The position numbers were made by a program, and so were the translations under genes. The notes beneath the pieces were generated by a model. That model saw nothing but the letters and a program-made list of their open reading frames with translations. It was not told where the DNA came from and made no database searches. From Deltaproteobacteria bacterium (lineage in GTDB: Bacteria; Myxococcota; Myxococcia; Myxococcales; 40CM-4-68-19), in the NCBI GenBank assembly GCA_005879535.1, contig VBKI01000084.1, positions 36,472 to 69,566 on the forward strand: a stretch of DNA of 33,095 bases, given 5' to 3'. Shown here in pieces: positions 1 to 33,095 of the stretch. How positions within the stretch are numbered: position 1 is the first letter of the stretch; each line of letters starts with the position of its first letter.

Positions 1-1
1 T

Positions 2-163
2 TCAACTCCCGCGGGGGTGGAGAAGCGCGAAGCGCTGATCGTGCTCAACCGCCGCGGGATCGCGCGCATCGTTCCCGAGGGGACCGCCCAGCCGGTGCCG
101 CCCGCCGAGCTCGAGCTCCCGGAGCTCGACGACAACGGAGTGGAGCTGCTGCCGCAGGCCTGA
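2..163 (+). CDS. C-terminal fragment of an unknown protein (5' end outside window)
   Basis: An open frame enters from the left edge and stops at TGA 161-163, giving 53 residues that begin STPAGVEKREALIV and end NGVELLPQA. The tail is rich in Pro, Glu and Leu and has no transmembrane segment or motif I recognise. Codon use fits a real gene: third positions are nearly all G or C. A strong hairpin lies 5 bases after the stop, which supports this being a true gene end. The function cannot be assigned from this fragment. Confidence 0.5.
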   Translation, partial: STPAGVEKREALIVLNRRGIARIVPEGTAQPVPPAELELPELDDNGVELLPQA

Positions 164-168
164 ACGCA

Positions 169-201
169 GAGGGCGCCGGTCCGTCGTGGACCCGCGCCCT
201 C
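169..201. terminator. Strong hairpin between two convergent gene ends
   Basis: The outer arms GAGGGCGC (169-176) and GCGCCCTC (194-201) pair perfectly. The inner arms GGTCC (178-182) and GGACC (188-192) extend the stem past one C/C mismatch, leaving a 5-base loop. It lies between the plus-strand stop at 163 and the minus-strand SWIB stop at 226, so it could end transcription from both sides. It has no clear T-run on either side, so it is at best a weak or factor-assisted terminator. Confidence 0.45.
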
Positions 202-225
202 GCATGAACGTCCTGTGCGCACGAG

Positions 226-525
226 CTATGACAGGTTGTCGTTCACCAGTTTCGTCATCTCGAACATCGAAACGGTCCTCTTTCCCCCGAACACCTCGCG
301 GAGCTGCTCGTCCGCGTTGATGTTCCGCTTCTCCTTCTTGTCCTGCAGGTTGTTCCTCTTCACGTACTGCCAGAGCTTCTTCACCACTTCGGTGCGCGGC
401 AGCGGTTTGTCCCCCACGATTTTCGCGAGCGCCGCGCTGGGCTGCATGGCCTTCATGAAGGCGGCGTTGGGCTTGCGTGCGGTCTTCTTGGCGGACTTCT
501 TCGAGGCGGCTTTCTTGGCGGCCAT
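226..525 (-). CDS. SWIB/MDM2-domain protein with a lysine-rich N-terminal tail
   Basis: This 99-residue protein has two parts. Residues 1-19 (MAAKKAASKKSAKKTARK) form a Lys/Ala tail like that of histone H1-type bacterial proteins. Residues about 25-98 form a SWIB domain: PSAALAKIVG, then PLPRTEVVKKLWQYVKRNNL, then DKKEKRNINADEQLREVF and a closing MFEMTKLVNDNL. In eukaryotes SWIB domains belong to chromatin-remodelling complexes. In bacteria they occur alone or fused to topoisomerase, and their role is unclear. The ATG at 525 is preceded by GGGAGGA about 6 bases upstream, so it is preferred over longer in-frame starts that would overlap the methyltransferase gene. It stands apart from the upstream operon by 128 bp. 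A DNA-binding or nucleoid role is an inference from the basic tail. Confidence 0.9.
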   Translation of the reverse strand: MAAKKAASKKSAKKTARKPNAAFMKAMQPSAALAKIVGDKPLPRTEVVKKLWQYVKRNNLQDKKEKRNINADEQLREVFGGKRTVSMFEMTKLVNDNLS

Positions 526-653
526 CCGGTGTTTCCTCCCATGGGGGAGCGGTCTCCCCTCGAAAAACCAGCGCACTCTGACAGAACCGGATCGGCTCCG
601 TCCAGCGATTTCTCCCTCTGGAAGGAACGAATCTTCCCCTTGGCGCGGCCGCG

Positions 654-1859
654 TCAGCGAGCCCTCGGCCGCGAGATCCGCAGCAGGGAGGCGCCCTCGC
701 GGCGCAACAGGAGCGTCAGCGCGGCGTTTTTCGGGGCCGCCCGCGGAAGCCACTCCCGCTCCTGCTTCTCGCTGGCGAGGATCAAAGCTTCGCCGCCCGG
801 CGCGAGGAGACGGGCGCCGTCCCCCAGCTCGCGCGCAGCGACGGAAGGACCCGCCGAGGCGGACAGCTCACCCACTACCAGAGGGAAGCTCTCCGGCAGA
901 AGGCCGTCTGCGGGGAGCAGCGTCTCGCGGACGGCAACGTCGAGGCGCAGGCGGCGGGCGTTTCGCCGCAGGAATGCGGTGTCGAGCAGATCGCGGTCCT
1001 GGGCGAGCACCTCGCAGGACGTGTAGCGAGACTTAAGGTGAAGTGGGAGAGCTCCATACCCGGCGCGGAACGCCAGCGCTCGGGCCGGCGCGGTGCGCGG
1101 CAGCGACTCCGCGAGAAGGGAGAGAAGACGGAAGTGAACGGGATCTTCCGAAGCGTCGTACGGCCGGGAGAGCCGCAGCCCCGCGAATTCCGTCTCGTCC
1201 CGCGCGTAGACCTCTTCGTCGGCAAGGTCGATGGCCGCCGGGGCGGCAGGCAGCGCAAAGACGTCGTGCCTCGCGCCCCTTCCCACGTGGACGAGCCCGG
1301 TGAGCCCAAGCGCGAGCACGACCGCGGACAGATCGCGGATGATCACGGCGCGAACTTCGGCGCCGAGCGCGCGGCCTCCCTCGAGCAGGTAGCGGATCGC
1401 GCGCGGGCCGATGCGCGCCGGGACGTTGCACAGCACCCAATCGAATCGTTCGCGGGCGAGCTCGCGGTAGCCGAGCCCGGGCCGCACTTCGACGTTCTGG
1501 AGGCCGAGCTCGCTCGCGTTGTGCGCGGCGGCCGCCACCGCGAGCAGGTCCCGGTCGACCAGGACGCATCGGGTCGACGGCCAGCGGGCCGCGACCGGAA
1601 GGCCGAGCGCGCCATATCCGCAGCCGAGATCGAGCAAAGACGCCGGCGGATCGGCAGGCAGATGCCGCAAGAGCAGCAGGGTGCCTTCGTCGACGGCCTG
1701 CGAGGCGAAGACGTCCCATGGAACGTCCAGCGCAAGCCGCGGAAAGCCGGGCGCCGCCGCAACCACCCTCCCCCGCGCGTAGGGGCCGAGCGCCTTGCGC
1801 GCGAGAGCGCTCGGCGCGGGCAGCACCGCAGGGCCGCCGGCGCGCCGCCTCTTCTTCAC
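654..1859 (-). CDS. RsmC/RlmG-like class I SAM-dependent methyltransferase
   Basis: This 401-residue protein has a full SAM-binding signature: LLDLGCGYGALGL at 75-87 and VLVDRD at 99-104. The preceding segment VPWDVFASQAVDEGTLLLL resembles the lead-in of the RsmC/RlmG rRNA guanine-N2 methyltransferases. The catalytic NPPF-type motif reads NVPARIG at 145-151, a departure that could alter the target. Residues about 230-400 look like a second, degenerate Rossmann unit, as in RsmC, although in RsmC the active half is the C-terminal one. The start is GTG at 1859; its last two bases and the next A form the TGA of the DUF721 gene (GTGA overlap), so translation is probably coupled. It is the last gene of the five-gene unit. 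The substrate is not certain. Confidence 0.82.
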   Translation of the reverse strand: MKKRRRAGGPAVLPAPSALARKALGPYARGRVVAAAPGFPRLALDVPWDVFASQAVDEGTLLLLRHLPADPPASLLDLGCGYGALGLPVAARWPSTRCVLVDRDLLAVAAAAHNASELGLQNVEVRPGLGYRELARERFDWVLCNVPARIGPRAIRYLLEGGRALGAEVRAVIIRDLSAVVLALGLTGLVHVGRGARHDVFALPAAPAAIDLADEEVYARDETEFAGLRLSRPYDASEDPVHFRLLSLLAESLPRTAPARALAFRAGYGALPLHLKSRYTSCEVLAQDRDLLDTAFLRRNARRLRLDVAVRETLLPADGLLPESFPLVVGELSASAGPSVAARELGDGARLLAPGGEALILASEKQEREWLPRAAPKNAALTLLLRREGASLLRISRPRAR

Positions 1860-2329
1860 GGACGCCTTCGATGTGCTGCCTCCGCCGCTCTCAGCAGCGC
1901 CTCGCGCAGGTCGGGTTCGAGACGCGACGGCCCCAGGACGCGCGAGGGCTCCGCGGCAGCTCGTACGAGCGGCGCGGCACAGACTCCGGCGCGCCGGCGT
2001 GCCTGGTCGAGGGCGCCCTCATGGGCGAGCCCGAACTGGAGCGCGCGCACGGTGTTCTTGCCGAGCTTCCGGTTCAGTCTTTCGAGGAGCATCACCCGCG
2101 CCGCGTCGAGCTGGTCGCGCCAGCGGTGGTCCTGCACGAGAACGTGCAACGTGCCGCCGCAGAGGACGGTGGGCTGCGCCCGCGCCGCGATCTGTCTTCC
2201 GACGGCGCTCTCCCAGAGCTCCGGGCCCACCCCGCGGGGCAGCCGCCTCGCCATGCCCGCCTCCCGCAGCGCCCGGTGCAGGATGCCGGAGAGCTGTTCA
2301 GACCTTCCGCAGGGCGCGAACTGCGTCAC
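1856..2329 (-). CDS. DUF721 / DciA-like protein
   Basis: This is a predicted 157-residue protein. Residues about 11-92 match the DUF721 pattern: LSGILHRALREAGM, PELWESAVGRQIAARAQP, then GGTLHVLVQDHRWRDQL and a helix LLERLNRKLGKNTV. DciA, the characterised member, loads or regulates the replicative helicase DnaB in bacteria that lack DnaC/DnaI. The open frame extends further upstream, but the GTG at 2329 overlaps the TGA of the preceding gene as GTGA, and the upstream part has low-complexity Arg-rich sequence typical of a shadow frame, so I chose this start. Its own TGA overlaps the next GTG in the same way. The C-terminal 60 residues are Arg/Ala-rich. It sits two genes after a DnaC-like ATPase, an unexpected pairing. 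Confidence 0.78.
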   Translation of the reverse strand: MTQFAPCGRSEQLSGILHRALREAGMARRLPRGVGPELWESAVGRQIAARAQPTVLCGGTLHVLVQDHRWRDQLDAARVMLLERLNRKLGKNTVRALQFGLAHEGALDQARRRAGVCAAPLVRAAAEPSRVLGPSRLEPDLREALLRAAEAAHRRRP

Positions 2330-2682
2330 CTGCGTCTCCGCAGAAGAGCCAGCCGCATGGCGGCGACGATCTCCTCGATCACGTAGGGGCGCTCGACCAC
2401 CGGAACGGCGGCCGGCTCGGACGCCTCGCCGCGACGGCGCGAGAGGATCAGCGCCAGTCTCCGCGACGCCGACCGCTCGCGCATCTCGGCCAGGGCTTCG
2501 TCCTCCAGCGAAGGCCAGTTGCGATCCTCGAGCAGCACCACGTCGGCGCGATCGAGCGCGCGGAGCGCCTGCGAAGGAGCGTGCGCAATGCCGACCCACG
2601 CCGGCAACAGCCGCTTCAGTCGCTCAGCTTCGTGCAGGTCGCGTCCGACGAGCAAGAGTCTCCGCTGCGCTGCGTGCGTCAT
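2326..2682 (-). CDS. Degenerate response-regulator receiver domain (pseudo-receiver)
   Basis: This 118-residue protein is one receiver-like domain. It starts with RRLLLVGRDLHEAERL (strand 1 and the acidic pocket), then has ADVVLLEDRNWP where a receiver carries the phospho-acceptor, LALILSRR at the Ser/Thr strand, and VVERPYVIEEIVAAM at the conserved Lys-Pro. The acceptor position appears to be Glu (LLE) and the conserved Lys is Arg, so normal phosphotransfer is unlikely; a Glu can mimic a phosphorylated Asp. The ATG at 2682 has GGAAGGA about 8 bases upstream. It overlaps the end of the DnaC-like gene by 59 bp and ends in a GTGA overlap with the DUF721 gene. I infer a protein-interaction role. 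The alignment was made by eye. Confidence 0.7.
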   Translation of the reverse strand: MTHAAQRRLLLVGRDLHEAERLKRLLPAWVGIAHAPSQALRALDRADVVLLEDRNWPSLEDEALAEMRERSASRRLALILSRRRGEASEPAAVPVVERPYVIEEIVAAMRLALLRRRR

Positions 2683-3508
2683 GCTGGTCCTTCCGCTGGT
2701 CCGGTCCATCGACATCGATGAAATCGCACACTTCGTGGAGCCGGCTGAAAATCCGCGGTCCCACGCGTTGCTCGAGATTTTCGGCGCTCTGTCCGTCCGC
2801 CTTGAACTGCCAGTCGAGAGTGCCCGGGCGCGGATAGTTCGTCGCGAGCAACGTGGGGCGCCTGGCGTTGTAGCGAACGCTGAGGACCTCGTCGAGGACG
2901 CCCTGCTCGAACTCGCGGTTCTTGCCGCCCTTGCCGATCTCGTCGATGGCCAGTACGTCCACGGCACGCAGCGGCTCGAGCCACTCGCGCGAGGAGAGAC
3001 CGCGCGAGAAGCCGTCGCGGATGTCGGAAAGGAGCAGGAAGAATTCTTCGTAGCGACCGCGAACGGACTTCTTCGCCGCCAGCTCGCGCAGAATCGCCGC
3101 GAGGAGATGCGTCTTTCCGCTTCCTGGAGGCCCGCAGAAAAGGAGCGCGCGTTGGCCCGCGGCCGCCGGGACGAATTCGTCCACGAAACGACGTGCACGA
3201 GCGAGCGCGATCTTCTGATCCGGGCTGATTCCCGCATAACCAGCCAGTGTCCGATTGAGGAACTTGGGCGGCAGCCGGAGCCCGGTGAGCAGCGCGAGCC
3301 GCCGGGGATCGGCGCCGCAGGCGCAGCCGCGCAGCACGTCGTACCCGCGGTCGTCGCGCGCATAGAGGCGGCCCTGGCCATGGCAGGACGGGCATCCGGC
3401 CGTACACGAGCAGGCCGCGGCCACCGCCTTGTCCTCGCGCTGCTGGAAGCTGAAGCCTTCTCCGCCACAGAGGGCGCAGACCGGCTTTGCCGCTGCGGGT
3501 TCCGCCAT
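2624..3508 (-). CDS. DnaC/IstB-like AAA+ ATPase with N-terminal Cys-rich zinc motif
   Basis: This 294-residue protein has a Walker A motif GPPGSGKT at 126-133, Walker B VLAIDEIG at 185-192 and sensor-1 LATN at 221-224, in the layout of DnaC/DnaI helicase loaders and IstB-type ATPases. The first 65 residues contain Cys clusters (CALCGGEGF at 11-19, CSC at 33-35, CPSCHGQGRL at 39-48, CAC at 62-64). The CxxCxGxG spacing resembles DnaJ-type zinc fingers. The ATG at 3508 has AGGAG about 8 bases upstream and lies 11 bp after the preceding stop. There is no transposase nearby, so an IS21 helper is unlikely. With a DUF721/DciA-like gene two positions downstream, a role in loading the replicative helicase is the best inference. 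Confidence 0.87.
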   Translation of the reverse strand: MAEPAAAKPVCALCGGEGFSFQQREDKAVAAACSCTAGCPSCHGQGRLYARDDRGYDVLRGCACGADPRRLALLTGLRLPPKFLNRTLAGYAGISPDQKIALARARRFVDEFVPAAAGQRALLFCGPPGSGKTHLLAAILRELAAKKSVRGRYEEFFLLLSDIRDGFSRGLSSREWLEPLRAVDVLAIDEIGKGGKNREFEQGVLDEVLSVRYNARRPTLLATNYPRPGTLDWQFKADGQSAENLEQRVGPRIFSRLHEVCDFIDVDGPDQRKDQHDARSAAETLARRTRPARS

Positions 3509-3519
3509 CGATGCTGCTC

Positions 3520-4197
3520 CTAGAGGAGGAACGCGCGCGGCGGCACGCCGAGGCGCTCACTGGATGCAGACAGAAGCATGAGCTGCAGGCTGCGCTGATA
3601 GCGGCGCCGGGTCATCGCCGGCGGACGCGGAGCGATGCGCGAGCGGAGCGCGGATCCGGCCTGCAGCGCCGCCGCGCGGGGCAGCTCGCGCAGCGCCGCC
3701 TTCAGCGCGGCCACCGCGGCGGTCCAGTAGCCGTCTCCGCCTTCCTGCGCGAGGAGATGCTCGGCGCGCTCCGCAAGGGAGTGCCACGCGGCGCGCGCGG
3801 CGAGGCCGGGCGCCTGCGCCGCGGCGCGCAGCTGGCCGCTGAGACCCTCGGTCGCCGGAGCCGGGGGCTTGCGGCGCGCCGAGATCCGCTGCAGCGCCGG
3901 AGCGATCACCTGGAGCGAGAGCGCCGTATCCACTGCGCCGCGCACGGTGGAGCGCGTCCGCAGCCGCGCGGCCTTGCGGACCTCCCCCAGCACCGCGGCG
4001 AGAGGAACTTCGGCGGCGTACCAGCCGAGGGCGAGCTGCGCATCGGCAGGCGACAGGAGCAGGCCGCGCCCCCGGACCCTTGCGAGCTCTTCCGCGATGG
4101 CCTCGACGTATTGTCTGGCAGTCAAGCCGTTTACCCCTCTCGGTCGCCGTGCCAGGTTGCAGGAGGGGTCCGACACCGCCGCAGCAAAAGCGGTCAT
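3520..4197 (-). CDS. Unknown protein, first gene of the DnaC-like/DciA-like operon
   Basis: The predicted 225 residues are mostly helical and have no membrane segment. The best-structured part is residues 25-80, LTARQYVEAIAEELARVRG then LLLSPADAQLALGWYAAEVPL and AAVLGEVRKAARL. This reads like a small helical DNA-binding or adaptor domain, but I do not recognise the family. The C-terminal half is Ala/Arg-rich. The ATG at 4197 lacks a spaced Shine-Dalgarno sequence. An in-frame TTG at 4125 follows AGAGGGG by about 8 bases and starts just where the conserved-looking part begins, so the true protein may be 201 residues. It lies 11 bp upstream of the DnaC-like gene, so it is probably co-transcribed and functionally linked to it. 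No function is assigned. Confidence 0.62.
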   Translation of the reverse strand: MTAFAAAVSDPSCNLARRPRGVNGLTARQYVEAIAEELARVRGRGLLLSPADAQLALGWYAAEVPLAAVLGEVRKAARLRTRSTVRGAVDTALSLQVIAPALQRISARRKPPAPATEGLSGQLRAAAQAPGLAARAAWHSLAERAEHLLAQEGGDGYWTAAVAALKAALRELPRAAALQAGSALRSRIAPRPPAMTRRRYQRSLQLMLLSASSERLGVPPRAFLL

Positions 4198-4275
4198 CCC
4201 CTCGCTGCGCTGGCGTGCTAGCACTGCCGCTAACCACGCGTCAAGACTCAGGAAACGTGCCGGAAGGAGCACAGC

Positions 4276-4371
4276 TTTTCCACAGCGTGCGGGGACCGTT
4301 CGGGCGCGTAACGCAAGCTGCTTTTGGCGCCGTCCACAGCCGGTGATCAAGTCCGCCCCCGGGCCTGTGGA
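4276..4371. promoter_or_regulatory. Cluster of DnaA-box-like TCCACA motifs in a divergent promoter region
   Basis: The 232-bp gap between the operon start (4197) and the histidine kinase (4430) holds TTTTCCACA at 4276-4284, one mismatch from the DnaA box TTATCCACA. TCCACA also occurs at 4333-4338 and its complement TGTGGA at 4366-4371. Only the first is a good match. Three cores in about 95 bp upstream of a helicase-loader operon suggest DnaA-linked control, but chance is not excluded. No convincing -35/-10 pair was seen in this gap. Confidence 0.25.
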
Positions 4372-4429
4372 AGGGGGAGGGGGAAAGCTTGGCCAAACGC
4401 CCCTGCCTGGTTGAGAATCGACCTCCCGG

Positions 4430-5767
4430 ATGCTTACCGACGACGCCAGCCGCGGTCGCCTCCTCACCGAGTCGAGCACGCGCGCGTTCTCCGGCCTTCG
4501 CACCCGCGCGATGGAAACGCTCGCCCGCATCCGCGCCATCGCGCTCGCGGCGTTCGGTCTCGTCGCCGTCACCTTCTCCATCGCCGGCGATCCGGAATCG
4601 CGCGCCGAGCTCTGGCCGCTGCTCGGGTACGCGTTGAGCGGATACCTGCTCTTGCGCTGGCGACGGGGCGGCGGCTGGCGCGAGCACTTGACGATGGCCT
4701 CGCCGATGTTCGACGTGGCCTTCATGTTCCTGCTGCTCTGGACCATCGGCCCGCGAGCGGACAGCCAGATCTTCAATGCCGGTTGGACCGTCGGCGTGTT
4801 TGCGCTGCTGGTCGCCTTGTCCGCGCTCTCGCTGCGGTCGCCGCTGATCTCCGCCACCGCGGCGCTGGCGTTCGGATTGCTCGCCGCGCTCCAGGTCCGC
4901 GCAGGAGTCGCCTGGGCGAGCATCGCCATGAGCGGAGTCGTGCTCGCGCTCGTCGCCATGGTTTCCGCCGCCGTCGTGCGCGAGCTGGACCGCCTGGTCG
5001 CGCGGCTCGTCGTCAACGAGGTCAGCCACGAAGAGCTGCGGCGCGCGCAGGGCGAAGCGGAGACGCTCACCCATCTTCTCGTGCACGACATGAAGGGGCC
5101 GCTCACCGGCCTCATCGGTCTGGCCGAGGTGGTGGCGAGCGAGATCAAGGGACCGCTGCAAGCCGACGTGAAGATGATCGAGCAGCAGGGACGCCGGCTG
5201 CAGGCGATGGTGGGCGACCTGCTCGCCATCGCCAAGCTCGAGCGCGGCGTGCTCACTTCCGCGCCGGAGACCGTCGACCTCTCGGCGCTGCTCATCTCGC
5301 TGGCCAACGCGTACGCCGCCAGCGCGCGCAACGCCGGCGCGCAGATCAGCGCCCGGGTGGAGCCGGGACTGTGCGCGATGCTTCACCGTGAAATGGTCCA
5401 CCGCTTCTTCGACAACCTGGTGCTGAACGCTCTCGACTTCGTGCGCCCGGGCGGACGCATCGAGGTGGCCGCCTCGCAGGATGGGCCCGAGTTGACGCTG
5501 GCGGTGCGCAACACCGGCGAACCGGTGCCACCGGAAGCGCGAGGCAGGTTGTTCCAGAAAGGCGTCGTCCAGCGTGGGTCGCGGCAGAAGCACAACCTCG
5601 GGCTGGGCCTCTACCTCTGCCGCCTGGTCGCGGTGGCGCACGACGGCTCGATTGCGCTGCGCGACGAGCCGGGATGGGCGACATCGTTCGTCGCGCGCCT
5701 GCCGGTCGAGGCGCGGCGGGCGGCGCTCGATCTGAGGGCGCCGATCAGCCGCGTTGGGAACGCCTGA
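4430..5767 (+). CDS. Membrane-bound sensor histidine kinase
   Basis: The predicted 445 residues begin with about 180 residues of hydrophobic helices (roughly 35-50, 62-76, 93-106, 118-135, 140-158, 165-183), a membrane sensor of unknown type. A short linker leads to the H-box LLVHDMKGPLTG with His at 219, the N-box NLVLNAL (Asn 333), a G1-like box VRNTGEPVP (about 359-367) and the G2 box GLGLYL (391-396). All parts of a HisKA plus HATPase kinase are present. There is no fused receiver and no ordinary response-regulator gene alongside; the only receiver-like neighbour is the degenerate one at 2326-2682 in the divergent operon. No good Shine-Dalgarno precedes ATG 4430, and ATG at 4511 is an alternative. 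Its stop lies inside the convergent gene at 5745-5993 (23-bp overlap). The signal is unknown. Confidence 0.87.
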   Translation: MLTDDASRGRLLTESSTRAFSGLRTRAMETLARIRAIALAAFGLVAVTFSIAGDPESRAELWPLLGYALSGYLLLRWRRGGGWREHLTMASPMFDVAFMFLLLWTIGPRADSQIFNAGWTVGVFALLVALSALSLRSPLISATAALAFGLLAALQVRAGVAWASIAMSGVVLALVAMVSAAVVRELDRLVARLVVNEVSHEELRRAQGEAETLTHLLVHDMKGPLTGLIGLAEVVASEIKGPLQADVKMIEQQGRRLQAMVGDLLAIAKLERGVLTSAPETVDLSALLISLANAYAASARNAGAQISARVEPGLCAMLHREMVHRFFDNLVLNALDFVRPGGRIEVAASQDGPELTLAVRNTGEPVPPEARGRLFQKGVVQRGSRQKHNLGLGLYLCRLVAVAHDGSIALRDEPGWATSFVARLPVEARRAALDLRAPISRVGNA

Positions 5768-5993
5768 ACAGCGGGATCACCTTGGCGAGGGCGCCTTCCT
5801 CGTCAGGGGCGGCGCTCGGCATCCGGTCGCCCACGTCGTCGTGCAGGGAGAGGTATCCCTCGCGCTGGCAAAGCGTAGCGATGGCCTCGACGAGCTCGCG
5901 GCGAACGTCGCGCGGCAGCGCCTCGAGGTAGCCGAGCATCTCGATTCCCTCTGGCGAGATGCCGTACTCCGGCTTCCAGCCCCTTCCGTCCAT
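5745..5993 (-). CDS. Small unknown protein
   Basis: This 82-residue protein starts MDGRGWKPEYGISPEGIEM, continues with a helix LGYLEALPRDVRRELVEAIATLC and ends in a charged tail KVIPLFRRSQRG. There is no signal peptide, membrane helix or motif I recognise. The amphipathic, charged sequence and GC-rich third positions support a real gene. The start may instead be the ATG at 6041 (16 residues longer); neither start has a clear Shine-Dalgarno sequence. Its 3' end overlaps the histidine kinase gene by 23 bp in a convergent arrangement. Confidence 0.55.
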   Translation of the reverse strand: MDGRGWKPEYGISPEGIEMLGYLEALPRDVRRELVEAIATLCQREGYLSLHDDVGDRMPSAAPDEEGALAKVIPLFRRSQRG

Positions 5994-6080
5994 CCTCGCC
6001 CCCGTGTAGGGAAAGGTCGGCACGGGCAAAAGAGGGCGCATCCCTGCCGAGGTACTGGCGAGGGAGCAGGCGGCTGCCAG

Positions 6081-6113
6081 TAAAAGAGCGGCGGACCCTT
6101 GAGGATCCGCCGC
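6081..6113 (-). terminator. Intrinsic terminator downstream of nrdJ
   Basis: Read on the minus strand, the arms GCGGCGGA and TCCGCCGC (6106-6113 and 6088-6095) form an 8-bp GC stem around a 10-base loop. The sequence then runs into TCTTTTA (6081-6087). It lies about 60 bp after the nrdJ stop at 6171 and before the next minus-strand gene at 5993. Confidence 0.65.
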
Positions 6114-6170
6114 CCGGCGCTCGTCAGCGTAAGGGGGGTTACGCGTTTGCGAGCAGCCCAATCGATTTGA

Positions 6171-9100
6171 TTACGAGCAACCCATGGAGTTGCCGCAATT
6201 CAGGCATTTGTAACAGGTGCCGTTGCGCACGGTGATATGTCCGCAGGTGTCGCAGAACGGCGCATCGCCGGAGAGCTTGCCGAGCAGCTCGTCCTGGGCC
6301 CGCGCCGCCGCGCGCGCTGGATCTGGCGGGTCCGACTTCTGCGCCGCCTTCGCCGCCCTGGCCGGGCTCGCGGCAGCCGGCGGCATCGGGTCCGCCGTCT
6401 GCGCGCTCTTCGGCGTCTCCGCGGCTTCCTCCGGCGTGACGTGCGCCAGGTCGTCGCGCTTCAGGTACTCGACGCCGAGCGCGCGGAACACGTAGTCGAT
6501 CACCGAGGTGGCGAACTTGACCCGGTCGTGGCCCTGCACCGGACCCTGCGGCTCGAAGCGGGTGAACACGAACTGCTCCACCAGCACGTCCAGCGGCACC
6601 CCGTACTGCAGGGCGATGGAGACGAGCATCGCGAAGCAGTTCATCACGCTGCGCAGCGCCGCCCCCTCCTTGTGCATGTCGATGAAGATCTCGCCCAGCT
6701 CTCCACTCTCGTACTCGCCGGTCCGCAGGAACACCTTGTTCCCACCGACCTTGGCCTCCTGCGTGATCCCGTGCCGCTTGGGGGGCAGCCGGCGCCGCAC
6801 GCTGGCCGCGAGCTGCACTGGCGCGGGCGCGGTCTTCGCCTGGAAGGCGGCTTCCGCCATGCGCTCGGTCTGCTCCACCGTCAGGTCGGGGATCAGCTTG
6901 CGCAGGGCCTGCGCCATCTCCTTTGCGTCCTTCGGCAAAGGGAGCTTCGCGGCGACGTCTCCGGCGCTGAGCGGCTGCGACAGCTTCGAGCCGTCGCGGT
7001 AGAGCGCGATGGCTTTGAGTCCGAGGCGCCAGGACTCCCAGTGGATGCGCTCGACCTCCTCGACCGTCCCGTCGTGCGGGAGGTTGATGGTCTTGCTGAT
7101 GGCGCCGGAGAGGAACGGCTGCACCGCGGCCATCATCCGGACGTGGCCCATCGGCTCGATGTAGCGGGTTCCCAATGGCCCGCACCGGTTCGCGCAGTCG
7201 AAGACGGGATGATCTTCCGCCTTCAGGAAGGGGGCGCCTTCGACGGTCTGCCGGCCGCAGACGATCAGCGTGGCCTTGTCGATCTGCTCGTCGGTGTAGC
7301 CGAGCTTTGCGAGCAGCTGTTTGCCCTTGCTGCCGGCGTCGAGGCCGAGGCGCTGCAGCGCCGCCGCCCCGAGAACGTGCGAGGCGAACGCCGCGCGCAG
7401 GTCGAATACGGACTCGAGCGACTTCTCCACCCTGGCGACCTCCGCCGGCAGAAGGCCGCGCGCCTCCAACTCTGCGGGCGCGAACTCCGGTACGCTCTTG
7501 AGCGTCGCCGTGCCGCGGACGTAGTCGACGATGGCCTGCACCTGCGCCGGAGCGTAGCCGAGCTTCTTCAGCGCTCGCGGCACGGACTGGTTCACGATCT
7601 TGAAGCTGCCGCCGCCCGCCAGCTTCTTGAACTTGATCAGCGCGAAGTCGGGCTCGACGCCGGTGGTGTCGCAATCCATCAAGAGCCCGATGGTGCCCGT
7701 CGGCGCGAGCACCGTCGCCTGCGCGTTGCGATAGCCGTGCTGCTCGCCGAGCTGCACGGCGCGGTTCCAGGCGTCGTGCGCCGCATCCATCAACTCGCGC
7801 GGCGCGAGGGCGTGATCGATGTTCGCCACCGAATCGCGATGCAGGCGCATCACCTCCAGCATGCTCTCGCGATTCAGCGCGTATCCCTGGAACGGCCCTT
7901 TCGCGGCCGCCATCTCCGCGGACAGGGCATACGCTTCGCCGGTCATGATGGCGGTGATCGATGCGGCCACTGCGCGGCCTGCGTCGGAGTCGTAAGGCAG
8001 GCCCTCGACCATCAGCAGCGTCCCCAGGTTTGCGTACCCGAGCCCGAGCGGCCGGAACTGGTGGCTGCGCTCCGCGATCCGCTTGGTGGGATAGCTGGCG
8101 AGATCGACCGCGATCTCCTGCGCAAGGAAGAAGATGCGGCAGGCGTGCCTGTATGCCTCGACGTCGAACCTCCCCGTCTTCTCGTCGAGGAACTTGAGCA
8201 GGTTGAGGCTGGCGAGGTTGCAGGCGGTGTCGTCGAGGAAGACGAACTCGCTGCATGGGTTGGAGGCGTAGATCCGGTCGGTGGCCTTGCAGGTGTGCCA
8301 TTTGTTGATCGTGTCGTCGAACTGCAGCCCCGGATCGGCGCACTTCCATGCCGCCTCGGCCATCTCCCGCCAGAGCTCTCGCGCGGAGAGGCGCTCGACC
8401 ACCTCTTGCGTGGTGCGGGTGGTCGTCTCCCAGACCGCGTCCTTGCTCACGGCCTCGACGAACCGATCGCTGACGCGGACGGAGTTGTTCGCGTTCTGGC
8501 CCGAGACGGTGCGGTAGGCGTCGCCGTTGAAGTCCGCGGAGTAGCCTGCAGCGATCAGCGCCGCGACCTTCTTCTCCTCGCGCGCCTTCCACTGGATGAA
8601 CTCGCGGATCTCGGGGTGGTCGACGTTCAGCACCACCATCTTCGCCGCGCGTCGGGTGATTCCGCCCGACTTGGTGGCGCCGGCGGCCTTGTCGAGCACC
8701 TCGAGGAAGCTCATCAGGCCCGAGCTGGTGCCCCCGCCGGAGAGCCGCTCCATCTTGCCGCGCAGCTTCGAGAAGTTCGTCCCGCTGCCGGAGCCGTACT
8801 TGAAGACCCGCGCCTCGTCGTGAACCAGGCTGAAGATGGAGTCGAGATCGTCTTTGCAGCTCTGGATGAAGCAGGCGGAGACCTGGGGCCGCGTGTACGC
8901 GTCCTCGGTCATGTACGCCCGCCCGCTGGCGAGATCCACGGCGTAGTTTCCGCCGCTGCCCTTGATCCGGTACTCGTGCCAGAGCCCGCAGTTGAACCAC
9001 ACCGGGCTGTTGAAGGCGCCGATCTGGTGCACCAGCATGTAGGTGAGCTCGGCCTCGAACGCCTCGGCGTCGGCGGCGGAGGCGAAATAGCCGCCCATCT

Positions 9101-9494
9101 CCTCGCCGGCGGTGCGCAGCGTATGCGCGACCCTGCGCACGAGCTGGCGCACCGATTCCTCGGCGCCGCTGCCCGTCGGAACTCCGGCCTTGCGGAAATA
9201 CTTGGAGACCGCGACGTCGGTGGCGAGCTGCGACCAGCCGGCCGGAACTTCCGCGTCGTCCATCTTGAAGACGACTTCGCCGTCGGCGCCCGAGATCTTC
9301 GCCGGGCGCCGCGTCCACTCGACCGCGTCGAGCACCTCCATTGCGGTCATCGCATCCTTCGTGACGCGACGCGTCACGGCCAGTCCCTTGGCCTTGCGGG
9401 AGGGTCTCGGACCCTCCGAGCGGGGAGCGGTCATGGACGCACCTGCAGGCAGGGCGGACAAGGCTGCGGGATCATTCTTGCCGGGCTTCGCCAT
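6171..9494 (-). CDS. nrdJ: Vitamin B12-dependent (class II) ribonucleotide reductase
   Basis: This 1107-residue enzyme converts ribonucleotides to deoxyribonucleotides using adenosylcobalamin to make the active-site thiyl radical. Visible family marks are the early SACFIQSCKDDLDSIF region with the redox cysteine, KYGSGSGTNFSKLRG, the NPCSEF motif with its following CNLASLNLL, and the phosphate-binding stretch VLAPTGTIG. The last 30 residues hold a zinc-ribbon-like tail (CDTCG, then CYKCLNCG) found in long class II enzymes. There is no NrdB-type subunit nearby, as expected for class II. The ATG at 9494 follows GGAGGGG by about 10 bases and gives MAKPGKNDPAAL; a GTG 8 codons upstream is less likely. 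Two NrdR-box-like sites lie about 90 bp upstream, and a terminator follows the gene. I saw no cobalamin riboswitch. Confidence 0.96.
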   Translation of the reverse strand: MAKPGKNDPAALSALPAGASMTAPRSEGPRPSRKAKGLAVTRRVTKDAMTAMEVLDAVEWTRRPAKISGADGEVVFKMDDAEVPAGWSQLATDVAVSKYFRKAGVPTGSGAEESVRQLVRRVAHTLRTAGEEMGGYFASAADAEAFEAELTYMLVHQIGAFNSPVWFNCGLWHEYRIKGSGGNYAVDLASGRAYMTEDAYTRPQVSACFIQSCKDDLDSIFSLVHDEARVFKYGSGSGTNFSKLRGKMERLSGGGTSSGLMSFLEVLDKAAGATKSGGITRRAAKMVVLNVDHPEIREFIQWKAREEKKVAALIAAGYSADFNGDAYRTVSGQNANNSVRVSDRFVEAVSKDAVWETTTRTTQEVVERLSARELWREMAEAAWKCADPGLQFDDTINKWHTCKATDRIYASNPCSEFVFLDDTACNLASLNLLKFLDEKTGRFDVEAYRHACRIFFLAQEIAVDLASYPTKRIAERSHQFRPLGLGYANLGTLLMVEGLPYDSDAGRAVAASITAIMTGEAYALSAEMAAAKGPFQGYALNRESMLEVMRLHRDSVANIDHALAPRELMDAAHDAWNRAVQLGEQHGYRNAQATVLAPTGTIGLLMDCDTTGVEPDFALIKFKKLAGGGSFKIVNQSVPRALKKLGYAPAQVQAIVDYVRGTATLKSVPEFAPAELEARGLLPAEVARVEKSLESVFDLRAAFASHVLGAAALQRLGLDAGSKGKQLLAKLGYTDEQIDKATLIVCGRQTVEGAPFLKAEDHPVFDCANRCGPLGTRYIEPMGHVRMMAAVQPFLSGAISKTINLPHDGTVEEVERIHWESWRLGLKAIALYRDGSKLSQPLSAGDVAAKLPLPKDAKEMAQALRKLIPDLTVEQTERMAEAAFQAKTAPAPVQLAASVRRRLPPKRHGITQEAKVGGNKVFLRTGEYESGELGEIFIDMHKEGAALRSVMNCFAMLVSIALQYGVPLDVLVEQFVFTRFEPQGPVQGHDRVKFATSVIDYVFRALGVEYLKRDDLAHVTPEEAAETPKSAQTADPMPPAAASPARAAKAAQKSDPPDPARAAARAQDELLGKLSGDAPFCDTCGHITVRNGTCYKCLNCGNSMGCS

Positions 9495-9584
9495 CGATGT
9501 TTTCCCCTCCAGTTCCACAGTCGCGGTCGCGATGCGGAAGTGTGGGCAGAGTGCGGCAAACGGGACTCGCTTGTCAATCGCGGA

Positions 9585-9632
9585 CCACTACGTATTGTGG
9601 TGACGCGATGCACAATGCGCAATGCTTAGTAG
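9585..9632 (-). promoter_or_regulatory. Tandem NrdR-box-like sites upstream of nrdJ
   Basis: The NrdR consensus is close to ACACwATATATwGTGT. CCACTACGTATTGTGG (9585-9600) matches 12 or more of 16 positions. GCGCAATGCTTAGTAG (9617-9632) keeps the half-site cores CAAT and TAGT. Their centres are 32 bp apart, about three helical turns, the spacing known for paired NrdR boxes. A perfect -35 hexamer TTGACA (minus strand, 9577-9572) lies just downstream towards nrdJ, though its -10 is poor; the first box may instead overlap a TACGTA -10. NrdR, the dATP/ATP-sensing repressor, is not encoded in this window. Confidence 0.6.
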
Positions 9633-9783
9633 GTTTCCCACAGCTTGTGGATCGCTTTCACACAGGCCCAAGAGACCGGATGCCGGATCGTTTCACGCGC
9701 TTCGCACAGCGCCGCGCCGTCCTTCCCTTGTGTCCAAGTTGTGGTAGGAAGGCGCCCCCTTTCGCAAAGCACCGGGTGTTCAC

Positions 9784-10764
9784 ATGAAGACTCTGACCGA
9801 GTTCAGCGGGACCCTGATCCGCATGGCCGCGAAGGCGGAAGCGGAAGCCCGCAAGAGCCTGCCAAAGGAGCTGACCCGCGTCGCGCCGGCGCCCGCGGTC
9901 TCCGAGGGCGTGACCGCAAAGCCGAACGAGAACGCCTCCGCCGTGCTGACCGATCCCGGTGCAGACAGCACGACCGGCGCGGCCGCGCTCGGTCTCGCGG
10001 AACAGGCTGCCGGTCAGAGCGACGCCGTGATCGGCACCGCCGACGAGCCGCACATCGAAAAGCCCGGCGAGGCGGGCACGACCGAGGACCTGATGCAGCC
10101 CGGTGCGGCCGCCGAGGAAGCGCGCGAAGAGGCCGCCGCCGACCAAGACCTTTCCGGGCAAGGGGAACCGGATTTGAAGAACACGCCCGGAGGCGCGAAG
10201 CCTTCCGAGGTCGAGGCCGACGAGGAAGGCCAGCCCAAGGCGGAGCTCGAGGCGGAGACCAGCGCCGTCAAGGAGCTTCTCGACAAGGCGGTCGGCGAGG
10301 CGACGGGCACCACCGGCGAGCGGCTGGATCGGCTGCGCGAGGCGGTGAAAGCCACCGGCCGACAGGCGGAGCGCGTCCGACTGGTGCGCGTCTTCGGCGC
10401 CGACGAGCAGGTCCAGGGCGCGAAGAGGATCGGCGACCACCAGTACGTCGTCGACTTGATGCCGCAGTCGATGAAGCAGAGCTTCGAGCGCGACGAGCGC
10501 GGCGGCCGCCGCGGACCCCGCAGGCCCTCCGGCGGCGGCAAGAAGGGCGCGGAGGGATCGCTCGAGGGCAGCTTCTCGATGGAATCGGTGATGCAGGACC
10601 GCCGCAACGAGCGCGGCCCCGGCGGTACCGGCCGCGGCCGAGGACCGGGCGGACGCGGCGGCCCCGGGGGTGGACGCGGCGGCCGATCCGGCGGCGGCGG
10701 CGGACGGCCCGGCGGCGGGCGTGGGCCCGGGGGCCCCAAGCCGGGCGGCGTCACCAAGCACTGA
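9784..10764 (+). CDS. Unknown protein with acidic body and Gly/Arg-rich (RGG-type) tail
   Basis: The predicted 326 residues fall in three parts. Residues 1-30 form a short basic helix (LIRMAAKAEAEARKSLPKEL). Residues about 40-180 are low-complexity and acidic, with many Ala, Glu, Asp and Gly. A short ordered segment about 180-235 (RLDRLREAVKATGRQAERVR, then LVRVFGADEQVQGAKRIGDH) precedes a tail from about 239 to 321 made of Arg-Gly-Gly and Gly-Gly-Pro runs. RGG tails in other proteins bind RNA and support condensate formation, but I do not recognise a family and assign no function. There is no signal peptide. The ATG at 9784 has no strong Shine-Dalgarno sequence. The stop is 6 bp from the stop of the convergent metallohydrolase gene, and the gene diverges from nrdJ across a 289-bp gap. 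Confidence 0.75.
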   Translation: MKTLTEFSGTLIRMAAKAEAEARKSLPKELTRVAPAPAVSEGVTAKPNENASAVLTDPGADSTTGAAALGLAEQAAGQSDAVIGTADEPHIEKPGEAGTTEDLMQPGAAAEEAREEAAADQDLSGQGEPDLKNTPGGAKPSEVEADEEGQPKAELEAETSAVKELLDKAVGEATGTTGERLDRLREAVKATGRQAERVRLVRVFGADEQVQGAKRIGDHQYVVDLMPQSMKQSFERDERGGRRGPRRPSGGGKKGAEGSLEGSFSMESVMQDRRNERGPGGTGRGRGPGGRGGPGGGRGGRSGGGGGRPGGGRGPGGPKPGGVTKH

Positions 10765-10770
10765 GCGCAG

Positions 10771-11433
10771 TCAGGAGAGTGGGGCGCTGTTGTACGCCAG
10801 CGCCTCGGCCATCCGCGCAGGCTTCGACGGGCGCGGCTCGCGCATCGCGGCGACGAACTTCTCGCGGCCCATGAGGATGCGCCCGTTGGTGCGCCGCTCC
10901 TCGCCGATGGAGGACGAGGCCCGCCGGTTGTAATCGTGGCCGGGCCAGATCTCGGTGGCGTCGGGCAGCGTGAGCAGCCGCTGGACCGAGGCCCACTCCT
11001 GCTCGGCTTCGCCCGTCGGCAGATCGGTGCGGCCGGTCGCGCCGATGAGAAGGGTGTCCGCGGAGAGCACCCGTCCCGGCAAGAGGAATACCAGCGAGTC
11101 GGCGGTATGCCCGGGCGAAGCCCAGACGGCGACGGCGAGATTTCCGACGCGGAGCACGCTGCCTTCGCCGAGCGGCACCCGCACGGCGGCCGCCGGCGCG
11201 CCGGCCGTCTTCGCTCCCGTCTTCCGGGAAAGCTCCTTCGATGCCGAGAGATGGTCGGCGTGCGTGTGCGTGTCGGCAGCGTAGGCGAGGCGGAGCCGGA
11301 GAGCGCCGAGCCGGCGGAGATAATCGTCGGCGCGCTCGAGCACCGGATCGACGATCATCGCCTCGCCCGAATCCACGACGAGGTAGCTGCGGCACTCGGA
11401 GTCGACGCCGTTCAGCTCCTCGAAGACCGTCAT
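10771..11433 (-). CDS. ETHE1-like metallo-beta-lactamase-fold hydrolase (probable persulfide dioxygenase)
   Basis: This 220-residue protein carries the metal-binding motif THTHADH at 55-61, SPGHTAD with His 109, the SADTLLIG strand with Asp 126, and WPGHDY with His 166. The run IGATGRTDLPTGEAEQEW and the later SSSIGEERRTNGR are close to the ETHE1 persulfide dioxygenase group rather than to glyoxalase II or RNase Z. ETHE1 oxidises glutathione persulfide to sulfite using one iron. No rhodanese or sulfur gene is next to it, so its physiological substrate is not shown here. Its ATG overlaps the TGA of the SDR gene (ATGA), making it the last gene of a coupled three-gene unit. Its end nearly meets the convergent gene at 10764. 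Confidence 0.85.
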   Translation of the reverse strand: MTVFEELNGVDSECRSYLVVDSGEAMIVDPVLERADDYLRRLGALRLRLAYAADTHTHADHLSASKELSRKTGAKTAGAPAAAVRVPLGEGSVLRVGNLAVAVWASPGHTADSLVFLLPGRVLSADTLLIGATGRTDLPTGEAEQEWASVQRLLTLPDATEIWPGHDYNRRASSSIGEERRTNGRILMGREKFVAAMREPRPSKPARMAEALAYNSAPLS

Positions 11434-12179
11434 GAGCGGTGGACCTTGGTCAAGGAGGCCTGCGCGGTCGGCGTCAGCACCAGCTCGGAGATGTTGACGT
11501 GCGCCGGGCGCGTCGCGGCCCAGACGATGGCGTCGGCGACGTCGTCCGCGCTGAGCGGGGTCATTCCCTGGTACACGGCCTTCGCTTTCTGGTCGTCGCC
11601 GAGCCTCACGTTGGAGAACTCCGTCTCGGCCAGGCCGGGATCGATCTCGGTGACCCGGATGTTGGTCCCGCTCAGCTCCAGGCGCAGCGTCTCCGAGATC
11701 ACCCGCACCGAATGCTTGCTGGCGGCGTAGACCGCGCCGCCTTCGTACACGCCGCGCGCGGCATACGATCCGAGGTTGATGATGTGCCCCCTGCGGGCGG
11801 CGATCATGCGCGGGAGGAAGGCGCGCGTGACTCGCACGAGGCCGATCACGTTGGTCTCCACCATCCCGAGCAGATCCTCCTCCGTGACCTTCTCGACCGG
11901 ATCGCGGCCGAGGGCGAGGCCCGCGTTGTTGAGCAGGATCTCCGGCGTCTCCGCCGCCGCGCAGAAGACGTCGATGCTCTCCTTCGAGCGCACGTCGAGC
12001 GGCCGCGCCTCGGCGCTGGGCGCGCCGCACTCGCGGCATTTCCGGGCCACTTCCCGCAGCCGCTCCACCCGGCGCGCGCCGAGATGGAGAGGATGCCCGA
12101 GGGCAGCGAAGCGCAGCGCGGTGGCCGCGCCGAAGCCCGAGCTGGCGCCGGTGATCACCACCAGCCCCTTGTCGCTCAT
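11430..12179 (-). CDS. Short-chain dehydrogenase/reductase (classical SDR)
   Basis: This 249-residue cytosolic oxidoreductase has the nucleotide motif TGASSGFG near residue 10, then ARRVERL after strand 2, where the arginines suggest NADP(H) preference. NNAG lies near 90, a Ser in the NLGSYAARG strand, and the catalytic pair is in YAASKHS (Tyr-x3-Lys). The length and the closing ADAIVWAATRPAHVNISEL segment match the YdfG-type 3-hydroxy-acid or serine dehydrogenase branch, a placement made by eye. It overlaps its upstream neighbour (Gfo/Idh/MocA) and its downstream neighbour (ETHE1-like) by ATGA, so the three are probably translated together. The substrate is unknown. Confidence 0.9.
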   Translation of the reverse strand: MSDKGLVVITGASSGFGAATALRFAALGHPLHLGARRVERLREVARKCRECGAPSAEARPLDVRSKESIDVFCAAAETPEILLNNAGLALGRDPVEKVTEEDLLGMVETNVIGLVRVTRAFLPRMIAARRGHIINLGSYAARGVYEGGAVYAASKHSVRVISETLRLELSGTNIRVTEIDPGLAETEFSNVRLGDDQKAKAVYQGMTPLSADDVADAIVWAATRPAHVNISELVLTPTAQASLTKVHRS

Positions 12180-13219
12180 AGCGAGGTCACGTCGACGGAG
12201 AGCGGCAGCTCGCGGCTGCCCTCCGCGCTCGACCGGTAGCAGGTCTCGATGATCTGGATGCAGGCCACGGCCTCGCGCAGCTCGCGGTTGACGAAGTCTC
12301 CCCCGCGCATCGCCGTCTTGAACTGGTCGAACATCGAGTTGAACCAGCGGGTGTGCGAGGCGTCCATCCAGTCGCTCTCGATCATGCCCTTCTCCACCGC
12401 GGGCTTTGCGCCCCCCTTGCCCGTCGTGAGCTCCCAGTCGTCGTCGTCGATCACCAGCGCCCCGTCCGAGCCCTGCAGCGAATAGACCACCTTCCGGACG
12501 CCCGCAGTCCAGGTGAGAAAGGTGTGCGCGAATCCGTTGGGGAAGGTGAGGACAGCGTTGAGGTTGTCCTCGGTGTCCCACTGCCGGTCGAGTGTCAGCG
12601 TCTTGGCGGTGACGTGGGTGGGGAGCGAACCGAGCCACGCGAAGGTCAGGTAGAAGCTGTGCGATCCGTGGTCCATGGCGATGCCGCCGCCTGCGAGCTT
12701 GCGGTCGCGCCGCCAGTCCGTCTTCCATTCGGGGACGCCCTTGGCGTGCGTGGTGCGGAAGGTGTTCAGCGTGACTGCGCGCACGGTGCCGATGCGGCCC
12801 GACTGGACGACCTGCTGGGCGAACTTCACCACCGGCGCGTGCTTGTAGTTGTGCGCGGGAAACACCACCCGCCGGTGCGCGCGGGCGGCGTCGACCAGCG
12901 ACCGCGCCTCGGCCATGCTGGCGGTGAGCGGCTTCTCGCAGAGCACGTGCACGCCGCGCTCCAGCGCCAGAAGCGCGATCTCCGCGTGCGCATGCGGCGG
13001 AGTAGCCACGTCGATGAAGTCGAGCTGCGTCTCCCTGGCGAGCAGGGCGCGGAAGTCCGGATAGAGACGCGCTTGCGGAGCGGCGGCGCGCGCCGCCTCC
13101 AGGCGCGCCGGGCAGACGTCGGCGATGGCGACGATCTCGACGTCGGACCGCTGCCGATACGCCGGATGATGGCCCTTCCCGGAGATGAACCCGAAGCCGG
13201 CGATCGCACCTTTGAGCAT
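12176..13219 (-). CDS. Gfo/Idh/MocA-family NAD(P)-dependent oxidoreductase
   Basis: The predicted 347 residues begin MLKGAIAGFGFISGKGHH, a variant of the dinucleotide-binding GxGxxG turn. IDVATPPHAHAEIAL and the family's CEKPLT motif follow near residue 110. The C-terminal half has the catalytic-region features GGGIAMDHGSHSF and the beta-sheet substrate domain. Members act on sugars, inositols or related polyols, and the sequence alone does not fix the substrate. The ATG at 13219 follows GGGAGGT about 6 bases upstream, and longer in-frame starts look non-coding. It is the first gene of the coupled trio with the SDR and ETHE1-like genes. Confidence 0.9.
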   Translation of the reverse strand: MLKGAIAGFGFISGKGHHPAYRQRSDVEIVAIADVCPARLEAARAAAPQARLYPDFRALLARETQLDFIDVATPPHAHAEIALLALERGVHVLCEKPLTASMAEARSLVDAARAHRRVVFPAHNYKHAPVVKFAQQVVQSGRIGTVRAVTLNTFRTTHAKGVPEWKTDWRRDRKLAGGGIAMDHGSHSFYLTFAWLGSLPTHVTAKTLTLDRQWDTEDNLNAVLTFPNGFAHTFLTWTAGVRKVVYSLQGSDGALVIDDDDWELTTGKGGAKPAVEKGMIESDWMDASHTRWFNSMFDQFKTAMRGGDFVNRELREAVACIQIIETCYRSSAEGSRELPLSVDVTSL

Positions 13220-13289
13220 CCACTTACCTCCCGGTTCGCGCGCGCGTGTACCAGACAAAGGAGTTGTGGAAAAGGCCCTTGGCCACCGG

Positions 13290-14621
13290 TCAGCGGACTT
13301 CGGCGACCTTGGCGTTCTGGCGTCGCCGGAGCGCATCGCGCGCTTCGGCGGACCCGCACGCGCGCGCCTCCGCGGCGCCCGCAAGAAGGGCTCCGGCTTC
13401 CCCGCCGGTGACGAGCGCCAGCCGGCGCACCGCCGTTCTCCTCGCCGCGCAACTGGCGTGCGGATCGAGCAGGTCGGCGCGGGCCACGGTGAGGCGATCC
13501 TCGTCGGTGGCTGCGCCGCTCACCTCGAGGACGTGCAGCGCATCGTCGCGAGACCTCGCCCGCTCCGAGGAAAGCAGCTCTCGCAGAGCGGGCGCGGCGG
13601 CGCGGCCCATCTGTTCCCCGAGGAGCTTCAACAGCGGCGGGCGCCAGACCGGAGGAAACGCTTCCGAGTCGAGGAGGTCGGCGAGCGCCGCGATCGCGCC
13701 AGCGTCGAGGGAACGCGGATCGCGCTTGGCGGCGGCCGCGAAATCGGCGAAGGCCGGGCCGAGCTGACCCAAGGCGTGCTCCGCCTTCCCGCGCACGATC
13801 TGCACTTCCGGATCGTTCGCGCGCGGCGAATCGGCCAGCCGGTCGAGCTCCGCGAGCGCCGCCATCGGCTCGCGCGACTCCAGCAGCGCGGCCGCGCGCG
13901 CCAGCGGATCGTTCTCCGCGGCGCCGGAAACGTGCTCGCCGGCGGCAGCCGCCACCAGCAGCAGGCCCGCAGCAGTCCAGACCGCGCGCTTGCGGGCGAA
14001 GTCGAGTAGGGACTCCGCCGCCATCCGCAGGCGAACGGCGCGGGCCGGATCGGGAAGCCTGCGCAGGCGCGCCAGCGCGCGCCCTCCGTACGGAGCGATC
14101 GGGTCGGTGCCGCGCATCGCGCGGCGGAGCCGGATCCTGCCGCCGCCGTGGAGCGGGACCTCCCCGACCACCTCCGTCGCCGCTTCCGTCTTGTTCATCG
14201 ACAGGTACACGGCATCGGTGAGGACGACTTCGCCGGCTTCCGCCCGCGCTTCCGCCTCCAGCGCGAGCTGCATGGCCTCCCCGTGCACGTCGCCGCGCGA
14301 GCGCCGGACCTCGCCCTGGCTGAGCGCGATGCGGATCTCGATCCGGTCGCCGGGCAGGGCGCGGGCGTTCCAGGCAGCGAGGCGATCCTGCATCGCCATG
14401 GCGCAGAGGACCGCGTCGGTGGGAGAGAGGAAGGCGGCGACGAGCGCGTCCCCCAGACCCTTCACCTTGTGCCCGTGGTATCCGCGGACCACCGGCAGCA
14501 GCAAGGCGTCGTGGAGCGCGAGCATCCGCGCGTTCTCCTCGCGCGTCTGCCGGCTGGTGCGCTCGGTGAAGCCCTTCATGTCCGAGAGCAGCAGGACGAG
14601 GTTCTTCTCCGCCCGCTTCAC
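13290..14621 (-). CDS. Class III cyclase, C1-like subunit, membrane-anchored with a helical C-terminal domain
   Basis: This 443-residue protein has an N-terminal class III cyclase homology domain (5-150). It keeps both metal-binding aspartates: Asp14 in LLLSDMKGFT and Asp58 in VKGLGDALV, with Lys54 beside it, and Asp111 at the purine position. The transition-state Asn and Arg are replaced by Gln118 and Glu122 in GDVHGEAMQLALEAEA. A transmembrane helix follows at about 213-227 (VWTAAGLLLVAAAA). About 215 residues of helical, TPR- or HEAT-like sequence come next, probably outside the inner membrane if the cyclase domain is cytoplasmic. The GTG start at 14621 overlaps the TGA of the upstream cyclase gene (GTGA). 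Alone it should be inactive or weak, but it complements the residues missing from its partner. Confidence 0.85.
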   Translation of the reverse strand: MKRAEKNLVLLLSDMKGFTERTSRQTREENARMLALHDALLLPVVRGYHGHKVKGLGDALVAAFLSPTDAVLCAMAMQDRLAAWNARALPGDRIEIRIALSQGEVRRSRGDVHGEAMQLALEAEARAEAGEVVLTDAVYLSMNKTEAATEVVGEVPLHGGGRIRLRRAMRGTDPIAPYGGRALARLRRLPDPARAVRLRMAAESLLDFARKRAVWTAAGLLLVAAAAGEHVSGAAENDPLARAAALLESREPMAALAELDRLADSPRANDPEVQIVRGKAEHALGQLGPAFADFAAAAKRDPRSLDAGAIAALADLLDSEAFPPVWRPPLLKLLGEQMGRAAAPALRELLSSERARSRDDALHVLEVSGAATDEDRLTVARADLLDPHASCAARRTAVRRLALVTGGEAGALLAGAAEARACGSAEARDALRRRQNAKVAEVR

Positions 14622-15358
14622 GGTAGCGCTCCGAGCCGTGCCAGCGCGAAGAACGCCGTTGCCACCGCCATCATCGCCGCCAGGCCCGCGCCGATGAACA
14701 CGCGCAGCTTGTCGGGCAGCGTCGGCAGCGCCTCTTCCGCCTGCCGCGCCGCGGCCTGCGCGGCCGCCCGCAGATGGCGGGAGACTTCGCCCCGGGCCTC
14801 CGTTCCGTCCGGCGAGGGCAGAGGGCCGAGCTCCGGCAGCGGGGAGAGCGCTGTGACCAGCCGGAAGACGCGGATCGCCTCGGGCACGCCCTTCAGCCAC
14901 CGCTCTCCGGCGTCCTCCGCCTTGATCTCCGCCCGGTTCATCGACAGCCAGGCCGACTCGCCGATCAGCACCTCGCCGGGGCCGGCCACCGCCTCGATGC
15001 GGGAAGCAATGTTCACCGGCTCACCAAAGACGTCGCCGCCGGTCATCCGCACCTCGCCGAGGTGGACGGCGACCCTCGCCTGGAGCTGGCGCTCGGGCGG
15101 GACCGATGCATCGAAGCGGCGCACCCGCTCCATCAGCGCCGCCGCACAGAGCACCGCCTTGGTGGGCGAGTCGAAGGCGACCAGGAACGTGCCGCCGATC
15201 TGCTTGACGCGGCGCCCCCCGAATCGGCGGAAGGCGGGATCCACCAGCGCGGCGTGCAACCGCAGCATCCTTTGGGATTCTTCCCAGGTGAGCGCGCCGA
15301 GCCGCTCCGCGTATCCGCAGAGGCCGGCGAAGACGATGGCGAGGTTCTGCGACTTCAC
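14618..15358 (-). CDS. Class III cyclase, C2-like subunit lacking the metal-binding aspartates
   Basis: This 246-residue protein has a cyclase homology domain (5-145) clearly paralogous to the next gene; compare AVLCAAALMERV with AVLCAMAMQDRL. At the first metal site it reads VFAGLCGY (Gly12 for Asp), and at the second VKQIGGTFLVAF (Gly56 for Asp), so it cannot bind catalytic metal itself. It keeps Lys52, Asp109, Asn116 and Arg120 (GGDVFGEPVNIASR), the purine-specifying and transition-state residues. After a linker, one C-terminal transmembrane helix spans about 218-240. The start is GTG at 15358, with no obvious Shine-Dalgarno sequence. It lies 53 bp after prfC and is translationally coupled to the C1-like gene. 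The Lys/Asp pair predicts ATP as substrate for a heterodimer. Confidence 0.85.
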   Translation of the reverse strand: MKSQNLAIVFAGLCGYAERLGALTWEESQRMLRLHAALVDPAFRRFGGRRVKQIGGTFLVAFDSPTKAVLCAAALMERVRRFDASVPPERQLQARVAVHLGEVRMTGGDVFGEPVNIASRIEAVAGPGEVLIGESAWLSMNRAEIKAEDAGERWLKGVPEAIRVFRLVTALSPLPELGPLPSPDGTEARGEVSRHLRAAAQAAARQAEEALPTLPDKLRVFIGAGLAAMMAVATAFFALARLGALP

Positions 15359-15411
15359 GTCGGAGAAGGTAGGGAGTGGTGGCCATTGCGGAACCCCGTG
15401 CAGCAGCGGAC

Positions 15412-16959
15412 CTATTTACGTTTCGACAGCGGAGCGACCGGCGCGGTCGGCGCCCACGTCCAGGAGGGATGCCGACCCGTCGCGTAGCTCAGATTCCATT
15501 CGCTCTTGAACAGTGCGATGGGGTTCTGGTCGCGATCCTCGACGCAAAGCGCGTCGACCTCCGCCTCGAACCGCGCCGCGTCGAAGCCCGGCCCGCTCAC
15601 CCAGCGCGCCACCTGGTACGGCAGCCTCTCCATCATCAGATCCGCCCCGTATTCGTGCAAAAGGCGATATTGCAGGACCTCGAGCTGCAGCGCGCCGACG
15701 GCGCCGACGATCGGGTCGCGCATGCCTCCGCCGCGGGCGTGGAAGATCTGGATGGCCCCTTCCTGCGAGAGCTGCTCGAGGCCCTTCTCGAACTGCTTGC
15801 GCTTGAGCGCGTCCTTTGCCCGCACACGGGCGAAGATCTCTGGAGAGAAGCGCGGCAGCTCCGCGTACTCGAAGGCCGGACCTTCGGAGAGCGTGTCGCC
15901 GATGCGCAGCGTTCCGGTATCGAACAGCCCGATCACGTCGCCGGGCCAGGCCTCCTCGATCACCTGCCGGTCCGCGCCGAAGAGCTGGTGCGGCATCGAG
16001 AGGCGGACCGGCTTCTCCTCGCGGGGGAGGCGCGCATCCATGCCGCGGTAGAACCGGCCGGAGCACACCCGCAAGAACGCGAGCCGGTCCCGGTGCGCGG
16101 GGTCCATGTTCGCCTGGATCTTGAAGACGAATCCGGAGAAGCGCGGCTCCATGGGATCGACCGCCGCGCCGTCGACGCGAATCCGCGGGCCGGGTGCGGG
16201 AGCCAGGCGCACGAACGCGTCGAGGAACTCGTCCACCCCGACCTCGGTCATCGCCGACCCGAAGAAGGCCGGCGACAGCTCGCCACGCAGCACCTTGGCG
16301 TGATCGAAGGGATCGCCCGCGGCCTCCAGGAGCTCGATCTCCTCGCGGACCTTCCCGGGCACATCCCCGCCGACGACCTGGCGCTGCCAGGTCGGATCGA
16401 AGAGCTCCGCCACGCCCTTGAAGTCCTGGCCCTGCCCGAGCGGCCAGGTGATGGGGCAGGTCCGGATGCCCAGCACCTCCTCTACCTCGTGGAGGTTGTC
16501 GAACGGCTCGCGGCCGAGCCGGTCGAGCTTGTTCACGAACGTGAAGATCGGGATTCCGCGCCGGCGGCAGACCTGGAAGAGCTTGCGGGTCTGGGCCTCG
16601 ACTCCCTTGGCGCTGTCGATCAGCATCACCGCGGCATCGGCGGCAGCGAGCGTCCGGTAGGTGTCTTCGGAGAAGTCCTGGTGGCCCGGCGTGTCGAGCA
16701 GGTTGATGCGGAAGCCGCGGTGCTCGAACTGCAGCACCGAGCTCGTCACCGAGATCCCGCGCTGCCGCTCCAGCTCCATCCAGTCGGAGGTGACATGCCT
16801 CTGGGCGCCGCGCGCCTTCACCGCTCCGGCGAGGTGGATGGCGCCGCCGTGGAGGAGCAGCTTCTCGGTGAGCGTCGTCTTCCCGGCGTCCGGATGGGAG
16901 ATGATTGCAAACGTCCGGCGACGCGCCGTTTCCGCTTTGAGCTTCTCTTCAGGCTGCAT
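15412..16959 (-). CDS. prfC: Peptide chain release factor 3 (RF3)
   Basis: This 515-residue translational GTPase recycles RF1 and RF2 from the ribosome after termination. It has G1 HPDAGKTT, the switch region RGISVTSSV, G3 DTPGHQD and G4 NKLD, and the RF3-typical start RRRTFAIISHPDAGKTTLTE. Later domains match RF3 in RFSGFVFKIQANMDPAHRDR and ending segments such as VGALQLEVLQYRL. The length is close to the E. coli protein (529). The start is fixed by the 12 residues before the RRTFAIISH block, the same number as in E. coli. The ATG at 16959 is only 9 bases after the tRNA-Ala 3' end and has no Shine-Dalgarno sequence. The C2-like cyclase gene follows after 53 bp. Confidence 0.95.
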   Translation of the reverse strand: MQPEEKLKAETARRRTFAIISHPDAGKTTLTEKLLLHGGAIHLAGAVKARGAQRHVTSDWMELERQRGISVTSSVLQFEHRGFRINLLDTPGHQDFSEDTYRTLAAADAAVMLIDSAKGVEAQTRKLFQVCRRRGIPIFTFVNKLDRLGREPFDNLHEVEEVLGIRTCPITWPLGQGQDFKGVAELFDPTWQRQVVGGDVPGKVREEIELLEAAGDPFDHAKVLRGELSPAFFGSAMTEVGVDEFLDAFVRLAPAPGPRIRVDGAAVDPMEPRFSGFVFKIQANMDPAHRDRLAFLRVCSGRFYRGMDARLPREEKPVRLSMPHQLFGADRQVIEEAWPGDVIGLFDTGTLRIGDTLSEGPAFEYAELPRFSPEIFARVRAKDALKRKQFEKGLEQLSQEGAIQIFHARGGGMRDPIVGAVGALQLEVLQYRLLHEYGADLMMERLPYQVARWVSGPGFDAARFEAEVDALCVEDRDQNPIALFKSEWNLSYATGRHPSWTWAPTAPVAPLSKRK

Positions 16960-16968
16960 GTACTGGAA

Positions 16969-17041
16969 TGGACCTGACCGGGATCGAACCGGTGACCTCT
17001 AGAGTGCGATTCTAGCGCTCTCCCAGCTGAGCTACAGGCCC
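16969..17041 (-). tRNA. tRNA-Ala, anticodon CGC
   Basis: This 73-nt cloverleaf can be folded by hand on the minus strand. The acceptor is GGGCCTG paired with CAGGTCC, the D arm GCTC...GAGC, the anticodon stem CTAGA/TCTAG with loop ATCGCAC, and the T arm ACCGG-TTCGATC-CCGGT. The anticodon is CGC (plus strand 17006-17008), reading GCG. The G3-T70 pair, the main alanine identity element, is present and confirms alanine. The discriminator base is A73 and the CCA tail is not encoded, since TTCC follows. It lies directly upstream of prfC on the same strand. Confidence 0.95.
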
Positions 17042-17138
17042 GCAGTCCGGCGGCGAGGGACGGGGCTTGTACCGTTGGCGCCCAGCCCTGTCAAGGACAG
17101 CTTGACTCGCGGGCAGCGGCAGGAGCAGACGGAAGCGC

Positions 17139-17660
17139 ATGGGGATCCTCATCGTCGCGGTCGTCGCTACGGCGGTGGGATTTCTCCTCATCCTCCTCAT
17201 CGGCCGCGGGCAGCCCGTCTCGCCGGCGGCGCCGGAGAACCTGGCGCGCGAAGGCCACGGCGCGATGGCGTGGGTGCGCGGGTTCGGCATCGAGGGCTTC
17301 CAGCGGCTGCTGCTGACCCTGTTCACCGAGATGGGGTTCCATCCGGAGCGGAGCGAGCGGGGCTCGGGCACGGTCGATCTGTTCGCCAACGATCCGACGC
17401 CGATCCGCGGCGGACGGCTGTACGTCCATGGGCTGCTCGGTCAGCCGGGGGTGCCCACCGACGCGGACGAGGTGCGCAACATGATCGACACGGCGCGCGC
17501 GGAGTTCGTCGGCAAGGGCGTGCTGGTGACGCTGGGGACGTTCACCTCCGACGCGCGCGACGCGGCGAAAGGGAACCCCATCGATCTCTTGGACGGCGAC
17601 GAGCTGGGCCGGCTGGTCCGCAAGCACATGCCGCAGGCCTTCGCGCAGCGAAAAATTTAA
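17139..17660 (+). CDS. Membrane-anchored protein with a Mrr-like endonuclease-fold domain, probably inactive
   Basis: The 173 residues start with a single membrane helix (MGILIVAVVATAVGFLLILL, 1-20). Residues about 48-165 then read like a Mrr/restriction-endonuclease-like domain: GIEGFQRLLLTLFTEMGF, SGTVDLFA, and a closing VLVTLGTFTSDARDAAKG with LLDGDELGRLVRK, both typical of Mrr_cat proteins. In active members the strand after the conserved Asp carries ExK; here it reads GGRLYVHGL, so the catalytic Glu and Lys are missing. I infer a non-cleaving, membrane-tethered domain, perhaps for protein or nucleic acid binding. GGAAG lies 5 bases before the ATG. It diverges from the tRNA-Ala gene, and its stop lies next to the T-run of the convergent terminator. 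Confidence 0.75.
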   Translation: MGILIVAVVATAVGFLLILLIGRGQPVSPAAPENLAREGHGAMAWVRGFGIEGFQRLLLTLFTEMGFHPERSERGSGTVDLFANDPTPIRGGRLYVHGLLGQPGVPTDADEVRNMIDTARAEFVGKGVLVTLGTFTSDARDAAKGNPIDLLDGDELGRLVRKHMPQAFAQRKI

Positions 17661-17704
17661 AAAAAATAAAAACCCCGGCGGGCCGCAACGGCCGCCCGCC
17701 GGGG
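17651..17704 (-). terminator. Intrinsic terminator for the collagen-like gene
   Basis: Arms CCCCGGCGGG (17673-17682) and CCCGCCGGGG (17695-17704) form a 10-bp GC stem. On the minus strand a long T-rich tract follows (complement of 17651-17672). It lies 21 bp after the collagen-like stop and reads minus-only, since no T-run follows on the plus strand. The T-tract overlaps the last codons of the convergent plus-strand gene. Confidence 0.92.
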
Positions 17705-17725
17705 AGTGGAAGAACGGGACCCGGA

Positions 17726-18835
17726 CTACTGGTCGAACGACATGACCTGCAGGTGCGAGGCCTGCCAGTCAGCGGTCGGGTCGTACGAGAACGACATCGG
17801 CGTCCGGTACTGCAGCACGATGATGTGCTCGCCGGCCGCGAGCATCGTGTAGAACGTGCCCGAGGTGCTCGCGTAGACCGTGTTGCCCACCACCTGCTGC
17901 GATCCCTGCATGACCTTTCCATCGATCAGCAGCCGCGTGACGATGGCGCCGTTGGGCGGCACCGACAGCGTCCAGGCGATCGCCGCCGGGCCCGCGTTGG
18001 CAGTTGTCAGCGGGAGCGTGAGACCCGGGACCGGGCGCCAGGTGTTGTCCGGCGTGCTGTTCCAGGTCGCCGAGTTCACCGAGGTGATGTTGGGCACGCT
18101 GGCAGGACCCGCGGGGCCTTCGGGACCCTGCGGACCCGTGGGACCCGTCGCCCCCGTCGCGCCCGTCGCGCCCGTGGCGCCCGTGGCGCCAGCCGGACCT
18201 TGCGGGCCCTCAGGACCCTGCGGACCGGTGGCGCCCTGCGGGCCCTGCGGGCCAGCGGGACCCTGCGCACCCTGCGGACCAGCGGGACCCGCGGGGCCGG
18301 GAGGACCGTCATGACCCATCGGGCCGGCCGGGCCCTCGACGCCGATCGGACCTTGCGGGCCGGACGCGCCAGTGGCGCCAGCGGGACCCTGCGGGCCGGC
18401 CGCGCCGGTGGCGCCAGCGGGACCCTGCGGGCCTACGGCGCCAGCGACGCCTGCCGGGCCCTGCGGACCGGCAGCGCCGGCGGGACCAGCAGGGCCTTGC
18501 GGACCGGTGGCGCCAGGCGCACCCGCGGGGCCAGCCGGACCCATCAGGCCTACCGCACCCGCCGGGCCCATCGGACCTGCGTCGCCAGGGCTGCCTGCCG
18601 GACCCTGCGGGCCAGCGGGGCCTGCCTCGTTCCAGTACAGGGACGTCTCACCCGAGCGGCATGATTCGCCAGAGGCGACCACCCGCGGGTTGCCCTGTCT
18701 GTCGAGGCAGGCATAGATGACGCCATCCGGGCCGACGACGGGTGGCGGCCTCAGGCGTGCTGCAAACGCCGTCGAGGGCGCAAGGAGCGCCAGCCCGACG
18801 AAGAGCGCCCAGGACCGGATTAGGTTGGTCAGCAT
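17726..18835 (-). CDS. Secreted collagen-like protein
   Basis: The predicted 369 residues start with a signal peptide ([20 protein letters not shown], then STAFA before the likely cut). A short domain (26-71) has two cysteines, Cys43 and Cys59. Residues 72-246 are 58 uninterrupted Gly-X-Y triplets, mostly GPA, GPQ and GAT. A globular beta-rich C-terminal domain of about 120 residues follows ([19 protein letters not shown], then [14 protein letters not shown]), perhaps a trimerising head. Bacterial collagen-like proteins form triple helices at the cell surface without hydroxyproline. The ATG at 18835 follows GAGGGTG by 4-5 bases, which favours it over a longer frame. The gene ends at a strong terminator. 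The neighbours do not indicate a partner. Confidence 0.88.
18098..18622 (-). repeat. Tandem Gly-X-Y coding repeat inside the collagen-like gene
   Basis: This is a 525-bp run of 9-base-related units coding Gly-X-Y triplets, with near-identical blocks such as GGTCCGCAGG. A five-fold GAT run (GATGATGATGAT at protein level) lies around 18137-18187. The repeat is perfectly in frame. The near-identical units make length change by slippage or recombination likely. Confidence 0.85.
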
Positions 18836-19026
18836 TTTCACCCTCACTGTGGAACTGCGGCCATGCTGGCAAGGGCTCGCACGGTGCGTCAATGACACCC
18901 GCGGGTCTCAAGTGAGGCTGCCGGGGCGCCGCTGAGGGCGTGGTGTGGAGGGTGATCGAAGCTGGAGAAATGCGGGCGCGTGTGCGCTGTCGCACAAAAT
19001 TCAGTCGCGCCGGAAACTTGACGAGC

Positions 19027-19203
19027 TCACTCCTGCATGCGGCGCAGGATCTGGTCCTTCCGTCCTTCCCGGATCAGACGATCGTTCTTCCGCGCCTCGT
19101 CGAAGCTCAGGTACGTGAAGTACCCCACGAGCAGCAGCATGAAGACGATGGGGATGTTGTCGGGGACGGAGACGATCGCCCAGAAGTTCAAGAGCGGGCC
19201 CAT
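19027..19203 (-). CDS. Small single-pass membrane protein next to the cytochrome b genes
   Basis: The predicted 58 residues are [18 protein letters not shown], a hydrophobic helix ([16 protein letters not shown]) and a basic, charged tail ([20 protein letters not shown]). This is the layout of small accessory subunits of respiratory complexes, and the gene diverges directly from the Rieske gene. It is too short for most gene callers, but the coherent sequence and GC-rich third positions support it. No Shine-Dalgarno sequence precedes ATG 19203, so it may be leaderless or use another start. I do not recognise a named family. A role with the b/c complex is an inference from position. Confidence 0.65.
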
Positions 19204-19291
19204 GGCGCGCGACTATAGCGCATCTCATGATCTGCACAGCCTCAAAACGCAGCCGCAGAGCCGCAGCTTTCGGGGCGGCAGGGGTTGGTCA

Positions 19292-19314
19292 ACGTGCGGC
19301 AACCTGTCGCACGT
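19292..19314. promoter_or_regulatory. Inverted repeat (operator candidate) upstream of the Rieske operon
   Basis: ACGTGCG (19292-19298) and CGCACGT (19308-19314) form a perfect 7-bp inverted repeat around a 9-base spacer, in the 194-bp divergent gap between the 58-residue protein and the Rieske gene. A related element, TGTGCG-CTGT-CGCACA at 18981-18996, shares the string CTGTCGCAC and lies downstream of the small gene. A regulator site is plausible, but the factor is unknown. Confidence 0.4.
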
Positions 19315-19397
19315 GCGCCTCGACTCCTTGACCGCTCGCGATCGTTCGTGTCAGGAAGTGTCCTCTCTTCTCAGCGGCTTGCAACAGAGGGAGATGA

Positions 19398-19934
19398 ATG
19401 CCGGGCGGGAATCCAGGCATCTCCGAAGCAGAGAGCGGAAATTTCATCTGGTCGAGGCGCGATCTCCTCTCGCTCGCGGGATGGGGCGCCATCCTCACCT
19501 GCTTCGCCGCCGCCGGCGGCGCCATCCTGCGTCTGCTCTTCCCTCGCGTTCTCTTCGAGCCGCCCACCAGCTTCAAGGCCGGCTACCCCACCGAGTACAC
19601 GGTCGGCGACGTCTCCGAGAAGTGGATGAAGTCGCAGCGCGTCTGGGTCGTGCGGCTGCCGAACACGATCTACGCGCTGCTCGGCATCTGCACGCACCTC
19701 GGTTGCACGCCCCGCTGGCTCGGACCCGAGAACAAGTTCAAGTGCCCCTGCCACGGATCGGGGTACACGAAGGACGGCGTGAACTTCGAAGGCCCGACGC
19801 CGCGGCCGCTCGAGCGGGTGAAGATCACGCTCGGCGACGACGGCCAGCTCGTCGTCGACAAGGCGTTTCGCTATCGGTACGAGCTGGGCCAGTGGGACGA
19901 CCCGAACGCGTTCGTCAAGTACAGCGGAGCCTGA
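19398..19934 (+). CDS. Rieske iron-sulfur protein of a cytochrome b/c complex
   Basis: This 178-residue electron-transfer subunit accepts an electron from quinol at the Qo site and passes it to cytochrome c. An N-terminal helix (about 22-48) follows an SRRDLL sequence that resembles a twin-arginine signal, as expected for Rieske proteins. The [2Fe-2S] ligands are in CTHLGC (Cys98, His100) and CPCHGS (Cys116, His119), with Cys103 and Cys118 as the disulfide. The length is usual for the family. GAGGGAG lies just before the ATG at 19398. The cytochrome b gene begins 2 bp after its stop, so they form one operon. Confidence 0.95.
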
Positions 19935-19936
19935 AC

Positions 19937-20719
19937 GTGCCCGAACCCGAGAAGCGCAGGACATCGCTCGGCGAGATCGTCACCAACAACTACGTCTGGC
20001 GATCGATCTTCCGCCACGGCTACGCGGACACCCCGCGCAACCGCGTGCTGCAGGTCAGCGCCAACGTCTGGCTGCATCTGCATCCCTCGAAGATGCGGCG
20101 GCACGGGATCCGCTACCGCCATACCTGGTGCGCCGGCGGGCTCACCTTCCTTCTCTATCTCTGCACGGTGGTGACCGGCGTGGTGCTGATGTTCTACTAC
20201 CGGCCCACCGGCGAGTACGCGTACTGGGACATCAAGTACCTCGACTTCGACGTTCCCTTCGGAATGATCATGCGCAACATGCACCGCTGGGCGGCGCACG
20301 GCATGGTCATCTTCATCTGGCTGCACATGTTCCGGGTCTTCATGACCGGCAGTTACAAGCCTCCCCGGGAGTTCAACTGGGTCGTCGGCGTCAACCTGCT
20401 CACCCTCACGCTCCTGCTCTCGTTCACCGGCTACCTGCTCCCCTGGGATCAGCTGGCAATCTGGGCGGTGACGGTCGGCACGAACATGGCGCGGGCCACG
20501 CCCCTGCTCGGCAACGAAGGTCCGTTCGGCCCGCAGCTGGGAATGACGCCGCGCTACGACGCTCGCGCGCTGCTCACGGCGGGGACGGTGGTGGGAGCGC
20601 CGACGTTGCTTCGCTTCTACGTCCTGCACTGCATCTTCATCCCCGTCATCGCCTCGATCCTGATGATCCTCCACTTCTGGCGCATCCGCAAAGACGGCGG
20701 GATCAGCGGTCCGCTCTAG
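19937..20719 (+). CDS. petB: b6-type cytochrome b (N-terminal half of split cytochrome b)
   Basis: This 260-residue four-helix protein holds the two b hemes. Axial histidines are His116 and His130 (H-x13-H) and His231 and His246 (H-x14-H). The 14-residue gap in the last pair is the b6 form; mitochondrial cytochrome b has 13. Cys65 in TWCAGGLTF sits exactly 51 residues before the first heme His, the same distance as Cys35 in plant cytochrome b6, which binds heme c-n covalently. [10 protein letters not shown] also matches b6. The start is GTG 19937, with GGAG 8 bases upstream inside the end of the Rieske gene. The missing C-terminal half of cytochrome b is the next gene. Confidence 0.93.
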
Positions 20720-20734
20720 AAAGGGCCCACGCGA

Positions 20735-21556
20735 ATGGCCGAGAACATCCAGCCCGGGACCATCCAGGATCAGGAAGAAGTGAAGGTCCAGGCCGGACGG
20801 GCGCGCGCCGCGCTTCCCGCCGCCGATCTGCCCGACAAGGTCCACACCTGGCCGTACCTGGTCCGCGCCGAGTTCATCGCCGGCTGCGTCCTTCTCCTGG
20901 TGCTGATGGTGTGGAGCATCACCGTCGACGCCCCGATGGAGGAGCCGGCGAATCCGACCAAGACGCCGAACCCGTCCAAGGCGCCCTGGTACTTCCTCGG
21001 CCTGCAGGAAATGCTCGTCTACTTCGACCCCTGGATCGCCGGCGTGCTCTTGCCGTCGCTGATCATCGTCGGGCTGATGATCATCCCGTACGTCGACATC
21101 AACCCGAAGGGGAACGGCTACTACACCTGGAGCGAGCGCAAGTTCGCCATCGCCACCTTCCTCGTCGGGTTCCTCGGAATGTGGGTGGGGATGATCACCA
21201 TCGGCGTCTTCTTCCGCGGTCCCGGCTGGAACCTCTTCATGCCCTGGGACTACTGGGACCCGCACAAGGTGGTGCCGCTGACCAACATCGATCTGCCCTA
21301 CAAGCTGGGCATCCGCACCGAGATGGGAGCGATGCTCTTCGGCGCCATCTGCGTGCTGGGATGGCTGGTCGGTATCCCCGGCGCCGTCTGGCAATGGAAG
21401 AAGGGCACGCCGTTCATGCGCCAGCTGGGGATGATGCGGTACGGGATCGTCGCCACGCTCTTCATGATCATGGCCGGCGTCCTGGTGAAGATGGCTCTGC
21501 GCCTGAGCCTCAACATCAAATACATCCTCGTCATCCCGAACATCCTGAACATTTGA
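20735..21556 (+). CDS. Subunit IV-like (PetD-type) C-terminal half of split cytochrome b, extended
   Basis: The 273 residues hold about five membrane helices (roughly 46-64, 98-118, 133-155, 203-222, 235-255). Plant PetD is about 160 residues with three, so this one has a C-terminal extension of about 90 residues. The Qo-site region reads PNPSKAPWYFLGLQEML; the usual PEWY appears as APWY, so the conserved Glu is missing. Such variants are known in low-potential quinol oxidising complexes. The long soluble N-terminus (1-40) is charged. It follows petB by 15 bp and should be co-translated with it. A 145-bp gap with hairpins separates it from the octaheme gene. Confidence 0.9.
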   Translation: MAENIQPGTIQDQEEVKVQAGRARAALPAADLPDKVHTWPYLVRAEFIAGCVLLLVLMVWSITVDAPMEEPANPTKTPNPSKAPWYFLGLQEMLVYFDPWIAGVLLPSLIIVGLMIIPYVDINPKGNGYYTWSERKFAIATFLVGFLGMWVGMITIGVFFRGPGWNLFMPWDYWDPHKVVPLTNIDLPYKLGIRTEMGAMLFGAICVLGWLVGIPGAVWQWKKGTPFMRQLGMMRYGIVATLFMIMAGVLVKMALRLSLNIKYILVIPNILNI

Positions 21557-21609
21557 TGAATCGCTCTGCTGTGATCGCGCGCCACCATTCCGTGACCGCT
21601 CTTCGATCC

Positions 21610-21654
21610 GGCGCCTGCGGCGCCTCCACGAAGGGGGAACTCGCTCCCCCTTCG
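21610..21654. repeat. Two adjacent hairpins between the PetD-like and octaheme genes
   Basis: GGCGCC-TGC-GGCGCC (21610-21624) is a 6-bp stem. CGAAGGGGGA (21629-21638) and TCCCCCTTCG (21645-21654) form a perfect 10-bp stem with a 6-base loop. No T-run follows, so it is not a classical terminator. The symmetric, GC-rich structure between two operon genes resembles REP-like elements or an mRNA processing or stability site. Whether it recurs elsewhere in the genome cannot be seen here. Confidence 0.5.
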
Positions 21655-21701
21655 AACCCCCAACGGATGCGCCTCACTCCGGGCGTGGCTGAGGTGTAGC
21701 G

Positions 21702-24700
21702 ATGCCGCGAAAGCCTCTCGAGCTGCAGAGCCTGAAGTGGCCCTTCGTCGGCCTCGCCGTGCTCCTCGCCTTGAGCAGCATCTGGGCCGTCTACGACGAG
21801 GTGGTCCCGCGGAGACCGTGGAAGAACTACCAGCGCGAATTCTTCAAGCTGGAGGAGTCGCATCTCAAGGCGGACCGGGAGCAGGCGCAGAAGCGGCTGG
21901 AGTCGGCGGAGACGAAGCAGCAGCTCGACGCGGCGCGCGCCGACCTGAAAGCAGCCACCGACGCCATCAGCGGGAATGCCGAGCAGCGCCGCGAGTACGA
22001 GGCAGCGGTCAAGGGGGAGGACGACGGTCGCGTGAAGGAGGCGGAGGCGAAACTCTACCTCGGCTTCGACAAGTCCGAGCAGGACGCTGTCTACTACAAG
22101 CTGCGCGAGGCGCGGCACGAAAACGAAGAGGCAGACGAGGCGAAGCTGCAGAAGCAGTTCGACGACTGGCAGCGCAAGATCGACGAGAAGACCCGCATCT
22201 ACGACCAGGCGATCGCCGCCCACAAGGCAGCGACGCAGAAGCGGCTGGCATTCATCCAGCGGCGGGACGCGGCACAGGCAAAGATCGACGCGATCGAGAA
22301 ACCGATCCGCGACATCGACAAGCGGCTGGAAGCGTTCAGCGGGATCGGCAAGCTTCCGCAGATGGAGCAGTACTGGATCTCGAATCTCAGGAACTCCTGG
22401 GGGTCGGAGACCGTCGACCGCTGCCAGAACTGCCACGTCGGGATCAACAAGGGTGGGTTCTCTGCGCCCTGGGAAGTGCTGGAGGCGAAGAAGGCGAACC
22501 TGGCGGCGGCCGACATGAAGGCGCAGTTCGCCGTCGATCCGGAGGTGGTCGACGCCTACCAGAAGATCCACGACGCGCTCTGCGAGGACGTGCCGCCAGC
22601 GCCCGAGGCCATTCCCATCGGCGGATACCAGCCGCCCGCCGAGCCATCGCCGATGGATCCGGCGCAGGCCACCGAGTGCCGGCCCCGCGTCACCTGGGAG
22701 AAGTGGGTGGAGCTCGCCGAGGCGTACTGCGGTCCGAACGCGCGCTGGTTCGCGAAGACGAAGGCCGTGCTGAAGGACGCGAAAGGCGCGGTGCTCGCGG
22801 AGCAGAAGCCGCAATGGAAAGGGATGTCGAGCAACCCGGCGCTGGACGCGGAGAAGGGCGAGGAGAAGCCCATCGAGGAGCGCGTCGCGCAGGCGTGTAC
22901 CGACAAGGAGTCGCTTGCCGCATTCGAGGAGGCGGCGAAGACCAATCCCTTCGACGTGAAGCCGGTCTTTCGCACGCACCCGCACCGCTTTGAGCTGCTC
23001 ACCAAGGCGCACAATCCGGAGACGTTCGGGTGCACGACCTGTCATGGCGGGCAGGGCGCGCAGACCAAGGGCGTGCGGCACCGCGCCTTCCGCCATGGCG
23101 AGGACGACCACGACTGGAACGATCCGCTCACCGACGAAGTGACGGTGATGGGCAAGAAGTACAGGGGCGCGTTCATGCAGTCGAAGTGCAACAAGTGCCA
23201 CGCGCAGGAGCTGACCCTCTCGCACGCGCCGCTGCTGTCGAAAGGCAAGAAGCTCTTCACTGACGTGGGGTGCTGGGGTTGCCATCCGGTCGAGGGGTAC
23301 AACGATCTGGCGAAGCGCGGACCGACGCTGACCAACATCGCCAGCAAGACCACCCAGGGCTGGCTCCACACCTGGGTCTCGTATCCGAAGGGGTGGCGGC
23401 CGGCGACGCGGATGCCGAACTTCTGGCCCGGCGCCGTCGACGCGCAGTCCGTTCCGCACCACGAATCGCAGAAGCCAGACGAAGTGATGGCGCAGCATCG
23501 CAAGCTGCGCGAGCAGGAGGTCTCCGCCATCGTCGCGTACCTGTGGGTGAACAGCGACAAGGCGCCGCTGCTCGCCCAGACCGCGCCGCGCGGCGACGCC
23601 GCCAAGGGCAAGGAGACGTTCGACAGCGTCGGCTGCCGGGGCTGCCATGTCACGGAGAAGGACGCGACCGCGCGCCGCAGCGAGGCCAGCGAGGAGCGCG
23701 ACTACGCGCCGAACCTGTGGAACGTCGCCGACAAGGCGAAGCCCGAGTGGATCTACTCCTGGGTGAAGAACCCCAAGGCGATGTGGCCGGAGACGAAGAT
23801 GCCGGACCTCCGGCTCAGCGACGCGGAGGCGGCGAACGTCACCGCGTATCTGCTGACGCTGAAGAGCGACCAGAAGTATCCCGAGCAGAAGGCGTCCGCG
23901 CGCCAGCAGCAGACGCTGGCGGCGCAGGGGAAGGAGCTGATCGCCAAGTACGGCTGCTTCGGTTGCCACAACATCAAGGGGTTCGAGAACGCGCAGAAGA
24001 TCGGCACCGAGCTGACCGAGCACGGCAGAAAGGGCGTGGAGCTGCTCGACTTCGGCGACGTGCAGTACTTCACCGAGGACCCCAAGCATCACCAGACCTA
24101 CGCCAACTGGGTCTGGGAGAAGCTGCATGTCCCCCGCGTCTTCGCCTACGAGCGCGTCGAGACGCGGATGCCGCAGTTCGACTTCACCGACGACGAGGCG
24201 CTCGCCATCCTCACCTTCCTCAAGGGCCAGACGGGAGAGACGCCTCCGCCGGAGTACCGCACGGGCATCAACGAAGTGCAGGCGGCGGTCTACAAGGGCG
24301 AGCGCCTGGTCTTCTGGAACGGCTGCCGCAACTGCCACATCGTCGAGAAGCGCGGCGGGAAGATCCGTGACCAGTTCAACGAAGACAACCAGAGCTTCGC
24401 TCCGCCGATCCTGACCGGCGAGGGTTGGAAAGTGCAGCCGCACTGGCTGTTCGGGTTCATCAAGGATCCGATCCCGCTGCGGCCCTGGCTGACGGTGCGG
24501 ATGCCGACCTTCCACTTCACCGACGCGGATGCGACCGACGTCGTGCATTACTTCGCGGCGGCCTCGAACAAGAGCTTCCCCTACCTCACGGCCGAGGCGC
24601 CCCAGCCGGAAGGAGAGCGGCTCCGCCAGACCGAGGCGCTCTTCAAGGAATTGCAGTGCGTGAACTGCCACGTGGTCGGGCAGCTGCGGCCCAACCAGGA

Positions 24701-24974
24701 TCCGGCCAGCGCCGCACCCAACTTCCTGCTTGCCAAGGAGCGGCTGCGGCCGGACTGGATCCCCGTCTGGCTCAAGAACCCGCAGGCGCTGATGGACGGG
24801 ACGCGGATGCCCAGCTTCTGGGACTTCAGCGACGAGGCGCACCCCGTCTCGCCGAGCAAGCTGTTCAACGGCGACTCGAAGGCGCAGATCGACGCCCTGC
24901 GCGACTACCTGATGCATCTGGAGGCGAAGAGCGCGCAGCCCACCAAGACGGCGGCGGTGTCGACCCGCGGCTGA
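21702..24974 (+). CDS. Giant octaheme c-type cytochrome with N-terminal membrane anchor and coiled coil
   Basis: This 1090-residue protein has one N-terminal membrane helix (14-32), then about 200 residues of charged, Lys/Glu/Ala-rich helix (35-235) that should form a coiled coil. The remainder carries eight CxxCH heme motifs: CQNCH 241, CTTCH 444, CNKCH 496, CWGCH 524, CRGCH 645, CFGCH 752, CRNCH 875 and CVNCH 986. The later units repeat a plan of CxxCH then a WLxxW or TRMPxF segment then DAxAxVAYL, as in tandem cytochrome c domains with Met ligands. It sits where cytochrome c1 or f would be encoded, so it is the likely electron acceptor from Rieske. The start is ATG 21702. There is no frameshift or truncation. 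Its size and heme count are far beyond c1. Confidence 0.93.
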   Translation: MPRKPLELQSLKWPFVGLAVLLALSSIWAVYDEVVPRRPWKNYQREFFKLEESHLKADREQAQKRLESAETKQQLDAARADLKAATDAISGNAEQRREYEAAVKGEDDGRVKEAEAKLYLGFDKSEQDAVYYKLREARHENEEADEAKLQKQFDDWQRKIDEKTRIYDQAIAAHKAATQKRLAFIQRRDAAQAKIDAIEKPIRDIDKRLEAFSGIGKLPQMEQYWISNLRNSWGSETVDRCQNCHVGINKGGFSAPWEVLEAKKANLAAADMKAQFAVDPEVVDAYQKIHDALCEDVPPAPEAIPIGGYQPPAEPSPMDPAQATECRPRVTWEKWVELAEAYCGPNARWFAKTKAVLKDAKGAVLAEQKPQWKGMSSNPALDAEKGEEKPIEERVAQACTDKESLAAFEEAAKTNPFDVKPVFRTHPHRFELLTKAHNPETFGCTTCHGGQGAQTKGVRHRAFRHGEDDHDWNDPLTDEVTVMGKKYRGAFMQSKCNKCHAQELTLSHAPLLSKGKKLFTDVGCWGCHPVEGYNDLAKRGPTLTNIASKTTQGWLHTWVSYPKGWRPATRMPNFWPGAVDAQSVPHHESQKPDEVMAQHRKLREQEVSAIVAYLWVNSDKAPLLAQTAPRGDAAKGKETFDSVGCRGCHVTEKDATARRSEASEERDYAPNLWNVADKAKPEWIYSWVKNPKAMWPETKMPDLRLSDAEAANVTAYLLTLKSDQKYPEQKASARQQQTLAAQGKELIAKYGCFGCHNIKGFENAQKIGTELTEHGRKGVELLDFGDVQYFTEDPKHHQTYANWVWEKLHVPRVFAYERVETRMPQFDFTDDEALAILTFLKGQTGETPPPEYRTGINEVQAAVYKGERLVFWNGCRNCHIVEKRGGKIRDQFNEDNQSFAPPILTGEGWKVQPHWLFGFIKDPIPLRPWLTVRMPTFHFTDADATDVVHYFAAASNKSFPYLTAEAPQPEGERLRQTEALFKELQCVNCHVVGQLRPNQDPASAAPNFLLAKERLRPDWIPVWLKNPQALMDGTRMPSFWDFSDEAHPVSPSKLFNGDSKAQIDALRDYLMHLEAKSAQPTKTAAVSTRG

Positions 24975-25004
24975 ACAAATCGCGATTGCCGCCCGTCCAA
25001 GCCT

Positions 25005-25032
25005 TGACCACCGGGACCGCGTTTGCTACGTG
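25005..25032 (+). promoter_or_regulatory. Candidate sigma70-type promoter for the copper protein gene
   Basis: TTGACC (25005-25010) and TACGTG (25027-25032) are 16 bp apart, with an extended -10 TGC immediately before the second hexamer. The start codon at 25069 lies about 30 bp downstream of the expected start site and has its own Shine-Dalgarno sequence. It would let the copper protein gene be expressed separately from the octaheme gene. Confidence 0.4.
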
Positions 25033-25068
25033 CCGACGCGCCAAAATTTCCTGCGGAATGGAGAGGAC

Positions 25069-25767
25069 ATGACCCGTTCGAGACTGCTTGCCGCCGCCGC
25101 TGCCCTGTTCCTTCCCGCCGCCGCGATGGCGGAGTCCATCGAAGGCGCCGTGGACTTCGGCGGCAAGGCCCCGACGCCAGGCAAGCTGCACCGTGAGGCC
25201 GACCCGTACTGCGCGAAGAAGACGATGACCGACCCCGCCGTCCTGGTGAAGAACGGCAAGCTCGAGAACGTCTGGGTGCACGTCACCAAGGGCGCCAAGG
25301 AGACCGCGAAGCCGCCGGCCGACACGGTGGAGATGGACCAGAAGGACTGCATGTACGAGCCGCGCATGACCACCGCGGTCGTGGGTCAGAAGATCCAGGC
25401 GAAGAACGGCGACCCCGTCCTCCACAACGTCCACACCTACCTGGGCTCCGCCACGCTCTTCAACAAGGGGATGCCCAACGACAAGGCCGCGCCCATCGAG
25501 TACGTGGCGAAGGACGAGGGCATGATGAAGTGGAAGTGCGACGTGCACCCCTGGATGCGCGGGTACATCGGCGTCTCGAAGAGCGGCCTGCAGGCGGTGA
25601 CCAAGGGCGACGGGTCGTTCAAGATCGACAACGTGCCGCCCGGCAAGTACACGGTCGAGGCCTGGCACGAGAAGTACGGCACCAAGACTCAGGAGGTGAC
25701 CGTCGAGGCCGGCAAGCCCGCAAAGGTGAGCTTCAAGTACGACGGTACGGAAAAGGGAGGGGCATAG
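25069..25767 (+). CDS. Periplasmic cupredoxin-like protein with C-terminal carboxypeptidase-regulatory-like domain
   Basis: The predicted 232 residues begin with a signal peptide (MTRSRLLAAAAALFLPAAAM, cut near AMA-ES). Residues about 22-170 look like a cupredoxin: the His in VLHNVHTYLG (119/122) and the C-x2-H-x2-M set in KWKCDVHPWM (Cys157, His160, Met163) are the ligands of a type 1 copper site. Cys48 and Cys94 could form a disulfide. Residues about 176-225 (GDGSFKIDNVPPGKYTVEAW) form a carboxypeptidase-regulatory-like beta-sandwich. A good GGAGAGGAC Shine-Dalgarno sequence precedes ATG 25069. Its place between the b/c complex and oxidase genes suggests it shuttles electrons between them, an inference. 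An intrinsic terminator follows. Confidence 0.85.
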   Translation: MTRSRLLAAAAALFLPAAAMAESIEGAVDFGGKAPTPGKLHREADPYCAKKTMTDPAVLVKNGKLENVWVHVTKGAKETAKPPADTVEMDQKDCMYEPRMTTAVVGQKIQAKNGDPVLHNVHTYLGSATLFNKGMPNDKAAPIEYVAKDEGMMKWKCDVHPWMRGYIGVSKSGLQAVTKGDGSFKIDNVPPGKYTVEAWHEKYGTKTQEVTVEAGKPAKVSFKYDGTEKGGA

Positions 25768-25807
25768 CCCCTTTCCAAGCCTGAAGCATTCGTCCGTTGC
25801 CCGATGC

Positions 25808-25846
25808 GGGGGGACCGGCTAAAAGCGGTCTCCCCCTTCGCTTTTT
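25808..25846 (+). terminator. Intrinsic terminator between the copper protein gene and ctaA
   Basis: GGGGGGACCG (25808-25817) pairs with CGGTCTCCCC (25826-25835) with one G-T pair, around a GCTAAAAG loop. TTCG and a run of five T (25842-25846) follow. It should stop most transcription before the heme synthase and oxidase genes. The Shine-Dalgarno sequence of ctaA starts only a few bases later. Confidence 0.75.
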
Positions 25847-25862
25847 CAGGAGCCGTTCGGCA

Positions 25863-26891
25863 GTGATCCGCCGTCTCGCCGCAGCCGCAGCCTTCCTCAC
25901 CGTCGTCCTCATCGTCGCCGGCGGCGTGGTCACCAACACCGATTCCGGGCTCGCCTGTCCCGACTGGCCGACCTGCTTCGGAAGCGCGATGCCGAGGATG
26001 GTGGGCAACGTGGCCGTCGAGCACACGCACCGTCTGATTGCCACGACCGTCGGGCTCTGCACGGTGGCGCTGGTCGTGGTGACCCTGCGGCGCGCCTTTC
26101 AGGGCGCACTCGCTTTGGCTCTGGCCGGTTTCTCGACCTTGATCCTCGGCGCCTCCTTTTGGGCGGGTCGTGTGAAGCACGTCACCGATCACTTGCCGAT
26201 CGCGGCCGTCGCCCTGGTCGCTCTTGGATACGCTGGTTTCGCCTGGGCCGTCTCCCGGGCGCGCCAGAGCGACGGCAAGCTCGCGACGGCCGCGCTGATG
26301 GTCGTCCTCTTCCAGGGCCTTCTCGGCGGCCTCACCGTCCTCTACCGCCTGCCCACGCTGGTGCTCGTCATGCACCTCGCGACGAGCATGTTGTTCCTCT
26401 CCCTCGCCGTCGTGCTCGCGGTCCCCCAGGCGCAGGTCGCTGTGTCGCGCGGGCCGCTCTGGCTCACCGCGGTCGCCGTCTACGTACAGATCCTGCTCGG
26501 CGCGACCGTGCGGCACACCGGCGCCGGGCTGGTCTGCGTCGATCTCCCCTTCTGCCGCGGCGCGCTCTGGCCCGCGGATGTGCACCCGATGGTCCATCTG
26601 CACATGGCCCACCGGGCGTTCGCGCTCGTGGTGCTCGGCCTCGTCTGTTGGTCCTCGCTGCGCCTCGCCCGCTCCTCGCGCGGCGGGATCCGGGCGCTGG
26701 CGTGGATCGCCCCGGCGTTGGTCCTCGTCCAGATCGGTCTCGGGATCCTCACCATTCTCACCTTCAAGGACCTGGTGCCGGTCACCGCGCATCTGCTCGT
26801 CGCCGCGCTGCTCCTCGCCGACTACGTCGCGCTGCTGGCGATGACGCGCGAGCCCGTTCCCGTGCCCCTGGCACTCGGAGTCGCGGCATGA
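25863..26891 (+). CDS. ctaA: Heme A synthase (COX15/CtaA family)
   Basis: This 342-residue, eight-helix membrane enzyme oxidises the methyl group of heme O to the formyl of heme A, the cofactor of aa3 oxidases. Family marks are GGVVTNTDSGLACPDWP with its conserved Gly/Cys/Pro loop, the His pair in VEHTHRL, a His in MHLATS, a second-half repeat VRHTGAGLVC, and His residues in VHLHMAHR and VTAHLL. The start is GTG 25863, with AGGAG about 10 bases upstream and the first helix 6 residues later; an upstream in-frame TTG would place the terminator inside the gene. Its TGA overlaps the ctaB ATG (ATGA), so the two enzymes of heme A formation are coupled. Confidence 0.94.
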   Translation: MIRRLAAAAAFLTVVLIVAGGVVTNTDSGLACPDWPTCFGSAMPRMVGNVAVEHTHRLIATTVGLCTVALVVVTLRRAFQGALALALAGFSTLILGASFWAGRVKHVTDHLPIAAVALVALGYAGFAWAVSRARQSDGKLATAALMVVLFQGLLGGLTVLYRLPTLVLVMHLATSMLFLSLAVVLAVPQAQVAVSRGPLWLTAVAVYVQILLGATVRHTGAGLVCVDLPFCRGALWPADVHPMVHLHMAHRAFALVVLGLVCWSSLRLARSSRGGIRALAWIAPALVLVQIGLGILTILTFKDLVPVTAHLLVAALLLADYVALLAMTREPVPVPLALGVAA

Positions 26892-27748
26892 CGGCGGCCG
26901 CCTCGGATTTGGTGGCGCTGGCCAAGCCGCGGATCACCGCGCTGGTCGTCTTCACCACCGCCATCGGGCTCTGGCTGGCGCCGCACGGGCTGAGGCCGCT
27001 GACCGTCGCGCTGACGCTCGTCGGCACCGTGCTGATCGTCGCCGCCGCCAACGTGCTCAACATGTACCTCGAGCGCGACAGCGACGCTCTCATGGCGCGC
27101 ACCATGAACCGGCCGCTGCCGGCGCACCGGATGGAGCCGGACGTCGCGCTGAAGTTCGGCATCGTGCTCGCCGCCGTCTCGGTTCCGCTGCTCACGTTCG
27201 CGGTCGGCGCGCTGCCGGGTTTGCTCGCCTCCATCGCGCTGGTCAGCTACGTGCTCCTCTACACGCCGATGAAGCGCCAGACGGCGACGGCGCTCTTGAT
27301 CGGCGCGCTCCCCGGCGCCATCCCGCCTTTGATCGGCTGGACGGCGGCGACCGAGCGCCTCGATCTTCCCGGGGTCCTCCTCTTCGCCGTCATGTTCCTC
27401 TGGCAGGTGCCGCACTTCCTCGCCATCACGCTCTTCCGCAAGGAGGAGTACGCACGGGCGGGGTTGGTGGTGCAGCCGAACGAGCCCGGCGGCGAGCGGG
27501 AGGCGCGGGCGAACATCGTCCGCTACACGGTGGCGCTGGTCGCGGTGTCGCTGCTCTTCGTTCCGATCGGGATCGCGCGCGGGGCGTATCTCGCCAGCGC
27601 GCTGCTGCTCGGCGGGGTTTTCCTCGGCTACGCGGTGGCGGGCCTGCGTCAAGCCGCGGGCCGGCGCTGGGCCCGCAACCTCTTCCTGCTCTCCCTGATC
27701 TACCTGCCGCTTCTCTTCGGCGCGCTGCTGCTCGATCGGCGCGTCTGA
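26888..27748 (+). CDS. ctaB: Protoheme IX farnesyltransferase (heme O synthase)
   Basis: This 286-residue UbiA-family membrane enzyme adds a farnesyl group to heme B, making heme O, the substrate of the preceding gene product. The first Asp-rich motif reads NVLNMYLERDSDALMART with the N-x3-D-x3-D pattern, followed by NRPLP. The second region has LYTPMKRQT and, later, WQVPHFLAIT and RKEEYARAG. About nine hydrophobic helices are visible. ATG 26888 overlaps the ctaA stop. A gap of about 80 bp with a 10-bp hairpin follows before the oxidase genes. Confidence 0.95.
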   Translation: MTAAASDLVALAKPRITALVVFTTAIGLWLAPHGLRPLTVALTLVGTVLIVAAANVLNMYLERDSDALMARTMNRPLPAHRMEPDVALKFGIVLAAVSVPLLTFAVGALPGLLASIALVSYVLLYTPMKRQTATALLIGALPGAIPPLIGWTAATERLDLPGVLLFAVMFLWQVPHFLAITLFRKEEYARAGLVVQPNEPGGEREARANIVRYTVALVAVSLLFVPIGIARGAYLASALLLGGVFLGYAVAGLRQAAGRRWARNLFLLSLIYLPLLFGALLLDRRV

Positions 27749-27755
27749 ACCATTG

Positions 27756-27778
27756 GGCTGCGACGAAGCGTCGCAGCC
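27756..27778. other. Perfect 10-bp hairpin between ctaB and the oxidase genes
   Basis: GGCTGCGACG (27756-27765) pairs with CGTCGCAGCC (27769-27778) around the triloop AAG. No T-run follows, so transcription probably continues. It could act as an RNA processing or stability element separating heme synthase mRNA from oxidase mRNA, which needs far higher levels. Confidence 0.5.
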
Positions 27779-27829
27779 TGCGACCGATTGCCCCGGCGTT
27801 CCGGAGCGTGCTACAGGAGCGAATCCCCG

Positions 27830-28087
27830 ATGGAAGTCACATCGCCTGAAAGCGCAACGCTCGCCATCTGGACCATCGCCCGATTCGCCGCGCTCGCAGT
27901 GCTTGCGTCTGAAGCGTTGTTCTTCTACGTCCGGCGCCGGGATCCGCAGCCGCGCCCGCCGGCGGCGATCTTCTGGGCGATGACTCCGGCCCTGCTGCTT
28001 CTGGGCCTCTGCTTCTGGTGCACCGTGTCGGTCTCCGGCCGCCTCGCGCCTTCCGCGGCCGGCGCCGTCGCGCAACTCGCCCGCTGA
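27830..28087 (+). CDS. Small two-helix membrane protein preceding the oxidase genes
   Basis: The predicted 85 residues have two hydrophobic helices (about 10-30 and 44-64, the second WAMTPALLLLGLCFWCT) joined by the basic loop VRRRDPQPRPP. There is no metal motif. ATG 27830 follows CAGGAGC by about 9 bases and is preferred over a longer frame. It ends 16 bp before the subunit II gene, so it belongs to the oxidase operon. I do not recognise a named family; an assembly or accessory role is only suggested by position. Confidence 0.72.
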   Translation: MEVTSPESATLAIWTIARFAALAVLASEALFFYVRRRDPQPRPPAAIFWAMTPALLLLGLCFWCTVSVSGRLAPSAAGAVAQLAR

Positions 28088-28103
28088 TCTTCGAGGACGC
28101 CGC

Positions 28104-28886
28104 ATGGACGAGAAAATCTACGGTTGGTGGCTCCCGCCCGACGTCTCCGTCCACGGGGCGAAGATCGACCAGCTGATGTCCGTCTTGCACTGGTTCATGG
28201 CCCTGCTGTTCATCGGCTGGGGCGTTTTCTTCGTCTACTGCCTGATCCGCTTCCGCGCCCGTCCGGGGCACGTGGCGATGTACACGCCGGTGAAGGGCAT
28301 CGCCACCAAGTACATCGAGGGTTTCGTGGTGGTCGTGGAGATCTTGCTGCTCTTCGGACTCTCCACGCCGGTCTGGCTCGCCTACAAGAACAACGTCCCC
28401 GACGCAGCAAAGGCGCTGCACATCCGGCTCGTCGCCGAGCAGTTCGCCTGGAACTTCCAGTATCCGGGCAAGGACGGGAAGTTCGGCAAGAGCGATCCCT
28501 CGCTGATCTCCGGCGACAACCCTCTCGGCGTCGATCCCGAGGATCCGTCCGGCAAGGACGACCTGGTCACCGTCAATCAGTTGCACATCCCCGTGAACCG
28601 GCCGGTGATCGTCGCCGTCAGCAGCAAGGACGTGATCCACAGCTTCAACATCCCGGTGCTGCGCGTGAAGCAGGACACCATCCCCGGACAGCAGATCCCC
28701 ATCTGGTTCGAGGCGACGCAGGCCGGACATTTCGAGCTCGCCTGCGCGCAGCTCTGCGGCCTCGGCCACTACCGCATGCGCGCGGACGTGCTGATCGATA
28801 CGCCGGAGGAGTTCGCCAAGTGGGCGGCCGAGAACGCCCCGCCTCCGCAGGAAGAGCCCGCCGCCGCCGCGCCGGAGAAGAAATAA
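28104..28886 (+). CDS. coxB: Cytochrome c oxidase subunit II (CuA subunit)
   Basis: This 260-residue subunit receives electrons at the binuclear CuA centre. Two membrane helices (about 28-50 and 70-94) anchor a periplasmic cupredoxin domain with the CuA ligands His179 (VIHSF), Cys214, Cys218, His222 and Met225 in CAQLCGLGHYRM. The usual Glu between the cysteines is Gln216; it binds through its backbone carbonyl, so this is tolerable. The aromatic docking patch EQFAWNFQY is present. There is no CxxCH, so no fused cytochrome c; a separate donor is needed. Its stop overlaps the subunit I start by one base (TAATG). Confidence 0.95.
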   Translation: MDEKIYGWWLPPDVSVHGAKIDQLMSVLHWFMALLFIGWGVFFVYCLIRFRARPGHVAMYTPVKGIATKYIEGFVVVVEILLLFGLSTPVWLAYKNNVPDAAKALHIRLVAEQFAWNFQYPGKDGKFGKSDPSLISGDNPLGVDPEDPSGKDDLVTVNQLHIPVNRPVIVAVSSKDVIHSFNIPVLRVKQDTIPGQQIPIWFEATQAGHFELACAQLCGLGHYRMRADVLIDTPEEFAKWAAENAPPPQEEPAAAAPEKK

Positions 28887-30610
28887 TGACCGACCATGGG
28901 CACCACGAGCTGCCGTTCTGGCGCAAGTACATCTTCTCCGTCGACCACAAGGTGATCGGCATCCAGTACGCCGTCACCGCCCTGGTCTTCCTCTTCTTTG
29001 GCTTCAGCCTGATGATGCTGATGCGCTGGCAGCTCGCGTATCCCGGGCAGCCGCTGCCGGTCTTCGGCAAGCTGCTCGGCGAGACGGCGATGCCCGGCGG
29101 CGTGATGGCGCCGGAGTTCTACAACCAGCTCGGCGCCATGCACGGCACCATCATGGTCTTCCTCGGGGTCGTGCCGTTGGCGGTCGGCGGCTTCGGCAAC
29201 TTCGTGGTGCCGCTGCAGATCGGCGCCCCGGACATGGCGTTCCCGCGGCTGAACATGGTGAGCTACTGGGTGTTCCTCCCCGGCTGCATCCTCATGCTCT
29301 GCTCGTTCCTCATGCCCGGGGGCGCGGCGCAGTCGGGCTGGACGAGCTACCCGCCGCTCTCGGACATCGCCCCCTCCGGACAGACGGTGTGGTGCCTGGC
29401 GATGGTGCTGATCATCACCAGCTCGCTGCTCGGCTCGATCAACTTCATCGTCACCATCGTACAGCTGCGCGCGAAGGGCCTCAGCTTCTGGCGGCTGCCG
29501 TTCTTCGTCCATGCGCAGCTGGTGACCGCGTTCCTGCTCCTGCTCGCCTTCCCTCCGCTGGAGGCCGCGACCGTCATGCAGATCATGGACCGCGTCGCCG
29601 GCACCTCCTTCTTCTTGCCTTCGGGCCTCGTGGTCTCCGGCGAGCAGCTCAAGGTGGCCGGGGGCGGGAGTCCGTTGCTCTGGCAGCACCTCTTCTGGTT
29701 CCTCGCCCACCCCGAAGTCTACGTCCTGATCCTTCCGGGGATGGGCATCGTCGCCGAGGTGATCGCCAACAACACGCGCAAGCCGCTCTGGGGCTATCGC
29801 CTGCTGGTGTACTCGGTGATCTTCATCGGGTTCATGAGCTTCGTGGTCTGGGCGCATCACATGTTCATGACCGGCATGGGAACCACCATGTCCACGTTCT
29901 TCCAGACCACCACGATGATCATCTCCATCCCGAGCGTGGTCATCCTCACCTGCTTCATCATGTCGCTCTACGGCGGGAACATCCGCTTCACCACCCCGAT
30001 GCTGTTCGCCACGGCGTTCCTGCCGATGTTCGCCATCGGCGGTCTCACCGGCCTGCCGTTGGGCCTGACGGCGGCCGACATCTACCTGCACGACACGTTC
30101 TACGTCATCGGCCACTTCCACTACGTGGTCGCGCCGGGGACGCTTTTCGCGCTCTTCGCCGGCGTCTACTACTGGTACCCGAAGGCGACCGGCCGGCAAC
30201 TGAGCGACAAGCTCGGCAAGGTCCATTTCTGGCTCAGCTTCGTCGCCATCAACCTCGTCTTCATGCCGATGTTCTTCCAGGGGATGGCCGGGCTGTCGCG
30301 CAGGCTCTACGACCCGACGGTCTATGCGCACGGGCGCGGCGTCCAGGCGCTGAACGTCCTGATTTCCTGGGGCGCGTGGGGGCTCGCCATCGCGCAGCTC
30401 CCCTTCATCATCAACTTCGTCATGAGCCTGAGGGCGGGCGCACGCGTCGCCGAGAACCCCTGGCACTCCACCACCCTGGAGTGGGCGGCGCCGTCGCCTC
30501 CGGGACACGGCAACTTCCTCACCGAGCCGGTGGTGTACCGCGAGCCGTACGAGTACAGCGTGCCGGGGAAGACCAAGGACTACTCGCCCCAGTTCCAGGC
30601 GGAGGGCTGA
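28886..30610 (+). CDS. coxA: Cytochrome c oxidase subunit I
   Basis: This 574-residue, twelve-helix catalytic subunit reduces oxygen at heme a3-CuB. His86 in MHGTIM and His412 are the low-spin heme a ligands. His275 in HPEVY, with its cross-linked Tyr279, and His324-His325 in WAHHMF bind CuB. His410 in GHFHYV binds heme a3. Glu277 in HPEVY marks the D-channel (A1-type) oxidases. The ATG overlaps the subunit II stop. A GGAGGG near its end serves as the Shine-Dalgarno sequence for subunit III one base later. The tail after residue 520 is Pro-rich and cytosolic. Confidence 0.97.
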   Translation: MTDHGHHELPFWRKYIFSVDHKVIGIQYAVTALVFLFFGFSLMMLMRWQLAYPGQPLPVFGKLLGETAMPGGVMAPEFYNQLGAMHGTIMVFLGVVPLAVGGFGNFVVPLQIGAPDMAFPRLNMVSYWVFLPGCILMLCSFLMPGGAAQSGWTSYPPLSDIAPSGQTVWCLAMVLIITSSLLGSINFIVTIVQLRAKGLSFWRLPFFVHAQLVTAFLLLLAFPPLEAATVMQIMDRVAGTSFFLPSGLVVSGEQLKVAGGGSPLLWQHLFWFLAHPEVYVLILPGMGIVAEVIANNTRKPLWGYRLLVYSVIFIGFMSFVVWAHHMFMTGMGTTMSTFFQTTTMIISIPSVVILTCFIMSLYGGNIRFTTPMLFATAFLPMFAIGGLTGLPLGLTAADIYLHDTFYVIGHFHYVVAPGTLFALFAGVYYWYPKATGRQLSDKLGKVHFWLSFVAINLVFMPMFFQGMAGLSRRLYDPTVYAHGRGVQALNVLISWGAWGLAIAQLPFIINFVMSLRAGARVAENPWHSTTLEWAAPSPPGHGNFLTEPVVYREPYEYSVPGKTKDYSPQFQAEG

Positions 30611-30611
30611 G

Positions 30612-31223
30612 ATGAGCGAGACCGTCATCCCCTACATGGTGAAGCCGCACCCCGTGACGGGGCTCCCGAACGGGAAGCTCGGCATCTGGCTCTTCCTCGC
30701 CAGCGAGGTGATGCTCTTCGGCGCGCTCTTCTCCAGCTACGTGCTGATCCGCATCGGAGCGCCGCACTGGCCACCGGAGGGCGGGCTCTCCAGCGAGATC
30801 CTCAACGTCCCGCTGGGCACCTTCAACACTGCGGTGCTGATCACCAGCTCCATCACCATGGTGCTCGCCTGGGCCTCCTGCAAGATGGGAAGCTTGCCGC
30901 GGTTCAAGATGTGGATGAGCGCGACCGTCTTCCTCGCGCTCGTCTTCCTGGTGGTGAAGTACTTCGAGTACTCCGACAAGTTCCACCACGACCACTTCCC
31001 CTCGCACGACAACTTCTTCGCCGTCTACTTCCTGCTCACCGGGCTGCACGGCTTGCACATCGTCGGGGGAATCGTCGTCAACACGTTCCTGCTCACGGCG
31101 GGCAGCAGGATGTGGCAGACCGACCCCGAGCACTTCACCAACCGCGTCGAGAACGCCGGGCTCTACTGGCACTTCGTCGACCTGGTGTGGATCTTCCTCT
31201 TCCCCTCTCTCTACCTTCTCTGA
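30612..31223 (+). CDS. coxC: Cytochrome c oxidase subunit III
   Basis: The predicted 203 residues form about five membrane helices, the short bacterial form of subunit III. Visible family segments are GIWLFLASEVMLFGALFSSY, a conserved Glu in VVKYFEY, LLTGLHGLHIVGG and the closing YWHFVDLVWIFLFPSLYLL. It stabilises the catalytic subunit and guides proton uptake. It starts one base after the subunit I stop and ends 7 bp before the subunit IV ATG. Confidence 0.95.
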   Translation: MSETVIPYMVKPHPVTGLPNGKLGIWLFLASEVMLFGALFSSYVLIRIGAPHWPPEGGLSSEILNVPLGTFNTAVLITSSITMVLAWASCKMGSLPRFKMWMSATVFLALVFLVVKYFEYSDKFHHDHFPSHDNFFAVYFLLTGLHGLHIVGGIVVNTFLLTAGSRMWQTDPEHFTNRVENAGLYWHFVDLVWIFLFPSLYLL

Positions 31224-31230
31224 GGTGCGC

Positions 31231-31545
31231 ATGGACGCCGCAGGGCACGAAGACGTCAGCAGGCACATGGGGAAGTACTACGTGGTGTTCGTCGCGCTGC
31301 TCTGCCTGACGGCGGTGACGGTGGGCGTGAGCTATCTGCACCTGACGCGGCCGCTCGCCATCACCGTGGCGCTGATCATTGCCGCCGTGAAGGCGGGAAT
31401 GGTTGCCGCCGTCTTCATGCACCTGATCTCGGAGAAGAAGGTGATCTACGCAGTGCTGATCCTGACGGCGCTCTTCTTCGCGCTGCTGCTGGCGTTGCCC
31501 AACCTCACCACCTTCGAACACCACAGCGGGATGCCGGGGACCTGA
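31231..31545 (+). CDS. Cytochrome c oxidase subunit IV (prokaryotic type)
   Basis: The 104 residues have three membrane helices (about 15-35, 42-64, 72-90) with a family-like VKAGMVAAVFMHLISEKK segment seen in CyoD/CtaF-type subunits. ATG 31231 follows GAGGTG; a GTG two codons upstream (31225) is possible. It lies just behind subunit III in the operon, matching the usual II-I-III-IV order. It probably assists assembly. The next gene's GTG follows its TGA directly. Confidence 0.85.
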   Translation: MDAAGHEDVSRHMGKYYVVFVALLCLTAVTVGVSYLHLTRPLAITVALIIAAVKAGMVAAVFMHLISEKKVIYAVLILTALFFALLLALPNLTTFEHHSGMPGT

Positions 31546-31752
31546 GTGTCGCTCAAGGCCTTCCATGTCTTCTTCGTGATCGTCTCCACCCTCTGCGCAC
31601 TGGGGTTCGGCGCCTGGGCGATCGGCGACTACCTGAGGACGGGAAGCTCGGGGGCGCTGACCCTCGGCGTGCTCGGGTTCGCTGCGGCGGCGGCGCTGGT
31701 CTGGTACGGGCTGTGGTTCCTGCGCAAGCTGAAGAACGTGAGCTACCTGTGA
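31546..31752 (+). CDS. Small two-helix membrane protein in the oxidase operon
   Basis: The 68 residues have two hydrophobic helices (about 6-27 and 38-58) and a basic end FLRKLKNVSYL. The GTG start directly abuts the TGA of subunit IV, so translation is likely coupled. It has no metal or heme motif and I do not recognise a family. Position suggests a role in oxidase assembly or stability. Confidence 0.68.
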   Translation: MSLKAFHVFFVIVSTLCALGFGAWAIGDYLRTGSSGALTLGVLGFAAAAALVWYGLWFLRKLKNVSYL

Positions 31753-31940
31753 TCGCGCTCCTCGTCGCCTGTCCGATCTGCTTCGGCGCCGCCGACTCCG
31801 ATCAGGTGCGCGCGGCGAAGGTCGGCGTGCTGGTCCTGCTCGCCTTCATCGTCCCGCTGCTGGTCGCCATCGCGTTCATCGCCCGTTCGTGGGCGCGGCG
31901 GGCCCGGGCGCTGTCTTCTCGGCAGTCACGAGTTTCGTGA
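31749..31940 (+). CDS. Small membrane protein with a CPICFG motif
   Basis: The 63 residues begin VIALLVACPICFGAADSD, where CPxC could bind a metal or be a lipid- or disulfide-type site. One hydrophobic helix (about 24-46) and a short basic tail follow. The GTG at 31749 overlaps the TGA of the preceding gene (GTGA). The last 65 bp overlap the convergent methyltransferase gene. Similar CPxCFG-plus-helix proteins accompany oxidase genes in some bacteria as far as I recall, but I have no function to give. Confidence 0.65.
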   Translation: MIALLVACPICFGAADSDQVRAAKVGVLVLLAFIVPLLVAIAFIARSWARRARALSSRQSRVS

Positions 31941-32955
31941 GGAAGGCGAGCCGGGAGCTGGTGACGCGCAGGCCGGCCTGCGAGACGCGCGCGCCCAGGT
32001 CGTCCTTGACGTAGCTCGTGTAGTACGGCTCGTGGAACCGGGCGGGGAAGGCGAGGATCTCGCGCTCCAGCTCCGGCGCGTCGGCGAGCTGGATGCTGTC
32101 CGCAACCACCACCAAACCCCCGGGACGGACCACCCGCGCCATTTCCGTCAGCACGCGCGAGCGCACCTCCGGGGGAAGCTCGTGCAACAGGTATGCGCTG
32201 GTCGCCGCATCGAACGAACCGTCGAGGAAGGGCAGCTTCTCGGCATTGTCGCAGACCAGCGAGACGTCGAGGTCGCGCGGCAGCACTTCGCGCGCCCGGG
32301 CGATGTAATGAGGGGAGAGGTCGACGCCGAAGAGCTTCGCCTCGTCGGGCAACGCGGCGCCCAGCATCCCCAGCAGATGTCCGGTGCCGCAGCCGACGTC
32401 GAGGACGCGCAGCGGGTCCGCGGCGGAAGCGTTCCGGGCCCGGGCGCCGCGGACGACGGGAGGCACCATCCGCCGGCGCATGGCGTCGGCGGTGCCGCCG
32501 AAGAGCAGCTCTACTTGCAGGTCGTAGAGGGCGGCGCTCGTGTGCCCGAGGTACCCGTCGGTCTGGTAGTGGAAGTTGCGGGCGTAGTACCCGGGATATC
32601 GGTCGGGAGCAGCGTTCTCCGGCAGCTCGCGGAAGTCACCGCGACCCATGCGGGCCCGGGTGCGGGGCAGATCGGCGAGCAGACGCGGCACCGCCTGCGC
32701 GTATTCGCGCCACGGGATCGTGTCGATCAGCGATCTCGGGTAATAGCCTGCCTCCGCGTCGCGGAAGTCCTCGTCGAATAGCTCCTCCAACCGCCGCCGC
32801 AGCGACCCGGCCGCCTCCGGCGAGGAGCGGTCCTCCCAGCGGAGCAGGGCGCGCGAATAGGCGAGATAGGCGAGGCGGACGGCGCCGGCGCGCGCGACGC
32901 GGGTGCGAACGTACATCCGGCGCGAGAGCTCACGGCGAAGGGCGGCGACGGCCAT
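31876..32955 (-). CDS. Class I SAM-dependent methyltransferase with N-terminal extension
   Basis: The predicted 359 residues have a helical N-terminal part (about 1-175) of unknown role. A standard methyltransferase domain follows: VLDVGCGTGHLLG (motif I), FGVDLSPHYI, VCDNAEKLPFLDGSFD and MARVVRPGGLVVVAD, the layout of UbiE/COQ5-like enzymes. The substrate is not shown by the sequence. ATG 32955 has AAGGA about 8 bases upstream and is preferred over a longer frame. The 3' end overlaps the CPICFG gene by 65 bp. It diverges from the Sir2-like gene at 33005 across 49 bp. Confidence 0.85.
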   Translation of the reverse strand: MAVAALRRELSRRMYVRTRVARAGAVRLAYLAYSRALLRWEDRSSPEAAGSLRRRLEELFDEDFRDAEAGYYPRSLIDTIPWREYAQAVPRLLADLPRTRARMGRGDFRELPENAAPDRYPGYYARNFHYQTDGYLGHTSAALYDLQVELLFGGTADAMRRRMVPPVVRGARARNASAADPLRVLDVGCGTGHLLGMLGAALPDEAKLFGVDLSPHYIARAREVLPRDLDVSLVCDNAEKLPFLDGSFDAATSAYLLHELPPEVRSRVLTEMARVVRPGGLVVVADSIQLADAPELEREILAFPARFHEPYYTSYVKDDLGARVSQAGLRVTSSRLAFLTKLVTAEKTAPGPAAPTNGR

Positions 32956-33004
32956 GCCGAAGATCCTTGCCTGTGGACGCCCGTCGCGCAACTCTGTCGC
33001 GCGG

Positions 33005-33095
33005 ATGGTGCCGCTGCCGAAAGTCGCGCGAGGCGAGGAGTTCGCGGCGCTTGCCGTGGGACCGAACGACCGGGTCTTCGTCCTGACCGGCGCGG
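33005..33095 (+). CDS. N-terminal fragment of a probable Sir2-type NAD-dependent deacetylase (truncated by window)
   Basis: The frame from ATG 33005 gives MVPLPKVARGEEFAALAVGP and then NDRVFVLTGAG before the window ends. VFVLTGAG is the start of the NAD-binding GAGxSxxSGIPxFR motif of sirtuins, and its position near residue 24-31 fits a CobB/Sir2 protein. Only this half-motif is visible, so other Rossmann enzymes are possible. It diverges from the methyltransferase gene at 32955. Confidence 0.5.
   Translation, partial: MVPLPKVARGEEFAALAVGPNDRVFVLTGA

Follow-up and report, generated by a model that had tools for sequence, protein, structure and literature searches.

Paired myxobacterial class III cyclase genes divide one set of active-site residues in a C1/C2-like manner and may encode a heterodimeric adenylyl cyclase

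The window analysed here is a stretch of 33,095 nucleotides from a Deltaproteobacteria bacterium assembly (GCA_005879535.1, contig VBKI01000084.1, positions 36,472-69,566 of the forward strand); the host is a soil myxobacterium (Myxococcales; 40CM-4-68-19). On the minus strand the transcription order is prfC, gene A and gene B, the last two coding for cyclase-domain proteins (Table 1). At the A/B junction, CTACCGTGAAG, the TGA stop codon of A overlaps the GTG start codon of B by four bases, and the GTGA overlap read in the earlier note is thus as it had been described. A raw ORF caller puts the start of B earlier, at 14900; the start at 14621 was preferred because the overlap is conserved. Through this overlap, A and B would be translationally coupled. 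The prfC gene adjoins the pair as a conserved neighbour across the window's family, and is possibly carried on the same transcript. An SDR gene is found downstream, near B in 7/7 loci reaching that far, and the neighbours of the pair comprise prfC, oxidoreductase and SDR genes. A scan of the locus for promoters and terminators found nothing. Elsewhere in the window, an ORF with long collagen-like Gly-Pro-x repeats occupies positions 17726-18898 of the minus strand.

Table 1. Features of the cyclase gene locus, in positions of the window
Feature	Position	Strand	Description
Gene B, putative C1-like subunit	13290..14621	-	443 aa; cyclase domain aa 6-168; TM helix ~192-226; alpha-helical solenoid 239-442
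A/B start-stop overlap GTGA	14618..14621	-	junction sequence
Gene A, putative C2-like subunit	14618..15358	-	246 aa; cyclase domain aa 1-168; TM helix ~aa 219-237
prfC (RF3)	15412..16959	-	same strand as A, 53 bases upstream of A

Both proteins belong to the Guanylate_cyc family PF00211, with scores of 54.1 bits for A and 37.9 bits for B (gathering cut-off 21.9), and their cyclase domains are 40% identical, which bears out the earlier description of the two domains as paralogs. AF2 models of the halves show the cyclase fold. The catalytic columns were set by HMMER alignment to solved class III cyclases, 3mr7 in the case of A and Ma1120/4wp8 in the case of B. In A, both metal positions are Gly (Gly12 and Gly56), while the adenine and transition-state residues Lys52, Asp109, Asn116 and Arg120 are retained. 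B retains the metal pair Asp14 and Asp58, together with Lys54 and Asp111, and has Gln118 for Asn and Glu122 for Arg. The seventh residue, the phosphate-contacting Lys of the LKG motif, persists in A as K/R; most B proteins lack it, the window's among them, with His in its place and no LKG motif. The residue list given in the earlier note for both proteins is exact, as judged from the translations and the alignments to solved cyclases.

In bacterial class III cyclases that work as homodimers, a single chain carries both residue sets. Neither A nor B alone has all of the metal, base and transition-state residues that such a chain would need. The complementary loss leaves exactly one complete site across A and B, as in C1/C2-type enzymes, and the arrangement is conserved in orthologs. 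In class III sites, the metals are held by one partner and the base and transition-state residues come from the other (Broser review, PMC8815786). Lys52 and Asp109 of A occupy the purine-specifying positions, are invariant in eight A proteins, as in an adenylyl cyclase, and predict ATP rather than GTP as the substrate.

The window's family consists of 12 genomes in four genera, all of them related metagenome-assembled genomes. Searching for an adjacent pair with the same residue split, as the earlier note had proposed, recovered the A/B pair in 10/12 family genomes from three genera; both genomes of genus g4 are without it. In seven of the ten pair-bearing genomes both genes, or a fusion of them, lie on one contig, and in the remaining three they are split across contig ends. 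The residue split is present in all ten as far as readable, every readable junction is an ATGA or GTGA overlap, and no homologous pair was found in which each gene holds a full residue set. With the columns in the order metal 1, metal 2, Lys, Asp, Asn, Arg and LKG Lys, the family pattern is G/S/D-G-K-D-N-R-K/R for A and D-D-K-D-Q-E/Q/R-x for B, and that of full-set relatives is D-D-K-D-N-R-K/R, with one H at Asn. All eight A domains have Gly at metal 2 and invariant K, D, N and R; all seven B domains have invariant D, D, K and D and Gln for Asn. The two fixed catalytic changes (metal-2 Gly in A, Gln in B) therefore sit on opposite partners. Among 32 full-set relatives, 32/167 columns are invariant, all six catalytic columns among them.

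Pairwise dN/dS values were 0.11-0.50 for A and 0.29-0.44 for B, rough figures since synonymous sites are partly saturated and GC-biased; on these estimates from sequence, both genes are under purifying selection. In searches that covered 145 genomes from the order and 195 from the phylum, the matches listed show adjacent pairs only in the window's family. Two copies in the family are interrupted by natural damage or assembly error: an A copy with an in-frame stop near its start (genome G008, loci L014/L045/L101) and a B copy broken near the middle (genome G006, locus L011).

In genus g2 (genome G007, contig JANYKT010000145.1), A and B are joined in one 611-aa frame at locus L096:3995-5827 on the plus strand, with the same residue split as in the separate genes. 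The TM tail of A (~75 residues) is gone, and a short in-frame linker takes its place. A simple frameshift artefact is an unlikely source of this fusion, which comes from a single MAG, because the tail has been deleted and replaced by a linker that keeps the frame; there is no one-base slip.

The relationship of the two genes was followed in trees. In the full-length tree, A forms one clade (100/100) and B another (100/99), and the two clades share the order of seven genomes, ((G010,G008),(G007,(G001,(G000,(G004,G002))))). The C1/C2-like residue split pointed out in the earlier note is thus real, conserved and co-inherited. A groups with S, the single full-set genes of sister families, and B groups with K of Myxococcaceae (group f4, which appears to be this taxon) at 98/96. 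A recent tandem duplication within the family was considered and set aside: the AU test weakly rejects a joint A and B clade (p 0.035), and the full-length grouping of B with K and of A with S makes a fresh tandem duplication an improbable origin of the pair. The cyclase domain alone leaves this question without a resolved branching.

K proteins (loci L020, L017, L023 and L026 among others) have a Ser/Thr kinase - cyclase - TM - helical domain architecture, are monophyletic and are metal-only. Their metal Asp is present at metal 1 in 28/30 domains and at metal 2 in all, and the base-side residues are all lost (Q; S/T/A/G; E; A/S/T; no LKG). In Myxococcaceae, S and K genes are unlinked. Among the matches listed, 67 genomes of the order carry K, S accompanies it in 67/67 and K never occurs without S, a count inflated by the shared ancestry of the genomes; the pattern fits a requirement of K for an S partner. 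Within the window's family, a half-way state is found in genus g3, where A retains Asp at metal 1 and has lost metal 2 (D-G) and B retains Arg and has lost Asn (D-D-K-D-Q-R). The A protein of g3 also retains a C-terminal domain, which A of g1 has lost. Two further genes were seen in the family: genome G001 carries an additional unlinked full-set S-type gene (L049) beside its A/B pair, possibly on a contaminating contig, and genome G010 has another single-gene relative (G010:C570, L059) with both metal Asp and Arg and without Lys, Asp and Asn.

Each protein has one hydrophobic segment following the cyclase domain (from residue 219 in A; within the helix 192-226 in B), in agreement with the earlier note. 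In the model of B, the cyclase is followed by a long helix carrying the TM segment and by an alpha-helical solenoid, and relatives give weak HEAT and TPR matches in this C-terminal domain. In most members the TM segment is preceded by basic residues, and nearly all members having the C-terminal domain share two Cys in it, ~31-52 apart (C391 and C422 in the window's B). By the positive-inside rule and the conserved Cys pair, the helical domain of B is most likely to be found on the outer side of the inner membrane, so any gating by it would have to cross the membrane.

An AlphaFold model of the L096 fusion folded both halves (pLDDT 85, pTM 0.55), one of them from a single-sequence alignment, as MAFFT had stacked the A and B paralogs on the same half of the fusion. 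Each half resembles solved cyclases, with a TM-score of up to 0.93 by target length. Against the tandem domains of AC9 or sAC, the model deviated by ~17 A rmsd, and the catalytic dimer arrangement was not reproduced. This low-confidence placement of the halves marks a limit of the model rather than a refutation, because one half had a single sequence and because the short linker could force pairing between two chains.

The conserved split of residues between two coupled genes under purifying selection, the agreement of their trees and the fusion seen in nature led us to the reading that A and B probably form an obligate heterodimer in which one site is live and the other dead. The two would be co-translated and assemble as the chains of a single, membrane-anchored class III adenylyl cyclase, in whose productive site the Asp pair of B would hold the metals and A would provide Lys and Asp for adenine, Asn and Arg for the transition state and the LKG Lys for phosphate. 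The second site would be dead, with A offering no metal ligands and B neither Asn nor Arg. Despite their place in the dead site, Lys54 and Asp111 of B are invariant, a conservation suggestive of ligand binding there; they may hold a nucleotide or another ligand as a regulator. In mammalian enzymes, forskolin binds the degenerate site (PMC8815786). The outer helical domain at the C-terminus of B would send signals across the membrane along the single TM helix of each protein. The heterodimer proposed in the earlier note is thus supported; its obligate character, its single active site and the physical interface between the two proteins are inferred.

A and B have each lost catalytic residues, as would also be the case if they formed a membrane scaffold or ligand sensor that produces no cyclic nucleotide, the remaining residues being kept for ligand binding or for the fold. 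A class III cyclase-like ATP-binding protein has been solved (PDB 6yii), and bacterial relatives of uncertain activity exist. We nevertheless regard a dead pair as unlikely: losses on both sides of the complete site would then be expected, whereas the observed ones are complementary: throughout the family, one full set of seven residues is spared between A and B, and each of the two fixed changes affects a different partner. Still less probable is a variant homodimer in which B, with Gln for Asn, works by itself, A serving as its inhibitor or regulator. At the Asn column, the alignment gives Ala for Ma1120, an active adenylyl cyclase according to its PDB record; a Gln there therefore need not by itself inactivate B, and B of genus g3 (D-D-K-D-Q-R) retains Arg. 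In the window's B, however, Arg is replaced by Glu as well and LKG is lost, and A keeps N, R and K/R at LKG family-wide, residues that would be needless in an inhibitor. That A and B pair with other cyclases of the cell and not with each other seems to us scarcely credible. The genome does encode four further PF00211 proteins, and S and K of Myxococcaceae are unlinked, but A is linked to B by the overlap of their genes, by trees of the same order and by the fusion seen in nature, and the other four proteins are distant, the three in our residue table having full catalytic sets. The preferred reading remains the A/B heterodimer.

The roles of the C1 and C2 residues were reportedly established in work by Tesmer from 1997 and 1999. 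The proposed A/B enzyme resembles mammalian membrane adenylyl cyclases in that the metal Asp pair lies in one domain and Lys, Asp, Asn, Arg and Lys in the other, and in that paralogous domains form one live and one degenerate site (PMC9552081, PMC8815786). It differs from them in being encoded by two genes, or by a tight fusion of catalytic halves, and in having one TM helix after each N-terminal domain in place of 2x6 TM helices before the domains; the hexahelical arrangement is absent. With this other topology and a separate origin inside Myxococcales, A and B fall outside the animal C1/C2 family, and neither forskolin nor G proteins enter their context. Another two-gene heterodimer with a split active site is soluble guanylate cyclase alpha/beta, whose beta homodimer is inactive (PMC3591389); that enzyme is guanylyl-specific, eukaryotic and equipped with a haem sensor, whereas Lys and Asp of A/B predict ATP.

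The same domain is found in the bacterial class III cyclases Rv1625c, Rv1900c, Ma1120 and CyaC; among solved structures, 3mr7 and Ma1120 are the nearest relatives. Unlike A and B, these four enzymes hold both residue sets in each chain and are homodimers, and a homodimer with two equal sites is the form described for bacterial class III cyclases (PMC9552081). The fungal NeoR/RGC rhodopsin cyclases are obligate heterodimers of cyclase paralogs; there, in contrast to A/B, RGC1 and RGC2 keep all catalytic residues (PMC8815786). The Pseudomonas aeruginosa protein 6yii has two cyclase-like domains, and the fused model matches it over both halves; sequence similarity is weak (E 0.05), and 6yii is annotated as a transcriptional regulator. 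The Pycsar defence cyclase PycC was considered and rejected, the PADLOC match being only 16.8 bits (E 7e-4) for B and absent for A, with no effector recognised among the neighbours.

A 2022 review stated that a fused dimeric class III cyclase was unknown in bacteria and asked what its advantage would be (PMC9552081). Since the bacterial two-domain protein 6yii exists, the L096 fusion cannot be claimed outright as the first fused bacterial cyclase. No natural bacterial heterodimer of this kind was found described in the open-access literature searched. What appears to be new is a conserved bacterial pair with complementary active-site loss, together with a series of intermediates: an unlinked full-set gene, a linked half-degenerate pair, a fully split pair and a fused pair. 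Such intermediates let both the advantage of a fused dimer and the purpose of the dead site be tested. They may also belong to a general two-subunit cyclase of Myxococcales, in which a metal-only B or K must pair with an A or S supplying base and transition-state residues, the window's family preserving steps of a separate C1/C2-like evolution (full-set ancestor, paralogous metal-only lineage, gene linkage, complementary loss and fusion); for this wider proposal we see the chances as evenly balanced.

As possible cAMP receivers, the host genome has 18 matches to cNMP-binding domains, 16 of which exceed the Pfam cut-off. In the same genome, near G000:C50 80661-84528, a full-size cyclase gene lies with two cNMP-binding genes nearby, possibly a separate cAMP module.
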